A stretch of DNA of 64,000 nt from an uncultured Collinsella sp. (GTDB lineage Bacteria; Actinomycetota; Coriobacteriia; Coriobacteriales; Coriobacteriaceae), in contig CALULJ010000009.1 of the NCBI GenBank assembly GCA_944321445.1, positions 1-64,000 of the forward strand, given 5' to 3'. A program made the position numbers and the translations under genes. A model generated the notes under the pieces. That model saw only the letters and a program-made list of their open reading frames with translations. It did no database searches and was not told the origin of the DNA. Within the stretch, counting starts at the first letter, position 1; each line of letters starts with the position of its first letter. Shown here piece after piece: positions 1-64,000 of the stretch.

Positions 1-576
1 GGTCATGGCTGCGGTGAAGGCGGCTTCCTCTCCCGCCCGGAACACCAGGTGCATAAGGACCGAGTCGGTGAAGTCGGTCCCGGCAACGTGCGCACCGGCG
101 TTCTGGGCAACGTGGAGCACCTGCTCATACTGCGGATACGCCACGCGCACCTCGACCGGCACCACACTGGTCATCTCCACGAGCAGCCCCTCGGCGCGCG
201 CGTTCTCCACCGCCGCCTGAGCGGCTGCCGTATACGCGCGCACGAGCCCTCCAGGCCCCAGCAGCGTCCCACCGAAATACCGCGTCGTCACGCAGCAGAC
301 GTCTTTCAGCCCTGCCCCGCGCAGCACCTCGAGCGTCGGCAGACCGCTCGTGCGCTGAGGTTCTCCATCATCGCTCGCTCGCTCGCGTCCGTCCACCAGA
401 ATCCAGGCAGGCACGTTGTGCCGCGCATCATAATGCTTCGCGCGAACCGCCGCCTGATGCGCTGCGGCCTCTTCCTCGGACTCCACATGCACCAGCTGCG
501 CGATGAACCGGCTTTTACGGTCCACGAACTCCCCGCAAGCCTCAACCCCAGCCCTCAGAGTGATGTAACTCTCCAC
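1..576 (-). CDS. YigZ/IMPACT family protein, 3' end outside the window
   Basis: Reading the minus strand from a GTG at 576 gives 192 residues that run off the left edge without a stop. The protein contains DRKSRFIAQLVHV near the N-terminus, then NVPAWILVDGRERASDDGEP and TRYFGGTLLGPGGLVRAY. These are the hallmarks of the YigZ/IMPACT N-terminal domain (UPF0029). An AGAGGTG ribosome-binding site sits 7-8 bases upstream of the GTG. Family members are about 200-215 residues, so only a short C-terminal piece is missing. YigZ proteins are thought to act in translation control or RNA binding by analogy with eukaryotic IMPACT, but their bacterial role is not settled. The start is not certain, because a GTG was preferred over any downstream ATG on the basis of the conserved N-terminus. 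Confidence 0.85.
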   Translation of the reverse strand, partial: MESYITLRAGVEACGEFVDRKSRFIAQLVHVESEEEAAAHQAAVRAKHYDARHNVPAWILVDGRERASDDGEPQRTSGLPTLEVLRGAGLKDVCCVTTRYFGGTLLGPGGLVRAYTAAAQAAVENARAEGLLVEMTSVVPVEVRVAYPQYEQVLHVAQNAGAHVAGTDFTDSVLMHLVFRAGEEAAFTAAMT

Positions 577-624
577 GCAGCACCTCTTAGCACGAAAATA
601 CCGTCTCAACCCACTATAAACCAA

Positions 625-662
625 GGGGACGGGGCCTTTGCAACCGCAAAGGCCTCGTCCCC
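625..662. repeat. Short inverted repeat (hairpin) in the yigZ-DUF47 gap
   Basis: Two 17-base arms (625-641 and 646-662) pair with one G-T mismatch around a 4-base AACC loop. No T-run follows on either strand, so it is either a weak terminator or a structural repeat. It sits 3' of the DUF47 gene and 5' of the YigZ gene. Confidence 0.6.
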
Positions 663-728
663 GCCAGGTCGCAGGCAGCACCACGCCACGAACCAAACCC
701 TAGCCCCGAATCAGCCAAGGGAGATGAA

Positions 729-804
729 GCGGGCCCATGGTCGGGTTTTCGCGATTCCGCAGGCCGCAGGCCGAGGACAAGCGAAAACCCGACCATGGGC
801 CCGC
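729..804. repeat. 24-bp perfect inverted repeat
   Basis: Arms at 729-752 and 781-804 are exact reverse complements and are separated by a 28-base GC-rich spacer. It lies immediately 3' of the DUF47 gene (stop near 820). It could act as a transcription end point or RNA 3' stabiliser, but no U-tract follows the stem. Several gaps in this window hold comparable long hairpins. Confidence 0.8.
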
Positions 805-819
805 ATAGGTTCGTCCCCC

Positions 820-1443
820 TTAGCTATTCTTCATCACAATGCTGTCAACGACGTCGGCGACGTGCTCGACGCTGTCGACGCAATACTCCAGGAAGGTGTA
901 GATCTCATGCCAGGTGAAGACCTCCATGGGATCGGTGCAGTTGGTGTGCAGGCTGTGCATCGCCTCGATATAGAGCGAATCAGCCTCCTCCTCGATGCTG
1001 TTGATGTGGATGACCGTGTCGCGCAGGGTCTTGGAACGCTTGAACTGCGGAAGCTCCTGCAGCAACTTCACCATCTCGGAGCAGGAGCTCTCGATCTTCT
1101 CGACGAGCTCGAGGGAATCGGGACGGATGGTGCGGATGTTGTTGAAGTACAGTCGCAGCAGCACGCCCTCAATCCGATCGACGACAGTATCGAGCAAATC
1201 ACTCAGCTGCGCGATATCCTCGCGCTCGATGGGCGTGACGAACGCCGTCACGAGGGCATCGAGCACCTCGTGCTTGTACTCGTCGGCGGCTTGCTCGATT
1301 GCATGCATCTCGTCCATACGCTGCTTCAGCGTATCGGGGTCGTACGAGCGCATGATGTCCGCCAGCAGGCGGGCACCCTTGCACGACAGCTCAGCACATG
1401 CCTGGAACGAGTCAAAATAGAACGAGTCGTTTTTCCTAGCCAC
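820..1443 (-). CDS. DUF47 family PhoU-like phosphate transport accessory protein
   Basis: This 207-residue all-helical, acidic soluble protein fits the DUF47 (PhoU-like, 'Pit accessory protein') family in length and pattern, with helices rich in E, D and L and no membrane segment. It lies directly downstream of the PiT-type phosphate permease gene and is probably co-transcribed with it. In this family DUF47 proteins are nearly always paired with PiT permeases and are thought to modulate phosphate uptake. The start is a GTG at 1443 preceded by AAAGGTAGGA; no ATG alternative fits as well. It differs from the second PhoU-like protein in this window (6098-6952), which is longer and sits apart. 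Confidence 0.88.
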   Translation of the reverse strand: MARKNDSFYFDSFQACAELSCKGARLLADIMRSYDPDTLKQRMDEMHAIEQAADEYKHEVLDALVTAFVTPIEREDIAQLSDLLDTVVDRIEGVLLRLYFNNIRTIRPDSLELVEKIESSCSEMVKLLQELPQFKRSKTLRDTVIHINSIEEEADSLYIEAMHSLHTNCTDPMEVFTWHEIYTFLEYCVDSVEHVADVVDSIVMKNS

Positions 1444-1517
1444 AGTTCCTACCTTTCACAGGTTGTCTTGCACATGAAAAGCCGGCACGTGCGGACGTGC
1501 CGGCATACAGGTCGAAA

Positions 1518-2570
1518 TTAGAACAGCATCATGAAAATCTTGGCCATGACGAAGCTGATGAGGCCGCAGCCCGGGAACGTGAACACCCAGGTGAGCACCA
1601 TGTCCTTCACCACGGAGAAATTGATGGCCGAAATGCGCTTCACCGCGCCGACGCCCATGATGGCGCTCGTCTTGGTGTGCGTGGTGGACACGGGGATGCC
1701 GAACACAGTGGAGAGCATGATGCAGAAGGCGCCCGCGAGGTCCGCAGAGAAACCCTGGAACTTCTCGAGCTTCACCATGTCCATGCCCACGGACTTGATG
1801 ATCTTCTCGCCGCCCACGCTCGTGCCGACGCCCATGACGACGGAGCACAGCAGCATGAGCCACACGGGAATGACGGCGCCGGAGACATCGGGCTGACCGT
1901 TGCAGAAAGCAACGCCCAGCAGCAACACGCCGATGAATTTCTGGCCATCCTGGGCGCCGTGCATGAAGCTCATGGCGGCAGCACCGAAGATCTGCAGGTA
2001 CGTGAAGGCACCGTTGGCTTTTCGTCGGTCTATGTTGGCGCATACGATGGTGAGCAGCTTGCATATGCCCCAGCCGATGGCGAAGCCCAAAACAAGGCTC
2101 AGCACCAGGCCGTAGAGCACCTTGACCCACTCGTCCATGTTGACGCCGCCCAGGCCGTTTTGAATGGCCAGCGCAGCGCCCGTAAGGCCAGCAATGAGGC
2201 TGTGGCTCTCGCTGGTGGGAATGCCGAAAATGGACGCCCCCACGCTGTAGACCACGATCGAGAACAACGCAGCGCACAGCGCGATAAGCGCCTCGTGCGT
2301 ATCGCCGCCGAAATCGACCATATTGCTGATTGTGGATGCTACGGATGCGTTGAGGTGCGTCATGATCAAGACGCCAAGGAAATTGAAGATCGCGCTCATG
2401 ATGATCGCGGGGCGCACGTTCATGCAACGTGTCGAGATGCAGGTGGCGATTGCGTTCGGGGCATCCGTCCAGCCGTTGACGAAGATGACACCCAGGGTCA
2501 GGAGAACCGAAATCGCCATAATCGGATTCGTGGTGACCTGGCCCAAGAATTCAGTTAGTGAGACTTCCAA
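1518..2570 (-). CDS. pit: PiT family inorganic phosphate transporter
   Basis: This polytopic membrane protein has the PiT signatures GWTDAPNAIAT near the N-terminus and GIPVSTTHTKTSAIMG near the C-terminus, plus an internal GIPTSESHSLIAG repeat. The two halves carry the inverted duplication expected of sodium- or proton-coupled phosphate permeases. It imports inorganic phosphate across the cytoplasmic membrane. I chose a TTG start at 2570 (about 350 residues) because GGAGGAG lies 9 bases upstream; an in-frame ATG at 2642 would add 24 residues. A direct repeat resembling a Pho box and a 17-bp-spaced promoter lie upstream at 2728-2795, so phosphate control is likely. The DUF47 gene follows 74 bases downstream. 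Confidence 0.9.
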   Translation of the reverse strand: MEVSLTEFLGQVTTNPIMAISVLLTLGVIFVNGWTDAPNAIATCISTRCMNVRPAIIMSAIFNFLGVLIMTHLNASVASTISNMVDFGGDTHEALIALCAALFSIVVYSVGASIFGIPTSESHSLIAGLTGAALAIQNGLGGVNMDEWVKVLYGLVLSLVLGFAIGWGICKLLTIVCANIDRRKANGAFTYLQIFGAAAMSFMHGAQDGQKFIGVLLLGVAFCNGQPDVSGAVIPVWLMLLCSVVMGVGTSVGGEKIIKSVGMDMVKLEKFQGFSADLAGAFCIMLSTVFGIPVSTTHTKTSAIMGVGAVKRISAINFSVVKDMVLTWVFTFPGCGLISFVMAKIFMMLF

Positions 2571-2727
2571 AACGCCAAACTCCTCCGTCGAGACGCGTGC
2601 GGACCCCGGCCCGGTTGACTGTGACGACAGCCATAGGGGCAATGTGGCCGAGGGCGCAACGTGTGGCGGGCGCCGGGCGGTAAAACAGCCAAAACAGCCC
2701 GGATTCCTGCGCGTATGCGCGGTGTAA

Positions 2728-2756
2728 AGCGTAGCACTTTACCGTATCTTAGCCAA
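2728..2756 (-). promoter_or_regulatory. Candidate promoter for pit-DUF47
   Basis: On the minus strand TTGGCT (2756-2751) and TACGCT (2733-2728) are separated by exactly 17 bases. The element lies about 160 bases upstream of the chosen pit start and immediately downstream of the Pho-box-like repeat. Confidence 0.45.
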
Positions 2757-2777
2757 CACGTTACATTGGTTCTCGTT

Positions 2778-2795
2778 TGTAAGGGTTTTGTAAGG
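2778..2795 (-). promoter_or_regulatory. Pho-box-like direct repeat upstream of pit
   Basis: On the minus strand CCTTACA occurs twice with an 11-bp period (2795-2789 and 2784-2778), 22 bases upstream of the candidate -35. PhoP-type response regulators bind direct repeats with 11-bp periodicity, and the gene served is a phosphate permease. The motif is short and the assignment is by analogy. Confidence 0.5.
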
Positions 2796-2844
2796 TGCCA
2801 CGCTTACATGGGAGATCTCACAGCGACCTACAAGTGCGCTGAAG

Positions 2845-2867
2845 ACCATTTTACCTGCTCAAATGGT
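2845..2867 (-). terminator. Weak hairpin after RNase P RNA
   Basis: A 7-bp stem (ACCATTT/AAATGGT) lies about 35 bases past the RNase P RNA 3' end on the minus strand. It has no strong U-tract, so termination here is only possible. Read-through into the pit promoter region cannot be excluded. Confidence 0.25.
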
Positions 2868-2897
2868 ATGTCTAACCAGACGCAATAAAGCGTGGAC

Positions 2898-3262
2898 GGC
2901 GCAAAGCGGACCGATAAGCCGGGTTCTGTCGAGAACGGTCATTTATCTTGGCGCACACGTCACCGTGCGGCTCCTCGCACGCTACCCGAGCGCGGACCGG
3001 GCCGGCCCATCGCGCTCCTATTCGCGCTTGCTCCGGATGGGGTTTACCAAGCCGCCGCGTTGCCGCGACGCTGGTGGTCTCTTACACCACCGTTTCAGCT
3101 TTTCCCTTTACGCATACGCGCAGGTGGGAGTCTTCTTTTCTGCGGCACTTTCCGTCGGGTCGCCCCGCCTGGCCGTTAGCCAGCATCCTGCCCTGTGGAG
3201 CCCGGACTTTCCTCACGCCGGGGTCTCCCCCGGTCGCGCGACCGTCTGGCCCGCTTTGCAAG
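2898..3262 (-). ncRNA. rnpB: RNase P RNA, bacterial type A
   Basis: The minus strand contains the universal RNase P RNA elements in order: GAGGAAAGTCCGGGCTCC near the 5' end, ACAGGGCAGGATGCTGGCTA, the GGAAAGTGCCGCAGAAA block, GGTAAACCCCATCCGGAGCA, and finally CAGAACCCGGCTTATCGG. The outer helix P1 forms between GCAAAGCGGGCC (5' end, near 3260) and GGTCCGCTTTGC (3' end, near 2900), which fixes the boundaries to within a few bases. The RNA is the catalytic subunit that trims tRNA 5' leaders. Reading frames across this region on both strands are spurious. Confidence 0.97.
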
Positions 3263-3267
3263 GGCAC

Positions 3268-3276
3268 ATTGTAGCA
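3268..3276 (-). promoter_or_regulatory. Extended -10 element for rnpB
   Basis: TGCTACAAT on the minus strand is an extended -10 (TGn plus TACAAT) ending about 6 bases before the predicted RNA 5' end. No good -35 is seen, which is common for extended -10 promoters. Confidence 0.5.
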
Positions 3277-3360
3277 TCTGAAGCGATCGTTGCCTCCCAC
3301 TATTCCGCTGCATGGGCCCGGTCGGGCAAAACGTACAGATTCACGACGGATGACGGTATC

Positions 3361-3402
3361 AAAACGCAAACGGGCCCGCTTCCCTCGCGAGAAGCGGGCC
3401 CG
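3361..3402 (-). terminator. Rho-independent terminator after divIVA
   Basis: A perfect 12-bp GC-rich stem (3371-3382 with 3391-3402) is followed on the minus strand by TTTGCGTTTT. It lies 30 bases past the divIVA stop codon and ends the sepF-yggT-divIVA transcript. Confidence 0.8.
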
Positions 3403-3431
3403 AATCAAAGCGCTATGCGTGCACGCAGACC

Positions 3432-4106
3432 TTAGTCGAGGTCGTCCATGCCGAAGTCGTCGACCGGAGCAAAGGGGTCGCCGCCCATGACCGGAGCGGG
3501 AGCCGGCTCGGGAACGGGAGCGACGGGGGTCTCGACCACAGGGGTCGAGGCGGCGGAGCCGCTGGGGGTGGAGCTCAGCAGGTTGCTGGGGAAGGAATTC
3601 TGAGCGTCGTCCATGAAGTGCTGGATAAGCTTGAGGTACTCGCTCTTGAACTCCTCGCGGGAAGCCTTGAGGCGATCGATCTCCTCGATCTCGCTCTGCT
3701 TCTCGGCGAGCGCCTGGCGGATGACCTCACGGGCCTTGGCATCGGCGTCGTTGCGGATGCGCTCGGCGTTCTCGCGGGCCTCGGCGATGATGTTGTCAGC
3801 CGTCTGCTGGGCGGCGATGAGGGCGGCGGAGATCTGACGCTCGCTCGCGCCGTAGGCGGGCCCGGGAGCAGGGGCGACAACCGGCTCGGGCGCGGGAGCG
3901 GCCTGGGCCTCGGCAAGCTGAGCCTGGGTGTCGGAGAGCTGCTGCTCGGTCATGGTCAGACGGTTCTTCAGGTCAACGATCTTGTTGAGCATGGCGTCGA
4001 CTTCAGCGGACACCTGCTCGAGGAACACATCGACCTCACCGGGGTCATAGCCGCGCTTGGCCTCGGAGAACGTCTGAGCCTGGATGTCAGCAGGGGTGAT
4101 AGCCAT
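3432..4106 (-). CDS. divIVA: DivIVA / Wag31-type polar growth and division protein
   Basis: This 224-residue coiled-coil protein opens with ITPADIQAQTFSEAKRGYDP and GEVDVFLEQV, the conserved membrane-binding N-terminal block of DivIVA. A long heptad region follows at about residues 30-170, then a Pro/Ala-rich C-terminal tail. DivIVA binds curved membrane at poles and septa and recruits growth or chromosome-anchoring partners. The ATG at 4106 has AAGGAG seven bases upstream; an upstream in-frame Met at 4127 is less likely. It is the last gene of the sepF-yggT-divIVA group, an arrangement typical of Gram-positive dcw-linked regions, and a clear terminator follows. Confidence 0.93.
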   Translation of the reverse strand: MAITPADIQAQTFSEAKRGYDPGEVDVFLEQVSAEVDAMLNKIVDLKNRLTMTEQQLSDTQAQLAEAQAAPAPEPVVAPAPGPAYGASERQISAALIAAQQTADNIIAEARENAERIRNDADAKAREVIRQALAEKQSEIEEIDRLKASREEFKSEYLKLIQHFMDDAQNSFPSNLLSSTPSGSAASTPVVETPVAPVPEPAPAPVMGGDPFAPVDDFGMDDLD

Positions 4107-4166
4107 GTTTGTACTCCTTTTCATCACTGAAGGCGATGCCGCATCTTCCGGCAGCCTCGTGTCACC

Positions 4167-4397
4167 TTATAAGATTATATTGAATACCAGCCGTTCCGCC
4201 AGACTCAACGCAATAAGTGCAACAACCGGCGAAAAGTCGATGCCGCCCATGGGCGGGATGATGCGTCGGAAGAAGTTGAGGTACGGGCCGACTAGCCGAT
4301 CGAGCACGACGGCGAAATCGTACACGATACCGCCCTGCCGCATGGGAAACCATGACAGCAGGCAATAGATAACAATCAGCAGCTCGTAGAAGCCCAC
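4167..4397 (-). CDS. YggT family membrane protein
   Basis: This small hydrophobic protein of at least 76 residues has two membrane segments around a central loop with SWFPMRQGG and LNFFRRIIPPMGGIDFSP, the YggT family signature. It sits between sepF and divIVA, its usual Gram-positive neighbourhood, and is thought to support membrane or division processes. The GTG at 4397 is the only canonical start in frame, but it lacks a ribosome-binding site and begins inside the first conserved helix. The frame stays open upstream, and GAGGAG lies just before in-frame ATC (4436) and ATT (4430) codons, so the real protein may be 11-13 residues longer from a non-canonical start. Confidence 0.85.
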   Translation of the reverse strand: MGFYELLIVIYCLLSWFPMRQGGIVYDFAVVLDRLVGPYLNFFRRIIPPMGGIDFSPVVALIALSLAERLVFNIIL

Positions 4398-4448
4398 GAG
4401 CGTGGAGATAGCCTGAACCAGGGTGTAAATGGTGATCGAACTCCTCGA

Positions 4449-5156
4449 TTACTTGAGATAGCCGTCCGCACGCAGCTTGGCCAGATCGGAATCCTTGACC
4501 TCGCAGCCCTGCGGCAGCACGATGAAAACGCGGTCGCCCAGCTCCTTGATGGTGGCGCCCAGGCCGCACGCGAAGCCGTAGCTGAAGTCGAGCACGCGCT
4601 TGGCCACCTCGGTGCGCACGCCCACGAAGATGAGCGCGACCGGCTGGCGGGTACGCACGCGGCGCACGACCGTCTCGACGTCGTCATAGCTCTCGGGACG
4701 AAGCACGTAGGCAGGCAGCTGCGGGGTACCGTTCACGACAGCGTTGATGTGCGCAGAGGCATCCGAAGCGGGGGCAGCATTGTACGCAGGTGCCTGACGG
4801 CGCGCCTCGGCGTAGCTCGAAGGGGTGTCGTACGCGCCGGGACGATAGGCAGCATCGGAGCTGCGGGAAGGCGGGTTGAACGTCGTGGCGTGACGATCGG
4901 CATCGCCTACGAGCTGGCCGCTGCGGGTGTAGACCGCTACGGACTCGGCCTCGCCGCGATGGGTCTGGCCCAGCAAGCCGTGGCTCGGCTCGGGCTGCTC
5001 GTAGCCGTAGTCGGACTCGCCGTATCCACGGTCGTCATAGCCCTCGTCGCCTTCGTAATACTCGTCGGCGTAGCCCTCTTCGTCCGCATAGTCGTCGTTT
5101 CCAAAACCCTGCGTGTGGGCCGCAATCTTGTTCTTGATGTCGTCTAGGAAGCTCAC
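4449..5156 (-). CDS. sepF: SepF cell division protein
   Basis: This 235-residue protein has an amphipathic N-terminus (SFLDDIKNKI, the membrane anchor), an acidic Tyr/Glu/Gly-rich linker and the conserved C-terminal SepF domain (about 150-235) with RPESYDDVETVVRRVRTRQ and LDFSYGFACGLGATI. SepF polymerises and tethers FtsZ to the membrane. That role matters here because no ftsA gene is present in the dcw cluster. The start is GTG at 5156 with AGAGGTACC upstream; the longer in-frame extension to 5252 would overlap yggS and lacks support. It is transcribed between yggS and yggT. Confidence 0.92.
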   Translation of the reverse strand: MSFLDDIKNKIAAHTQGFGNDDYADEEGYADEYYEGDEGYDDRGYGESDYGYEQPEPSHGLLGQTHRGEAESVAVYTRSGQLVGDADRHATTFNPPSRSSDAAYRPGAYDTPSSYAEARRQAPAYNAAPASDASAHINAVVNGTPQLPAYVLRPESYDDVETVVRRVRTRQPVALIFVGVRTEVAKRVLDFSYGFACGLGATIKELGDRVFIVLPQGCEVKDSDLAKLRADGYLK

Positions 5157-5226
5157 GATGGTACCTCTCTGCCCGTGCTGCGGATATCCTCTGTGTGGTG
5201 CAGGCTCGACAAAACGCCAAGCACTC

Positions 5227-5961
5227 CTATTGTAGAGCAAAAGCCGGGTCAAACACCACTCTACCCAGCCGAACGATCGTTGAACCCTCCTCGAGCGCGA
5301 TATCGAAGTCCTCGCTCATGCCGCAGGACAGCTCCGGAAGCTCGATGCCATACACCGAGGAGAGCTCATCGCGCAGCTCGCGCAGCCCCGAAAACGTCGC
5401 GCGTGCTGCACCTTTATCCCCGCGAGGGGCCATGGTCATAAGCCCGCGGATGCGAATACCGGAAAGCTCCATGAGGTGCTCCATGGATGCGCGGACCTCA
5501 TCGGGGGCGAAACCGGATTTGGTCTCCTCGCCGCTCACGTTGACCTCGAGCAGCACATCAACCGCAGACTGAAGCTCGCCGGTCTCGATGCGGCGCGCGG
5601 CACGCGTCGAGACGGCCTCGGCTAGGTGCGCAGAACCGATAGAGTGGATGAGGACGGCACGCCCCAAGACCGCATTGATCTTGTTGGTCTGAAGATTGCC
5701 GATCATGTCGAAACGCACCTGCGGCAATCCCGTGCGATCGCCCAGCTCGCCCATCTTCCTCACGAGCTCCTGGGGACGGTTCTCGCCGAAAACGCGATAC
5801 CCGGCACGGATGGCAGCGACGACCTCATCGGTCCCCACCGTCTTCGACACCGCGACGAGCGTCACGTCGTCTGACGAGCGACCGGAACGAGAAAGCGCAT
5901 CATCCATGCGCGCGCAGATCTGTACCCGGCGCTCAGCGACCATATCCTCGTAAGTATCCAT
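5227..5961 (-). CDS. YggS/PLPBP family pyridoxal-phosphate homeostasis protein
   Basis: This 244-residue single-domain TIM-barrel protein has the PLP lysine motif TLVAVSKTV near residue 40 and GENRPQEL further on. The rest follows the fold-type III (alanine-racemase-like) pattern, including a RGLMTMAPRGD loop and ELSCGMSEDFDIALEEGSTIVRLG near the C-terminus. It binds PLP without known catalytic activity and buffers vitamin B6 and amino-acid pools. The ATG at 5961 follows AAGGATT. The gene lies directly upstream of sepF, an arrangement found in many Gram-positives, so it likely starts the yggS-sepF-yggT-divIVA operon. Confidence 0.93.
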   Translation of the reverse strand: MDTYEDMVAERRVQICARMDDALSRSGRSSDDVTLVAVSKTVGTDEVVAAIRAGYRVFGENRPQELVRKMGELGDRTGLPQVRFDMIGNLQTNKINAVLGRAVLIHSIGSAHLAEAVSTRAARRIETGELQSAVDVLLEVNVSGEETKSGFAPDEVRASMEHLMELSGIRIRGLMTMAPRGDKGAARATFSGLRELRDELSSVYGIELPELSCGMSEDFDIALEEGSTIVRLGRVVFDPAFALQ

Positions 5962-6002
5962 CTAATCCTTCTTCACTTCGCGTTACTCCCCTATGGTATA
6001 CC

Positions 6003-6034
6003 GAAAGCACGGCCCCGCTTGCGCGGAGCCGTGC
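6003..6034 (-). terminator. Terminator after phoU
   Basis: A 12-bp stem (6007-6018 with 6023-6034, one G-T pair) has a 4-base loop and is followed on the minus strand by TTTCGG. It lies 64 bases past the phoU stop and separates phoU from yggS. The U-tract is short. Confidence 0.6.
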
Positions 6035-6097
6035 CCAAATAACCGTCTATTCACAAGAGAATCGCCGTGAAGCGAAGCGGATGGAAGCGTCTGAAAC

Positions 6098-6952
6098 CTA
6101 AGCTTCGTCCTCCACGTCGTCATCGCCGGCCTGCGCGCGAGCGATGAGCGCCTTGAGGCCGTCGCTGATCTCGTCTTGCGGGATGGCCGCCACATAGCGC
6201 GCATCGCTCACGGGCTGCAGGATCACGCCCTCGCCGGAGGGGACGCGCATGGCCTCGAGCTCATCGTCATCGATCTCGGCGATATCGGCGATAGAGAGGC
6301 GCTGTCCGGTGAGGAGGAAGGACAGCGAGCTCGTAGCGTCTATGGAGATGGACGCAATGCGGTCCAGGTAACGCGACACCATGATGGCGCGGCGCAGGTC
6401 GTCGTAGGTGCTGTCGTCGGCGAGCTCGATGGAAGCCATGCGGTTGTAGGCGCGGAAGAACTCTTCGTACAGCTCGTGTACGCTGTCGTCCTGCACGAGC
6501 AGGTCGCGCATCACGGTGAGGTCGTTGCACACGAGCACCGAGATGCAGTTGCCCACGATGCGATAGACGTAGGCGGCCTCCTGCTCGATGATCTCGACGA
6601 GCTCGGCGGGTAGCTCAATGTCGGAGTTGACCTTGTGTTTGGCCGCGCGGGCGATGCGGCGGACCTTGTCGCACATGCGCTGGAGGTTGAACTCGATGTT
6701 GATGACCGTCTGCAGCAAGCGGAAATCCGATGCGACCGGGCTTTGCGTAGCGATGAGGTTGTAGCACACGGCCTCGAGGTTCGCGCAACGGGCGTCGATC
6801 TGCAGAGTCTTGCTCTGCGCCTTCGCCGCGAGCTTCTTATCGTCGGTGACGAACGCGCGGACGGCATCGTGCAGCGTGAGGTCGACGGCCTCGTAGATGG
6901 AAAGCATCTCGTGGCGCGCCTCGACGAGCTGGCGTGAGAACATCTTGCGCAT
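6098..6952 (-). CDS. phoU: PhoU-like phosphate regulator with C-terminal extension
   Basis: This 284-residue protein is made of two three-helix PhoU repeats (about residues 1-110 and 115-215), with FRLLQTVINIEFNLQRMCDKV typical of the first metal-binding E/D-rich motif and SRYLDRIASISID in the second. Classical PhoU is about 215-235 residues; this one carries some 65 extra acidic residues at the C-terminus whose role I do not recognise. PhoU proteins restrain the PhoR-PhoB/P kinase pathway and Pst uptake. No pst genes are in the window, so its partner is elsewhere. The ATG at 6952 follows GGAGATATGTC. It appears monocistronic. Confidence 0.85.
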   Translation of the reverse strand: MRKMFSRQLVEARHEMLSIYEAVDLTLHDAVRAFVTDDKKLAAKAQSKTLQIDARCANLEAVCYNLIATQSPVASDFRLLQTVINIEFNLQRMCDKVRRIARAAKHKVNSDIELPAELVEIIEQEAAYVYRIVGNCISVLVCNDLTVMRDLLVQDDSVHELYEEFFRAYNRMASIELADDSTYDDLRRAIMVSRYLDRIASISIDATSSLSFLLTGQRLSIADIAEIDDDELEAMRVPSGEGVILQPVSDARYVAAIPQDEISDGLKALIARAQAGDDDVEDEA

Positions 6953-7154
6953 GACATATCTCCAATCAGTAGGTGGGGCGCCGGGTGCCTGAGCGCATAC
7001 CGGTCGGATGCCGCCTTTGCGCGCGACAGCATATCCCCGTACAACCTCATTCAGTGTAGCGAGGCAGTGTCAAGCGCTTGTAAAGGCTCCGCAGGAATCT
7101 GATTACATGGATATGTGCTCCTGTTTGGCGCACGCAGGCGGGATGTCCCCCCCC

Positions 7155-7937
7155 CTACAGCATCACCGCCACGGCCGCATGGCGGCCACATGTGCCGTGC
7201 TCGGCGCGGTACGAGAAGAACCGATCGTTGTCGCGCATGGTCGAAAGCTCAAGGTCGTGCACACGATCAGAGCTGACACCCGCTGCGGCAAGTACCTCGC
7301 GGATGGCACAAGACAGATCGAGCAGGCGGCCCGCCGCCGCGTCGATGCTCTGGAAGCGCTCGGCAAATTGTTCCATGAGCTCTTCGGACACCTCGTATTC
7401 ATCACCGAGGATATGCGGGCCGATGTACGCGTCGATCTGAGATGCATCCACGCCCGCGGCATCCGCAAGCAGGCGCGCCGCCTTCCCCGCGATTCCCGCG
7501 TACGTACCCTTCCAGCCGGAGTGGACAACGGCAAACCCGCAATCGCATACGAGCACCACGGGCACGCAATCGGCGTAGCACAACATGACCGGAACGCGGG
7601 CAGCCGTGCATACGATGGCATCTGTCCCTTCGGCTATGAGCGCACGGACTCGCGCAAGCTCCTCCTCGTCGGCAGACGCGACAACAGCAACCTCATCGCC
7701 GTGAACCTGGTTGGGCACGAGCAGGCGCTCTTCGAGACCGTCCGCCCCCAAAACCGCGAGCACACGCCGACGGTTCTCGGCCACAGCAGCCGGGTCGTCG
7801 CCCACGTGCGTGCCGAGGTTCAGCGAGGCATAGGGAGCCTGGGACACGCCGCCCGTACGCTCCGTGAAGCCGAAGCGGATGGGACCGCGTGCGCCCTCGA
7901 CGAGCGTGACGCCATCGTGCGAAATACGGTCGAGCAT
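7155..7937 (-). CDS. pgeF: PgeF/YfiH (laccase-domain, DUF152) multicopper-type purine nucleoside phosphorylase family
   Basis: This 260-residue protein has the family motifs FTERTGGVS, NQVHGDEV, MLCYADCVPV, VVHSGWKGTYAGI and YIGPHI, which supply the conserved His and Cys ligands. YfiH family members have been shown to clear mis-incorporated residues during peptidoglycan precursor synthesis (PgeF) and to act on purine nucleosides. Either role fits a gene placed after ftsZ at the end of a dcw cluster. The ATG at 7937 is preceded by a GGGGAG-type site; upstream in-frame Met codons read back through a palindrome and are not credible. The upstream gap holds a 68-bp perfect palindrome, so it may be transcribed separately from ftsZ. 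Confidence 0.88.
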   Translation of the reverse strand: MLDRISHDGVTLVEGARGPIRFGFTERTGGVSQAPYASLNLGTHVGDDPAAVAENRRRVLAVLGADGLEERLLVPNQVHGDEVAVVASADEEELARVRALIAEGTDAIVCTAARVPVMLCYADCVPVVLVCDCGFAVVHSGWKGTYAGIAGKAARLLADAAGVDASQIDAYIGPHILGDEYEVSEELMEQFAERFQSIDAAAGRLLDLSCAIREVLAAAGVSSDRVHDLELSTMRDNDRFFSYRAEHGTCGRHAAVAVML

Positions 7938-8016
7938 AGGGAGTCTCCCCTCATGTGAAAATCGAAGTACTGGCCCTATTGTCCCCCAAAGGCACCCGCT
8001 ACAAACTTTCGCCAAT

Positions 8017-8084
8017 TTGGGAAAAAGGGGACAGGCACTTATTTCCCACCGGTGGGAAATAAGTGCCTGTCCCCTTTTTCCCAA
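8017..8084. repeat. 68-bp perfect palindrome between ftsZ and pgeF
   Basis: Positions 8017-8050 and 8051-8084 are exact reverse complements with no loop, giving a 34-bp arm. The arm contains GGGGACAGGCACTTATTTCCC and begins with A/T-rich ends that give a TTTTTCCC run on each strand after the stem. It could terminate ftsZ transcription, but its perfection and the GGGACAGGCACTT core suggest a dispersed REP/MITE-type repeat. Confidence 0.9.
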
Positions 8085-8135
8085 GCGCGGCTCGATAACT
8101 CGGGCCGCGCTTGCGCAATCTGAAAGAGAGCGGAA

Positions 8136-9272
8136 TTAGAAGTTGCCGCGCTTGAGGAAGTCGGGCAGCTCGAACTGGTCATTACCGAAGTTCGGGAGCT
8201 CAGTGCCACCAATGTTGCGCGTCGGGGCGCTCTGGGCGGCAGACGGAGCGGTGTGCTGCGGCTCGGGACGAGATGCCGGAGCTGCCTGGCCGAAGAGCTG
8301 GTCCTGACGGTTGACGTTAGCATCGGAGAAGCCGGTGGCGATAACGGTGATGCGCACCTGATCGCCCAGGGACTCGTCGACAACGGTACCGAAGATGATG
8401 TTCGCCTCGGGGTCGACCGCATTGGCAACGAGGTCTGCGGCGTCGTTGATCTCCTGGATGCCGAGGTCCTTGGAGCCGGCGATGGACAGCAGCACGCGGG
8501 TCGCGCCATCGATGGAGCTCTCGAGCAGCGGGCTGGAGATAGCCTGCTGGGCGGCATCGACGGCACGGGTGTCGCCCGAAGCGGTGCCGATGCCCATCAT
8601 GGCCGTACCGGCCTGCTTCATGATGGTCTTCACGTCAGCGAAGTCGAGGTTGATGATGCCGGGGACGGTGATGAGGTCCGTGATGCCCTGGGTGCCCTGC
8701 GACAACACGGCATCGGCCATGGCGAAGGCCTCGAGCATCGTGGTCTTCTTCTCGGCGATGTCGAGCAGCTTATCGTTAGGGATGACGATCATGGTATCGA
8801 CGCACTCGGACAGGGTCTGGATGCCCTCCTCGGCGCTGGCCTTGCGCTTGCGGCCCTCGAAGGTGAAGGGCTTGGTCACAACGGCTACGGTGAGCGCGCC
8901 CACGTCGTTCATGGCGATGTCGGCAACAATTGGAGCCGCACCGGTACCGGTGCCGCCGCCCTCGCCGGCGGTGATGAAGACCATGTCGGCACCGGCAAGC
9001 GCCTCGGCGATATCGTCGCGCGACTCGTCGGCAGCCTTACGGCCGACCTCGGGGTTGGCGCCGGCGCCCAGGCCGCGCGTGAGGTCGGTACCGATGTGCA
9101 CCTTGATGTCGGCGTCGGAGATGGCGAGAGCCTGCGCATCGGTATTGATGGCGACGAACTCGACGCCGCGGATGCCCTCCTCGATCATGCGGTTGACGGC
9201 GTTCGTACCGCCGCCGCCCACACCGACAACCTTGATGACGGCAAGGTAGTTGTTGATATCGTTCTCGTGCAT
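8136..9272 (-). CDS. ftsZ: Cell division GTPase FtsZ
   Basis: This 378-residue tubulin homologue has [13 protein letters not shown] at the N-terminus, the GTP-binding tubulin loop [11 protein letters not shown], the T7 synergy loop region NLDFADV and a flexible Pro/Ala/Gln linker. It ends in [12 protein letters not shown], the conserved C-terminal peptide bound by SepF, FtsA or ZipA. It forms the Z ring at midcell. The ATG at 9272 ([10 protein letters not shown]) fits the family better than the in-frame ATG at 9332. It is the last gene of the dcw run, 241 bases after ftsQ, so it may have its own promoter in that gap. ftsA is missing between ftsQ and ftsZ. Confidence 0.98.
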
Positions 9273-9513
9273 CCTTCGGTCCTCCGAACATCCGGTATAA
9301 GCGCTTGGCGGCCTTTCGACTATAACCCTCAAGTACAGATTAAATGTCGAGGTAAACCGCTGTATCTTTGCACAATTTCGAGGTAGAAGTCAACTTTAGG
9401 TTATACGTTTTATGAAATCCGCAGGTAGACAGCAAAACCGTTCACCGGACGGGCAATGGCGGCTTCCACCAGCGCTTCAAGTGCACCCGCATTACGCAGT
9501 GTCAAGTGATGCG

Positions 9514-11163
9514 CTATACGTCGGCGCTGCGGAAGGAATAGGCGTCGGCAACGCGCACGTTGATGTAGGTCACACCCGGCTCCTGCTCGAGCAGCTGGCG
9601 GATAACCTGTTCCTTTTGCTGGATGTCCTCAGGCGCACCCAGCGAAACCTCAACGCCCGAGAACAGGTTCGCAGAAATCGCCTCGATTGAGGGAACGGAG
9701 ATGTCCTTGATCATGGCGCGGAACTCGCTGCTGAACCCCTGCGCGTACTTCAGTCCCGCAAGGATCACCTCCGAGGAAACATCGCGGCCGCTGGAAGGCG
9801 TCACATCGGTGCCCACATCGGTGAGCAGCACGGCCCCCGCCTGCTGGGCGACCTCGACGGCAGCCTCAATGCGCACGGTCCGATTCTGGAGCTCCTGCTC
9901 GGTCAGCCCCTGCTCAGCGTCCACGTTCTCGGCACCCTCGCCGTCTTCGCCCTCGCCGTCCGTCTCCTCGGAATCGCCGGATTCCTCGTCCAGCTGCTCC
10001 TCGCTGTCTACGGACTCCTCGTCGTCCGCGGTGCCATCGGCATCCTCCCCGTCCGCGGCGTCCGTCGAATCGTCGGAAGGTACGACCGTGCCGGTGGAGT
10101 CGGCGGTTTCGGCGATGGACACCGGAGCGATCCAACGGTCGTCGGCGCTGATGGCCCAGGCAACGTCATCGGACACGATGTAGGCGATGGCAGACACCTG
10201 GCACTCGACCGGCGTGATGGTGATGGTGTGGGGGAATTCGCGCTCGATCTTCACGCTCTCCACCCAAGGGTTCTGCATGAGCGCCTCGGTGATCTGGTCG
10301 TCATCGAGGTTGAAGAGCGTGGAGCCCTCGGGAACATCGATGAGCTGCTCGACCGTCTGCTGGGGCACGTGCGCGCTCCCGTTGATGACCACATCGCTCA
10401 CCGAGAAGAAGCCCGAGTTAACGATCACGGCGGCGCCGAGACCGAACACGATGGCGATCGAGATGAACGCCGCAGCAGCGATGCGCATGATGCGCGTCGC
10501 GTTCTCGGACGCAGCGGTGAAGCTGCGCTTAGGCTTGGCATCGCCTGCAGCGCTGCGTATGGGCTTGGTTTTAGCTTTAGCCTTGGCGCCATCCTTGCCC
10601 TTTGCGCCAAACGGCAACGAGAGTTTTTTGGCGGTCGGTGCGACCGCGCGCACGATGCCTGCAGACGGCTTGATAGCCGACTGCTTCTGTGCAGGGGCCT
10701 GCGATGCCTTCTTCTTGGGAATGGAAACCGGAAGCGACAGCGAGCGCTTGGGTTTCGCGGCGGGCGCGGCCGATGCCTGCCGGCGCGGTGCCGGCGCTGC
10801 CGCGCGCTTGGCGGGCGCCGGGGCTGCAGCGCGCCGCGCGGGAGCGGCGGCACGGGCCGTCTTTGCCGCAGTGGCCGCGCGCTTGACGGACGCCTGGCGC
10901 TTCGTGGGAGAAACGGCAGGCTTGACCGCAGGCTTTACCTTGGGGCGAGCGGCGCGCGCAGTCGTCACGCGATTGACCGCGGCATGCTTCGTGGGCGCCG
11001 TATAGGTGCGCGCGGGAACCTTCTTAGGAGCGGCGGGCGCGGCCGCGGGCTTTGCGGATGCAGGTTTTGACGTGCGGACGGAAGCGGCTCCCGAAGAGCG
11101 GCGGAACGTGGGCTTCTGCTTAGAAGCCGAGGAATTTGACTTCCGGCTTGAGCTCGACGCCAT
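9514..11163 (-). CDS. ftsQ: FtsQ/DivIB division protein with long basic N-terminus and acidic insertion
   Basis: This 549-residue protein is about twice the usual size. Residues 1-220 are a low-complexity Ala/Pro/Lys/Arg cytoplasmic region. Residues 227-249 form one membrane segment, and 252-320 form a POTRA domain (FFSVSDVVINGSAHVPQQTV). Residues 351-420 are an Asp/Glu/Gly/Ser insertion. The remainder is the FtsQ beta domain, with NLFSGVEVSLGAPEDIQQK. FtsQ links FtsL and FtsB to the divisome. The start at 11163 overlaps murB by 44 bases, but AAAGGAAG sits at the right distance inside murB and supports it. A shorter form starting nearer the membrane segment cannot be excluded. Confidence 0.88.
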   Translation of the reverse strand: MASSSSRKSNSSASKQKPTFRRSSGAASVRTSKPASAKPAAAPAAPKKVPARTYTAPTKHAAVNRVTTARAARPKVKPAVKPAVSPTKRQASVKRAATAAKTARAAAPARRAAAPAPAKRAAAPAPRRQASAAPAAKPKRSLSLPVSIPKKKASQAPAQKQSAIKPSAGIVRAVAPTAKKLSLPFGAKGKDGAKAKAKTKPIRSAAGDAKPKRSFTAASENATRIMRIAAAAFISIAIVFGLGAAVIVNSGFFSVSDVVINGSAHVPQQTVEQLIDVPEGSTLFNLDDDQITEALMQNPWVESVKIEREFPHTITITPVECQVSAIAYIVSDDVAWAISADDRWIAPVSIAETADSTGTVVPSDDSTDAADGEDADGTADDEESVDSEEQLDEESGDSEETDGEGEDGEGAENVDAEQGLTEQELQNRTVRIEAAVEVAQQAGAVLLTDVGTDVTPSSGRDVSSEVILAGLKYAQGFSSEFRAMIKDISVPSIEAISANLFSGVEVSLGAPEDIQQKEQVIRQLLEQEPGVTYINVRVADAYSFRSADV

Positions 11164-12031
11164 ACGCTTCCTTTACCTTGTCGTACACGTGCTGGATAAC
11201 GGAGACCACATCGTTTGCGGTCGCATTGCCGTTGTTCACAATAAAGTTAGCGTGAACGGGCGACACCTCGGCCCCTCCAACCGAAAAACCCTTCAATCCG
11301 CATTCCTCGACCATAGCTCCCACACTTCTTCCGGGAGGATTGCGGAACACCGACCCGCATGAAGCGGTGCCGATGGGCTGCGTGCGACGGCGACGGAGCA
11401 GCGAGCGCTCCATCTCGGCACGGATCTCGGGCTTGTCACCCAGGTGAAGCTTGAGCGTCACCTCGAGAATGATCTCGTCGCGAGGAATGCCGTTCTCGCG
11501 GTACGCCCAGTACACGTCGTCGTGCGCATAGTGGCGCAGGCCGGCGCCGGGCTTGTAGGTCACCACGTCCTCGATGAGCGAGCCGATCCACTCCTGGCGC
11601 GTGCCGGCGTTCATGGAGACGGCGCCGCCCACGGTTCCGGGAATGCCCACGGCGAACTCAAGACCCGACAGCCCCTTGGTGAAGGCGTCGTTGACCAGGC
11701 GCGCGAGAATGACGCCCGCGCCCACGGTGAGCGTGACCCCGTCCTCGGCGAGCACCGTGCGCTGGAACTCGCGGCCCAGCGTGATGACCGCGCCGCGGTA
11801 ACCGGTGTCGGCGACCAGCAGGTTCGAACCCTTGCCCACGATGACCCACGGCACCTGCTCGCGCGAGAGAATCTCGACGGCACGGCGCAGCGCGTGGTAG
11901 CTGTGGCACGTGAGGAACAGATCGGCCTGCCCGCCGATGCGGTAGCTTGTATGGCGAGCCAGGCGCTCGTTTTCGATCGCGTCGGTATCGATGGCGCCCG
12001 AAAGCGACATCATGGCGTTGAACAGGCCCAT
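11120..12031 (-). CDS. murB: UDP-N-acetylmuramate dehydrogenase MurB
   Basis: This 303-residue FAD-dependent reductase completes UDP-MurNAc from UDP-GlcNAc-enolpyruvate. Visible motifs are TSYRIGGQADLFLTC, VGKGSNLLVADTGYRG and GVVITLG-like FAD-binding segments, LEFAVGIPGTVGGAVSMNAG, and the catalytic Ser region CGSVFRNPPG, followed by a type-II-like C-terminus ending NGNATANDVV. The gene starts 3 bases after the murC stop codon and its end overlaps ftsQ, so translational coupling is likely. Confidence 0.97.
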   Translation of the reverse strand: MGLFNAMMSLSGAIDTDAIENERLARHTSYRIGGQADLFLTCHSYHALRRAVEILSREQVPWVIVGKGSNLLVADTGYRGAVITLGREFQRTVLAEDGVTLTVGAGVILARLVNDAFTKGLSGLEFAVGIPGTVGGAVSMNAGTRQEWIGSLIEDVVTYKPGAGLRHYAHDDVYWAYRENGIPRDEIILEVTLKLHLGDKPEIRAEMERSLLRRRRTQPIGTASCGSVFRNPPGRSVGAMVEECGLKGFSVGGAEVSPVHANFIVNNGNATANDVVSVIQHVYDKVKEAYGVELKPEVKFLGF

Positions 12032-12034
12032 CGC

Positions 12035-13459
12035 CTATCGGTTGTCCTTCTTGGAATCGGCCACGTGCTCCAGGTACTCGGGGCCGACCTGCGTCACGTC
12101 GCCGGCGCCCATGGTAATGAGCAGGTCACCGGGCTGCGCCTCGGCATCCAGGCGCGCCATGAGGGAGGCGCGGTCGGGTGCGTAGAACACGCGCTTGCCG
12201 GGATGGCGCTCGGCCACCAGGTCGGCGAGCATCTTGCTCGTAACGCCGGGAATGGGCATCTCGCCGGCGGAGAACACGTCGATGAGCACCAGCACGTCGG
12301 CCTTCGCGAAGGCGTCGGCGAACTCGTCGGCGAGCGCCTGCAGGCGCGAATAGCGGTGCGGCTGGAACACGACGACGACCTTGTTGAAGTCAAGCGAGCT
12401 CGCGGCGGCAAGCGTCGCGGCGATCTCGGTGGGATGATGGCCGTAGTCGTCCACGAGCGTGACGCCGTTCACGTCGGCAACATGGGTGAAACGACGGCGC
12501 ACGCCCTCGAACGTGGAGAGTGCCTTGGCGGCAGCCTCGGTATCCTGGCCCAGCGCCCAGGCAACGGTCAGCGAAGCGCTGGCGTTGAGCATGTTGTGGC
12601 GGCCGGGGTTGCTCTTGATGGTGACGGTGCGCTGCGCGCCATCGGGCAGCGTGACGTCGAAGACCGACGCAAGCGCATGACCGCCCTCGCGCGGCGTGCA
12701 CACCACATCGCACGAGGAATCGAAGCCGTACGTCAACACGCGGCGACCCGTGGAGCGGGCAAGCTCGACCAGATGCGGGAACTCGCCGCACACGATGACG
12801 GTGCCGCTCTCCCCCACGAGGCCCATGAACTTGACGAAGGTCTCCTCGATCTCCTCAAGACCGGAATAGTGGTCAAGGTGATCGGCCTCGACGTTGGTGA
12901 CGACGACCACGTTGGGATCGAGGTAGAGGAAGGAGCGGTCGGACTCGTCAGCCTCGGAGACAAAGTACTCGCTCGAGCCGTTACGGCCGTTGGTGTCATA
13001 GCCCTCGACGATGCCGCCGATGAGGAAGCTCGGGTCGAGGCCCATGCGGTCGAGCATGGTGGCGCACATGGAAGACGTGGTGGTCTTGCCGTGCGTGCCG
13101 GCGATGGCGACCGTCGTGTGGCCGTGCGAGAGCACCGAGAGCATCTGGGCGCGCGGCCAGACGGGAATACCGAGTTCGAGGGCACGGATGACCTCGGGGT
13201 TGGTGTCGGGGATGGCAGTGGAAACGACCACGACGTCGGGGTTGACCTCATCGACCGTGTGCGCCTCGTGACCCACGTGCACCTCGATGCCGGCGCGCGT
13301 GAGCTGACGGATGTAGCGGGAGGTCTTGAGGTCGGAGCCGGTGATGCGGAAGCCGCGCTCGTGCAGGATGAGCGCGATGGCGCTCATGCCCGCGCCGCCG
13401 ATGCCGATAAAGTGGGCGCTCTTGAACGTGGGCTCCCCATTCGAAGTGAACTGTGCCAT
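12035..13459 (-). CDS. murC: UDP-N-acetylmuramate-L-alanine ligase MurC
   Basis: This 474-residue Mur ligase has the N-terminal UDP-binding motif HFIGIGGAGMSAIA, the ATP loop GTHGKTTTSSM, NVEADHLDHY and the C-terminal DDYGHHPTEIAATL signature specific to MurC. It adds L-Ala to UDP-MurNAc in the cytoplasm. The ATG at 13459 opens MAQFTSNGEPTF shortly before the conserved region. A GC-rich hairpin (13566-13594) lies between murG and murC, so this gene may also have its own transcription signals. murB follows almost immediately. Confidence 0.98.
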   Translation of the reverse strand: MAQFTSNGEPTFKSAHFIGIGGAGMSAIALILHERGFRITGSDLKTSRYIRQLTRAGIEVHVGHEAHTVDEVNPDVVVVSTAIPDTNPEVIRALELGIPVWPRAQMLSVLSHGHTTVAIAGTHGKTTTSSMCATMLDRMGLDPSFLIGGIVEGYDTNGRNGSSEYFVSEADESDRSFLYLDPNVVVVTNVEADHLDHYSGLEEIEETFVKFMGLVGESGTVIVCGEFPHLVELARSTGRRVLTYGFDSSCDVVCTPREGGHALASVFDVTLPDGAQRTVTIKSNPGRHNMLNASASLTVAWALGQDTEAAAKALSTFEGVRRRFTHVADVNGVTLVDDYGHHPTEIAATLAAASSLDFNKVVVVFQPHRYSRLQALADEFADAFAKADVLVLIDVFSAGEMPIPGVTSKMLADLVAERHPGKRVFYAPDRASLMARLDAEAQPGDLLITMGAGDVTQVGPEYLEHVADSKKDNR

Positions 13460-13565
13460 ATGCGTTGGTCTCCCCTTGGGACGACGATGTTGTGCAACAG
13501 TCTCTTACTGTAACGCAAACCATCGCATGGCGGGAGGGATGAAATCGCGGGTTGCAGCGAATACA

Positions 13566-13594
13566 GGCCCGCTCCGCATAGTGCGAAACGGGCC
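13566..13594 (-). terminator. Hairpin between murG and murC
   Basis: GGCCCG...CGGGCC-type arms form a stem of about 12 bp with small internal mismatches and a CTA loop. On the minus strand it is followed by TGTATT rather than a U-run. It lies 30 bases after the murG stop and may attenuate transcription into murC. Confidence 0.35.
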
Positions 13595-13623
13595 CGCAGG
13601 CAAATATCTGGAATCGGGCGGCC

Positions 13624-14751
13624 TTAGGCGCAGACCCCTTCGATGGCGTCGGCCAAGGCGGCTGCGGCGCGATCCTGCTCGAGCCCGCGCGCAGCGGCGC
13701 GCATGGCCTCGCGGCGATTCGGCTGCGCGAGCAGGTCGATGAGCTCGGAGGCAAACGGCTCGCCATCGATATCGGCATCGGCAAACATCACCGCGGCGCC
13801 AGCATCGACCAGGTAGCGGGCGTTCGTGGTTTGATGGTCGGCCGTGGCGAGCGGGTACGGCACGAGCACCGCGGGCACGGCGAGCGCCGCGATCTCGGCG
13901 ACCGAGGACGCGCCGGAGCGCGACAGCACCAGGTCGGCGGCGGCGAGCATATCGCCCATGTTATCGATGTAGGGCTGAACGCGGTAGCGCTTCTCCTCCT
14001 CCGGTGTGCAGGCCAACGCCGCCTTCGTGGCCTCGAAGTCATCTGCACCGGTCGAGTGGACCACGTAGACGCCATCGATGCCCAACAGGCGCTGCTTGAG
14101 CTCCGTCATCCGTTGGTTGAGGTGGTGCGCACCGAGCGAGCCACCGAACACGAGCAGCAGCGTCGCATCCTCGGGAACGCCCAGCACGGCCCGACCGCGC
14201 GCGCGATCGCCTGCGAGCACCGAGTTGCGCACGGGGTTACCCGTGAACTCGATGCGCGTGGCCGGACCTGCATGCTTCTCGAACACCGCGCGCACGCTGG
14301 GCTGCGCGATGGCCACGAGCGAAGCCTGCTTCGCGGACTGCTTGTTGGCGAGGCCGGGCACAGAATTCTGCTCGTGCAGCACCACGGGAATACCCATCTT
14401 CGCGGCGGCGCGCATGAGCGGAAGCTCGACGTAGGCGCCGAAGCCCACGGCGACGTCAGGTTTCAGGGAAGGATCGGAGGTAAACGTACGCACCAGGCGA
14501 CGCTCCTCGCGTGCGAGATGCAGCAGCGCGGTCGCCAGCGTCCACGGACGCTCGCGGTCAAAACCCGTGACTTCGACCGGGAAGAAGTCAAAACCTGCCT
14601 GAGGGACGAGCTTGCCTTCAAGACGGCGCGTCTGGCCGAAGAACCGCACACGGTGACCGCGGGCATCGAGCTCCTCGGCAAGCGCAAGCGCCGGGTTCAC
14701 ATGACCGGCGGTGCCGCCGGCGGCTATGGCAACAGAGAGTCTATCGGTCAT
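13624..14751 (-). CDS. murG: Lipid II synthase MurG (UDP-GlcNAc transferase)
   Basis: This 375-residue GT-B glycosyltransferase adds GlcNAc to lipid I on the inner face of the membrane. Motifs are AIAAGGTAGHVNPALALA at the N-terminus, ALMRAAAKMGIPVVLHEQNSVPG, GGSLGAHHLN in the second domain and SRSGASSVAEIAALAVPAVLVPYP near the C-terminus, the UDP-sugar binding region. The ATG at 14751 overlaps the end of ftsW by 11 bases, implying coupled translation; the longer in-frame extension lies wholly inside ftsW. Order ftsW-murG-murC-murB matches the classical dcw arrangement. Confidence 0.98.
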   Translation of the reverse strand: MTDRLSVAIAAGGTAGHVNPALALAEELDARGHRVRFFGQTRRLEGKLVPQAGFDFFPVEVTGFDRERPWTLATALLHLAREERRLVRTFTSDPSLKPDVAVGFGAYVELPLMRAAAKMGIPVVLHEQNSVPGLANKQSAKQASLVAIAQPSVRAVFEKHAGPATRIEFTGNPVRNSVLAGDRARGRAVLGVPEDATLLLVFGGSLGAHHLNQRMTELKQRLLGIDGVYVVHSTGADDFEATKAALACTPEEEKRYRVQPYIDNMGDMLAAADLVLSRSGASSVAEIAALAVPAVLVPYPLATADHQTTNARYLVDAGAAVMFADADIDGEPFASELIDLLAQPNRREAMRAAARGLEQDRAAAALADAIEGVCA

Positions 14752-16354
14752 ATCGGTCCCTTCTCGAAGTGGACGATCCGCGGCGCCCGTCGCGCACGCG
14801 CGGCCCTCGGTCGCGCAGGCGGTCCGCTGGGTCACCATGCAAGTCTACGCGCCCGTATCCCCCATCGTTGCCACGGCGCTCGCCGCGCGCGGCAAACGGG
14901 GACCGGCGCGTCCCGCCCGATGCGGACGTCGAGCGTCCGCCGGCTCCATCGTACACAGAAAAGCCGTCCGTGCGGGAGCCGGAGCCCCTGCCCGTGCGAA
15001 CGCGCGGCTCGCCGGCCGTCGAGCGGCCCAGGTGGTCCGAGATCGCGTCTTCCTCCGACATCACGGCGAACCGCGCGCGACGTGCCTCATAGGGCGCCGA
15101 GGTGTTGCTCTCGATGGAGACGCGCAGGATGAGGCCGGCGAGGATGAGCGAGGCGATAAGCGACGAGCCGCCATACGAAATGAACGGCATGGTCTTGCCG
15201 GTCATGGGGATGAGACCCAGGATACCCAGCGCGTTCACCAAAAACTGAGCCATGATGATGGTCGCGCAGCCCTCTGCCACGAACGCACCGTAGCGGCTCG
15301 GAGAATGCTTGGCTATGGCGAACGCGGCGTAGACCATGGCAGCGAACACGGCGAAAAACGCCAGCGTGCCGAAGAAGCCGAGCTCCTCGCCGATGATGGC
15401 GAGGATGTAGTCGTTATGGGCCTCCGGCAGGTAGAAGTACTTCATCGTCGACCCGCCGATCCCGCGGCCGAACAGGCCGCCGGAGGCGAACGCCATGATG
15501 GCGAGCGTCGCCTGGTAGCCGTCGCCGTACGGGTCACTCCACGGATCGCCCGCCATGAGCAGGCGCTCCATGCGGTAGGGAGCGATGGCGATGGCGATGG
15601 CGATGGCCACTGCCGCCACCACGATGACACCGCCGACGACGCTCTTGGAGATGCCTGCGAGCACCATGAGCATGAAGACCGTGAAACCGATGATGATGGT
15701 CGTGCCCAGGTCGGGCTGGAAGAAGATGAAGATAAGCGGCACCACGACACCGATCGCCATCTTCGCAAGAAACGTTTGCGTGTCGATCGACTCGGTTTCG
15801 TAGTAGTCGGAAAGGAGCTTCGACACCAGCAAGATCATGACGGGCTTCAAGAACTCAGAGGGCTGCAGCGTGAAGACGTTGCCGATGCTGATCCAGCGCA
15901 CCGCGCCGCGCGAGCCCGCGCCCATGAGCGCAACGACGATGAGCAGCACCAGGCATACGCCCCACAGCCACCAGATGGCGTCGGTGCGCAGCAGGTCCCA
16001 AGGGAAACGCCGCGATGCGAGCGCGGCGACAAAGCCGGCGCCCAAAACGGCGAATACCGCTTGACGCACCAAGAAATACGTAGGGTCGCCCGATTCCTTC
16101 ATGGCCGTGACCGACGAGGCGGAATACACCATGAGCAAGCCGAATGCCACGACGGCAACCAGGCAAGCCAAAAAGACGAGCCGCGGGCGCATGATACGCG
16201 CGGGCACGCCGCGAATGAGCTGCTCGGCAAGGTCGCTGCGCTGCGAGGCGGAACGCGCCCTGCGGGCGGCGCGCTCGTCGACCGCAGGCGCGCCGACGCG
16301 AGCGGGCGCACCCGCAAGCCGGGCGGTTCTGGTTGCGCGTGGGCTCCTGGTCAA
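14741..16354 (-). CDS. ftsW: Peptidoglycan polymerase FtsW (SEDS family)
   Basis: About ten membrane segments begin at RPRLVFLACLVAVVAFGLLM, with the SEDS signatures LQPSEFLKPVMILLVSKLL, VFFQPDLGTT-like region and PMTGKTMPFISYGGSS. FtsW polymerises lipid II at the septum with FtsI. A soluble N-terminus of roughly 55 residues and a hydrophilic Arg/Gly/Ser-rich C-terminal tail of about 100 residues flank the membrane part, the latter as in other actinobacteria. I chose the TTG at 16354 (537 residues) because AGAGAGG precedes it and it falls just after the murD stop. The first ATG would give a protein starting right at the first membrane segment. Confidence 0.92.
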   Translation of the reverse strand: MTRSPRATRTARLAGAPARVGAPAVDERAARRARSASQRSDLAEQLIRGVPARIMRPRLVFLACLVAVVAFGLLMVYSASSVTAMKESGDPTYFLVRQAVFAVLGAGFVAALASRRFPWDLLRTDAIWWLWGVCLVLLIVVALMGAGSRGAVRWISIGNVFTLQPSEFLKPVMILLVSKLLSDYYETESIDTQTFLAKMAIGVVVPLIFIFFQPDLGTTIIIGFTVFMLMVLAGISKSVVGGVIVVAAVAIAIAIAIAPYRMERLLMAGDPWSDPYGDGYQATLAIMAFASGGLFGRGIGGSTMKYFYLPEAHNDYILAIIGEELGFFGTLAFFAVFAAMVYAAFAIAKHSPSRYGAFVAEGCATIIMAQFLVNALGILGLIPMTGKTMPFISYGGSSLIASLILAGLILRVSIESNTSAPYEARRARFAVMSEEDAISDHLGRSTAGEPRVRTGRGSGSRTDGFSVYDGAGGRSTSASGGTRRSPFAARGERRGNDGGYGRVDLHGDPADRLRDRGPRVRDGRRGSSTSRRDRYDR

Positions 16355-16367
16355 TCGTCTGGCCTCT

Positions 16368-17774
16368 CTATTCCGCGAGCGAGCGCGTTGCGCGCAGCTC
16401 GTCCAGATACTCCTTGAAGCGACGGCCGCGCTCCTCGTAGCCCGAGAACTCGTCGAACGACGAACAGGCGGGCGAAAGCAGCACCACATCGCCGCGCTGG
16501 GCGAGCGAGCGGGCGACATCGACGGCGTCGCACAGGTCGTCCGCCTCGGCTATGTCGACATCCTGGTTGCGGTCCGCTTCCTCCAAAGCGTTGCGGAAGC
16601 GAGCGCGGGCCTCACCGAAGCACACGACCGCGCGCACGTGATCGCACACATAGGTGGAAAACTCCTCGAGCGGCGTGCCCTTGTCGTGGCCCCCCAGCAG
16701 CAAGACGACGTCGTCGTCGGGGAAGGCGGTGAGGGCCTTCTCCACGGCGTCAGTGTTCGTCGCCTTCGAATCGTTGTAGTAGCGCACGCCGTCGATCTCG
16801 CCACACGGCTCGACGCGGTGCTCGAGCGCCCGGAAGCTCAACAGGCCCCGACGGACGGCGTCGGCGGAGGCGCCGCAGAACAGCGCTGCGGCAGATGCGG
16901 CGAGCGCGTTGATCGCGTTGTGCTCGCCGGCGATGGCAAGTTCCTCGGCGCGCACGAGCTCACGCTCCGTGCCGGCCAGGCGCACCGTGAGCATCCCCTC
17001 CCGCACGAAGGCAGCGTCCGCGCACCCGGCATCGGCGATGCCGAGCGACAGCACGCGCCTGCCCGGAACGAAGATACGGTCGGCAAAGGCCATGACGCCC
17101 TCGTCCTCGACGTCGACGATAACAAGGTCGTGCTCATCCATGTTGGCGAACAGCTTGATCTTCGCAAGGGCGTAGTTTTCGTGCGTGCGGTGCCACGCCA
17201 GATGGTCGGGCGTGATGTTGAGCAAAACGGCGCAGCGCGGGTGCAGCTCGGAGCTCGTGGCGATCTGATAGCTCGACAGCTCGGCGGCAAACCAGGCATC
17301 CTCGCCGTACGCATCGACCGCATCAATCGTCGGCGTGCCGATGTTTCCCACCGCGGCGCTCTTCATACCTGCCGCCTGCATAAGGTGATGCAAAAGCGAG
17401 GTCGTGGTCGTCTTGCCGTTCGTGCCGGTGACCGCGCACCACTGGGCGCTTGACAGCCGCCAAGCGAACTCGGGCTCGCCCATGATCTCATCGGCGTGCA
17501 TGCGGCCCTGCGCGAAGAATTCGGAATACTCCGAGATGCCGGGGCTCGCCACGCATACATCGAAGTGGCCCTCGACCCGCTCCGTACCATAGACGAAGAC
17601 GGCGCCCGCGCTCTCGAGCTCACGCGTGCGATCGGTGGGCTCCGAGGTCGCTCCGCCCACAACCGTGACGGAGCTCACGCGCTCGGGGCTATGCTTCAAA
17701 GCCCAGGCGACGACATCAAGACCAGTCGAGCCCTGGCCCAATACCAGAAGCGAGAAGGTTTGCGGCAGCGGCAT
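16368..17774 (-). CDS. murD: UDP-N-acetylmuramoyl-L-alanine-D-glutamate ligase MurD
   Basis: This 468-residue Mur ligase has LVLGQGSTGLDVVAWAL in the UDP-binding domain, the ATP loop VTGTNGKTTTTSLLHHL, NITPDHLAWH and YYNDSKATNTDAVEKAL followed by LLLGGHDKGTPL, all typical of MurD. It adds D-Glu to UDP-MurNAc-L-Ala. It starts 9 bases after mraY and is followed closely by ftsW, so it is inside the same transcript. Confidence 0.97.
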   Translation of the reverse strand: MPLPQTFSLLVLGQGSTGLDVVAWALKHSPERVSSVTVVGGATSEPTDRTRELESAGAVFVYGTERVEGHFDVCVASPGISEYSEFFAQGRMHADEIMGEPEFAWRLSSAQWCAVTGTNGKTTTTSLLHHLMQAAGMKSAAVGNIGTPTIDAVDAYGEDAWFAAELSSYQIATSSELHPRCAVLLNITPDHLAWHRTHENYALAKIKLFANMDEHDLVIVDVEDEGVMAFADRIFVPGRRVLSLGIADAGCADAAFVREGMLTVRLAGTERELVRAEELAIAGEHNAINALAASAAALFCGASADAVRRGLLSFRALEHRVEPCGEIDGVRYYNDSKATNTDAVEKALTAFPDDDVVLLLGGHDKGTPLEEFSTYVCDHVRAVVCFGEARARFRNALEEADRNQDVDIAEADDLCDAVDVARSLAQRGDVVLLSPACSSFDEFSGYEERGRRFKEYLDELRATRSLAE

Positions 17775-17783
17775 GAAAGATCA

Positions 17784-18815
<1,032 letters not shown>

Positions 18816-18818
18816 CTT

Positions 18819-20255
18819 CTAGCACACCTCTTCCACGAAACGGTCGAGTCCCACGAAACGCGAGCCCTTGACAAGCACGAGGTCGTCGGGCTGGATCGCC
18901 GTCGCCATGCGGGCGATGACGGTGTCGGTGTCGGGAAGGACGCGGACGCGGTCCTCGGGCATGCCCATGAGGCGCGCGGCGTCGGCCATGTGGCGCGCGT
19001 TCTCGCCGCCCACGCACACCAGCAAGTCGAGCTGCTTGGCGGCGGCATAGGCACCGGTGAGCTCGTGCAGGCGCGGGCCCTCCTCGCCCAGCTCGCCCAT
19101 CTCGCCCAAAATGGCGATGCGGTCGCCCGAGGTCGGAAGCTCTGCGAGCAGGTTCAGGCCGGCAGCCATGGATTCGGGCGCGGCGTTATATGAATCGTCG
19201 ATGACCTGTGCGCCGCACTGCGCACGGCGCACGTCCGTGCGGCGACCGGTGATCTCGAGCTTGCCGAACACCTCGTCGATAACATACTGGGCAATGCCCA
19301 GACGGCGCGCGATGGCTGCGGCGTACAGGGCGTTCACCACGGACTGCGCACCCGGGATGCCAAGCTTGGTGTGGAACTGGGCGCCGTCTTCGAACGTGAT
19401 GTCGAACGCCGGGCAGCCGTCGGCCTCCACCTGGATGTTGCGAGCGCTCACGTCGTCGTCATCGCTCGTGCCGCACAGGATGACGTCGACCCCGGCGGGC
19501 TTGGCAAAGTGCTCGATGATGAACGGGGTGAAGTCGTCCTCGCCGTTCAGTACGAGCGCCGCATGGTGCCCCTCGAAGTTCTCGCTGCTGGCGGGCATGC
19601 CGGCCAAAATCTCGGCCTTGGCGCGCGCGATGTTCTCGCGGCTGCCCAGCATGCCGATGTGCGAGGTGCCGATCTTGGTGATGACCGCGTAGGTGGGCTG
19701 GGCGCAACGCGAGAGGCGCTCGATCTGCCCGAAGCCGTCCATGCCCATCTCGAGGATGAGCACCTGCGTGTCACGCGGGGCAGACAGGATGGTGAGCGGC
19801 ATGCCGATGAGGTTGTTGTAGTTTCCTTGCGTCACATGGACGCGGTAGCTCGTGGACAGCAGCGCCGCGAGCGTGTCTTTGGTGGTGGTCTTGCCGATGG
19901 AACCCGTGACGCCAATCACCGTGCAACGCATGCGCGCGCGATAGCCCTGGGCCAGCAGCAGCAAAAACTCCGTAGGGTCCTCGCAGGTGAAGATGGCGCA
20001 CCCGTGCTCGTCCGCCAGGCGGATCAGGTCGCGCGCGGGGTCGCGCGTGAGCACGACGCAGGCGGCGCCCGCCTCGATAGCCGCGGCCGCATAGTCGTTG
20101 CCGTCGACGCGCTCGCCCGGGAACGCAACGAACAGCGTATCCTCCTCCACCTTACGGGAGTCAATCACGACGCCGCGGCAGATGCGCTCTGCGTTGCCGG
20201 TCCACGGTTTGGCACCCGTGATCTTCTCGAGATACTTGACTGCGATCTCTATCAT
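18819..20255 (-). CDS. murF: UDP-MurNAc-tripeptide-D-Ala-D-Ala ligase MurF
   Basis: This 478-residue ligase adds D-Ala-D-Ala to the cytoplasmic precursor. It shows VIDSRKVEEDTLFVAFPGER in the substrate domain, the ATP loop VTGSIGKTTTKDTLAAL, LEMGMDGFGQI and VIDDSYNAAPESMAAGL, the MurF-specific C-terminal motif. The ATG at 20255 (MIEIAVKYLEKI) matches the family start; the in-frame extension to 20417 would overlap ftsI and is a shadow. A gap of 121 bases separates it from ftsI. murE, which normally occupies this place, is absent. Confidence 0.97.
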   Translation of the reverse strand: MIEIAVKYLEKITGAKPWTGNAERICRGVVIDSRKVEEDTLFVAFPGERVDGNDYAAAAIEAGAACVVLTRDPARDLIRLADEHGCAIFTCEDPTEFLLLLAQGYRARMRCTVIGVTGSIGKTTTKDTLAALLSTSYRVHVTQGNYNNLIGMPLTILSAPRDTQVLILEMGMDGFGQIERLSRCAQPTYAVITKIGTSHIGMLGSRENIARAKAEILAGMPASSENFEGHHAALVLNGEDDFTPFIIEHFAKPAGVDVILCGTSDDDDVSARNIQVEADGCPAFDITFEDGAQFHTKLGIPGAQSVVNALYAAAIARRLGIAQYVIDEVFGKLEITGRRTDVRRAQCGAQVIDDSYNAAPESMAAGLNLLAELPTSGDRIAILGEMGELGEEGPRLHELTGAYAAAKQLDLLVCVGGENARHMADAARLMGMPEDRVRVLPDTDTVIARMATAIQPDDLVLVKGSRFVGLDRFVEEVC

Positions 20256-20376
20256 GCAGTGCTCCTTACGAGCCGAAATTGCCGGAAATATGCAATCTGT
20301 CATTCTAGCGCGGTTGCGCGAACCGTTCGTGCAGGCCCTGTGAAGCGTGCCTCGCGCCCGCGGTGCCGCCCACCGC

Positions 20377-22209
20377 CTATTCCTCCTCGTCGGACGCCAC
20401 GCGGGTCGGCTTGACACCGAGCACGTTGAGCGCGGTCTTCATGACGCTCGCAAACGGCACGGCGGCCGCCTCCGGGTGGTGCGGCGTGCCGTCGAGCGTG
20501 ACGTAAGCCTGCACTTGAGGGTCGCGCGTGGGAGCGAAGCCCATGAACGACGCCATGTAGCTTCCCTCCTGGTACCCGCCGCTCTCGCTCGCGCGCTGGG
20601 CGGTGCCGGTCTTGCCCGACACCTCATAGCCGGGCACCTGGCCGCCCTCGCCCGTGCCCTCGTCCACGACGGTGAGCATCATGTCGGCCACCTTCGAGGC
20701 CGTCTCCTCCGACACCACGCGCTTGTCGCCGTCGGACCAGTCGAGCTTCTCGCCCGCGCGCGCCATGGCGAAGTGCGGCGTGGTCATGACGCCCCCGTTC
20801 GCCATCGCCGAGATCGCGCGGACCATCTCGATGGGAGACACGGCGATAGACTGGCCGAACGACATGGCGGCGACGCTCGCGCCGTCGTACTCGTCGCGGC
20901 TGCGCACGATACCCGTGTTCTCGCCGGGGAAATCGACCCCGGACTTCTTTCCCAACTCGTATTTGTCGAGGTATTTTGCGAAGTTATCCGCTCCCACCTC
21001 GGACCCCACCAAGATCATGCCCGTGTTGGACGAGCGGCGCATGATCTCGCGCACCGTCATGTCCATGGTGTAGTCGCGCCCGTCGACGTCGGTCACGTAG
21101 TCGCTACCCGCGAGCACTTGGGCGGGCACGGTGAACTCGGTCTCGGTGTCCACGAGGTCCAAGTCGATCGCCATGCCGCACACGAGCGCCTTGAAGACGC
21201 TTCCCGGCTCGTAGGCGTCCGTCACCACGCGCAAGTTCATGTCTTCGGTGCGCGCCTCCGAAAGGTTTGCCTGGTCATAGGTGGGGCACGAGCATGCTGC
21301 CAGAATCTCGCCCGTGGACGGCACGGTCACGATCACCGAGCCGTAATGGGCACCGGAGTCCGAGATCGCCTTTGCCAGCGCCTCCTCGGCTGCCTCCTGA
21401 ATATTGATATCGAGCGTGAGCACGATATCCTCGCCGTCTTGGGCGTCCTGCTTTTGGTAGGCGCCTCCGGCGATATACGAGCCGTCACGAGCGCGTTCGC
21501 GCACGATCCAGCCGTTTTCGCCCTGCAGGGCCTCGTCGTATTGGTACTCGAGGCCGGTCGTGCCCACGTTGTCGGTGTTGACGACACCCAGCACCTGCGA
21601 CGCGAGCGACCCGTACGGATACACGCGGCGCATCGCGGGCTCATATTCGATGCCGGCAAGGCCCGTCTCCATGAGCTCATCGGCGACCTCCTGGTCGACC
21701 TTGCGCGCCACGTAGGTCCACGAGGTATCCTGCTCGACCTTCTCCTGGGCGTATTCACGGTCGACGCCCAGGTACTTCACCAGGGCGTTCACGACCTTCT
21801 TGCGGTTTTTCTTCGTGATGTTTTTGGTGTTGAGCGCAATGTTGGTGCAGTCCTCGCTCGTGGCGAGGATGTTGCCGTTGCGGTCGTACAGCGTTCCGCG
21901 CTTGGCATACAGCACCGGGCGCGTCGTGCGGCGCGCCTCGATGCGTTCCATATTGATGTCGTGATAGAAGATCTGGTGCTGCGCAAGCTTGAAGACGCCG
22001 CCCGCAAGGCCCAAACCCAGCGCTCCCTGCAGGAGCACACGGCGCGAAATGGGCTCGCGCGACATGTCTCCGTGGAGCAGATCGTGTTGCTGATGCGTTG
22101 TGCGACGGCTGCGGGCGCCTTGGGCACCCGTGCCATTCCGTCGGTCGCGCGGCGTGCGGCCGGACCTGTTGCGCCCGCCGTCGCGCCCGTAAGGTCGCTG
22201 CTGCGTCAT
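20377..22209 (-). CDS. ftsI: Septal transpeptidase FtsI (class B penicillin-binding protein 3)
   Basis: This 610-residue class B PBP has a basic cytoplasmic N-terminus (1-55), a single membrane anchor at about 56-76, a pedestal domain and a transpeptidase domain. The catalytic motifs are present and in order: EPGSVFK with the nucleophile Ser337 and Lys340, SSN at 393-395, and KTG at 533-535. It crosslinks septal peptidoglycan with FtsW. The ATG at 22209 starts 7 bases after ftsL, while the longer frame to 22335 overlaps ftsL. No C-terminal PASTA repeats are seen. Confidence 0.96.
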   Translation of the reverse strand: MTQQRPYGRDGGRNRSGRTPRDRRNGTGAQGARSRRTTHQQHDLLHGDMSREPISRRVLLQGALGLGLAGGVFKLAQHQIFYHDINMERIEARRTTRPVLYAKRGTLYDRNGNILATSEDCTNIALNTKNITKKNRKKVVNALVKYLGVDREYAQEKVEQDTSWTYVARKVDQEVADELMETGLAGIEYEPAMRRVYPYGSLASQVLGVVNTDNVGTTGLEYQYDEALQGENGWIVRERARDGSYIAGGAYQKQDAQDGEDIVLTLDINIQEAAEEALAKAISDSGAHYGSVIVTVPSTGEILAACSCPTYDQANLSEARTEDMNLRVVTDAYEPGSVFKALVCGMAIDLDLVDTETEFTVPAQVLAGSDYVTDVDGRDYTMDMTVREIMRRSSNTGMILVGSEVGADNFAKYLDKYELGKKSGVDFPGENTGIVRSRDEYDGASVAAMSFGQSIAVSPIEMVRAISAMANGGVMTTPHFAMARAGEKLDWSDGDKRVVSEETASKVADMMLTVVDEGTGEGGQVPGYEVSGKTGTAQRASESGGYQEGSYMASFMGFAPTRDPQVQAYVTLDGTPHHPEAAAVPFASVMKTALNVLGVKPTRVASDEEE

Positions 22210-22216
22210 AAGCCGC

Positions 22217-22699
22217 CTATTCTGCCGACGCGGCGTCCTGTCCGGAAGCGGCCGAGGCGTCGGCGGTGGTGCCGTCAGAGAGGTCAATCGTGACCGTGCG
22301 GTCGGGATCGACCATACCGAGGGTACCTGAAGCAAGGTCGCGAATGCGCGTCGTGGAGCTGTACACGGAATTCATAACCTCGAGGTCGCGGCTCTTGTCG
22401 CGACCCTCGTCGAGCGATTCGGAAAGCTCGGCATTGGCATTGAGCACGGAAGCCGTTGCCGTGGAGAGCGCCACGCGTGCGCCGCCCACGATGCAAAACA
22501 GCGCCATGAGCACGCAGAAAGCCTTGATGACGCCCAGGAAGGCGGGGCTCACGGCCTGATCGGCCTCGCGGCCGGCACCGGTGACGACGTGCAGACGGGG
22601 GCGCTCGGGCGCCTGGGGAGCCTCGCGGTACCCGTATGCGGGGGCCGCGGCGGGTTGCATATCATAGGCGAATGCTGCGTTTGATTGACGATAACCCAT
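22217..22699 (-). CDS. ftsL: FtsL-like division protein
   Basis: This bitopic protein of about 160 residues has a soluble N-terminus rich in Ala, Pro and Tyr, one membrane segment (AFCVLMALFCIVGGARVAL), then an extracytoplasmic helix ending RIRDLASGTLGMVDPD, the usual FtsL end pattern, and a Ser/Asp/Ala tail. Sequence conservation in FtsL is low, so identification rests on topology, the GMVDP-type motif and position between rsmH and ftsI. It bridges FtsQ and FtsB to FtsWI. I chose the ATG at 22699; a TTG three codons upstream is possible. Confidence 0.82.
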   Translation of the reverse strand: MGYRQSNAAFAYDMQPAAAPAYGYREAPQAPERPRLHVVTGAGREADQAVSPAFLGVIKAFCVLMALFCIVGGARVALSTATASVLNANAELSESLDEGRDKSRDLEVMNSVYSSTTRIRDLASGTLGMVDPDRTVTIDLSDGTTADASAASGQDAASAE

Positions 22700-22799
22700 G
22701 GTATGCAACCCCGTCCCCTCATGTAGGAGTAGTGCGTTTAAAGTACGTTCAAGCAGTCGCGGTGGGACGGAACGCCAATACTCCTACGTAACGAGCGAA

Positions 22800-23780
22800 T
22801 CACAAACGCTCAGCCACGCGAATCTTGGCGGACCGGGCCCGTGGGTTGCGTTCCACCTCATCGGCTTGCGCAACCAGCGGTTTGCGGGTTATGACCTTGA
22901 GCACCGGCACGTGCCCGCACACGCACACCGGAATGTCCGGTGGGCAGATGCACCCCTGGCTCTGCTCTTGGAAGACGTGCTTCACGATGCGGTCCTCGAG
23001 CGAATGGTACGAGATGACGCAGATGCGTCCTCCCGGATTCACCCAGCGCACCGCCGCTTCGAGTCCCCGCTCGAGCACATCGAGTTCGTGGTTGACCTCG
23101 ATGCGGATCGCCTGGAAGCTCTTGCGCGCCGGGTGGCCTCCGTGGCGGCGCGCCGCGGCGGGGATGCCCGCCTTGACCGCTTCCACCAAGTCCCCCGTCG
23201 TGCGAAGAGGAGCGTCTTCGCGCCGCCGCACGATTTGGCGTGCGATCTGGTTCGCGAACTTCTCCTCCCCGTACACGCGTAGAATCCGGGCGAGGTCTGC
23301 TTCGTTATAGGTGTTTACGACCTCAGCTGCGTTTAGGGTGTTTTTACCCGGATCCATCCGCATATCAAGTGGAGCGTCCTCGTGGTACGAGAAGCCCCTT
23401 CCAGGGATATCGAGCTGCGGGCTCGAGACGCCCAGGTCGAACAGGAAGCCGTCCACGCCGGGCACCTGCGCTGAGCACAGGAGCTCGTCCAAGTCGCCGA
23501 AGTTCCCCTTCAGGAGCTTGCGGGGCGTGTCGGGCGCCTCGACGTCCAGGCGCCTATGCGCCGCCGCGAGGGCCATGTCGTCCTGGTCGATGCCGATCAG
23601 AAGGCCCGTCTTCCCCACTGCGGCGGCCAGCTTCACAGAGTGGCCAGCGCCGCCCAGGGTGCAATCGCACACGACGGATCCCTCGGAAAGATCGAGCTGC
23701 TCAAGCACTTCGTTGAGCATGACAGGTTCATGCCGGTATTCGGTGGTCAGTGTTCCCGCGGCCATATCCGTGTATCCCAT
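22800..23780 (-). CDS. rsmH: 16S rRNA (cytosine-1402 N4) methyltransferase RsmH (MraW)
   Basis: This 326-residue S-adenosylmethionine enzyme opens with HEPVMLNEVLEQL, then DCTLGGAGHSVKLA (SAM-binding), FLFDLGVSSPQLD and GRGFSYHEDAPLDMRM, the RsmH signature, and IVSYHSLEDRIVK-like ICVISYHSLEDRIVKHVF near the C-terminus. It modifies C1402 of 16S rRNA in the small subunit decoding centre. It starts 8 bases after mraZ with AGGGGT upstream, so the two are co-transcribed. Confidence 0.97.
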   Translation of the reverse strand: MGYTDMAAGTLTTEYRHEPVMLNEVLEQLDLSEGSVVCDCTLGGAGHSVKLAAAVGKTGLLIGIDQDDMALAAAHRRLDVEAPDTPRKLLKGNFGDLDELLCSAQVPGVDGFLFDLGVSSPQLDIPGRGFSYHEDAPLDMRMDPGKNTLNAAEVVNTYNEADLARILRVYGEEKFANQIARQIVRRREDAPLRTTGDLVEAVKAGIPAAARRHGGHPARKSFQAIRIEVNHELDVLERGLEAAVRWVNPGGRICVISYHSLEDRIVKHVFQEQSQGCICPPDIPVCVCGHVPVLKVITRKPLVAQADEVERNPRARSAKIRVAERL

Positions 23781-23788
23781 GAGTACCC

Positions 23789-24220
23789 CTAACTGAAGAA
23801 CAGGTCCATAAGCTCGTCCTCGGCCTCGGTCTGCATCTGGTTCCAGGTCTCGCGATCCCAGATCTCCAGGTGATCGGTGTTGCCGACAACCGTGACCTCG
23901 CGCTCGAGATGCTTCTTGGAACGGAAGCTCTCGGGCAGGGCGATGCGGTTGGCGGAGTCGATCTCCGCCGGCGTCGCCATCGAGTTGAGCAAGCGCATGA
24001 GCTTCTGATCTTTCGGGTTACGACGATCGAAGCCACGGTCCTGCTTCTCGAACAGGCTCATGACCCATGCCTCGTACTGGTCCTCGGGGAACACGTACAC
24101 GGCCTCGACATCGGGGGCGGGCAGGATGCGGACACGGCTCGAGAGATCCTCGCGAAGGGCTGCGGGCAGAGAGAGACGACCTTTTGCGTCGAGATTGCGC
24201 TCGAACGATCCCGTCAGCAT
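23789..24220 (-). CDS. mraZ: Transcriptional regulator MraZ
   Basis: This 143-residue protein contains two SpoVT/AbrB-like repeats: FERNLDAKGRLSLPAALRE (about 5-25) and EIDSANRIALPESFRSK (about 85-102), each with the DxxGR/NR-xxxP DNA-binding signature. MraZ binds TGGG direct repeats upstream of its own operon and controls the dcw cluster. The ATG at 24220 is preceded by AGGAGGGG; the longer in-frame extension has no support. It is the first gene of the cluster, and candidate -10/-35 and operator sequences lie directly upstream. Confidence 0.97.
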   Translation of the reverse strand: MLTGSFERNLDAKGRLSLPAALREDLSSRVRILPAPDVEAVYVFPEDQYEAWVMSLFEKQDRGFDRRNPKDQKLMRLLNSMATPAEIDSANRIALPESFRSKKHLEREVTVVGNTDHLEIWDRETWNQMQTEAEDELMDLFFS

Positions 24221-24294
24221 CACTGCTGCACCCCTCCTCTCGGCTACTCGGTGGGCGTGTTCGCGGGGAGCCACCCCGCTTGTCGACGGTTTTA

Positions 24295-24323
24295 ATCTTA
24301 TGGGCAGCGCCCCCTTTTCGCAA
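24295..24323 (-). promoter_or_regulatory. Candidate dcw cluster promoter
   Basis: On the minus strand TTGCGA (24323-24318) and TAAGAT (24300-24295) are separated by exactly 17 bases, about 75 bases upstream of the mraZ start. It overlaps the edge of the TGGG repeat operator, as in other mraZ promoters. Confidence 0.6.
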
Positions 24324-24330
24324 CATTTTT

Positions 24331-24367
24331 TCCCACTTTCTCCCCCACTGGCTCCCACCGACCCACC
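24331..24367 (-). promoter_or_regulatory. MraZ operator (TGGG direct repeats)
   Basis: On the minus strand GTGGG occurs four times (GTGGGT, GTGGGA, GTGGGG, GTGGGA), with one pair at the exact 10-bp period expected of MraZ boxes, just upstream of the candidate -35. MraZ of several bacteria binds TGGG-N6 direct repeats in its own promoter. Spacing of the outer copies is less regular (8 and 12 bases). Confidence 0.7.
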
Positions 24368-24749
24368 AACGTACCGCCGGTTCAATCCTGCGTTGGAAAC
24401 GAGAACACAAGATGTAGTGTTTTTTGCTCGCTTGACCACCACCGGTCGAGAGACGAGGTGGAAAGTCTAACGTTCAAGCTGAGGTTGAATTGATTTCTAC
24501 GCACCCGCACCAGTTTGTGACGAATCAAAGAATCCGCAGGTAGATACGGTGGGAGAAAATGGGAAACATCTGAGCTGGGCTTTTTGGCGCGCCGCAACGC
24601 ACGCGCCCCGCCGCTGAGCAATGGGGCGAACATACGTACACAACATATAGTGCTGTATTGGTTCAATTGAGGCTTGAAACCGCGCCGCGAACGGTGCCAG
24701 CTGCCGGGATCCCCCCACTGCACCCGTGAACGAACAGCCGCATATGCAT

Positions 24750-24846
24750 AGGGGGTCGGAAGTTTCCACTTGCCGTTTCGTTCACTAACTAGGGCAAAAT
24801 CAGCCAGTTAGTGAACGAAACGGCAAGTGGAAACTTCCGACCCCCT
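24750..24846. repeat. 41-bp perfect inverted repeat beside xerD
   Basis: Arms 24750-24790 and 24806-24846 are exact reverse complements with a 15-base spacer. They lie 38 bases past the xerD stop codon. The remaining gap to mraZ (24370-24750) shows no credible gene; short open frames there have no ribosome-binding site or recognisable motif. Confidence 0.9.
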
Positions 24847-24883
24847 GTGTACGAATGACCTGCGCGCTGAAAGCCCGCGGGTC

Positions 24884-25834
24884 CTAAGCGCGCGGGTGGG
24901 CGGAAAGATAGACCTCGCGCAGTTGGGTGCGATCGATGTGGGTGTAGATCTGCGTGGTCGAGATGCTCGCGTGGCCCAAGATCTCCTGCAAAACACGCAA
25001 GTCGGCTCCGCCGGCGAGCATATGCGTAGCGAATGAGTGACGCAGCGTGTGCGGATGCAGGCCCTCGATTCCCACAAACCTGCCGTAGCGCTCCACGATC
25101 GTGTGCACCGACTGCCGCGAAATGCGACCGCCGCGCACGTTAAGGAAGACCGCAGACGTGACACCGCGGCGCGCATGGGACGCCAGCGCGGAACGCGCAT
25201 CGGCAAGGTATTCTGTCAGCGCGCGCAGGGCAGCCCCGGTGATGGGCGCGAGGCGCTCTTTGGACCCCTTGCCGCGCACGCGCAGAACCTCGTCGTCAAG
25301 ATACAGGTCATCCACGTCCAGACCGCACAGCTCGCTTGCGCGCAAGCCGCACCCATAGAGCACCTCGAGCATCGCATGGTCGCGCACACCTGCATCGGTC
25401 GGCGGGAACGGCTGCTCCAGCAGAGCGGATGCCTGGTCGATGCTCAGACAGTCGGGCAGGCGGTCATCTGCGCGCGTAAAGCGCACGGCCGAGGTGGGAT
25501 GCGCCTCGGTCTGCCCTTCGCGCACCAAGAAGCGATGCATGCCCTTGACGGCAGACAGGCGACGGTTGATGGAGGAAGAGGCGTACCCGGCCTCGCGCTG
25601 GGCGGCGACGAAGTCCTCGACGTCGCCGCGCGTGACCTGCCCGGGGTCATCGATCCCGCGCTCATGCAGAAAGCCGGCATACGTCGCGAGGTCGCGCCGG
25701 TACGCGTCGAGCGTGTTGCGCGAAAGCCCGCGCTCCACCGCCAGATGGCCCAGATACTCCTCGCAACCGCGCTCGATCGCCGTGTGCGGCACGCGATCCC
25801 CGCCGCCCATCTGTTCCGTCGCCCGTGCCGCCAT
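24884..25834 (-). CDS. Tyrosine recombinase XerD/XerC type
   Basis: This 316-residue protein has an N-terminal SAM-like core-binding domain (LAVERGLSRNTLDAYRRDL) and a C-terminal catalytic domain with all expected residues: Arg in GCGLRASELCGL, Lys in VRGKGSKER, HTLRHSFATH, the second His in LGHASISTTQIYTH, and the Tyr nucleophile in that last motif. Xer recombinases resolve chromosome dimers at dif. The gene starts one base after the pyrG stop codon, so it is the second gene of a pyrG-xer operon. Only one Xer protein is in the window, so whether it is XerC or XerD is not decided by sequence alone. Confidence 0.93.
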   Translation of the reverse strand: MAARATEQMGGGDRVPHTAIERGCEEYLGHLAVERGLSRNTLDAYRRDLATYAGFLHERGIDDPGQVTRGDVEDFVAAQREAGYASSSINRRLSAVKGMHRFLVREGQTEAHPTSAVRFTRADDRLPDCLSIDQASALLEQPFPPTDAGVRDHAMLEVLYGCGLRASELCGLDVDDLYLDDEVLRVRGKGSKERLAPITGAALRALTEYLADARSALASHARRGVTSAVFLNVRGGRISRQSVHTIVERYGRFVGIEGLHPHTLRHSFATHMLAGGADLRVLQEILGHASISTTQIYTHIDRTQLREVYLSAHPRA

Positions 25835-25835
25835 G

Positions 25836-27584
<1,749 letters not shown>

Positions 27585-27625
27585 TTATTCTCGTAACAAT
27601 CCGAAAAACTCGAACCCACCTCATA

Positions 27626-27665
27626 CACAAAACGGGGCGAACGGGAAGACTCCCCGCTCGCCCCG
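27626..27665 (-). terminator. Terminator after the DUF1846 gene
   Basis: A GC-rich stem (27633-27665, GGGGCGA...TCGCCCC arms with an inner CGGG/CCCG pairing) is followed on the minus strand by TTTTGTG. It lies 25 bases after the DUF1846 stop codon. Confidence 0.75.
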
Positions 27666-27689
27666 CATACGCGTCGCTAGCCGATGCGC

Positions 27690-29171
27690 TTACTTGTGAT
27701 ACATGCCGCTGCGCTCGTACTTGGGCTCGCAGCACACGTTGATGCCGAGCTTGCGCAGCAGGTCCTCGTCGGTCGAGGAGATGATGACCGAGAAGAACGC
27801 GTCGCAGCCGCGCAGCTTCTTCAGGCCCTCGAGCACGCGGGCCGCCACCTCGCTCGTCGCCGAGGTGATAGAGAGCGCGATGAGCGTCTCGTCCGGATGC
27901 AAGCGCGGGTTCTGGCTGCCCAGATGGTGCGTCTTCAGGCGCTGGATGGGCTCGATCGCGTCGTCGCTGATGACCTCGAGCTCCATGTCCACACCGGTCA
28001 CGGCCTTAAGCGCGTTCATGAGCAGCGAGCTCGCGGCGCCCAGGCGCGTGGAGGTCTTGCCGGTGACGACCGAGCCGTCGGGCATGACCATAGCGCCGGC
28101 CGGCGAACCGGTGGTCTCCTCCTTCAGCAGCGCGGCGGAGCGCGCCGGCGAGTAGTCCTTGGTCACGCCGGCCTTCTTCATGATGCTGCGCAGGCGGTCG
28201 ACCTGCTCGGCGCCTGCGCCGGTGCGCTTGACCTGCTCGGCGGCCGTGAAGTAGCGGCGCACGATCTCCATCTTGGCCGCCTCGCGGCACGCGTCGTCGT
28301 CCACGATGGCATAGCCTGCCATGTTGACGCCCATATCGGTGGGGCTCTGGTAGGGGCTCTCCCCCATGATCTTCTCCATCATGGCCTTGAGCACCGGGAA
28401 GGCCTCGACGTCGCGGTTGTAGTTGACCGTCGTCTTGCCGTAAGCCTCCAGATGGAACGGGTCGATGATGTTGGAGTCGTCCAAATCGACCGTGGCCGCC
28501 TCGTAGGCAATGTTCACCGGATGGGACAGCGGCAGGTTCCAGATGGGGAACGTCTCGAATTTGGCGTAGCCCGCGTTCACACCGCGCTTGTGCTCGTGGT
28601 AGAGCTGCGACAGGCAGGTCGCCAGCTTGCCCGAGCCGGGGCCGGGGGCGGTCACGACCACGAGCGGACGGGTCGTGACAATGTAGTCGTTCTTGCCGTA
28701 GCCCTCGTCGGACACGATGACGTCGATGTCGTGCGGGTACCCCTCGATAGGATAGTGCAGGTAGCAGGTGATGCCCAGATCCTCAAGGCGGCGGCGGAAG
28801 ACATCGGCCGCACCCTGGCCGGCGTACTGGGTGAGCACCACCGAGCTCACCAAGAAGCCCTGGCTGCGGAAGATGTCGGTGAGGCGCAGCACGTCCTCGT
28901 CGTAAGTGATGCCCAGGTCGCTGCGGGCGCGGTTCTTCTCGATGTCGCCGGCGTTGATGGCGATGACGATCTCGACCTCGTCGGAGAGGCTCTTGAGCAT
29001 GCGGAACTTGCTGTCGGGCTCGAAGCCGGGCAGCACGCGGCTCGCATGGTAGTCGTCGAACAGCTTGCCGCCGAACTCCAGGTACAGCTTGCCGCCGAAC
29101 TGGGCGATACGCTCCTTGATGTGTTCGGCCTGCAGGCTGATGTACTTATCGTTATCGAATCCCTGGCGCAT
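27690..29171 (-). CDS. DUF1846 family protein of unknown function
   Basis: This 493-residue cytoplasmic protein opens with MRQGFDNDKYISLQAEHI and KLYLEFGGKLFDDYHA and matches the DUF1846 family in length and character. It contains VVVTAPGPGSGKLATCLSQL (about 175-195), a Walker-A-like phosphate-binding loop. Structures of the family are known but no enzyme activity is established. The ATG at 29171 follows GGAGGGAG; the in-frame extension to 29363 is through a repeat-rich gap and is not credible. It appears monocistronic, with a terminator downstream and a foldable repeat element upstream (29395-29546). Distribution in gut anaerobes suggests a metabolic role, but that is inference. Confidence 0.9.
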   Translation of the reverse strand: MRQGFDNDKYISLQAEHIKERIAQFGGKLYLEFGGKLFDDYHASRVLPGFEPDSKFRMLKSLSDEVEIVIAINAGDIEKNRARSDLGITYDEDVLRLTDIFRSQGFLVSSVVLTQYAGQGAADVFRRRLEDLGITCYLHYPIEGYPHDIDVIVSDEGYGKNDYIVTTRPLVVVTAPGPGSGKLATCLSQLYHEHKRGVNAGYAKFETFPIWNLPLSHPVNIAYEAATVDLDDSNIIDPFHLEAYGKTTVNYNRDVEAFPVLKAMMEKIMGESPYQSPTDMGVNMAGYAIVDDDACREAAKMEIVRRYFTAAEQVKRTGAGAEQVDRLRSIMKKAGVTKDYSPARSAALLKEETTGSPAGAMVMPDGSVVTGKTSTRLGAASSLLMNALKAVTGVDMELEVISDDAIEPIQRLKTHHLGSQNPRLHPDETLIALSITSATSEVAARVLEGLKKLRGCDAFFSVIISSTDEDLLRKLGINVCCEPKYERSGMYHK

Positions 29172-29394
29172 GGACAAAAGCTCCCTCCGACGGCGATGGT
29201 TGTGGTTGCAGCGCCGTCCGCGGCGCGGACGAACCGCACTAGTATAGTCGAGCCGCGGCGCACGGACCCGCGCACCGCGGCGATTCAAGCCGACGAACAC
29301 ATGCGTTCCGGCAGCCTGCATATCGCTTCGTTGTTTCCGCAGGTTTCCAAAAGATCCGTGCATAAAAATCGCGCCGTAACGCGCCTGAGCATTT

Positions 29395-29546
29395 CACCGA
29401 ATCCGTTCGGGACGAAATATCGGTGTCTTTTGCCCATAGGGCGCATACCCCTCATCATTCCCGCAGGATTCAACTGCGGCGTTTCTAAAGGGTATTTCCC
29501 GCGTGGGCGACTGACACCGAAATTTCGTCCCGAACATCATTCAGTG
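29395..29546. repeat. 152-bp MITE-like or structured element with about 33-bp inverted ends
   Basis: The left arm 29395-29427 and right arm 29513-29546 pair almost completely; the core GTTCGGGACGAAAT-TCGGTGTC has one internal mismatch. The interior adds nested pairings: TGCCCA with TGGGCG, ATACCC with GGGTAT, and CCGCAG with CTGCGG at the apex. The whole unit folds into one long hairpin. It occupies the gap between argF and the DUF1846 gene; no gene is seen in 29172-29651. Confidence 0.75.
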
Positions 29547-29596
29547 GGCTATACATGCCGCACATCGCCGACTCGCAGCCGACTCACGCACATAAT

Positions 29597-29620
29597 CGGG
29601 CCCGCGCATGCGCGGGCCCG
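29597..29620 (-). terminator. Palindromic hairpin after argF
   Basis: A 24-bp perfect palindrome (CGGGCCCGCGCA and its complement) lies 32 bases past the argF stop. The following minus-strand bases are ATTATG, so the U-tract is weak. Confidence 0.5.
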
Positions 29621-29651
29621 CAGCGAACGATCATCGGTTGTAGTTTGCCGC

Positions 29652-30647
29652 CTACTTCAGCGTGGCGTACATCACGGCCTTGATGGTGTGCATGCGGTTT
29701 TCCGCCTCGTCAAACACCTTGGACTGACGCGACTCGAAGACCTCGTCCGTGACCTCCATCTCCGTGACGCCGAACTTCTCGGCGATCTGCGCGCCGATCG
29801 TCGTGTTGGTGTCATGGAAGCTGGGCAGGCAGTGCAGGAAGATCGCCGAGGGATCGGCGAGCGCCATGAGCTCCGAGGTCACACGGTAGGGCGCGAGCTC
29901 GCGCACGCGCTGCTCCCATACTTCATCCGGTTCGCCCATGGAGACCCACACGTCGGTATAGATCACGTGCGCGCCGCGACACGCGGCCTCGGCATCGGTG
30001 GTAAGCGTGATGGTGCAGCCGTTTTCGGCCGCGATGGGCTCGCAGGCATCGATGACGTCGCGCGCGGGCATGCACGACTCCGGACCGCAGGCCACGAAGT
30101 TCATGGCGAGCTTGGCGCAGACGACCATGAGCGAACGCGCCACGTTGTTCTTGGCGTCTCCCATGAACACGAGCGACTTGCCCTTGATGTCGTAGTTGAA
30201 GTTCTCCTGGACCGTCAGGATGTCGGCAAGCATCTGGGTGGGATGCCACATGTCGGTGAGGCCGTTCCACACCGGCACGCCGGACTTCGCGGCAAGTTCC
30301 TCGACGTCTTCCTGGGCAAAGCCGCGGAACTCGATGCCGTCGAACATGCGGCCAAGCACGCGCGCGGTATCCTCGATGGACTCCTTTTTGCCCATCTGCG
30401 AGCTGCCGGGATCAAGATACGTCACGCCCATGCCCAGATCCATGGCGCCGACCTCGAACGCGCAGCGCGTGCGCGTGGAGGTCTTCTGGAACAGCAGGAC
30501 GACGTTTTTGCCCTCGAGGTAGCGATGAGGCGTGCCCGTGCGCTTGAGGTCCTTGAAATTGCGGGAGAGGTCGAGCAGGTACTGGATCTCTTCCGTGGTG
30601 AAATCGAGCAGGCGCAGGAAGCTGCGGCCCGAGAGGTTGACGCCCAT
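29652..30647 (-). CDS. argF: Ornithine carbamoyltransferase
   Basis: This 331-residue transcarbamylase has the carbamoyl-phosphate motif KTSTRTRCAFEV (about 53-64), WNGLTDMWHPTQMLADILT, the ornithine loop DVWVSMGE and HCLPSFHDTNT near the C-terminus. It interconverts ornithine plus carbamoyl phosphate with citrulline. It lies next to arginine deiminase on the same strand, so it probably acts in the catabolic direction (arcB role), phosphorolysing citrulline; sequence alone does not separate anabolic and catabolic forms. The ATG at 30647 follows AAAGGAA. No carbamate kinase gene is present in the window. Confidence 0.94.
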   Translation of the reverse strand: MGVNLSGRSFLRLLDFTTEEIQYLLDLSRNFKDLKRTGTPHRYLEGKNVVLLFQKTSTRTRCAFEVGAMDLGMGVTYLDPGSSQMGKKESIEDTARVLGRMFDGIEFRGFAQEDVEELAAKSGVPVWNGLTDMWHPTQMLADILTVQENFNYDIKGKSLVFMGDAKNNVARSLMVVCAKLAMNFVACGPESCMPARDVIDACEPIAAENGCTITLTTDAEAACRGAHVIYTDVWVSMGEPDEVWEQRVRELAPYRVTSELMALADPSAIFLHCLPSFHDTNTTIGAQIAEKFGVTEMEVTDEVFESRQSKVFDEAENRMHTIKAVMYATLK

Positions 30648-30764
30648 AGCGTTCCTTTCTGTCATCGCGCCATCGAGCGCGGGCGAACATGCGGCAGATA
30701 GTATATGGTCGCGCAACGCTCGCCCATCCGGGCGCAGAATCGCCGCGCGAAACGGTGTCGTAAA

Positions 30765-32012
30765 CTACGCGTCCAGGTCGTCGCGCCAAAACGGCATACT
30801 CATGCAGCGCGGGCCCCCACGACCGCGCGACAGCTCGGCGGACGGCACCACCAGCAGGTCGAGCCCCTCTTTATAGAGCGCGTCGTTGGTGACGGTGTTG
30901 CGCTGGTACACGCAGATCTTGCCCGGCGCGACGGCAAGCGTGTTCGAGCCATCGTGCCATTGCTCGCGCGCAGCCGCCACCGGGTCTCCCCCGCCACACG
31001 GGATGAGCTTCACCTGATTCACGCCAGTCACGCGCGACAGAATGCGCGGCAGTGTGTCGTTCACCTCGCGAATCGCGATGTCGCCCGGGCGCTTGCCCGG
31101 AGTGAGCTCGTAGACGCGCAGCGTCCCCACGATCGCCGGGTGGATGGTGAACTTGTCGACATCGATCTGCGTGAACACGGTGTCAAGGTGCATGAAAGCG
31201 CGCGAGACCGGGATCTCGAAGGCGAGGATGCGCTCGAAGCGGGCGTCGGAATCCCAGAAGATGTTTTGCGCCAGCACGTCGATCGCCGCTGCCTGCGTGC
31301 GCTGCGAGATGCCCACGGCGAGCGTCTCCGCGTTCAACACGAGCAGGTCGCCGCCCTCGATGTGGAACGACGAGTCGCGTCGGAAGTACAGCGCGGCGTC
31401 ACGGTAGTCGGGGTGGTACTTGAACAGGTACTTGCCGAAGATCGCCTCGCGGTTGCGCGTGCGCGAGTACAGGCGGTTGAGGCTCACGCCGTCGCCGATG
31501 ACCGCGAAGGGGTCGCGCGTGAAGTACAGGTTGGGCATGGGCTCGACCACGATGGCCGACTCGCTCTCGGCGCTCACCATCGAATCGAGCGTGAGCGTGC
31601 TGGAAAGCGGCAGGTCGATCTCGTCTTTGGTGATGCCCGCCATGGCCTTTTTCACGAACGCGAGGGTGTCGGTGATGGAGCCCAAAAGGTCGCGAACGGC
31701 GGCCGGGACGATGCGGCCCTTGATGCCCGCCTCGGCGAGGTACTGGTCGAGGAACTCCTCGCGCGCGCCGGGCGCTGCGTCGAGGGCCTGCGCCACGAGC
31801 TCCTCCAGGTACAGCACCTCGACACCCTGGTCGCGCAGGATCTGGGCGAACGCATCGTGCTCAGCCTGGGCAACCTCGAGGTAGGGGATGTCGTCGAACA
31901 GATAGCGCCCCAGCTCGCTGGGCGGCATGTTGAGCAGCTCGTCTCCCGGCCTGTGCAAGCAAACCTTCCTGAGCCGCCCGATCTCGTTCGAGACATGCAG
32001 TCCCTTCGCCAT
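30765..32012 (-). CDS. arcA: Arginine deiminase
   Basis: This 415-residue enzyme of the guanidino-group modifying fold hydrolyses arginine to citrulline and ammonia. It shows EIGRLRKVCLHRPGDEL at the N-terminus, NLYFTRDPFAVIGD, FMHLDTVFTQID with the catalytic His and Asp, and the C-terminal GRGGPRCMSMP containing the nucleophile Cys403. With the adjacent ornithine carbamoyltransferase it forms the first two steps of the arginine deiminase pathway, which yields ATP and ammonia in anaerobes and helps acid tolerance. The ATG at 32012 follows AAAGGTGAGG. The 117-base gap to argF holds a TATACT element, so argF may also be expressed separately. Confidence 0.96.
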   Translation of the reverse strand: MAKGLHVSNEIGRLRKVCLHRPGDELLNMPPSELGRYLFDDIPYLEVAQAEHDAFAQILRDQGVEVLYLEELVAQALDAAPGAREEFLDQYLAEAGIKGRIVPAAVRDLLGSITDTLAFVKKAMAGITKDEIDLPLSSTLTLDSMVSAESESAIVVEPMPNLYFTRDPFAVIGDGVSLNRLYSRTRNREAIFGKYLFKYHPDYRDAALYFRRDSSFHIEGGDLLVLNAETLAVGISQRTQAAAIDVLAQNIFWDSDARFERILAFEIPVSRAFMHLDTVFTQIDVDKFTIHPAIVGTLRVYELTPGKRPGDIAIREVNDTLPRILSRVTGVNQVKLIPCGGGDPVAAAREQWHDGSNTLAVAPGKICVYQRNTVTNDALYKEGLDLLVVPSAELSRGRGGPRCMSMPFWRDDLDA

Positions 32013-32255
32013 CGACCTCACCTTTCTTTACGGGGCCTTGCCCCATGACGCTCGCGTGGCCGCCATGTCGCGGCCCGAATGTATTATTCTACCTGCTTTT
32101 TGCCACCGCGTCTCCCTGATACGAACATGAAGCCGAGCAGCATCCGCGGTCTGCACATACGAGCGATCTCGCATATAACGTGACGCGATGCGATGCATCG
32201 TGTAAGCGCTCGGATAAGCTTTCGCCAGCGCACCGTTGGCCGCCCCCACAAGCTG

Positions 32256-32261
32256 TATAGT
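32256..32261 (+). promoter_or_regulatory. Candidate -10 element for ppk
   Basis: TATAGT lies about 75 bases upstream of the ppk start in the divergent arcA-ppk gap (32013-32335). No convincing -35 was found. The rest of that gap shows no gene. Confidence 0.3.
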
Positions 32262-32335
32262 AAGAGCGTCTATGCATGCCGCGCGGCAGCTCCGCGCGGC
32301 CACGCACAAACCTACGATGAAGAGACGGATGCGCC

Positions 32336-34933
32336 ATGGCTGTCAAAGACAAGGACCGCAAGAAGGACGAGAAGAAGAAAGGCGACGCAGCAGGAGGTGT
32401 CCAGGCGGCGGACCGCCACGACTTCTCCTACACGCAGAACCGCGAGCTTTCGTGGCTGCGCTTCGACGACCGCGTGCTCGCCGAGGCCTACGACGAGACC
32501 GTGCCGCTGTTCGAGCGCCTGAAGTTCGTCTCCATCTTCGAGAGCAACCTCGATGAGTTCTTCATGATTCGCATCGGCGGCCTTTCGGACCTCGCAACGC
32601 TCAAGCACCAGCCGCGCGACAACAAGAGCAACCTCACGCCCGCCGAGCAGATTGACCGCGTCTTCGACGCCCTGCCGCCGCTGTACGAGCGCCAGGCAGC
32701 TATGTTCCACACGCTTGAGGACGAGCTCGCCAAGCGCGGCATGGTCCGCTTGGAGCCGAGCACGCTCGTGGGCGACGAGCGCACCTTCGTGGAGGGCTTC
32801 TTCAAGTCCTACATCTCCCCCATCATCTCGCCGCTCGTCATCGACCCGCGCCATCCGTTCCCCAACCTGCGCAACGGCGGTCTGTACCTCGTATGCGGTC
32901 TCGAGGTCGCGCCCGAGTCCGATGAGTCCGGCTTGCTCGGCCTCATCGAGGTCCCGCCCTCGCTGCCGCGCGTGATCGAAATTCCCAGCAACGCGGGCGA
33001 GTACCATTACATCCTGGTCGAAGACATCATCATGGCCTGCGTCGACCGCTGCTTCGGCACCTATGTTCCGCAGGACCGCGCCATCATCCGGGTCATCCGC
33101 AACGCCGACATCGACCCCGACGGCGAGGGCGTCGAGGAAGACGAGGACTATCGCCAGCACATGAAGCGCATCCTCAAGAAGCGCCTGCGCCTGCAGCCCG
33201 TCTACCTGTACGTCCGCGGCAACCTCGAGCGCTCGACCGTCAAGCCCATCCGCCGCGCCCTCGAGCTGTCGGGCCGTTCCATGGCCGTCGTGGACATCCC
33301 GCTCGACCTGGGCTACGTGTACTCGCTCGAATCGCACATTCCCGAAGCTGCCAAGAAGGAGCTGCTCTTCGACCCCTTCCAGCCGCAGGCAAACCCCGCC
33401 TTCGACCTTTCGCGCAACATGCGCGAGCAGGTCATCGAGGGCGATAAGCTGCTGTTCTATCCCTACGAGGCCATGACGCCGTTTCTGAACCTCGTGCACG
33501 AGGCAGCCTTTGACGACGACTGCATCTCCATTCGCATCACGCTCTACCGCGTGGCCAAGCAGTCGCGCCTGTGCGAGTCGCTTATCTCCGCCGCCGAGAA
33601 CGGCAAGGAGGTCACGGTGCTCATGGAGCTCCGCGCGCGCTTCGACGAAGAGAACAACATCGAGTGGGCCGAGCGCCTGGAAGAGGCCGGCTGCACGGTC
33701 ATCTACGGCTCCGAGGGCTTCAAGTGCCACTCCAAGATCTGCCAGCTCACCTACCGCGAGGGCATGGCCGTTACGCGCCTCACGCTGCTGGGCACCGGCA
33801 ACTTCAACGAGAAGACCGCCAAGCTGTACTCGGACTTCATGCTCATGACGGCGCATCCCGGCATCGGCGAGGACGCGAACTCGTTCTTCCGCAACCTGTC
33901 GCTGGGCAACCTGCGCGGCGACTACCGCTACCTGGGTGTGGCCCCCGCGGGCTTGAAGCCGCTCATCATGACGGGCTTGAACCGCGAGATCGACCGCGCA
34001 CAGGCGGGCCTGCCCGCGCGCGTCTTCCTCAAGATGAACTCGCTCACCGACCGCGAGGTCATCGACAAGATCTCGGAGGCGAGCTGCGCGGGCGTGCAGG
34101 TCGAGATGATCATCCGCGGTATCTCGTGCCTGCTACCCGGCATTCCCGGTAAGACCGAGAACGTGCACATCCGCTCCATCGTGGGGCGCTTCCTGGAGCA
34201 CGCGCGCGTCTACGCCTTCGGCGAGGACGCCGACACCGTGTACCTGTCGTCGGCCGATATGATGACGCGCAACACCGAGCACCGCGTGGAGATCGCCTTC
34301 CCCGTGCTCGACGCCAACATCCGTGCGCAGGTCATCGAGTACATGGACATCCAGCTAGCGGACAACGTCAAGGCGCGCGAACTCACAAGCGCCGGCGAGT
34401 GGGGACCCGTGAACGCTCCGGAGGGCGCCGAGCCGTTCATCGCGCAGGAACGTTTGATGGAGCTTGCAACCGAGCGTGCTAGCAAGGCTGCCAAGGCGGA
34501 GTCCAAGCGCGTTGTCGCCCGTCCCTCCGTGCCCATGGGCACGCCGCCTGCGACCGCCGTGGAGGAAGATGAGGAGCAGGTCCTCGAGGAGCACACGGCC
34601 ATGAAGGCGGAGAGTGCGCCGGAGCCAACAGCCGAACCTGAACCCCAGCCTGAGCCCGCAGCAGAGCCCAAGCCGACGCCCGCACCCAAGCCTGCCCCTG
34701 CGGCAGAGCCCAAGCCGGCGCCTGCACCTAAGCCCGAGCCTGCCCCGAAGCAGGCGACCGCCGTGAAGGCGACGCTCATCGAGCCCGATGAGTCCGCACC
34801 CAAGCCCGACAACATCGTCGTGCGCCGCCGCGGTCGCGTCACCACCGGCCTGTCCCTTGTGGGCATGGGTCTCAAAACGCTCCTGTTCGGCGCCAAGGAC
34901 TCCAAGAAGCAGCCCCGGAAACGCCGCAAGTAG
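32336..34933 (+). CDS. ppk1: Polyphosphate kinase PPK1 with long C-terminal tail
   Basis: This 865-residue protein starts with a basic tail (KDKDRKKDEKKK), then a PPK1 core of about 690 residues: FSYTQNRELSWLRFDDRVL, FESNLDEFFMIRI, two phospholipase-D-like domains and the autophosphorylated His465 in GFKCHSKI. The core makes and consumes inorganic polyphosphate from ATP. Beyond about residue 740 the protein becomes a Pro/Glu/Ala/Lys repeat (PEPxPEP, KPAPAxEPKP), ending in a basic stretch VRRRGRVTTGLSL and KKQPRKRRK. PPK1 of most bacteria stops at the core. The tail may bind polyphosphate or nucleic acid, but that is inference. A strong terminator follows. Confidence 0.95.
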   Translation: MAVKDKDRKKDEKKKGDAAGGVQAADRHDFSYTQNRELSWLRFDDRVLAEAYDETVPLFERLKFVSIFESNLDEFFMIRIGGLSDLATLKHQPRDNKSNLTPAEQIDRVFDALPPLYERQAAMFHTLEDELAKRGMVRLEPSTLVGDERTFVEGFFKSYISPIISPLVIDPRHPFPNLRNGGLYLVCGLEVAPESDESGLLGLIEVPPSLPRVIEIPSNAGEYHYILVEDIIMACVDRCFGTYVPQDRAIIRVIRNADIDPDGEGVEEDEDYRQHMKRILKKRLRLQPVYLYVRGNLERSTVKPIRRALELSGRSMAVVDIPLDLGYVYSLESHIPEAAKKELLFDPFQPQANPAFDLSRNMREQVIEGDKLLFYPYEAMTPFLNLVHEAAFDDDCISIRITLYRVAKQSRLCESLISAAENGKEVTVLMELRARFDEENNIEWAERLEEAGCTVIYGSEGFKCHSKICQLTYREGMAVTRLTLLGTGNFNEKTAKLYSDFMLMTAHPGIGEDANSFFRNLSLGNLRGDYRYLGVAPAGLKPLIMTGLNREIDRAQAGLPARVFLKMNSLTDREVIDKISEASCAGVQVEMIIRGISCLLPGIPGKTENVHIRSIVGRFLEHARVYAFGEDADTVYLSSADMMTRNTEHRVEIAFPVLDANIRAQVIEYMDIQLADNVKARELTSAGEWGPVNAPEGAEPFIAQERLMELATERASKAAKAESKRVVARPSVPMGTPPATAVEEDEEQVLEEHTAMKAESAPEPTAEPEPQPEPAAEPKPTPAPKPAPAAEPKPAPAPKPEPAPKQATAVKATLIEPDESAPKPDNIVVRRRGRVTTGLSLVGMGLKTLLFGAKDSKKQPRKRRK

Positions 34934-34955
34934 CGTCTCCATCGCATCGTTTCCT

Positions 34956-34992
34956 CAAGAGGGTCGTGCCCACGGGTGCGGCCCTCTTCTTT
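34956..34992 (+). terminator. Terminator after ppk1
   Basis: AAGAGGG (34956-34962) pairs with CCCTCTT (34981-34987), with further CG/CG and CCC/GGG pairing inside, and is followed by CTTTT. It lies 23 bases after the ppk1 stop codon. Confidence 0.8.
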
Positions 34993-35013
34993 TGAGGTGT
35001 CGTTCTCCTCCCT

Positions 35014-35105
35014 GCGAAAAATCATGATGTTCCGCAAGAGCTTTCGACGTTTCCCCAGATAAACCTTTTATCGCCGCTGGAATATCATGATATTCCGTCC
35101 ATGGA
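35014..35105. repeat. Paired ATCATGAT palindromic repeats, left flank of the DUF559-like gene
   Basis: Two related units of about 40 bp are centred on ATCATGAT at 35021 and 35084, 63 bases apart. The second contains a perfect 18-bp palindrome GGAATATCATGATATTCC (35079-35096). Both continue with TTCCG and an AGAGCTT motif. The following stretch up to 35264 is AT-rich compared with its surroundings and has TATAAT and TTGATT-like sequences that could form a promoter. Confidence 0.75.
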
Positions 35106-35263
35106 AGAGCTTGATCGCCCATCCACAATGGGAACGGAATGTGCGCGCAAGAACCGCCCCGTAGCTCCTGTGTTAGATTCTTGTTTGATTTCTATAATAT
35201 TGTACTGGTAGTATTTTATCTTTCTCATTTTGTCTTTTAGAGTGTTGAGCTACACTGCGGCTC

Positions 35264-36202
35264 ATGGACTATGTGATTTGCGACAAAGATGCCCTGCGCT
35301 TCTGGCTTGGACCGCAGGGAGTGACCCGGACGTTCACGCCGAACGCCCTTTGCTCGCGTGTCGAGAACATGGGAGCGTCGAGCAAACTGCCCTGGGAACG
35401 CCTCAATCGCCTGGGTTTTACCGAAGGACCCCTCCACCTACTGGTTCCCGAACAGCACGCCCATCGCTTCTCCTCATCGGTCATCACGCATCTTTGGCGG
35501 CCTCCGTATCCCGAAGAAACGTTTGTTAAGCTCGCACCCAACATCTATATCCTGTCGCCCGTAGCAAGCCTCGTGCGCGTTGCGTCCTCGCTGAGCTTTG
35601 CCAAAACGATGCAGCACGTATATCAGCTTGTCGGCACATATCGAATCGACGGATCGGAAATCCGAAATCGGCCGGCGCTCACAACGCCCGATGACATACG
35701 CCGCTATGTGGACGCAGCGTCGGGCGTACGCGGCACGAAGCGTATGCGTCTTGTGAAGGACTACCTGGTCGCCGGGGCCGCGTCTCCTGAGGAGGCAAAC
35801 GTCGTCATCCTCTTGGTTGCGCCATGTCGCATGGGCGGCTACGGGCTTCCACTGCCCGTACTCAACAAGCCAATCAAACTTACCGTCAATGGAAAGTCGG
35901 AAGAGCGGCGTCCTGATGCCCTGTGGGAAGCGGACCGCATCATACTGGAGTACCTTGGCGACCGCTATCACAACCGTCCGGACCGCTACGGACCGGATGC
36001 CGCACGCAAGACGCATCTGCAGGAAGCAGGCTATACCGTCATCGACGTCACGAAACATCAGACGGCAAGCAAGCAGGAGCTCGATTCAATCGTGGGGGTC
36101 ATCCGTGCGCGGATGAACCTGCCGCCTTTGAAACAAAGCGAGGAGTTCGCGCGCCGAAACGAGCAGCTGCGCTCAGAGCTCTTTGAGCGACGCAGCGCGT
36201 AG
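35264..36202 (+). CDS. Orphan protein with C-terminal DUF559/Vsr-like nuclease fold
   Basis: This 312-residue protein is soluble and I do not recognise the full length. The C-terminal part (about 215-285) reads DALWEADRIILEYLGDRYH, then Asp and Arg residues, HLQEAGYTVIDVTKHQ. This is the DUF559/very-short-patch PD-(D/E)XK pattern: acidic residue, E-x-D/G-x-x-H, then a Gly-Tyr beta strand. The N-terminal 200 residues have no clear motif; AbiEi-like winged-helix proteins with such C-termini exist in this bacterial class, so an antitoxin or defence role is possible. No partner gene adjoins it. No good ribosome-binding site precedes the ATG, and the region upstream is AT-rich. Paired palindromic repeats flank it on both sides, suggesting a mobile or self-regulated single-gene unit. 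Confidence 0.75.
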   Translation: MDYVICDKDALRFWLGPQGVTRTFTPNALCSRVENMGASSKLPWERLNRLGFTEGPLHLLVPEQHAHRFSSSVITHLWRPPYPEETFVKLAPNIYILSPVASLVRVASSLSFAKTMQHVYQLVGTYRIDGSEIRNRPALTTPDDIRRYVDAASGVRGTKRMRLVKDYLVAGAASPEEANVVILLVAPCRMGGYGLPLPVLNKPIKLTVNGKSEERRPDALWEADRIILEYLGDRYHNRPDRYGPDAARKTHLQEAGYTVIDVTKHQTASKQELDSIVGVIRARMNLPPLKQSEEFARRNEQLRSELFERRSA

Positions 36203-36252
36203 GGTCGCAGGAACCCGCTTCGTCTCCTGCCACCATTGGCCTCCCTTCCCGT

Positions 36253-36345
36253 GACGGATAATCATGATATTCCGTCCTTGGTAAAAAGCTTTATCTTGGA
36301 GAATGTCGGGATCGCTGACGAAATATCATGATTTCCCGTACCGGA
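36253..36345. repeat. Paired ATCATGAT palindromic repeats, right flank of the DUF559-like gene
   Basis: ATCATGAT recurs at 36261 and 36325, 64 bases apart, inside units that match the left-flank copies (ATATTCCGTCC, AAGCTT-ATC). The spacing between the two copies is nearly identical to the left pair (63). No gene is seen between 36203 and 36479. Confidence 0.75.
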
Positions 36346-36479
36346 GGAAGCGGGAGGGGCACTCGAAACCAGCAAAGCGGTCAGCGACCCTTGCGCACTT
36401 GGTGCACGTCGCGCCTGCTCGAGGTGTCGTGGCACCCAAGACGCTACACTGGTGGCTGAACGCAACCAGAAGGGACACC

Positions 36480-37802
36480 ATGAAGCTCACCATCGAAAGC
36501 ATGACCTACGGTCCAGACGGCCTTGCTCGCACGGATGACGGCAAGGCGGTGTTCGTCACCGGAGGTGTCGTCGGCGACACAGTCGAGGCGGATATCGTGA
36601 GCACGGGCGCTTCCTTCGACCGCGCCGTGGTGCGCGAGGTCATCGACGCCTCCCCTTCCCGCGTGCAGCCTCCCTGCCCCTTTGTGGGCATCTGCGGCGG
36701 ATGCCCGTGGGGCACGCTCGCCAGCGATGCGCAGCGTGCTGCGAAGGAGGACAATCTGCGCTCGACGCTCAAGCGCATCGGCCGGTTTACGGATGAGGAG
36801 ATCGCGCGCATCGTGCGCCCCATCCGCCACGCCAAGGACGCCTGGGGGTACCGCAACAAAATCGAGCTCGCACCCGCTCACGATGCAGGCAGGCGCTTTC
36901 GCCTGGGCATGCACGGCGTGAACCCCGACGACATCGTCCGGGTCGACGCGTGCCCCCTGTTCGACAAAAAGTACCCGCGCGCGGTGAAGGCAGTCGCAGG
37001 CGCGCTTTCCTACCTGGGAAATTCGCGCGATCTGGGCATCGAGCGCGTGGGCATCCGCGCCAGCCGGCGTACGAAGGCGCTCGAGGTGGCCCTCTGGACC
37101 CCCACCGGCGGCTTCCCGCGCGCCCAGGTCGCCCGCGTGCTGCAGGACGCCGTCAAGCCCACGAGCGTGGTGCGCGTGATGTCGAAGGGCGATCGCCGCG
37201 CCCGCCGCGTGGCCGGCGTGGAGGCGCTCTTTGGCGAGGGCTCGTGGACCGAGCAGATCGGCAGCGAGCGCATGCGCCTGTCTGCCCCATCGTTTTTCCA
37301 GGTGAACACCGCTGCGGCTGAGATTCTGATCGAGCTCGTGATGGACGCGCTGCATCCCACCGAGGACGAGGTCGCCATCGACCTGTACTGCGGCGCCGGC
37401 ACCTTCACGCTGCCGCTCGCACGCCGCAGCGCCTACGTCGCCGCCGTCGAATCCTACGGGCCCGCCATCCGCGATTTGCGTCGCAACCTCGAGACCGCCG
37501 GGCTGGACAACGTTGACGCCATCGGCGGCGATGCCGTGCGCGAGTTCCCCGACGAGGATGCCGACGTGCTGGTCGTGGACCCGCCGCGCTCCGGCCTGGA
37601 CGAGCAGGCGATCGGCCTCATAGCGAGCACCTCGGCGCGCGATGTGGCCTACGTGTCGTGCGATCCGGCAACCCTCGCGCGCGACCTGCGCCGCTTTACC
37701 GACGAAGGCACGTTCGAGGTCGTCTCCGCGACCCCGGTCGACCTCTTCCCGCAGACCTTCCACTGCGAAACGGTCGCGCACCTTACGCGTACCGACCGCT
37801 AA
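36480..37802 (+). CDS. RNA (uracil-5-)methyltransferase, RlmD/TrmA (RumA) family
   Basis: This 440-residue protein has an N-terminal TRAM-like domain (MKLTIESMTYGPDGLARTDDGKAVFV), an iron-sulfur cluster motif with Cys in PPCPFVGICGGCPWG, and a SAM domain with FFQVNTAAAE, DLYCGAGTFTLPLA, VDPPRSGLDEQ and the catalytic VSCDPATLARDL. It methylates C5 of a uridine in 23S rRNA or tRNA; the family cannot be split further by eye. The ATG at 36480 follows AAGGGAC. The upstream in-frame extension runs through a repeat and is discarded. It is on the same strand as the following four genes but separated by 94 bases from the next. Confidence 0.92.
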   Translation: MKLTIESMTYGPDGLARTDDGKAVFVTGGVVGDTVEADIVSTGASFDRAVVREVIDASPSRVQPPCPFVGICGGCPWGTLASDAQRAAKEDNLRSTLKRIGRFTDEEIARIVRPIRHAKDAWGYRNKIELAPAHDAGRRFRLGMHGVNPDDIVRVDACPLFDKKYPRAVKAVAGALSYLGNSRDLGIERVGIRASRRTKALEVALWTPTGGFPRAQVARVLQDAVKPTSVVRVMSKGDRRARRVAGVEALFGEGSWTEQIGSERMRLSAPSFFQVNTAAAEILIELVMDALHPTEDEVAIDLYCGAGTFTLPLARRSAYVAAVESYGPAIRDLRRNLETAGLDNVDAIGGDAVREFPDEDADVLVVDPPRSGLDEQAIGLIASTSARDVAYVSCDPATLARDLRRFTDEGTFEVVSATPVDLFPQTFHCETVAHLTRTDR

Positions 37803-37896
37803 CGCCACAGCGTTACGAAAAACATGCCGTCGCGCACATGTCGAAACGGCATGTGGGTATAAGGGTGTAAATATCACCCACTCGAAAGGATGCACC

Positions 37897-38442
37897 ATGT
37901 CTGCCGTTGCCGTGCTCGCTGCCGATGGATTCGAGACCATCGAATGCCTGACCATTGTCGATGTGCTCAGGAGGGGCGGCGTGCGCGTCGCGTTGGTTTC
38001 GGTAATGTCGACGCGCGACGTGGTGAGCGCGCAGCAGATCACCGTCACGTGCGACTGGACGTTTGACGAGGTCGACTTCTCGGAATACGACTACGTGGTG
38101 CTGCCGGGCGGCATGCCGGGGACCACGCACCTGCGCGCCGACCAGCGCGTGTGCGACCTGGTGCGCGAGTTCGCCGCGACCAAGCACGTCGCCGCCATCT
38201 GCGCCGCACCTTCCATCCTGGGTGAACTCGGCCTGCTCGAAGGGCATCGCGCCACGTGCTTCCCGGGCTTTGAGAAGACCTTCCCCGAAGGCGTGTTCGC
38301 AGGCCCCAAGACCGTCGTGGTCGACGGCAACATCATCACCGCATCCGCCATGGGCCAGGCGCTCCCCTTCGCGCTTGCCGTGCTGGGCGACATCGCCGGC
38401 GAGGTCGCGGTCCAGAAGGTCCGCGACGGCATTCAGCTGTAG
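37897..38442 (+). CDS. DJ-1/PfpI family protein (YajL/ThiJ-like)
   Basis: This 181-residue single-domain protein has MSAVAVLAADGFETIECLT, the PGGMPGTTHLR loop and the nucleophile elbow VAAICAAPSILGELGLLEG with the conserved Cys near residue 106. DJ-1 family members act as chaperones, glyoxalases or redox sensors; the particular activity here is unknown. The ATG at 37897 follows GAAAGGATG. The maf gene starts 8 bases after its stop, so the two form an operon with the S58 peptidase behind them. A small hairpin (ACATGCCG/CGGCATGT) lies upstream without a U-tract. Confidence 0.92.
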   Translation: MSAVAVLAADGFETIECLTIVDVLRRGGVRVALVSVMSTRDVVSAQQITVTCDWTFDEVDFSEYDYVVLPGGMPGTTHLRADQRVCDLVREFAATKHVAAICAAPSILGELGLLEGHRATCFPGFEKTFPEGVFAGPKTVVVDGNIITASAMGQALPFALAVLGDIAGEVAVQKVRDGIQL

Positions 38443-38450
38443 GAGCGCAT

Positions 38451-39023
38451 ATGATCTTGGCTTCCCAGTCGCCTCGCCGCATCGAGCTCATGCGCGAGGC
38501 AGGGTTTGATGTGCGCATCATTCCGGCAGATATCGACGAGACGCCCCTTGAGGACGAGACGCCCGAGCACCTGGTCGGGCGTCTTTCGCGCTGCAAGGCC
38601 CAAACGGTCGCCGATGCATACGGAGACCCGGGTGAAATCGTTGTCGCTGCCGATACCGTCGTCGCTATCGATGATGAGGTGTTGGGGAAACCATCTGACG
38701 TCGACGATGCGCGGCGCATGCTGCGCGAGCTGTCCGGCCGTACGAACCAGGTCGCGACCGGTGTGTGCCTTGTGGTCGCCCAGCGGCCCGATATCTCGCC
38801 CGTGAATTTCGTCGAGATCACCGACGTGACGTTTTTCGACCTGACTGACGAGGAAATCGAAGCGTACGTAGCAAGCGGTGAGCCCATGGACAAAGCCGGC
38901 GCCTACGGCATCCAAGGGACCGGTGGGCGCATGCTCGTCCGCAAAATCGACGGCGATTTCTACAACGTGGTGGGACTTCCCATCGCGCACGTCGTGCGCG
39001 CGTTGGCGCGCCTCGAGCAGTAA
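38451..39023 (+). CDS. maf: Maf family nucleoside triphosphate pyrophosphatase
   Basis: This 190-residue protein has the Maf signature LASQSPRRIELMREAGF at the N-terminus, RLSRCKAQTVADAYG, VVAADTVVAIDDEVLGKP and GAYGIQGTGGRMLV. Maf proteins hydrolyse dTTP, UTP or modified nucleotides to monophosphates and limit their incorporation; they also affect septation when overproduced. The gene lies 8 bases after the DJ-1 family gene and 8 bases before the S58 peptidase gene, giving tight operon spacing. The ATG follows AGGAGCGCAT. Confidence 0.95.
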   Translation: MILASQSPRRIELMREAGFDVRIIPADIDETPLEDETPEHLVGRLSRCKAQTVADAYGDPGEIVVAADTVVAIDDEVLGKPSDVDDARRMLRELSGRTNQVATGVCLVVAQRPDISPVNFVEITDVTFFDLTDEEIEAYVASGEPMDKAGAYGIQGTGGRMLVRKIDGDFYNVVGLPIAHVVRALARLEQ

Positions 39024-39031
39024 GGAGTAGT

Positions 39032-40045
39032 ATGGCTACCGATGTTTCCACCCTCACGCCTATCTCCATCACCGATGTCGAGGGCTTTTCGTTCGGGCAC
39101 TGGACCGACCGCACGGCGGCGACCGGATGTACGGCAATCATCGCGAAGAACGGCGCTACCGGAGGCGTGGACGTACGCGGCGGCGCCCCGGCCTCGCGCG
39201 AGACTGACCTGCTCAAGCCCGAGCAGACCGTCGATGTGGTACATGCCGTGTGCCTTTCCGGCGGTTCCGCCTTTGGCCTCGAGGCGGCATCGGGCGTTGC
39301 GCGCGAGCTGGAGGCGCGCGGTATCGGCCTCGACGTGGGCCCCACCCGCGTGCCCATCGTGTGCTCGAGTTGCCTCTTCGACCTAGCCTTCGGTGATGCG
39401 TTCACGCGCCCGGGTGTCGAGGCGGGCATCTTCGCCACCTGCGCAGCGCTCGACGGGGATGCGGATACGCTTGAGGAGGGAACAGTCGGCGCAGGCACCG
39501 GCGCCACCGTGGGCAAGCTGCTAGGAGCCGACCGCGCCATGAAGGGCGGCCTGGGCGCACGGGCGTTTGTGCTGGGCGAGTTGAAAGTGGGGGCCGTTGC
39601 GGCCGTCAACGCCTGCGGTAACGTGGTAGATCCCGCTACAGGCGCTCCGATTGCGGGCGCCCGCAACGCCGCGGACGGCACAAAGATCGTCGACCTGGAA
39701 GACGGCATGCTCGCCGCCGGAGCGCAGCTCACCATGCCGCTCGACCGTACGAACACCACTATCAGCTGCATCGTCACCAACGCACGCCTCACCAAGGCGC
39801 AGGCCACGAAGGTCGCGCAGATGGCTGCTGACGCCTATGCGCACGTCATTCGCCCCACGCACACCACCAACGACGGCGACACCGTCTATGTGCTCGCCTC
39901 CGGAGGCATCGCGGATACCGCGCCCGACTACCCGATCGATCTGCTGGGCCTCGTGGCGACCCGCGCACTCGAGGCGGCACTCGTCGCCGGCTGCACCGAG
40001 GCGGATGGCATCCACGGGCTTCCCGCGCACCGCGACCTCGCGTGA
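39032..40045 (+). CDS. P1/S58 family (DmpA-like) aminopeptidase
   Basis: This 337-residue protein of the N-terminal nucleophile P1/DmpA family shows GFSFGHWTDRTAATGCTAI, VDVRGGAPASRETDLL, VHAVCLSGGSAFGLEAASGV and EEGTVGAGTGATVGKLLG. The GTVGAGTG segment resembles the site where the precursor cleaves itself to expose the catalytic Thr or Ser. Family members release N-terminal amino acids from peptides or cleave omega-amide oligomers; the substrate here is unknown. It is the last gene of the pfpI-maf operon and converges on hydF, with an inverted repeat (40047-40079) at the junction. Confidence 0.9.
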   Translation: MATDVSTLTPISITDVEGFSFGHWTDRTAATGCTAIIAKNGATGGVDVRGGAPASRETDLLKPEQTVDVVHAVCLSGGSAFGLEAASGVARELEARGIGLDVGPTRVPIVCSSCLFDLAFGDAFTRPGVEAGIFATCAALDGDADTLEEGTVGAGTGATVGKLLGADRAMKGGLGARAFVLGELKVGAVAAVNACGNVVDPATGAPIAGARNAADGTKIVDLEDGMLAAGAQLTMPLDRTNTTISCIVTNARLTKAQATKVAQMAADAYAHVIRPTHTTNDGDTVYVLASGGIADTAPDYPIDLLGLVATRALEAALVAGCTEADGIHGLPAHRDLA

Positions 40046-40046
40046 G

Positions 40047-40079
40047 GGCGTGAAAAGACCTCTGTCCTGATTTCACGCC
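40047..40079. terminator. Bidirectional hairpin between the S58 gene and hydF
   Basis: GGCGTGAAA (40047-40055) pairs with TTTCACGCC (40071-40079) around a 15-base loop. The stem straddles the hydF stop codon and follows the S58 stop by a base or two. Convergent genes often share such a structure. Confidence 0.45.
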
Positions 40080-41290
40080 TCCGAGAACGGTGACAGGCTG
40101 CGCCGCAGGATACCGTGCATGTGCGCGATCGCCACGCCGTAGTTTGTCATGGGAACGCCCGCTTCGGCGGCAATCGCCTGACGGCTGCGCATCTCACGCG
40201 CGTTGAGCATGCATCCCCCACAGTGCACCACCAGGGCGTATGCACTCAGATCGCGCGGGAAGTCCCCACCGCTCGTGAAATCGAACGTGAGGTCCGCGCC
40301 CGTATGCTGCGCAATCCAGCGCGGCATCTTGACGGTGCCGATATCCTCACACTGGCGATGGTGCGTGCACCCTTCGCTGATGAGCACGCGGTCCCCGTCG
40401 CGCAGGCAGTCGAGCGCCTCAGCACCGCGCACCGCCTCGATAAGGTCCGCCTTGTAGCGCAACATGAGAATCGAAAACGACGTAAGCGGCACGTCTTCAG
40501 GCACGACGCGTGCCACCTGCCCGAATACCTGTGAGTCTGTCACCACGAGCGCCGGCGGCCTCAAAAGCGCGCCCAGGGTGCCCGCAAGCTCCGTCTCGCG
40601 ACACACTATCGGCATGCACCCGCCATCGAGCAAATCGCGAATGGTCATCTGCTGGGGCATGATGAGGCGGCCTTTGGGTGCCGATTCGTCGATAGGACAA
40701 ACGAGCACCGCCACACTACCCGGCTCGAGCAGATCCGCGACAACGCGTCGCTGGCGCGCATCGGGCTTTGAAATACCCGCCAACCGCTCTTTCAGCTCGT
40801 GGATTCCCGAGCCCGTCCGCGCACTTACCGATACCACGTGACGGCAAAGCGGCTCATCGGTTTCGGCCAACCGCATCGCCGCAGCGCGCGCCTCCCCCAC
40901 GTCGCTCTTGTTCCACGCGATAAGATAGGGCACCTGACGCGCCTCGAACTGCCCGATGAGGTCCCGATCGGCCGCAGCCAGCCCGCGCGCTGCGTCGACC
41001 ACGAGCACCGCGACATCGCAGCTCGCCAGCATGCGGCGCGCCCGCTCGACGCGCTTCGCTCCCAGCTCTCCCTCGTCGTCGATGCCGGGCGTGTCGATAA
41101 TCACCACAGGCCCCAGCGGCAGGAGCTCCATGGCCTTTTTCACCGGGTCGGTCGTGGTGCCGCGCACATCGGACACCACGGCGAGCTCCTGCCCGGTCAC
41201 CGCGTTCACCACGCTCGATTTGCCGGCGTTGCGCATCCCGAAAAAGCCGATGTGGACGCGCTCGGCAGATGCGGTATCGTTCAGGCCCAT
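40073..41290 (-). CDS. hydF: [FeFe]-hydrogenase maturation GTPase HydF
   Basis: This 405-residue protein has an Era-like GTPase domain (GMRNAGKSS at 18-26, DTPGIDDEG, WNKSDVG), a dimerisation domain and a C-terminal iron-sulfur domain with Cys308 in EGCTHHRQC and Cys357 and Cys360 in HCGGCMLN. HydF is the scaffold on which the 2Fe subcluster is assembled before transfer to the hydrogenase. It is the last gene of the TM1266-hydE-hydG-hydF run. No hydrogenase structural gene is in the window. Confidence 0.95.
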   Translation of the reverse strand: MGLNDTASAERVHIGFFGMRNAGKSSVVNAVTGQELAVVSDVRGTTTDPVKKAMELLPLGPVVIIDTPGIDDEGELGAKRVERARRMLASCDVAVLVVDAARGLAAADRDLIGQFEARQVPYLIAWNKSDVGEARAAAMRLAETDEPLCRHVVSVSARTGSGIHELKERLAGISKPDARQRRVVADLLEPGSVAVLVCPIDESAPKGRLIMPQQMTIRDLLDGGCMPIVCRETELAGTLGALLRPPALVVTDSQVFGQVARVVPEDVPLTSFSILMLRYKADLIEAVRGAEALDCLRDGDRVLISEGCTHHRQCEDIGTVKMPRWIAQHTGADLTFDFTSGGDFPRDLSAYALVVHCGGCMLNAREMRSRQAIAAEAGVPMTNYGVAIAHMHGILRRSLSPFSEA

Positions 41291-41388
41291 GTTCTTCCCC
41301 TACTCTGCGATGGTGTATGAAAGCGCTGCCCTCTGTTGAGCGCACGAAAGCGACGCCCTCTCGATAAAAGCCCGCTCCTGATGCCCAG

Positions 41389-42837
41389 TTAGAAACGGAA
41401 ATCGCGACGGTTGGAGTTGCGGATGTCCGCGATGTGCTCCGTCGCGATCTGGCGCGTGCGGTCCTTAGGGACGCGCGCGAGTTCGCGCTCGATGAGCGGC
41501 CAGCCCACCTCGGCGGTCGCCGGCGAGGCGTAATCGACCAGGTACTCGGCGAGTGTCATGAGGGCGTTGGGATGGCAGCAGTTCAGAATCTGGCCGCTCT
41601 TGCACAGGCTCATGAAGCGGTCGCCCGTGCGGCCTTCGCGATAGCACGCCGTGCAGAAGCTCGGGATGTGGTCGAGCTGCATGAGCCAACGCACCACCTC
41701 GTCGAGCGAGCGCTGATCGGACACGTCAAACTGCTCGGAATCGTGCGGGCGCACCTCTTCCTCATAGCCGCCCACGCTCGTGCGCGAACCGCCCGAGATC
41801 TGCGAGATGCCGAGCTCCAGCGAACGGGCGCGCACCGCCTCGTTCTCGCGCGTGGAAATGATCATGCCCGTGTAGGGCACCGCGATGCGGATGCACGCGA
41901 TGATCTTAGCGAAGATGTCGTCGTCGATGCCGTTGTCGAACGCATCGGGGTCGATGTCGTCGGCGCGCTTTAGGCGCGGCACGCTGATGGTGTGCGGTCC
42001 CACGCCGTGCACGGCCTCGAGGTGCTCCGCATGCATGAGCAGGCCCGCAAACTCATAGCGATACTTCTCCAAACCGAACAGCACACCCAGGCCCACGTCA
42101 TCGATGCCGCCGTCCATGGCGCGATCCATCGCCTCGGTGTGGTAGTCGTAGTCGTGCTTGGGACCGGTGGGGTGCAGCTCCAGGTAGCTCTTCTTGTCAT
42201 AGGTCTCCTGGAACAGGATGTAGGTGCCGATGCCCGCATCCTTGAGCATGCGGTACTCCTCCACCGTCGTGGCGGCGATGTTCACGTTCACGCGGCGGAT
42301 GGCGCCGTTTTTGTGCTTGATGGAATAGATGGTGTCGATGCATTCGAGAATGTACTCGATGGGATTCATCTTGGGGTCCTCGCCGGCCTCGATGGCCAGG
42401 CGCTTGTGCCCCATATCCTGCAGGGCGATGACCTCACGGCGCACCTCGTCCTGTGTGAGCTTCTTGCGCGCGATGTGCTTGTTCTTGGCGTGATACGGGC
42501 AGTACGTGCAGCCGTTCACGCAGTAGTTGGACAGGTAGAGCGGGGCAAACATGACGATACGGTTGCCGTAATACGCAAGCTTAATGTGGCGCGCGAGCTC
42601 AAAGATGCGCTCGTTCAGCTCGGGGATGTCGCACGCGAGCAGAACGGACGCTTCGCGGTGCGAAAGTCCTGCGCAGTGGTAGCCGTTGCCGCAGCTGACC
42701 GGCTTCGCCTTCTCGAGCAGGCTTTCGATGAGCGCCGCGTTGTGCTTGTTGGCCTCTGCGTAGTCGAGGGTCTCGCGAATCTCCTCGTCGTTGATGAAGT
42801 CCTCGGCATAGCGGGACTTCGGGTCATAGATCGCCAT
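41389..42837 (-). CDS. hydG: [FeFe]-hydrogenase maturase HydG (radical SAM tyrosine lyase)
   Basis: This 482-residue enzyme cleaves tyrosine to supply CO and cyanide for the H-cluster. The radical-SAM cluster is bound by Cys106, Cys110 and Cys113 in NYCVNGCTYCPYH, and the auxiliary cluster by Cys395, Cys398 and Cys421 (CX2CX22C). Both patterns are HydG-specific and distinguish it from ThiH. The ATG at 42837 follows GGAGGAG. The gene lies between hydE and hydF in the same orientation. Confidence 0.96.
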   Translation of the reverse strand: MAIYDPKSRYAEDFINDEEIRETLDYAEANKHNAALIESLLEKAKPVSCGNGYHCAGLSHREASVLLACDIPELNERIFELARHIKLAYYGNRIVMFAPLYLSNYCVNGCTYCPYHAKNKHIARKKLTQDEVRREVIALQDMGHKRLAIEAGEDPKMNPIEYILECIDTIYSIKHKNGAIRRVNVNIAATTVEEYRMLKDAGIGTYILFQETYDKKSYLELHPTGPKHDYDYHTEAMDRAMDGGIDDVGLGVLFGLEKYRYEFAGLLMHAEHLEAVHGVGPHTISVPRLKRADDIDPDAFDNGIDDDIFAKIIACIRIAVPYTGMIISTRENEAVRARSLELGISQISGGSRTSVGGYEEEVRPHDSEQFDVSDQRSLDEVVRWLMQLDHIPSFCTACYREGRTGDRFMSLCKSGQILNCCHPNALMTLAEYLVDYASPATAEVGWPLIERELARVPKDRTRQIATEHIADIRNSNRRDFRF

Positions 42838-42973
42838 GGTTCTCCTCCCCTTCGCGGTCAGGCGCGCAGCCTTTCCTCTCAGACGAATGTTCATGCGGCA
42901 GGCGATAGCCGCTTATGGTCCCGCACCCTGGGCGGGGTTGTTCGGCGCGTCGCGCACACGGGCCAGGGAACCC

Positions 42974-44032
42974 CTAGTCCAAGCGTTTCACGTCGCCGCG
43001 ATCGATCACCACCCGGTAGCCAATCGCTTCCATGCGCCGGCGAAGCTCGGCCAGCCCTTCGGCCGCCTCGCTCCCGGCGTGTGCCTTTTTATCATACAGT
43101 TCGTACTTTTGTCGAACATCGGTCGGCGAAAGGTTGGGCATGACGACGTTCGCGCCGGCGCATATCCCGCGCTCGCGCCCGTTGGCATCGAGGGTACCCA
43201 GCGCCGTCGTGGCAGGCAGCAGCAGTGCAGGATCGATGAGGCGCAGCAGGCTGAGCAGGTAGCACGTGAGATCCACCAAGCCCGCCGGCTCACGGGCAAA
43301 GGGCGTCGCGTGATGCGGGATGAACGGACCGATGCCCACCATCGCGGGGCGAAACGTTTCCACGAACTTGAGGTCCGCGGCGAGCGCGGCCGCCGTTTGG
43401 TACGGAGAGCCGACCATGAAGCCGCAGCCCACCTGATACCCGATGTCGCGCAGGTCGCACAGACAGTTCATGCGGTGCTCCCACGAGAGCTCTGCCGGGT
43501 GCAGCCGCGCATAGTGCTCCGGGTCGGCCGTCTCATGACGGAGCAGGTATCGGTCGGCGCCGGCATCAAAAAGCGCCTGATAGCTCGCGCGACTGCGCTC
43601 GCCCAGCGAGAGCGTGACCGCGCAGTCCGGATGCGCCGCCTTGATGGCGCGCACGATGTCGCACACGACTTCGTCCGTGAAGGCCGCGTCCTCGCCGCCC
43701 TGCAGCACAAAGGTGCGAAATCCCAGGTTGTAGCCTACGTCGCAGCATGCAAGGATATCCTCGGCGCGCAGGCGGTAGCGTTCGGCCGAACGGTTCGACC
43801 GACGCAGCCCGCAGTAGAGGCAGTCGTTTTTGCAATAGCTGCTGATTTCGATGAGTCCGCGGATGTAGACGTCCGTGCCGTACACGCGCCGGCGCTCTTC
43901 CACTGCGCGGTCGGCCGCATATGCCGCCACCTCGGGCGAGAACGCGCGCACGAGCTCCTCGTACTCTGCAAGCTCGAGCGAGTGCACGCGCGCCAACCGG
44001 TCTATGAGCTCGCACGCACGTTGCTGTGCCAT
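42974..44032 (-). CDS. hydE: [FeFe]-hydrogenase maturase HydE (radical SAM)
   Basis: This 352-residue TIM-barrel radical-SAM enzyme has EISSYCKNDCLYCGLR with Cys67, Cys71 and Cys74 binding the catalytic cluster, then VLQGGEDAAFTDE, GLLRHET-like YLLRHETADPEHY and PFIPHHATPF. It works with HydG on the organometallic precursor of the H-cluster. The start at 44032 follows the TM1266-like stop by one base, so translation is coupled; an alternative in-frame ATG at 44041 would overlap it. Confidence 0.94.
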   Translation of the reverse strand: MAQQRACELIDRLARVHSLELAEYEELVRAFSPEVAAYAADRAVEERRRVYGTDVYIRGLIEISSYCKNDCLYCGLRRSNRSAERYRLRAEDILACCDVGYNLGFRTFVLQGGEDAAFTDEVVCDIVRAIKAAHPDCAVTLSLGERSRASYQALFDAGADRYLLRHETADPEHYARLHPAELSWEHRMNCLCDLRDIGYQVGCGFMVGSPYQTAAALAADLKFVETFRPAMVGIGPFIPHHATPFAREPAGLVDLTCYLLSLLRLIDPALLLPATTALGTLDANGRERGICAGANVVMPNLSPTDVRQKYELYDKKAHAGSEAAEGLAELRRRMEAIGYRVVIDRGDVKRLD

Positions 44033-44033
44033 C

Positions 44034-44309
44034 TTAGGCATTCGCCTCGGTCCCCTCGGAGACCACATTGGAATAGAGCGTCTTCACGCTCACGCCGTCG
44101 AGCGAACCCACCTTTCCCGCCAAAGCCGAGGTCACGTCCTGCGGCGCGTCGAGCGCCACCGAAATCACGCTCACGCCGCGCTGGCGATACGGCACGCCCA
44201 TGCGCCCGATGATCCATGCGCGATACTCGTGCAGCAGCTCGTTCAGCTCCTCCACCGCCTCGGGATTCTCGACGATGATGCCCATAATGGCAACACGTGT
44301 CTGAGCCAT
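44034..44309 (-). CDS. TM1266-like iron-only hydrogenase system regulator
   Basis: This 91-residue ACT-like (ferredoxin-fold) protein reads RVAIMGIIVENPEAVEELNEL, HEYRAWIIGRMGVPYRQRGV and a C-terminal VKTLYSNV. It matches the 'putative iron-only hydrogenase system regulator' family (TM1266). These small proteins almost always accompany hydE/F/G. Whether they bind an amino acid, tune maturation or act as regulators is not established. It is the first gene of the maturase operon. Confidence 0.88.
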   Translation of the reverse strand: MAQTRVAIMGIIVENPEAVEELNELLHEYRAWIIGRMGVPYRQRGVSVISVALDAPQDVTSALAGKVGSLDGVSVKTLYSNVVSEGTEANA

Positions 44310-44347
44310 GTGTCTCCCCTTTCGCTTTTGCCTTGCGGATGAGCGCG

Positions 44348-44378
44348 ATTATACCGCGCGACATCGCCTCTGCAGCAA
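44348..44378 (-). promoter_or_regulatory. Candidate hyd operon promoter
   Basis: A perfect TATAAT (44353-44348, minus strand) and TTGCTG (44378-44373) lie 39 bases upstream of the TM1266-like start, separated by 19 bases. The spacer is longer than ideal. Confidence 0.4.
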
Positions 44379-44407
44379 CGCGCCGATGCGAAAACCCCCG
44401 ACGTAGA

Positions 44408-44435
44408 TTGACGTTGTTTGGGTATCTTCTAAGAA
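44408..44435 (+). promoter_or_regulatory. Candidate serpin promoter
   Basis: TTGACG (44408-44413) and TAAGAA (44430-44435) are separated by 16 bases, 27 bases before the serpin start. It is divergent to the hyd promoter. Confidence 0.5.
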
Positions 44436-44462
44436 ATGGCCGCTTTTCCGAGGAGGCACCCC

Positions 44463-45842
44463 ATGAAGCTGCGCCGCCCCTCCCCGTTCATAGGCACCGT
44501 CATCGTCCTGCTCATTCTCCTGGCAGGAGGATTCGTATCCATAAAGGAACACTTGCTGGTAAAACGTACGGACCCCGAGACCACCGCCATGACTGCAACC
44601 GAACTGACAGATACGGCATCGGTCTCTTCCCCTGCGCCAGACAGCGCCCACGATGCGGAAGGGGCACGCGCGCTTTCGGAACTCGCTGTTTCACTCCTGC
44701 AGCACGACGCGGCAGTCATCGACGGCGAAAACTCCCTTGTCTCCCCACTTTCAGTCGCAAACGCGCTGGGGCTTGCCGCCAACGGGGCAAAAGGCACCAC
44801 GCTGGCCCAGATGGAGCAGGTGCTGGGGCTGGATGTCGTATCGCTCAACGAATACCTTGCCACTCAACGGCTTCACGGACCTGCCGATGGCACGGAAAGC
44901 GAACCCTCCGTATCGCTTTCAAACTCCATCTGGATTCGCGACACCCCCGATTTCGAGGCGAACGAAGCGTTTCTTCAGACTGCTGCGAGTTGGTATGACG
45001 CTTCCGTTTTCAGCGCGCCGTTCGATGCGACCACCATCAAGGACATCAACGCGTGGGTGGAAGACGGCACGGACGGCATGATCGATGAAATGCTTCCGGC
45101 TGACCAAGAGATACCGGAGCGCGCGATGCTCTACTTGGTGAATGCGCTCGCCTTCGAAGGGGCGTGGAAAGATCCGGTCGACGATGCGTTTGTTGAGACG
45201 GCATCCTTTACGCGCAAGGACGGATCGATTGAGGACGCTGAGCTCATGCTCTGCCTCGAGGACCGCTACCTGGAGCTCGACGTGAACAGCGGCGCGGCGG
45301 CAACAGACGAGGCGACCTCCGCAGCGATACCCGATGCGCAACGCCTGACCGGATTCATGAAGCCCTACCAGGGCGGTACGTACGCGTTTGTCGCCCTGTT
45401 GCCGCCCGAGGGTATGACGGTGGAGCAGACGCTGGGGTGCCTGGATGGCGACGTGCTGGCTGAGCTTCTTGAAAATCCCTGGTACAACCCGGTGGATGCA
45501 TACCTTCCCAAGTTCAGCTACGACACCGAGATGGAGCTTGTCGATACGCTCGGCTCGCTTGGTATGGCCGACGCGCTTGACCCCGACCGCGCGGACTTCT
45601 CGGGCGTGGGGTCCGGCGTGCCCCTGTACATCTCGCGGGTCCTCCACAAGACGCATATTGAGGTCGACCAGGAAGGAACGAGCGCCGCAGCAGCGACAGC
45701 AGTGGAGACGGAAGCCGGCTCGTCGGCACCGGGAGAGCCGCTTGAGCCCAAAACCGTGCGCCTCGACCGCCCCTTCATCTACCTCATCGTCGACACGACC
45801 GCGAACACCCTGCTCTTCCTCGGCGCCTACATGGGAGCCTAA
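44463..45842 (+). CDS. Membrane-anchored serpin (serine protease inhibitor)
   Basis: This 459-residue serpin has an N-terminal signal anchor (GTVIVLLILLAGGFV, about 11-25) with no cleavage site obvious, so it is probably tethered outside the membrane. The body shows SPLSVANALGLAANGAKGTT, YLVNALAFEGAWKDP, the breach region LHKTHIEVDQEG and the final RPFIYLIVDTTANTLLFLG. The inhibitory hinge EGTSAAAATA (404-413) is small-residue rich, as required for loop insertion. Counting from the hinge Gly405 puts P1 near Gly419, next to Ala and Ser, which would suit elastase-like proteases. GAGGAGG precedes the ATG. Bacterial serpins of gut actinobacteria inhibit host neutrophil and pancreatic proteases; the same role here is inference. 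Confidence 0.93.
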   Translation: MKLRRPSPFIGTVIVLLILLAGGFVSIKEHLLVKRTDPETTAMTATELTDTASVSSPAPDSAHDAEGARALSELAVSLLQHDAAVIDGENSLVSPLSVANALGLAANGAKGTTLAQMEQVLGLDVVSLNEYLATQRLHGPADGTESEPSVSLSNSIWIRDTPDFEANEAFLQTAASWYDASVFSAPFDATTIKDINAWVEDGTDGMIDEMLPADQEIPERAMLYLVNALAFEGAWKDPVDDAFVETASFTRKDGSIEDAELMLCLEDRYLELDVNSGAAATDEATSAAIPDAQRLTGFMKPYQGGTYAFVALLPPEGMTVEQTLGCLDGDVLAELLENPWYNPVDAYLPKFSYDTEMELVDTLGSLGMADALDPDRADFSGVGSGVPLYISRVLHKTHIEVDQEGTSAAAATAVETEAGSSAPGEPLEPKTVRLDRPFIYLIVDTTANTLLFLGAYMGA

Positions 45843-45844
45843 AC

Positions 45845-45900
45845 GACGCACTTCTCCTCTGGGGAGAAGTGCGTCCCACCCCCGTCCCCGCAGAGGCCAG
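45845..45900. repeat. Hairpin plus 36-bp-repeat fragment after serpin
   Basis: GACGCACTTCTCC (45845-45857) pairs with GGAGAAGTGCGTC (45863-45875) in an almost perfect hairpin. It is followed at 45877-45900 by CACCCCCGTCCCC-CAGAGGCCA, the same sequence as the 36-bp tandem repeat at 56365-56436. A near-identical hairpin occurs at 49515-49545. It lies between convergent genes and could terminate both. Confidence 0.75.
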
Positions 45901-45911
45901 AGCGAACCAGG

Positions 45912-46958
45912 TTAGTTGAACTTGAAGATCTTGCTGGCCAGGTGATAGGCACCGACCGTGAACTTCTCGCCCGCCTTCGTGGGCAAGTTCGTGCCCACGC
46001 CGAGCACACCGTAGCGCGCGTGACGGTACATGCGCTCGTCATAGGCCTTGAGGTCGTGCCACAGGTCGCGCAGCCACGTCTTGGCGTCCGGGTTATCGGA
46101 CAGCTTGGTAAACACCGAGCAGATGGTCATCATCATGGTGAAGTAATGCATCATGTACGAGCGCAGGCGCGCAGGCTCGACGTCGTCGTACAGGTGGTAG
46201 GCCTCCATCATGATGCGCGTGATGCGGAACTGCTGGTCCAGGCGCTTAACCATGGTCGCCTCGTTCACGCTCTGACCCTCGCGGCCGATGAAGTAGCGGT
46301 AGAGGTCGATATCGGCGTAATACAGCGTCTGGCAGCGCGGCAGCGGCACGTAGGCGTAGATGTTATCGACATAGAACGTGTGCGCGGGCAGCGGAAGGTT
46401 CGCCGCGCGCAGCACGTCGGTGCGGTAGCACAGGCTGTGCATGAGCAGGTTCTGGTCGGGACGGAAGCGCCCCACCTCGTTCCAGGTGAACACCTTCTTG
46501 CGCGGAAGCGCCGTGCGGTAGCCGATGGCCTGGTGCGTGCCCTCGTGAACCTTCTCGTACACGTAGTTCGAGATGAACAGGTCGACACGCGTGCCGCGCT
46601 CCTCAAATCCACGCAGAATGGTGAGCATGGTGGAAAGCGCCGAGGCGTCGAGCCAGTCATCGGAGTCAACGACTTTGTAGTAGGTGCCCGTCGCCTCGCG
46701 CAGACCGGAGAGCACGGCGATGCCGTGGCCGCCGTTCTCCTGATGCACAGCGCGAATGATGCCCGGGTAGCGAGCTTCCCATTCATCGGCCTTGGCGGGC
46801 GTCTCGTCCTGACTTCCGTCGTCGACAATGATGATCTCGATATCCGGAGCGTATCCGGACCCCTCGAGAATCGACGTGATGCAGTGGTCCATGTCGGCAG
46901 CCGCATTGTATGACGGGATGCCGAACGTCACCACCTTGTGCGTGGCAGAACTAGGCAT
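45912..46958 (-). CDS. Family 2 glycosyltransferase
   Basis: This 348-residue cytoplasmic enzyme has a GT-A domain with VTFGIPSYNAAADMDHCI, EIIIVDDGSQDETP and the DxD-type YKVVDSDDWLDASAL. The C-terminal half is helical and Tyr/Met-rich without clear membrane segments. Its start overlaps the end of the glf gene by 8 bases, so the two are translationally coupled. Galactofuranosyl transfer from UDP-Galf is therefore a reasonable guess, for a cell-surface glycan, but the acceptor and sugar are not provable from sequence. Confidence 0.88.
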   Translation of the reverse strand: MPSSATHKVVTFGIPSYNAAADMDHCITSILEGSGYAPDIEIIIVDDGSQDETPAKADEWEARYPGIIRAVHQENGGHGIAVLSGLREATGTYYKVVDSDDWLDASALSTMLTILRGFEERGTRVDLFISNYVYEKVHEGTHQAIGYRTALPRKKVFTWNEVGRFRPDQNLLMHSLCYRTDVLRAANLPLPAHTFYVDNIYAYVPLPRCQTLYYADIDLYRYFIGREGQSVNEATMVKRLDQQFRITRIMMEAYHLYDDVEPARLRSYMMHYFTMMMTICSVFTKLSDNPDAKTWLRDLWHDLKAYDERMYRHARYGVLGVGTNLPTKAGEKFTVGAYHLASKIFKFN

Positions 46959-48153
46959 GGCAGGCGATGATCTCATCCGACAGCGTGAGGGCGGAATCCG
47001 TCACGGCATCCATGTCGTAATAGCGGTACTCGGCCAGGCGACCCACCGGATGGAAGTTGGTGAGGTTCACCACGCGGTCGAGATAGCGCTCGTACAGGGC
47101 GCGGTTCTCGGGGTCGAGAATCGCGTAGTACGGCGTCTGCCCGCTGCCGGGCTCGTAGGCGTGGCTGTACTCCTTCATGATGGTGGTCTTGCCGGGCATC
47201 ACCTGACCGGTCATGTTCTTGAACTCGGTGATACGCGTGAAGTCCTCGCTCACCGTGTAGTTCACGGTGCCCACGGGCTGGAACTGGTCCATGTCGAGGG
47301 TCTCGAACTTCATGTCGAGCGTGCGGTACGGCAGCGCACCCAAATCGAGGCCGAACAGCTCATCGAGCGGGCCGGTGTAGACGATCTCGCCGCAGTAAAC
47401 CTTGCCGCACACCTTGACGTTGGTCTCGCCGATCTCGAAGATGTCGCGCGCGTCGACATCGACGAAGACGTCGATGAGGTCGTGATCGAGCATGTTCTCG
47501 AACATATGCGTGTAGCCCTTCTCCGGCATGCCCTGATAGGGTGCCTGCGGGAAGTAGCGGTCGTCATCGCCAATGAACACGGGGACGCGTCCGGTGACGG
47601 ACGGGTCGATCTGGTCGGGCGTCTGGCCCCACTGCTTCATGGTGTAGTGGAGGAAGACGTTCTCGTACACGTAGTCGGCGACCTCGACGAGCTCGGGGTC
47701 GTTCTTGGAGCGAAGCTCCATGATGGGAACCTTCTTGTTCTCGCCGAAGGTGTCGACGAGCTTGCGGTACAGCTGCTCGCCGCGCTCCTCGCCAAATGCG
47801 AGCTTCAGGCTCGTGTGGTTGAAGGGAACCGGCATGAGCGTGCCGTGGATGTTGGCAAGCACCTTGTGCTGATAGTCGGTCCACTCGGTGAAGCGCGACA
47901 GGAAGTTATGCACGCGCTCGTTGAAGGTGTGGTAGATGTGCGGACCGTACTCGTGGATCAGGATGCCGCTCTCGTCGAGGCAATCGTAGGCGTTGCCGGC
48001 GATATGGTTGCGGCGCTCGAGCACAGCCACCCGGAATCCCGAGGTCTCTGCCAGACGACGGGCGCACACAGAGCCCGCGTAACCGGCTCCGACGACGATC
48101 ATGTCGTAGGAATCGGGGTTGAACGTCTCAGGTAGACCAGATGTGATCTGCAT
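46951..48153 (-). CDS. glf: UDP-galactopyranose mutase
   Basis: This 400-residue flavoprotein converts UDP-galactopyranose to UDP-galactofuranose. It has the FAD-binding MIVVGAGYAGSVCARRLAE, VLERRNHIAGNAYD, HEYGPHIYHTFNERV, KQWGQTPDQIDPSV and RYFPQAPYQGMPEKGYTHMF, all characteristic of Glf. The ATG at 48153 follows AAGGAGTTTCG. Its product would supply the donor for galactofuranose-containing surface polymers, in line with the coupled glycosyltransferase downstream. Confidence 0.96.
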   Translation of the reverse strand: MQITSGLPETFNPDSYDMIVVGAGYAGSVCARRLAETSGFRVAVLERRNHIAGNAYDCLDESGILIHEYGPHIYHTFNERVHNFLSRFTEWTDYQHKVLANIHGTLMPVPFNHTSLKLAFGEERGEQLYRKLVDTFGENKKVPIMELRSKNDPELVEVADYVYENVFLHYTMKQWGQTPDQIDPSVTGRVPVFIGDDDRYFPQAPYQGMPEKGYTHMFENMLDHDLIDVFVDVDARDIFEIGETNVKVCGKVYCGEIVYTGPLDELFGLDLGALPYRTLDMKFETLDMDQFQPVGTVNYTVSEDFTRITEFKNMTGQVMPGKTTIMKEYSHAYEPGSGQTPYYAILDPENRALYERYLDRVVNLTNFHPVGRLAEYRYYDMDAVTDSALTLSDEIIACHA

Positions 48154-48242
48154 CGAAACTCCTTGCAAAAAGTTCCTATACCAAAAAACACTTGCGGCGC
48201 ACCGCGCAGCAAAATGTTTTCAGGATTATAGCGCTCAAATCA

Positions 48243-48248
48243 TATAAT
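48243..48248 (+). promoter_or_regulatory. -10 element for pta
   Basis: A consensus TATAAT lies 74 bases upstream of the pta start. The best -35, TTCAGG at 18 bases spacing, is weak. Confidence 0.45.
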
Positions 48249-48321
48249 GAAGCTTGCCACACAAGGAAAGCTCAACACGCTTACGAGAGAAGCGCTGGGC
48301 TTAAGCAACGTGAGGAGAATC

Positions 48322-49308
48322 ATGAGCGATTTCCTGAACCGAATGAAGGCTGCCGCCAAGGCCGACCTCAAGACCATCGTGCTGCCCGAGGGTGAGGACC
48401 CCCGCACCATCGAGGCCGCCAAGAAGATCGTCGAGGAGGGCCTGGCCAAGCTCGTCATCCTGGGCAAGCCCGAGGACATCGACGTCGAGGGCGTCACGGT
48501 CATCGACCCGACGAGCCCCGATGCCCCCAAGCACGAGGAGTACGCGCAGAAGTTCGCTGAGCTCCGCGCCAAGAAGGGCGTGACCATCGAGCAGGCGCGC
48601 GCCCAGGTTATGGACGCCACCTACTACGGCACCATGATGGTCAAGATGGGCGACGCCGACGGCCTCGTTTCCGGCGCTTGCCACTCCACCGCCAACACCC
48701 TGCGCCCGGCGCTTCAGATCCTGAAGACGGCCCCCGGCACCAAGCTCGTGTCCGCCTTCATGGTCATGTGCACCCAGACGCCCGAGTTCGGCGCCGACGG
48801 CACCCTGGTGTTCGCCGACTGCGGCCTGAACATCGACCCGACCTCCGATGAGCTGTCCGAGATCGCCATCGCTTCCGCCAACTCCTTCAAGACCTTCATG
48901 GGCGACGTTGAGCCCAAGGTCGCCATGCTCTCCTACTCCACCATGGGCTCTGCCGGCGGCGACACCGCCAAGAAGGTCCAGGAGGCCACCGCGTTCGCCA
49001 AGGAGAAGGCGCCCGAGCTCGCCGTCGACGGCGACCTGCAGCTCGATGCCGCCATCGTGCCCTCCGTCGCCTCGCTGAAGGCCCCCGAGTCCAAGGTTGC
49101 CGGCCACGCCAACGTGCTCGTGTTCCCGAACCTCGAAACCGGTAACATCGGCTACAAGCTGGTCCAGCGCTTCGGCCGCGCCGAGGCCTACGGCCCCATC
49201 CTGCAGGGCATCGCCAAGCCGGTGAACGACCTGTCCCGCGGCTGCTCCGCCGACGACATCGTGGGTGTCGTGGCCATCACCGCCGTCCAGGCGCAGATGG
49301 CTGAGTAG
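48322..49308 (+). CDS. pta: Phosphate acetyltransferase
   Basis: This 328-residue single-domain Pta converts acetyl-CoA plus phosphate to acetyl phosphate. Motifs are KTIVLPEGEDPRTIEAA, the substrate loop GLVSGACHSTANTLRPALQ, YSTMGSAGGDTAKKVQEAT and the C-terminal KPVNDLSRGCSADDIVGV. It is the short form without the N-terminal regulatory domain. The ATG at 48322 follows GAGGAG. AckA, its partner, is encoded about 3 kb away on the opposite strand rather than adjacent. Confidence 0.96.
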   Translation: MSDFLNRMKAAAKADLKTIVLPEGEDPRTIEAAKKIVEEGLAKLVILGKPEDIDVEGVTVIDPTSPDAPKHEEYAQKFAELRAKKGVTIEQARAQVMDATYYGTMMVKMGDADGLVSGACHSTANTLRPALQILKTAPGTKLVSAFMVMCTQTPEFGADGTLVFADCGLNIDPTSDELSEIAIASANSFKTFMGDVEPKVAMLSYSTMGSAGGDTAKKVQEATAFAKEKAPELAVDGDLQLDAAIVPSVASLKAPESKVAGHANVLVFPNLETGNIGYKLVQRFGRAEAYGPILQGIAKPVNDLSRGCSADDIVGVVAITAVQAQMAE

Positions 49309-49332
49309 CCTCCGCGTCTCTCTGACCTGACC

Positions 49333-49416
49333 GGAAGCCCCGGGAGGTTCCCACGCGGACCGTTTGAGCGCCTTGCGGCGCTCAAACGGTCCGCGTGGGA
49401 GCCTCCCGGGGCTTCC
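49333..49416. repeat. 40-bp inverted repeat between pta and malQ
   Basis: Arms 49333-49372 and 49377-49416 pair over 40 bp with a single mismatch and a TTGC loop. The genes converge here. The structure is much longer than a usual terminator and lacks a U-tract, so it may be an intergenic repeat element doing terminator duty. Confidence 0.88.
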
Positions 49417-49514
49417 TGCGTTTACTCGGGGGCGCGGAGGCTGCTCGGCCGCCTGCGGGAGACGGCCATGGCGCAGCGAGCTTGCTGGGGACGTAGTTGG
49501 AACGGTGCCTGGCT

Positions 49515-49545
49515 GACGCACTTCTCCCCTGGGGAGAAGCGCGTC
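49515..49545. repeat. Second copy of the GACGCACTTCTCC hairpin
   Basis: The sequence from 49515 to 49545 differs from 45845-45875 at only two positions and again forms a self-complementary hairpin. It lies immediately past the malQ stop codon. It is preceded by GGTGCCTGGCT, also similar to the 36-bp repeats. Confidence 0.8.
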
Positions 49546-51030
49546 CTACGGCAGGCGGTAGTAGAGTTCCAGCTGACGATGGATGCGTTGGGCGAGTTCG
49601 TCGTTGTCGAAGCCGGGTTTTGCGCGCCAGCACCAGTTGTTGCCGAGGGTTGAGGGCACGTTGATACGGGCCTCGCTGCCCAAGTCGAGCAGGTCTTGCA
49701 TCTGCACGATGGCGAGGTTGGCGGGACTCGCCCAGATGGCGCGCATGAAGCCCCAGCCCTCCCCTTCTGCCGGGTCGAGATGCAGATACTCGCGCGCCGT
49801 CGCCACATCGTTGGGAAGGGCGGTCTCCAGCCAGCCCAGCGCGGTGTCGTTGTCGTGGGTGCCCACGTAGGCCACGCAGTTGGTGGGATACGAGAACGGC
49901 AGGTACGCCGCGCCGCCGCCATCGCGCGAGTCGAAGGCGAATTCCAGAATCTTCATGCCCGGATAGCCCGTGTCGGCAAGGAGCTTGCGCACGGAATCTG
50001 TAAGATAGCCCAGATCCTCCGCCACGATGCTGCAGGGGCCGAGCGCATCGTTCAGCGTGCGGAAAAACTCGATGACCGGGCCCGTGCGCCAACGGCCGCC
50101 CGCCGCGGTGTCGGAGCCCGCCGGGATGGCGAAATACGAGTCGAAGCCCCGAAAATGATCGATGCGCACGATATCGTAGAGTTTGAACTGCGCCCGCACG
50201 CGCTCGAACCACCACCGGTAGCCCTCTGCCCGCATGCGCTCCCAATTGAAGAGCGGGTTGCCCCACACCTGGCCGATCGCAGAGAAGGCATCGGGCGGAA
50301 CGCCGGCGATCTCGCAAGGCCGCAGCTGCTCATCGAGTTCAAACTGGTCGGAACGAGACCACACGTCCGCGCTGTCGCCCGATACGTAAAACGGCAAGTC
50401 GCCCATAATCTGCACGCCCGCAGCACACGCGTATTCGTGCAGACGGTCCCATTGGCGGAAGAACAGGTACTGGACGCCTTTCCAAAACGAAACGTCCTCC
50501 GCATACGCCGCCCGCGCTTCGGCGAGCGCATCGGGCGCGCGCAGGCGCAGCCCATCTTCCCACATATCCCAGGGTGCGCCGCCGTGCGCATCTTTCAGCG
50601 CCATAAACAGCGCGTAGTCGTCCAGCCAGGCCGATTCACGTGCGCAAAACGACTCGAAGTCGGTGCGGTCACCCGCCAGCAGGCGTGCCACCGCGCGGCG
50701 CAGCACGGCAAAACGTTTGCGGTACAGCACGCCGTAATCCACGCGCTCGGAATCGTCTCCCCAGCGGACGTTAACGTATTCGTCGAGTTCCAGCAGCCCC
50801 TCTGCCGCCAGATCGTCCAAATCAATAAGGTACGGATTGCCGGCGAACGTCGAGAAGCTCTGATACGGCGAGTCGCCAAAGCTCGTGGGCACAACCGGCA
50901 GCACCTGCCACACCGCCATGCCCGACTGCGCCAAGAAGTCGACGAAATGCCGCGCCGCAGCGCCCAATGTGCCCACGCCCCACGGCGAAGGCAACGACGT
51001 GACGGGCATGAGGACTCCAGCGTTTCTCAT
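49546..51030 (-). CDS. malQ: 4-alpha-glucanotransferase (amylomaltase, GH77)
   Basis: This 494-residue GH77 enzyme disproportionates malto-oligosaccharides in the cytoplasm. It shows PSPWGVGTLGAAARHFVDF, DSPYQSFSTFAGNPYLID, the nucleophile region DIVRIDHFRGFDSYF, the acid/base CSIVAEDLGYLTD, and VGTHDNDTALGW. The length fits bacterial MalQ. It is alone on its strand between pta and the toxin-antitoxin pair, with no glycogen phosphorylase or other maltose genes nearby. Confidence 0.96.
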   Translation of the reverse strand: MRNAGVLMPVTSLPSPWGVGTLGAAARHFVDFLAQSGMAVWQVLPVVPTSFGDSPYQSFSTFAGNPYLIDLDDLAAEGLLELDEYVNVRWGDDSERVDYGVLYRKRFAVLRRAVARLLAGDRTDFESFCARESAWLDDYALFMALKDAHGGAPWDMWEDGLRLRAPDALAEARAAYAEDVSFWKGVQYLFFRQWDRLHEYACAAGVQIMGDLPFYVSGDSADVWSRSDQFELDEQLRPCEIAGVPPDAFSAIGQVWGNPLFNWERMRAEGYRWWFERVRAQFKLYDIVRIDHFRGFDSYFAIPAGSDTAAGGRWRTGPVIEFFRTLNDALGPCSIVAEDLGYLTDSVRKLLADTGYPGMKILEFAFDSRDGGGAAYLPFSYPTNCVAYVGTHDNDTALGWLETALPNDVATAREYLHLDPAEGEGWGFMRAIWASPANLAIVQMQDLLDLGSEARINVPSTLGNNWCWRAKPGFDNDELAQRIHRQLELYYRLP

Positions 51031-51123
51031 CGTTACTCCCCCGACGACATGTATGTTTCAATTCTGTTGTATCACAGGAGTACTTGCACGTACATCTTCG
51101 CATCGCACGATGCGGCCTCTCGC

Positions 51124-51441
51124 CTACGCGCCCAGAAGGGGGCGCCAATTGCGTGATTTGCGGAAGATTCGTTCGATGTACACGACCCCACACTCCCGAT
51201 CGACGGTATAGACGGCGATATAACTCGCTACGGCAATCCATCGATATCCCAACGATGAAATCAAGGGATCGGTCGCGAGGGGAAACCCATCGGGCATCGT
51301 CTCGAGGAGACCTATCGCTTTCTCGTACGCTTCAAGCACGTGCTTCGAGGCGGAAGAGCCTCCTGCGCTGTAGTTCAGATATGCGAGCGCTTCCCGAAGG
51401 TCTTCGAGTGCGGCTTCTGTCTCCTGAACATGGAACCTCAT
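51124..51441 (-). CDS. RelE/ParE family toxin
   Basis: This 105-residue protein matches the RelE/ParE fold: helical hairpin FHVQETEAALEDLREALAYL, then beta strands with YRWIAVASYIAVYTVD and VVYIERIFRKSRNW at the C-terminus, the usual ParE/RelE YxV-IxRIxHxR-like ending. Members cleave ribosome-bound mRNA or poison gyrase; which applies here is not visible. It overlaps the upstream antitoxin gene by 4 bases (ATGA), the standard arrangement of antitoxin-first modules. Confidence 0.85.
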   Translation of the reverse strand: MRFHVQETEAALEDLREALAYLNYSAGGSSASKHVLEAYEKAIGLLETMPDGFPLATDPLISSLGYRWIAVASYIAVYTVDRECGVVYIERIFRKSRNWRPLLGA

Positions 51442-51701
51442 AGCCCGAACTCCGTACGAAGCTGCCTTGCGCCCTCGCGCGCATCATGGGTGCGCCCTTC
51501 CAAAACGTCGCGGTGCCCTTCAGAGAGCTCTTTGAGAAGGTCGAGCCGCGCCATGAGCTGCTCGTACGTCCCAATGTCCATCACGGCAAGGTCTCCGGCA
51601 CCATTCTTGGTCACAAAAACCGGCTCTCTGTGCTCGCGGCACCAATCAGAAACTTCGTTGTATCCGTTTCGCAGTGCGGAACTGGAGATGATCTTCGGCA
51701 T
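51438..51701 (-). CDS. Phd/YefM family antitoxin
   Basis: This 87-residue protein begins MPKIISSSALRNGYNEVSDW and has REPVFVTKNGAGDLAVMDIG and YEQLMARLDLL, the Phd/YefM N-terminal DNA-binding and dimerisation domain. The acidic C-terminal tail wraps the toxin. The ATG at 51701 follows AGGAGCC. Antitoxin and complex normally repress their own promoter, which would lie in the AT-rich sequence at about 51720-51780. Confidence 0.88.
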   Translation of the reverse strand: MPKIISSSALRNGYNEVSDWCREHREPVFVTKNGAGDLAVMDIGTYEQLMARLDLLKELSEGHRDVLEGRTHDAREGARQLRTEFGL

Positions 51702-51827
51702 GGCAGGCTCCTGCTCGCTCTTTATTCTACAGATATATGGTACGAATTTCTGTAGCATACATCAAGTAGCAATTGTCGAACAACGCGGACAATAGCCACG
51801 GAACGGAGAGCTGGCGTGCAGCCACCG

Positions 51828-51863
51828 TAAAAAACAAGCCCCACGGGAAATCCCATGGGGCCT
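51828..51863 (-). terminator. Terminator after ackA
   Basis: AGGCCCCATGGGA pairs with TCCCGTGGGGCTT (51835-51862) with one G-T pair, followed on the minus strand by GTTTTTTAC. It lies about 30 bases past the ackA stop codon. Confidence 0.88.
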
Positions 51864-51891
51864 GAAAAGGCACGTTGTGCAAGCAGGGGAT

Positions 51892-53058
51892 TTAGCCCAG
51901 CAGTTCCTCGACGTCGAGGGCGATCATGAGCTCCTCGTTGGTGGGAACCACGAGGACGGTGATCTTGGAGTCCGGCGTGGAGATGATGCGCGGATCGTCG
52001 GAGCGGATCTTGTTGAGCTCGGGGTCGATCTTGACGCCCATCCACTCGAGGCGCTTGGCAACGCCGGCGCGCATGGTGACGGAGTTCTCGCCGATACCCG
52101 CGGTGTACGCCATGGTGTCGACGCCCTCCATGGAAGCAGCCATCTCGCAGAACAGCTGGGAGGTGCGGTAGTAGAACATGTCCATGGCCATCTTGCAGTT
52201 GGCGTCGCCGTTGTTCATGCCCTCCTCGATGTCACGGGAGTCGGAGGACACGCCGGAGACGGCCAGCAGGCCGGACTTCTTGTTCATCATGGTATCGATG
52301 TCATCGATGCTCATGCCGGCGACGCGGTTGAGGTAGAACACGGTGGCCGGGTCGACGGTGCCGCAACGGGTGCCCATGATCAGGCCGTCAAGCGGGGTGA
52401 GGCCCATGGTGGTGTCCATGCAGCGGCCGTCCTCGATGGCGCACAGGGACGCGCCGGAGCCGAGGTGGCAGGAGACGAGCTTGTGGGTCTTGCCTTCCAT
52501 GAACTCGTTGACGGTACGCCAGATGTAGCGGTGGCTCGTGCCGTGAGCGCCGTACTTGCGCACGTGATAGGTGTCGACGACGTCGCGCGGGATGGCGTAG
52601 CGCCAAGCCTGCTCGGGCATGTTGTAGTGGAACGCGGTGTCCGGGACGATGACGTTGCCCAACTCGGGGAACATCTCGCGGCAGATCTCGATGACGTCGG
52701 CCTCGGCATAGTTGTGCAGCGGCGCCAGCGGAGCGACCTCGCGGACCCAGCCCAGGGTCTCGTCGGTCACGACAGCGGACTCGGGGAAGTACCAACCGCC
52801 CTGAACGACGCGGTGGCCGATGCCCTCGATGGGAGCGTCGACGGTCTTCAGGATGTCGAACACGTGCTTGATGGCCGTGCGGTGATCGGGAAGCGCAACC
52901 TCGAGCTTGTCCTTGACACCATTCTCCTCATGGCCGATGAAGGAACCGTCGATGCCGATGCGCTCGCAGTTGCCCTTTGCGAACACCTCGCGGGTCTCGG
53001 TATTGAGCAGCTGGTACTTAAGGCTGGAGCTGCCCGCGTTGACAACGAGAACGTTCAT
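51892..53058 (-). CDS. ackA: Acetate kinase
   Basis: This 388-residue ASKHA-fold kinase makes ATP and acetate from acetyl phosphate. It begins MNVLVVNAGSSSLKYQLLNT and has VQGGWYFPESAVV, PDTAFHYNMPEQAWRYAIP, HGTSHRYIWR, CHLGSGASLCAIEDG, MGLTPLDGLIMGTRCG and YTAGIGENSVTMR, all typical. With pta it completes the fermentative acetyl-CoA to acetate route. It stands alone with its own terminator. Confidence 0.97.
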   Translation of the reverse strand: MNVLVVNAGSSSLKYQLLNTETREVFAKGNCERIGIDGSFIGHEENGVKDKLEVALPDHRTAIKHVFDILKTVDAPIEGIGHRVVQGGWYFPESAVVTDETLGWVREVAPLAPLHNYAEADVIEICREMFPELGNVIVPDTAFHYNMPEQAWRYAIPRDVVDTYHVRKYGAHGTSHRYIWRTVNEFMEGKTHKLVSCHLGSGASLCAIEDGRCMDTTMGLTPLDGLIMGTRCGTVDPATVFYLNRVAGMSIDDIDTMMNKKSGLLAVSGVSSDSRDIEEGMNNGDANCKMAMDMFYYRTSQLFCEMAASMEGVDTMAYTAGIGENSVTMRAGVAKRLEWMGVKIDPELNKIRSDDPRIISTPDSKITVLVVPTNEELMIALDVEELLG

Positions 53059-53252
53059 GAATCTCCCATCTCAATGAAACGGTCTGCCGCTGCAGGGACA
53101 ACGGCATATCACAACATCTTGTATCATACGCCCAAATTGCCACCCCGTGGGATAAAGATGCACAGCGGGGACAATTTAGGTGTCAGAAACCCTCTGAGCG
53201 CGCACCGAACTGTTCTGCGGAACAATCGATGCCCGCCAGGGTCTCGGCGGCG

Positions 53253-53588
53253 TTAGAGCAGGTTCTCCCCCAAATCCGTACCGCCCAGCACATGCATGTG
53301 GAAGTGCATGACGGTCTGGCCTGCCGCCGCACCGGTGTTGGCGATCACACGGAAGCCGTCTTCGAGCCCCTTTGCCTTCGCCACCTCGGCAATCGCATGG
53401 GTCATGGCCGCAAGCGTTTCTGCCGGAACGCCGTCGACGATGTTGGCGTAGTGCTTCTTGGGGATGACGAGCGTGTGGACCGGTGCCTGGGGGTTGAGGT
53501 CGTCGAAGGCGATGACCTCGTCGTCCTCGTACACGACCGTCGAGGGAATCCCGTGCGCCGCGATCTTGCAGAAGATGCAATCGTCCAT
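53253..53588 (-). CDS. HIT family nucleotide-binding protein (HINT-like)
   Basis: This 111-residue protein has DCIFCKIAAHGIPSTVVYEDD, FDDLNPQAPVHTLVIPK and the histidine triad MHFHMHVLGG near the C-terminus. HINT-type proteins hydrolyse phosphoramidate bonds of AMP derivatives. The ATG at 53588 follows AAAGGACCC. The xseB gene is 50 bases upstream, so it may be the third gene of the xseA-xseB run. Confidence 0.94.
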   Translation of the reverse strand: MDDCIFCKIAAHGIPSTVVYEDDEVIAFDDLNPQAPVHTLVIPKKHYANIVDGVPAETLAAMTHAIAEVAKAKGLEDGFRVIANTGAAAGQTVMHFHMHVLGGTDLGENLL

Positions 53589-53638
53589 CTTGGGTCCTTT
53601 CGTAGGTTGCATGTCGCACTCCATTGTATCGGAGTGCA

Positions 53639-53902
53639 CTAGAATTTCAGCTCGTCCGAGGTGTCCGCAGCCTCCCCTGCCACCAACACGTCGCTGCCGT
53701 CGACGTCTTTCATGAGCACGCTCACCTTCTGCTCGGCATCCTCCAGACGCGTGCGCAGGCTGCGGAGCAGCTCGACGCCGCGCGTGTAGCTCTCGAGCGA
53801 CTCCTCGAGCTCCAGCTCCCCCGATTCAAGGTTGCGGATGATGAGTTCCAGCTCGGTGGAAGCCTCCTTGTAGGTGAGCTCCTCGACGTTCTTCTTCGCC
53901 AT
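53639..53902 (-). CDS. xseB: Exodeoxyribonuclease VII small subunit
   Basis: This 87-residue helical protein reads LTYKEASTELELIIRNLESG and LELEESLESYTRGVELLRS, the XseB signature, then an acidic C-terminal tail. It combines with XseA to form the single-strand-specific exonuclease VII. It starts 13 bases after xseA stops, and both are on the minus strand. Confidence 0.95.
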   Translation of the reverse strand: MAKKNVEELTYKEASTELELIIRNLESGELELEESLESYTRGVELLRSLRTRLEDAEQKVSVLMKDVDGSDVLVAGEAADTSDELKF

Positions 53903-53915
53903 GTGTCGTATCTCC

Positions 53916-55388
53916 TTAATCGTTCTGCGCTTCTGCGCCCGTTTGCACCGTTACCGATTCGACCTGCGCGTACACATCGCCGTCTGCCAAGCGAACCCTG
54001 ATGTCGTCCCCCGCGGCAACGCCCGAGGCGGACGTCACCACGCCGGACGGCCCATAGGTGATGGAATACCCGCGCGCAAGGACCTTGAGCGGCGACAACG
54101 CGTCGAGCGCGGCAGCATCGGCCGCGAGGTCCGCCTTGCGCCCGGCCAGCAGCGTGCGCCCCTCGTGCGCCATGCGAGAGGTGAACAGGTCAAGCGCATG
54201 ACGCCGCGCCGCGAGCGCCGAGGTCGTTTGGCTGAGGCGCGGCGCCATGCCGGCTAGCTCCACCTCGAAACGCTCCTGCGAGCGTGCAACTGCCGCAGTG
54301 AAGCGGTCTGCCGTCTGCATCAAATCTGAGCGGCGGCGCTCGAACATCCCGGCGGGACTCGCCAGGCACGGGCGATGTGCCGCCGCGTCGAGCGCAATCG
54401 AGAGCCGGTCGAGCCGCGCCTGCATCGCGCGGCCCATGCGGCCCTGCTGACCGTCAAGAGCGGAGGCTGCCGAGCGTACCGTTCCCGAAACCGAGACCAC
54501 CAGACGGCGCTCGCGCGCCTCGAGCACATCGACCAGATCGGACATCGCTGGCGCGACCGATTCCGCCGCCGCCGTGGGCGTGGAGCAACGCCGATCGCTC
54601 ACCATGTCGCAGATCGAGGTATCCGGCTCATGGCCGATGCCCGTGACCACAGGCACGGGGCACTCCGCCACCGCACGGGCGAGCGCTTCGTCGTTGAAGG
54701 TCATGAGGTCCTCGAACGAGCCGCCACCGCGCACGAGCAGGATGCAGTCGGGCGCGGGCTCGATTGCCGCCGCGCGGGCAAGGCCCTCGATGAGCTCTTC
54801 TGGCGCGCCCTCGCCCTGCACCTTGGAGCCCACGCAGATGAGCTCCACAAGCGGATTGCGACGGCGCAGCGTGCGCTTTACGTCGTCGATCACCGCGCCG
54901 GACAGCGAGGTCACCACGGCGACACGCGTGCAGAACACGGGGATGCGCCGCTTGCGTGCATCGTCCATGAGCCCCTCGCGGCGCAACTTCTCCGCCAGCG
55001 CGGCGACCTGCTGGCGCAGCAGGCCCTCGCCCGCCAGGGTGAAGGAGCGCGCCACGAAGCTCATGCGGCCGGTGGCTTTGTACAGGTTGAAGTTACCCGT
55101 GAACTGCACTTGCATGCCGTCGCGCAGCTCGAAGGTACGCTTGGCGTAGCTGCCGCGCCAGATGATGCAGTCCACCGCGCAGGAGTCGTCTTTGATTTGG
55201 AAGTAGCAGTGGCCGCTGCGCGCGTTGGGGCCGCGAAAGCCCGTGACCTCGCCGAGCACCGTGAGCTGCGGCAAGGCATCGAGCGCGCCGGCGGCCATCT
55301 CGACCGCCTGCGACACGGACAGCGCATCGTCGCCCGACACTGTACGCGAGACAGCAGGTGCGGCGCCCGTCAGATTCCAACCCGGCAT
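53916..55388 (-). CDS. xseA: Exodeoxyribonuclease VII large subunit
   Basis: This 490-residue protein has an OB-fold N-terminus (LTVLGEVTGFRGPNARSGHCYFQIKD), then GLMDDARKRRIPVFCTRVAVVTS with the catalytic-core start, LVRGGGSFEDLMTFNDEALARA, PVVTGIGHEPDTSICDMVSDRRCSTPTAAAE and a coiled-coil C-terminal half ending LARGYSITYG. It degrades single-stranded DNA from both ends with XseB. Length is slightly above the family mean because of a 20-30 residue N-terminal extension. Confidence 0.95.
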   Translation of the reverse strand: MPGWNLTGAAPAVSRTVSGDDALSVSQAVEMAAGALDALPQLTVLGEVTGFRGPNARSGHCYFQIKDDSCAVDCIIWRGSYAKRTFELRDGMQVQFTGNFNLYKATGRMSFVARSFTLAGEGLLRQQVAALAEKLRREGLMDDARKRRIPVFCTRVAVVTSLSGAVIDDVKRTLRRRNPLVELICVGSKVQGEGAPEELIEGLARAAAIEPAPDCILLVRGGGSFEDLMTFNDEALARAVAECPVPVVTGIGHEPDTSICDMVSDRRCSTPTAAAESVAPAMSDLVDVLEARERRLVVSVSGTVRSAASALDGQQGRMGRAMQARLDRLSIALDAAAHRPCLASPAGMFERRRSDLMQTADRFTAAVARSQERFEVELAGMAPRLSQTTSALAARRHALDLFTSRMAHEGRTLLAGRKADLAADAAALDALSPLKVLARGYSITYGPSGVVTSASGVAAGDDIRVRLADGDVYAQVESVTVQTGAEAQND

Positions 55389-55530
55389 GCTCTCCCCCTC
55401 TCTTCGTATCGTTCGCTCGCATCCAGTCTAGCGCATGGCGCGGACAGAAACGAACGGGCGCCGCCCCTCGCGAGACGGCGCCCTGTAACGTGGCGCTATG
55501 TGTGCGGATGCGCCCTGGCGGCAAGCAGGC

Positions 55531-56241
55531 TTACTCGCGGTCGTTGCTCGTGCGGCCCAACAGGTACAGCAACTGCAGGATCGACGTGAGCGCTGCTGCA
55601 ACATAGGTGAGCGCCGCCGCGGTAAGGACCTTGCGGGCACCGCGGACGTTAATCTCGCTCATGCCCGACGCCTGGATGTAGGCGACAGCGCGACGGCTCG
55701 CATCGAGCTCAACCGGCAGCGTCACCAGCTGGAACAGCACCGAGAACGCAAACAGGATGATGGCCAAGGTGGTGAGGCCCGCAATGTTCAGCGCCACGCC
55801 GGCAATGAACACGATCATCCACATGCTTTGGGAAAAGTTCACCACCGGGACGAGTGCCGAACGCACGCGCATGAGGAAAAACCCCTGCTCGCGCTGGGCA
55901 GCATGACCCGCCTCGTGGCACGCGACGGCAACGCTCGCCACCGAACCGCCGGAGAAGTTGTCGGCAGAGAGGTAGAGGTTGTTGTCGCGCGGGTCGTAGT
56001 GGTCGGTGAGATGACCCGCCACGTGCTTGATGCCCACGCGGCCGCAGCCGTTCGCGTCGAGCATGCGGCGCGCGACGTCCGCACCGGAGGCTCCGTCGCT
56101 GCGGACCTTCGACCACGTCTTGTACGTGGAGTTGATGTAGCCCTGCGTGGCGAGCCCCAACACGAGCGAGACCACCACGAGCAGCAGATACGCCGGGTCG
56201 ATTCCGTATCCGAACCCGTATCCGTAACCGAGATAAGGCAT
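55531..56241 (-). CDS. Membrane zinc metallopeptidase (YugP-like, Zn_peptidase_2)
   Basis: This 236-residue membrane protein has a Tyr/Gly-rich N-terminus (PYLGYGYGFGYG), a membrane segment, the active-site motif AVACHEAGHAAQ with the HExxH-type zinc site (HEAGH), and three further hydrophobic segments. It matches the YugP family of neutral zinc peptidases; substrate and role are unknown. The ATG at 56241 opens MPYLGYGYGFG and the in-frame upstream extension is spurious. It is separated from RNase D by tandem repeats. Confidence 0.9.
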   Translation of the reverse strand: MPYLGYGYGFGYGIDPAYLLLVVVSLVLGLATQGYINSTYKTWSKVRSDGASGADVARRMLDANGCGRVGIKHVAGHLTDHYDPRDNNLYLSADNFSGGSVASVAVACHEAGHAAQREQGFFLMRVRSALVPVVNFSQSMWMIVFIAGVALNIAGLTTLAIILFAFSVLFQLVTLPVELDASRRAVAYIQASGMSEINVRGARKVLTAAALTYVAAALTSILQLLYLLGRTSNDRE

Positions 56242-56328
56242 GGAACGATGCACTCCTTCTTCATCGTGTTTGCTTAGGACCGCTTGTACCCAAAACGAAA
56301 CGGCACCGACAGGCGGACTCGCTCCACA

Positions 56329-56436
56329 CAAACCTGTCCCAAAAGAGGCCAAAGTGGCATCTCCCACCCCCGTCCCCAGAGAGGCCAATGTGGCGCCTGG
56401 CACCCCCGTCCCCAGAGAGGCCAAAGTGGGGCGTGG
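56329..56436. repeat. 36-bp tandem repeat, about three copies
   Basis: Two full 36-bp units occur at 56365-56400 and 56401-56436 (CACCCCCGTCCCCAGAGAGG, CCAAAGTGG and similar). A partial third precedes them at about 56329-56364. The final unit ends exactly at the RNase D stop codon. The same unit appears in part at 45877-45900. Copies differ at a few positions, and the spacing and lack of spacers exclude a CRISPR. Confidence 0.9.
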
Positions 56437-57570
56437 CTACAGGACCTCGACGGATCCGTCTTTCACGGTGAGGCCGATGTTGCCGGAGAGCAGGTCGTCC
56501 AGCATCGAGCCGATGAGCTCGAAGCGCCAGCCCTCGCGCAGGCGGCTGTCCTCGGGGTGATCGATGTAGGCGTACAGCTCGTCGCGGCTCGCGATCACGG
56601 ACGTGGCGACGCCGGAGCGGTCGGACACCAGGCGCAGCAGCGCGTACATGAGGTCGCACACGCTCTCGGTCTCGGGCGTGGGCGCGTGGCGCGCGTGGTC
56701 GACGTTGGGCAGGTTCTCCTTGGGGCAGCGCTTGCCGTTGGCGATGGCGCGCAGGGCCACCTCGACGTCCATGTCGGACAGATGCTCGGTGCCGCGCACG
56801 CGGCGGAAGTCGTCGGCGTCGCTGGGGGCGCGCTTGACGAGCGCCATGAGGACCTCGTCGGACATCACCCATTTGCGCGGCAGGTCCTGTGCCTCGGCGC
56901 GCTTCTCGCGCCACGAGGCGAGCTCGCGCACGATTCCCAGTTGCCGGCGCGTGCAGGAGTTCACGCGCTTCACGCGCTTATAGGCCTGGCGCGGCTCGAT
57001 AACGTAATGGGAAAGGCGGGTGAGCGGACGCAGCTCGTCGAGCACCCAGGCAAGACGGCCCTCGCTCTCAAGACGCTCACGCATGACGGCGTACGCCTGG
57101 ATGAGATAGCGCACGTCATCGAGGGCGTACTCGATCTGCCGGTCGGTGAGCGGGCGGCTCGACCAATCGGTCAGCGATTCGCTTTTGGGCAGCGTGACTC
57201 CGCAGAAGGCATGGACCAGGCCGTTGTATGAGATCTGCGTGCGCTCGCCCAGAAAAGCAGCAGCGACCTGCGTGTCGAAGATGGGCGTCGGCAGAACACC
57301 GAGCGTATGGTGCAGCACCTCCATATCCTGCGTGCAGGCGTGAAACACTTTCACGGTGTCCGGATCGACCAGCAACTCGGACAGAGGGGACAGATTGTCG
57401 AGCGCCAGCGGATCGATGGCCGCGCATTCATCGGGTGTTGCCACCTGCACCAAGCACAGGCGTGCATGGAAGGTCTTCTCGCGCAAAAACTCGGTATCGA
57501 TGGCGATGGCAGGATAGGAAGCGGCGCGCTCGCAGAGCGATTTCAGATCTTCGTATGTGGAGATATACAT
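56437..57570 (-). CDS. rnd: RNase D-like 3'-5' exoribonuclease
   Basis: This 377-residue DEDDy exonuclease carries AIDTEFLREKT (D, E), VFHACTQDMEVLHH (D) and YALDDVRYL (Y and D) in the N-terminal 170 residues, then HRDC-type helical domains (about 200-290 and beyond) with RRQLGIVRELASWREKRAE. RNase D trims tRNA and other stable-RNA 3' ends. Length matches RNase D of other bacteria. The stop codon directly adjoins a tandem repeat. Confidence 0.94.
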   Translation of the reverse strand: MYISTYEDLKSLCERAASYPAIAIDTEFLREKTFHARLCLVQVATPDECAAIDPLALDNLSPLSELLVDPDTVKVFHACTQDMEVLHHTLGVLPTPIFDTQVAAAFLGERTQISYNGLVHAFCGVTLPKSESLTDWSSRPLTDRQIEYALDDVRYLIQAYAVMRERLESEGRLAWVLDELRPLTRLSHYVIEPRQAYKRVKRVNSCTRRQLGIVRELASWREKRAEAQDLPRKWVMSDEVLMALVKRAPSDADDFRRVRGTEHLSDMDVEVALRAIANGKRCPKENLPNVDHARHAPTPETESVCDLMYALLRLVSDRSGVATSVIASRDELYAYIDHPEDSRLREGWRFELIGSMLDDLLSGNIGLTVKDGSVEVL

Positions 57571-57661
57571 ACCTCACCCATGAAATTTGGTTCAACCTCC
57601 GCACGGAGGGTAGGATAACGACATTCGATACTATACTCGGCTTCGTTTGATCGGGAAACAT

Positions 57662-58579
57662 ATGCGGCACCTCATCATCCATAACCCAGCATCCGGCCCC
57701 AGCTCCGACGAGATCTTCGACTTCACCCGCGCACTCGCCGAAGCGGGCGACGAAGTCGTCATGCGCTTCATCGGCACGGGCATGGAGATGGATGAGGCGA
57801 CCGTCGACGTCCGCTCGTTCGACCGCGTGGTGGTGTCGGGCGGCGACGGCACGATCTCGAACGCCCTCGACTTCCTGCGCGACACGCACGTCCCCGTGCT
57901 GGTGTTCCCCTCCGGCACCGCCAACCTGTTCTTCAACAACATCGGCAACGCGCCCGAGCCCGCAGCGCTCGCCGCCGCCTGCCGCCGCGGGCAGACGAAG
58001 AGCGTCGACATGGGCGAACTGTACTGGAAAGACGAGGCGGGCGACATCCAGCGCCACGGATTCATCATCATCGCAGGGTCCGGTTTCGACGCTGCCATCA
58101 TGCAGAAGGCCGCACCGAGCAAAAACGAGATCGGCGAGATCGCCTATGCGCTGGCCGCACTCGCCACGCCGCAGCCGACGGTCGCGCATTTCATCATCGA
58201 GCACGACGGCAAGGTCGACGAACTCGACGGCATCGGCTGCATGGTGGGCAACACGGCCGTTATCCAAAACGATATCAACCTGTTCCCCGACTGCCGCATG
58301 GACGACGGGATGATCGATATCACCGTCATCGAGCCCGCAAAGACGGTTGAGCTTTTGCCGACCCTTCTTGCCGGCGTGCTTGACCCCACGGGCAAAGGCC
58401 TGGGCCGCCCGCAGTTCAAGATGTTCCAGGCAAAAGAGGCCCGCATCACTTGCAACCCCTCGCTGGGCATGCAGTTCGATGGCGAGGTCATCCCCAACAA
58501 CTCCGGCGTCTTCGGCGCGCGCGTGCTCCCGAAGTGCCTCGACATCATCATCGATAACTTCTCGAAGTTGAACGCATAA
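57662..58579 (+). CDS. Diacylglycerol/lipid kinase family protein (DagK/YegS)
   Basis: This 305-residue protein has the lipid-kinase nucleotide motif VVVSGGDGTISNALDFL, LVFPSGTANLFFNNI, and a C-terminal beta domain with MQFDGEVIPNN. It matches the YegS/DagK family, which phosphorylates diacylglycerol or related lipids and recycles DAG from cell-envelope synthesis. I chose ATG at 57662; a TTG five codons upstream is possible. TATACT at 57632-57637 lies close by and could be the -10 of a short-leader transcript. Confidence 0.9.
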   Translation: MRHLIIHNPASGPSSDEIFDFTRALAEAGDEVVMRFIGTGMEMDEATVDVRSFDRVVVSGGDGTISNALDFLRDTHVPVLVFPSGTANLFFNNIGNAPEPAALAAACRRGQTKSVDMGELYWKDEAGDIQRHGFIIIAGSGFDAAIMQKAAPSKNEIGEIAYALAALATPQPTVAHFIIEHDGKVDELDGIGCMVGNTAVIQNDINLFPDCRMDDGMIDITVIEPAKTVELLPTLLAGVLDPTGKGLGRPQFKMFQAKEARITCNPSLGMQFDGEVIPNNSGVFGARVLPKCLDIIIDNFSKLNA

Positions 58580-58587
58580 CTCGCCGA

Positions 58588-58632
58588 CCGCAGACCGCCA
58601 AAAGTGACCTGCCCCCATTTGGCGGTTTGCGG
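58588..58632 (+). terminator. Hairpin after the lipid kinase gene
   Basis: Arms 58588-58602 and 58618-58632 pair over 15 bp with one mismatch. The loop (AGTGACCTGCCCCCA) resembles the AAGTGCCTGTCCCC core seen in the palindrome at 8017-8084. No U-run follows. It lies 8 bases after the stop codon. Confidence 0.55.
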
Positions 58633-58684
58633 AAACAGGGAAGAAATAATTCGACTTCCCGTCTTCCCTGTGCGCGCTCCACTG

Positions 58685-58693
58685 TGCTATAGT
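58685..58693 (+). promoter_or_regulatory. Extended -10 promoter for the Trp-controlled ECF operon
   Basis: TGCTATAGT is an extended -10 element, 54 bases upstream of the leader peptide start. The -35 region has no good consensus, which is acceptable for TGn-type promoters. Confidence 0.55.
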
Positions 58694-58747
58694 GCAGCGC
58701 AACAGCGACAGCTGCAAACCTCGAGATTCACGAAAGGAGCCACCAGC

Positions 58748-58816
58748 ATGAAGCACCTTACCTCCGCTCTCAACAACTGGTGGTGGCGTGATGCGATTTC
58801 GGCCGGTCAACGGTGA
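58748..58816 (+). CDS. Trp-rich leader peptide controlling the ECF transporter
   Basis: This 22-codon open frame contains three consecutive TGG codons (58778-58786) within NNWWWRD, at peptide positions 11-13. GAAAGGAG (58732-58739) gives a strong ribosome-binding site 8 bases upstream of the ATG. Three Trp in a row in so short a peptide is very unlikely by chance, and it sits upstream of a terminator and transporter genes. This is the classical design in which ribosome stalling at uncharged tRNA-Trp senses tryptophan. The peptide itself has no expected function after synthesis. Many annotation tools would miss it because of its length. Confidence 0.9.
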   Translation: MKHLTSALNNWWWRDAISAGQR

Positions 58817-58883
58817 GTCCCTCACGCGTATCCAACGTATAGCGCGCAGAAGGCCTCCGGTTTGACCGGGGGCCTTTTTCTTT
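58801..58883 (+). promoter_or_regulatory. Transcription attenuator: antiterminator and terminator helices
   Basis: The terminator is an 11-bp stem, AGGCCTCCGGT (58851-58861) with ACCGGGGGCCT (58865-58875), loop TTG, then TTTTCTTT. Upstream, CCGGTCAA (58803-58810), inside the last codons of the leader peptide, is exactly complementary to TTGACCGG (58862-58869), the terminator loop and 3' arm start. The two pairings are mutually exclusive. A ribosome stalled at the Trp codons leaves 58803-58810 free to pair and prevent termination. A ribosome that reaches the stop codon covers it and allows the terminator. Confidence 0.85.
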
Positions 58884-58950
58884 GCGTCGCCCCTCGCATC
58901 ACGCGCCCCCGCACCCCACTTCCACCATCTCACAGAAAAGGATGATCACC

Positions 58951-59523
58951 ATGTCCCAGAACACCCGCACCCCCCAGGCCCGCACCGTCTCTACCGTCGA
59001 CCGCGGCAAGCTCGACATCAAGGCTCTCGTATTGCTCGCCGTCCTGCTCGCCGCCGGCTTCATCCTCAACATGACGCTCGGCAAAGCCATCGGCGCCATG
59101 TCGGCCGGCATGATCAACCCCGAGTTCATCATCTCTGCCTTCTGCATCACCATCCTCGTCGTGCGCCCGAGCCTCGTGCAGGCGCTCATCATCGGCCTCG
59201 TCTCGGCCGCCGTCATCCAACTCACCACGAGCCTGCCCGGTGCCGACTTCATCGCCGAGGGCGTCGCCGCCGTCCTCATGGCCCTCATCGTCAACGCCGG
59301 CATGAAGACCGGTGCCCGCGCGATCATCCCCACCGTCGGCGCTTTCGTGACCACCTTCGTCTCCGGTTTCATCTTCATGCTCATCCGCATGGCCTTCATG
59401 CAGTTCAACATGAGCATCGCCGCCGCCATGTTGCCGGTCGTCGCCATCACCGCCGTCTTCAACGCCGTGCTGGTGGGCGCCCTGTACCTGCCCATCAAGA
59501 AGGCCCTGAAGCTCAACGACTAG
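58951..59523 (+). CDS. ECF transporter substrate-binding (S) component, TrpP-like
   Basis: This 190-residue membrane protein has five or six hydrophobic segments and a short hydrophilic N-terminus. The pattern NPEFIISAFCITILVVRPSLVQALIIGL followed by LTTSLPGADFIAEGVAAVLMAL resembles the tryptophan-uptake family TrpP, and the organisation (small integral membrane protein, then ABC ATPase and EcfT) is that of ECF transporters. Specificity for tryptophan is inferred mainly from the WWW leader peptide upstream. The ATG at 58951 follows AAAAGGATG. It is separated from the energising genes by a second terminator (59581-59609), so the S gene may be expressed in excess of the ATPase module. Confidence 0.85.
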   Translation: MSQNTRTPQARTVSTVDRGKLDIKALVLLAVLLAAGFILNMTLGKAIGAMSAGMINPEFIISAFCITILVVRPSLVQALIIGLVSAAVIQLTTSLPGADFIAEGVAAVLMALIVNAGMKTGARAIIPTVGAFVTTFVSGFIFMLIRMAFMQFNMSIAAAMLPVVAITAVFNAVLVGALYLPIKKALKLND

Positions 59524-59580
59524 CATCAAAGCACCCTTGCCGCCGCGACTCATCAAGCGGTGCCACGCGATATCATTGAA

Positions 59581-59609
59581 GCGGGCCGCCTGCGCGACGG
59601 CCCGCTTTT
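59581..59609 (+). terminator. Internal terminator between S component and ATPase gene
   Basis: GCGGGCCG (59581-59588) pairs with CGGCCCGC (59598-59605), followed by TTTTG. A second small hairpin (CCGGGC/GCCCGG) lies just before the ecfA ribosome-binding site. Transcripts would be split between S and A/T genes unless read-through occurs. Confidence 0.7.
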
Positions 59610-59664
59610 GTCCACAGCGCACCTCCCGGGCAAGCCGCCCGGTCACAGATTCGGAAAGGCATTT

Positions 59665-61422
59665 ATGGCAGCAATCATCGAGATGGACGGCGTCTCGTTC
59701 TCCTATGGAGCAGAGGCAGAGCACGCGCTCGACGATGTCTCGCTCCGCGTGAACGAAGGCGATTTCGTCGGCATCATCGGCCCCTCCGGCGCAGGCAAGT
59801 CGACGCTCGCCGCGTGCCTGTCGGGCGCCATCCCCCACCACTTCACCGGCGAGCTCTTCGGCAGCACCCTCATCGCGGGCAAGGATACCTGCGATGTCAC
59901 GCTTACCGACATCTCGCGTCTCGTCGGCTCCGTCGCACAGGACATCGACGCGCAGATGGTCGCCTCCGTGGTGGAAGATGAGCTGCTTTTCGGCCTCGAG
60001 AACTTCGGCGTCCCCCACGACCAGATCGAGGACCGCATCGCGCGCACCCTTGCCACGGTAGGCATCGCCGACCTGCGCGAGCGCGAAATCGCCACGCTCT
60101 CGGGCGGCCAGAAGCAAAAGGTGGCAATTGCCGCCATCCTCGCGCTCGAGCCGCGCGTGCTCGTGCTGGACGAGCCCACGGCAGCCCTCGATCCGGTGAG
60201 CTCGCGCGTGGTCTTCGAGACCCTCGCTGACGTCAACCGCCGTCTGGGCGTGACCGTGATCGTCATCGAGCAAAAAGTTGCACTCCTTTCGAGCTTCTGC
60301 TCGCGCGTCGTGGTCATGGACCACGGGCGCATCGCGCTTTCGGGCACCCCGCACGAGGTCTTTGGCCACAGCGACCGTCTGCGCGCCATCGGCGTGGACA
60401 GCCCCCGCACGGCGCGCATCTCCAACAGCCTGGTGGGCGACGGACTCGTTGCCCAGGCGGCACCGTGCCTGAACGTCGATGAGGCGCACGCGCTCATCCG
60501 CAGCGTGCTCGCGGGCGTCCCCGGCGTCACGCAGGCCGCGGCCGATGATCCGGAGCCCTCACCGCACATCCCCACCCGCCCGCACGCGCAGGGCGCCGAC
60601 CCCATCCTCACCTTTCGCCAGGTGGGCTTTACCTATCCCAGCGGCGGCGCAAGCGTGACCGACCTCGACATAACCGTCTACCCCGGCGAGCTCGTGGGCA
60701 TCGTGGGCCAAAACGGTGCCGGCAAGACCACGCTCACCAAGCTGCTGAACGGCCTGCTCAAGCCCACGCGCGGTAAGGTCCGGGTCGCCGGGCTCGACAC
60801 GCGCGAGACCCCCGTATCCACCGTGGCCGCGCACGTGGCGACGCTCTTCCAGAACCCCGATCGCCAGATTTGCAAGAACACCGTGCTCGATGAGGTCGCC
60901 TTCGGTCTCGAGCTCACCGGCGTCGACCCCGCCGCGGCGCGCGAGCGGGCACGACGCGTCATCAAGCGCTTCGGGCTGCCCGCCGGCGAGGCGCCGTTCT
61001 CGCTGTCGCGCGGTCAGCGCCAGATGGTCGCGCTGGCAGGCGTGGTGGTGATGGAACCCGACATCGTGGTGCTCGACGAGCCCACAAGCGGCCTTGACTA
61101 TCGCGAGTGCATGACCGTCATGGAAACGGTGCGCGACATGGCGGACCACGGCAGCGCCGTGATCATGGTGTGCCACGATATGGAGGTCGTAAGCGACTTC
61201 GCCGAACGCATCGTCGTCATGGCCGACGGCCGCATCCTGGGGCGCGGCCCCGCGGCGGACCTCTTTGCGAACACCGCCCTCATGGAAGCCGCCAGCGTGA
61301 CGCCGCCGCAGGTCATAGACCTGTCCGTGCGTCTCGCGCGCGACGTCTCCCCCGCGTTTGCGCACATCACCGAAGTGAGCGACATCGTTCGCACCGTGAA
61401 GGAGCTGATGGGCCGTGCTTAA
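59665..61422 (+). CDS. ECF transporter ATPase with two fused ABC domains (EcfA-EcfA')
   Basis: This 585-residue soluble protein joins two ABC ATPase domains. The first (about 1-270) has Walker A GPSGAGKST (39-47), signature LSGGQ (145-149) and Walker B VLVLDEP (165-171). The second (about 315-560) has GQNGAGKTT (348-356), LSRGQ (447-451) and VVLDEP (468-473). Each has the downstream catalytic-site elements expected. Fusion of EcfA and EcfA' replaces the usual two separate genes. It powers uptake with EcfT and the S component. The ATG at 59665 is used; the upstream in-frame extension would run through a terminator. The end overlaps ecfT by 8 bases. Confidence 0.95.
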   Translation: MAAIIEMDGVSFSYGAEAEHALDDVSLRVNEGDFVGIIGPSGAGKSTLAACLSGAIPHHFTGELFGSTLIAGKDTCDVTLTDISRLVGSVAQDIDAQMVASVVEDELLFGLENFGVPHDQIEDRIARTLATVGIADLREREIATLSGGQKQKVAIAAILALEPRVLVLDEPTAALDPVSSRVVFETLADVNRRLGVTVIVIEQKVALLSSFCSRVVVMDHGRIALSGTPHEVFGHSDRLRAIGVDSPRTARISNSLVGDGLVAQAAPCLNVDEAHALIRSVLAGVPGVTQAAADDPEPSPHIPTRPHAQGADPILTFRQVGFTYPSGGASVTDLDITVYPGELVGIVGQNGAGKTTLTKLLNGLLKPTRGKVRVAGLDTRETPVSTVAAHVATLFQNPDRQICKNTVLDEVAFGLELTGVDPAAARERARRVIKRFGLPAGEAPFSLSRGQRQMVALAGVVVMEPDIVVLDEPTSGLDYRECMTVMETVRDMADHGSAVIMVCHDMEVVSDFAERIVVMADGRILGRGPAADLFANTALMEAASVTPPQVIDLSVRLARDVSPAFAHITEVSDIVRTVKELMGRA

Positions 61423-62161
61423 CGTGATCGATTACGTTCCCGGCGATACCCTGCTGCACCGCCTGAACCCTGTGACCAAGCTCGCGCTCGCGGCTGCCAT
61501 CATCGCGGCGACGTTTTTGGCCAACACCTACGCTGCACTCGTGGGGCTGCTCGTGCTCACACTGCTACTCGCCGCTTACGCCGGCGTGTTCGGACGCTTG
61601 GCGCGCCTACTGAAGCTCCTTGTGCCCATCGCACTCATCATGCTCGTGCTGCAGCTCGTCTTCGTGCGCGGCGGCGACACGCTCTTTTCCTTCGTGACCG
61701 ATGAGGGCCTCATCACCGGCGGCAAGGCGTGCCTGCGCCTGCTGGGCGTAGCGCTGCTGCTCGTGCTCATGCTCATGGTCACCAAGCTCACCGACCTCGC
61801 CAACGCTTGCGTCGAGAAGCTGCACATCCCCTATAAGTACGCGTTCACCTTCACCACGGCGCTGCGCTTCGTGCCGGTGTTCTCGCAGGAGATGAACGCC
61901 ATCATGGAGGCGCAGACCGCGCGCGGCGTGCAGTACGACACCAAAAACCCGTTCAAGAAGATGCAGCTCATGCTGCCGCTGTGCGTGCCGCTGCTTATCT
62001 CGAGCGTGAGCAAGACCGATGCGACGGCCCTTGCGGCCGAGCAGCGCGGCTTCTACCTGCGCACGCGCGCGAGCAGCTACCGGCGCTATCCGTTTGCTGC
62101 GCGCGACATCGTCGTCTTCGCGCTATGCGTGGCGCTGATTGTGGGAGGTATCGTCCTGTAG
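61415..62161 (+). CDS. ecfT: ECF transporter transmembrane component EcfT
   Basis: This 248-residue protein begins at a GTG (61415) overlapping ecfA by 8 bases. It has YVPGDTLLHRLNPVTKLALAA at the N-terminus, four to five membrane segments, and the cytoplasmic coupling-helix signature in QTARGVQYDTKNPFKKMQLM, followed by a second Arg-Gly element in LAAEQRGFYLRTR. These Ala-Arg-Gly motifs dock into the ATPases. A terminator follows the stop codon. Confidence 0.95.
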   Translation: MLNVIDYVPGDTLLHRLNPVTKLALAAAIIAATFLANTYAALVGLLVLTLLLAAYAGVFGRLARLLKLLVPIALIMLVLQLVFVRGGDTLFSFVTDEGLITGGKACLRLLGVALLLVLMLMVTKLTDLANACVEKLHIPYKYAFTFTTALRFVPVFSQEMNAIMEAQTARGVQYDTKNPFKKMQLMLPLCVPLLISSVSKTDATALAAEQRGFYLRTRASSYRRYPFAARDIVVFALCVALIVGGIVL

Positions 62162-62192
62162 GCGCGACTGTGCGACAATGGGTCCTGTCAGT

Positions 62193-62239
62193 GAAGGCGG
62201 GCGCGTCCCAGCTTTTGGGCGCGCCTGCCTTCATTTTTG
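62193..62239 (+). terminator. Terminator after ecfT
   Basis: GAAGGCGGGCGCG (62193-62205) pairs with CGCGCCTGCCTTC (62220-62232), with an inner TCCCA/TGGG stem, followed by ATTTTTG. It lies 31 bases after the ecfT stop codon. Confidence 0.88.
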
Positions 62240-62264
62240 TTTCACCCAACCGCAGGGAGCAGCC

Positions 62265-63197
62265 ATGTCCCACGAGCCCATCGTGTCTTCGTTTCTCGAC
62301 GAACGCGTTTCTGTCGCATACGATTCCGCAGTGGCCGATCGCATATTCGATGGCTACCGCGCGGCGTGCGACCGGCCCGTCACGCTACGCGCCAACACCT
62401 TAAAGGCAACCGCCTCGGACGTTGCCGCTGCCCTTGAGGACGCGGGCATCGCGTTCGAGATGGTCAGCTGGTATGGCGACGCATTCGTCCTGGCAGACGG
62501 CGTGCGCGAGCGCGCGGTGTGGGACCTCGATATCTACCAGCAAGGCGGCGTGTACCTACAAAGTCTTTCGTCCATGATGCCGCCGCTCGTCCTTGAACCG
62601 TACCGCGGTGCCGACATCCTGGACATGTGCGCCGCGCCGGGCGGCAAAACAAGCCAAATCGCCGCGCTCTCCGGCGGGGCGGCGCATATCACTGCCTGCG
62701 AGATGAACGGCCCGCGCGCCGAGAAGCTCACCTATAACCTGGAGAAGCTCGGTGCGCGCAACGTCCAGGTCATGCGAACCGACGCCCGCAGGCTCGATGA
62801 GTTCTTCTCGTTCGATCAGATCCTGCTCGACGCGCCTTGCACGGGGTCGGGAACTGCATGCGCGGGCGACGAACGCGCCGCGAAGCGCATTACCGAAGCG
62901 CTGCTCAAAAAGGTAACCCGTTCGCAGCGCGCATTGCTTGACCGCGCGCTCACCGTGCTTAAGCCGGGCGGCACCCTCATCTATTCAACTTGCTCGATCT
63001 TTCCCGAGGAAAACGAGGAACAGGTTGCGACCGCGCTCAAGCGCCACCGCGATTGCGAAGTCAAGCCCGTAGATACCCTTGCATTCGACGGCGCCGACGC
63101 GCCCGATATCCTACCGGGACGCATCGAGGGCACGCGCACAATCTGCCCCTCGCGTCTCTACGAGGGTTTCTTCATCGCGAAGATCGTCAAAAACTAA
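62265..63197 (+). CDS. RNA (cytosine-5)-methyltransferase, RsmB/RsmF (NOP2/Sun) family
   Basis: This 310-residue SAM enzyme has TLRANTLKATASDV, the SAM motif LDMCAAPGGKTSQIA, a DILLDAPCTGSGT-like ILLDAPCTGSGTACAG with one catalytic Cys, and STCSIFPEENEEQV with the second catalytic Cys of the NOP2/Sun family. It methylates cytosine C5 in rRNA or tRNA. It is shorter than RsmB/RsmF because the N-terminal NusB-like domain and C-terminal RNA-binding part are missing, so the exact target is open. The ATG at 62265 follows GGGAGC. Confidence 0.92.
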   Translation: MSHEPIVSSFLDERVSVAYDSAVADRIFDGYRAACDRPVTLRANTLKATASDVAAALEDAGIAFEMVSWYGDAFVLADGVRERAVWDLDIYQQGGVYLQSLSSMMPPLVLEPYRGADILDMCAAPGGKTSQIAALSGGAAHITACEMNGPRAEKLTYNLEKLGARNVQVMRTDARRLDEFFSFDQILLDAPCTGSGTACAGDERAAKRITEALLKKVTRSQRALLDRALTVLKPGGTLIYSTCSIFPEENEEQVATALKRHRDCEVKPVDTLAFDGADAPDILPGRIEGTRTICPSRLYEGFFIAKIVKN

Positions 63198-63214
63198 CAT
63201 GTACCACAAACACG

Positions 63215-63273
63215 AAGCGCGCCGGAGCGAATACGGTCGGACGTTCATCGACCGCATGCGCCCCGGCGCGCTT
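63215..63273 (+). terminator. Long hairpin after the rRNA methyltransferase gene
   Basis: AAGCGCGCCGG (63215-63225) pairs with CCGGCGCGCTT (63263-63273), enclosing a second CGGTCG/CGACCG stem, followed by TGGTTTGG. The plus gene and the small minus-strand gene converge here. Confidence 0.6.
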
Positions 63274-63293
63274 TGGTTTGGATTCATCATTCC

Positions 63294-63467
63294 CTAGCGC
63301 CTGTGCCCGCGCTCCCTTTCGCGCAGGATCTCCTGTTCGCGCTGCTGTTCTTTACGCGCCTTGCGGGCGGAGACAATGGAGTACACAATCGCCGCGACCG
63401 CGATGGCACCGATGCAGAGAGCGACCGGAATCACGACGTCCGAAACCATCGTGTCCATCATTTCCAT
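63294..63467 (-). CDS. Small single-pass membrane protein of unknown function
   Basis: This 57-residue frame has a short N-terminus (MEMMDTMVSDV), one membrane segment (VIPVALCIGAIAVAAIVYSIV, about 11-31), then a highly basic and acidic helical tail rich in Arg, Lys and Glu. I do not recognise the family. The composition is typical of small membrane regulators or tail-anchored partners. GGTGA lies just upstream of the ATG at 63467, and an in-frame extension to 63506 is possible. It could also be chance, given the high GC content. Confidence 0.45.
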   Translation of the reverse strand: MEMMDTMVSDVVIPVALCIGAIAVAAIVYSIVSARKARKEQQREQEILRERERGHRR

Positions 63468-63650
63468 GCATCTCACCGCCAATCGACATCGTGCGCGCCC
63501 GCACATCGGACCCGCTTTGCGTTGGAAGCTTACCAGACCCGCGCTTCCGCGACCGCGTCATGAGCCATCGCTCGCAAAAGAACGACACCAATAGACGTTT
63601 TGTCAAGACGGCAACGTGCCCTGTAGGCCATCACCCAGAAAGGCAAAGAC

Positions 63651-63811
63651 AAAAATGCGAGTTTTGGTCACGTGCATAGAGCGCTTCTTCAAATACGGCC
63701 AAAACGGCCGTATTTTTCTGCTCACTTTCCTGCCCGTTTGCGACGACCGATGCATAAAACCTCAATGGCGCTTGGTGACACCCCGAACCCATGACCAAAA
63801 CTCACTTTTTT
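63651..63811. repeat. Possible MITE-like element with about 20-bp imperfect inverted ends
   Basis: The left end (GAGTTTTGGTCA, 63659-63670) is repeated inverted at 63790-63803 (TGACCAAAACTC), with flanking A-rich or T-rich bases also related. Inside lies a perfect 10-bp hairpin, AAATACGGCC with GGCCGTATTT (63691-63715), followed by TTCTG. A second inverted pair (TGCATAAAAC at 63751, GTTTTATGCA at 63880) overlaps it. I see no convincing gene from 63468 to 64000. Confidence 0.6.
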
Positions 63812-64000
63812 GGCTTCGGAACCCCGGGCTATCGGGACCGGCAAAGAATCTGCATACACTATTCGGCTGTATTTAGCTCGTTTTATGCATAGCCTCATCG
63901 ATATGAACCATGTTGTTTCCAATTGGGTGAAACAACCCCGCTGCCAAGCTGAGCCCGCGGCACTGCCTGTGACAGCGCACACGCACGAACAGCACCCAGC

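Follow-up and report, generated by a model that had tools for sequence, protein, structure and literature searches.

A DNA stretch from an uncultured Collinsella sp. (the window, 64,000 nucleotides in length) contains a leader peptide with three adjacent tryptophan codons, which is followed by an intrinsic terminator and the genes of an ECF-type transporter. Very probably, this leader is part of a ribosome-mediated transcription attenuator that senses charged tRNA-Trp and controls the expression of the S-EcfAA'-EcfT tryptophan importer of an auxotroph. The element has the anatomy, the conservation, the geometry and the computed folds of an attenuator, and its counterparts precede the orthologous operon in two bacterial families.

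The leader peptide and its terminator

The original prediction had described a leader peptide with three adjacent Trp codons, followed by a U-tailed terminator of 11 bp, and both are found in the window, the former at 58748-58816 with its Trp codons at 58778-58786 and the latter at 58850-58876. The following elements define the region in front of the first structural gene:

58683..58693, forward strand: extended -10 promoter element TGTGCTATAGT (sequence; counterpart in relatives)
58733..58739, forward strand: AAAGGAG, ribosome-binding site of the leader peptide (sequence; relatives)
58748..58816, forward strand: leader peptide MKHLTSALNNWWWRDAISAGQR, ending with the stop codon TGA at 58814-58816 (open reading frame in the sequence; recurs in Coriobacteriaceae and Atopobiaceae)
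58778..58786, forward strand: three adjacent Trp codons, putative ribosome stall site (sequence; WWW or WW in relatives)
58785..58791, forward strand: segment 1, GGCGTGA, just 3' of the Trp codons (compensatory versions in relatives)
58803..58820, forward strand: segment 2, 5' strand of the antiterminator, CCGGTCAACGGTGAGTCC, with the leader stop codon inside (GGTC in 74/74; duplex energy)
58822..58827, forward strand: TCACGC, partner of segment 1, after the stop codon (folding; compensatory versions in relatives)
58850..58879, forward strand: intrinsic terminator, 11 bp and T tract (sequence, folding; counterpart in aligned relatives)
58852..58869, forward strand: segment 3, 3' strand of the antiterminator, comprising the terminator 5' arm, the loop and the start of the 3' arm (per-sequence folding)

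The leader is a short, presumably translated open reading frame that combines a run of codons for a single amino acid with a good ribosome-binding site, which is of the GGAG type in 79 of 81 leaders. A TATAGT or TACAGT element is located about 40-60 nt 5' of the leader start in 53 of the 81, in most cases preceded by TGTGC or TATGC, and transcription of the leader in the window probably starts near 58700. A search for a -35 element matching the consensus at this promoter found none. The intrinsic terminator, which lies 5' of the first structural gene, contains the helix AAGGCCTCCGG-TTTGA-CCGGGGGCCTT (58850-58876) followed by T's, and the region 58784-58880 folds more stably than its shuffled versions (z = -3.0, with 2 of 200 shuffles being equally good). 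When compared to the Rfam leader families, including Trp_leader, the leader of the window showed no significant match, the best being Phe_leader with 22 bits at a cut-off of 55. The sole Rfam match above the gathering score in the window is an RNase P RNA of class A on the reverse strand (2899-3257).

Antiterminator pairing and ribosome position

The alternative pairing proposed to break the terminator, between CCGGTCAA at 58803-58810 and its complement TTGACCGG at 58862-58869, is present and conserved but constitutes only the outer part of a longer antiterminator. Instead of the 8 bp initially noticed, the latter comprises up to about 18 bp in an imperfect helix, where segment 2, which extends from the GGTC arm across the stop codon and ends near 58820, is paired with segment 3, the energy of the duplex being about -21 kcal/mol (mean of -21.6 kcal/mol from per-sequence folding). 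Since the antiterminator also takes up the 5' arm of the terminator, the timing problem inherent to a pairing with the 3' side only is eased. Segment 2 is itself enclosed by the pairing of segment 1 with TCACGC, which corresponds to the 1:2 hairpin of classical attenuators and which is found in compensatory versions in relatives (GGCGTGA:TCACGCC, GGCGCGA:TCGCGCC and GGCGCAG:CTGCGCC).

GGTC finds a pairing partner in all 74 unique leaders, namely G(A/G)(C/T)C, which lies across the border between the terminator loop and the 3' arm. The Gly codon of this antiterminator arm is GGT in 74/74, compared to 11.5% of the Gly codons in S genes, and the last two bases of the loop are GA in 68 and GG in 6 of the 74, a conservation of GA that is not explained by the terminator, as the remainder of the loop is variable. 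With the GGTC/GACC core being almost invariant, covariation comes mainly from flanking pairs. If segments were swapped within families, the matched pair was better (p = 0.005 and 0.011), which is a modest effect uncorrected for phylogeny, while a permutation across all leaders showed a weak difference (-21.64 for matched segments vs -21.29), because the core is invariant and the within-family tests alone are informative. Owing to the varying length of the spacer, an RNAalifold consensus fold of a MAFFT alignment of partial leaders recovered the outer six-base-pair helix alone, and per-sequence duplex and mask folding were used in its place.

The ribosome was assumed to have its usual footprint, reaching about 15 nt ahead of the P site. 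With this footprint, stalling at WWW keeps segment 2 accessible, whereas a ribosome at the stop codon covers it. Such masks were applied to the 74 unique leaders, both in RNA cut just past GACCGG and in full-length RNA. In the cut RNA, a ribosome at the third Trp codon (W3) results in a mean probability of the antiterminator of 0.90, with values above 0.5 in 71/74 leaders, whereas with the ribosome at the stop this probability is 0, that of the terminator nucleus 0.95, and the terminator is obtained in 73/74. Shuffling of segment 2 lowers the probability of the antiterminator from 0.90 to 0.15. In full-length RNA, the terminator is thermodynamically favoured in 67-74 of the 74 leaders in every ribosome state and antitermination must thus be kinetic. 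Computation on partial transcripts hence yields an antiterminator that depends on the position of the ribosome and that excludes the terminator.

From these properties, we infer a mechanism in which ribosome stalling sets the read-through into the operon. If Trp-tRNA is scarce, the ribosome would stall at the three UGG codons and mask segment 1 (58785-58791), which would otherwise be paired beyond the stop codon and enclose segment 2. The freed segment 2 (58803-58820) would capture the bases 58852-58869 on their emergence from the polymerase, thereby blocking the terminator and allowing the transporter to be made. Conversely, if tryptophan is plentiful, the ribosome would reach the stop codon and cover segment 2, and the terminator at 58850-58876 would form.

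Conservation and probable exchange of switches in Coriobacteriales

We have gathered 120 orthologous loci from three coded families, which, based on named records and general knowledge, we take to hold Collinsella (f1), Olsenella and Atopobium (f2) and the Eggerthellaceae (f3). Of 45 genomes of the genus, 44 encode the S protein, as do 64 of the 67 genomes of the family, with named relatives including Collinsella, Enorma, Olsenella, Thermophilibacter, Atopobium and others. In a search of these relatives, conservation was evident for the Trp codons as well as for the alternative pairing, in close and in distant relatives alike. The recurrence of the same leader, with adjacent Trp codons, 5' of the orthologous operon in 78 of the 81 loci from Coriobacteriaceae and Atopobiaceae shows that it is not a product of chance, and leader, stop codon, terminator and the order of S, A and T genes are kept across both families. 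Every detected leader of this main class contains WWW or WW. In nearly all of them, the spacing between W3 and GGTC equals six codons, which are followed by Gly-Arg or Gly-Gln, one further codon and the stop. A search for this fixed spacing yields a single hit in almost all positive genomes of the family, and its reversed control yields none; two MAGs have one common extra match, which resembles a chance hit. The three exceptions among the 81 loci comprise one leader with WAW at the same spacing, one locus with only 179 nt of upstream sequence within the stretch analysed and G207 (L123), the only intact locus without a leader, which has kept the terminator with GACCGG and whose genome encodes trpA and trpB. 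Loss of the leader in G207 possibly reflects decay of the switch in a prototroph. In the f3-coded genome G269, the locus L136 carries an S gene of the Coriobacteriaceae type together with its leader, reflecting either horizontal transfer or a binning error.

In f3, the orthologous operon is mostly devoid of a WWW leader and preceded by a T-box instead. The T-box motif was found in 36/40 loci of a first set and 16/20 of a second. These T-boxes are missed at the Rfam gathering score (93 bits) and were detected at a relaxed threshold, with scores of 56-74 bits and E-values from 1e-14 to 4e-10. Their specifier codon is UGG (Trp), as judged from two model alignments and from 35 located stems, each of which shows it in the same context. 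A second class of leaders was identified in one genus of Eggerthellaceae (g42; loci L159, L288 and L289), where the peptide ends with WWWxKxx before the stop codon. Its arms, CGGATCATC:GGTGATCCG in L159 and L289 and CGGATTATCGA:TCGGTAATCCG in L288, covary and keep the distance of the main class, starting 16-17 nt downstream of the third Trp codon. These arms are fully different from those of the main class and still complementary. This leader, which keeps the layout with a new sequence, is the strongest comparative evidence for the mechanism and the most surprising part of the picture.

In a tree of the S protein with 118 rows, T-box and WWW leader are strongly clustered and the WWW leader requires five changes, although this is a quick tree with midpoint root that does not fix the direction and exact number of exchanges. 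We consider it likely that, in Coriobacteriales, the charging of tRNA-Trp is sensed at one importer operon by either of two unrelated devices, the T-box of most Eggerthellaceae or the attenuator of Coriobacteriaceae and Atopobiaceae, that these devices have been swapped several times and that the second attenuator class arose independently.

The described features bear on two alternative readings of the region upstream of the S gene. If the leader peptide was translated but the hairpin acted as an ordinary terminator with fixed read-through, the pairing of the open reading frame would have no regulatory role, as might be suspected from the full-length folds, where the terminator prevails in most leaders irrespective of the modelled state of the ribosome. 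The invariant GGT codon, the conserved GA or GG in the loop, the fixed spacing, the failure of a shuffled segment 2 to form the antiterminator and the complementary arms of an independently built second class all argue against this reading, which we regard as extremely improbable. Hardly more credible is a translational coupling or reinitiation between leader and S gene in place of transcription termination. Both reside on one transcript at a distance of 134 nt and PMC4833913 proposes reinitiation at leader peptides for bacteria in general, but a GC-rich, U-tailed hairpin is found between leader and gene in aligned relatives and the S gene has its own, spaced ribosome-binding site. We favour attenuation of transcription.

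The transporter operon and its probable substrate

The genes downstream of the attenuator encode the components of an ECF transporter:

58951..59523, forward strand: substrate-binding S component, TrpP-related, 190 aa (profile matches of homologues, AlphaFold model, motif)
59665..61422, forward strand: fused double ATPase EcfA-EcfA' (TIGR04520 444.5 bits, TIGR04521 420 bits, both above cut-off)
61415..62161, forward strand: EcfT scaffold protein of the CbiQ family (PF02361, E = 6.7e-29)
62190..62235, forward strand: strong terminator-like hairpin of 19 pairs at the operon end (sequence)

The fused double-ABC ATPase and EcfT of the original prediction were both recovered by these profiles. Its assignment of the membrane protein as TrpP-like is supported by way of homologues, of which 38 of 51 match the TrpP family PF17099 (best E-value 8.8e-14, with two genomes of the same genus exceeding the cut-off), whereas the protein of the window, if searched alone against Pfam, NCBIfam and PDB sequences, shows no match. 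A six-helix fold and an AXXXA motif in helix 1 are features of ECF S components (PMC11109136), and the window protein displays both, with six main helices in its AlphaFold model (pLDDT 87.6) and the sequence AVLLA at residues 30-34 of helix 1, where A30 and A34 are invariant in 51 sequences. In a Foldseek search, the nearest solved folds are those of the S components ThiT, RibU and FolT (probability up to 1.0, but weak E-values, above 0.05).

The S component shares its operon with its own EcfA and EcfT, as expected for a dedicated module, and the order S-EcfA-EcfT is found in nearly all loci on contigs of sufficient length, with no EcfA match in L100 and L111. The possibility that it constitutes the sole, shared ECF module of the organism was rejected, as five CbiQ/EcfT genes are contained in its genome. 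The gap between S and EcfA harbours a terminator-like hairpin (AGCGGGCCG...CGGCCCGCT, 59580-59609) followed by TTTT, which could lower the expression of EcfAA'T relative to S; as a conserved feature it was dismissed, with a comparable hairpin in only 11 of 121 loci. In L157, the single frame of the S protein continues to 499 aa, possibly as a fusion of S with EcfA. Several genomes contain a tandem second S protein behind the first, with 44-53% identity (L053 1481-1999, L069 1529-2065, L105, L118 and others), which suggests a duplication, perhaps supplying the one ECF module with an additional substrate.

From its regulation, its kinship to TrpP and the auxotrophy of its host, we infer that the operon encodes a dedicated importer of tryptophan. 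The specificity for this amino acid is independently supported by T-boxes with UGG specifier on the orthologous operon, by the relationship of the homologues to TrpP and by the absence of trpA and trpB, which both lack a profile match above cut-off in the genome of the organism and in most relatives, while controls were positive for both (14/14). In the genomes of ten relatives with trpA, no WW leader was found 5' of trp operons. Alternatively, a genuine attenuator might govern the import of a tryptophan-related nutrient such as indole, kynurenine, a Trp peptide or an aromatic vitamin precursor. This would be compatible with the lack of a direct family match of the window S protein and with the tandem S proteins, which may point to differing substrates within the family. 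We nevertheless find it unlikely, as two unrelated RNA devices read the charging of tRNA-Trp on this operon, as no Pfam family other than TrpP, which owes its name to tryptophan, is matched by most homologues and as indole or anthranilate could not be used by the ordinary route without trpA and trpB.

As a probable importer of tryptophan, the operon stands next to several known systems. Uptake of an amino acid by an ECF transporter, which the original prediction set against the known vitamin and metal substrates, is already known, with TrpP being counted among the ECF S proteins of B. subtilis (PMC11487621). Deletion of trpP in this organism raises the resistance to 5-fluorotryptophan, which is evidence of transport, and the gene is under translational control by the TRAP protein (PMC13170310). 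In contrast, the window places S, EcfAA' and EcfT together in a single operon headed by a leader peptide, and its S protein is related to the B. subtilis protein by the PF17099 matches of its homologues. Leader-peptide attenuators responding to tryptophan are known in Actinobacteria from trp operons and trpS of Corynebacterium and Streptomyces (PMC1262725), thus from the same phylum as the window. With these and with the trp attenuator of E. coli, the present element shares a short leader in which two or three UGG codons lie side by side, a U-tailed GC-rich terminator and a mutually exclusive antiterminator. It differs in its target, an importer in a genome without trpA and trpB, and in an antiterminator that spans the stop codon and draws on both sides of the terminator, its 5' arm as well as the first bases of its 3' arm. 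Control of tryptophan uptake by a T-box is described for S. suis trpX (PMC9382623), and in C. difficile a T-box is located 5' of a putative tryptophan transport gene (PMC11477304). As in these cases, charging of tRNA-Trp would govern transcription of a tryptophan importer, by a T-box also in the Eggerthellaceae orthologue but by ribosome stalling instead of direct tRNA binding in the window, and unlike its ECF operon, TrpX of S. suis is part of a substrate-binding-protein ABC system. Our search of the open-access literature found no report of a tryptophan attenuator in Coriobacteria or of an attenuator preceding an ECF operon. With ECF-mediated tryptophan uptake and Trp attenuators each being known, their combination is a well-supported variant.

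The leader provides a direct regulatory argument for the import of tryptophan by an otherwise unannotated S component of abundant gut bacteria that are unable to make this amino acid, and it bears on the question by whom dietary tryptophan is taken up in the gut. If the proposed exchange is true, two mechanistically different RNA switches responding to the same signal have traded places on one operon, which would offer a natural experiment in the convergent evolution of RNA switches, in which the geometry of the ribosome would constrain even an independently built second version of the attenuator.
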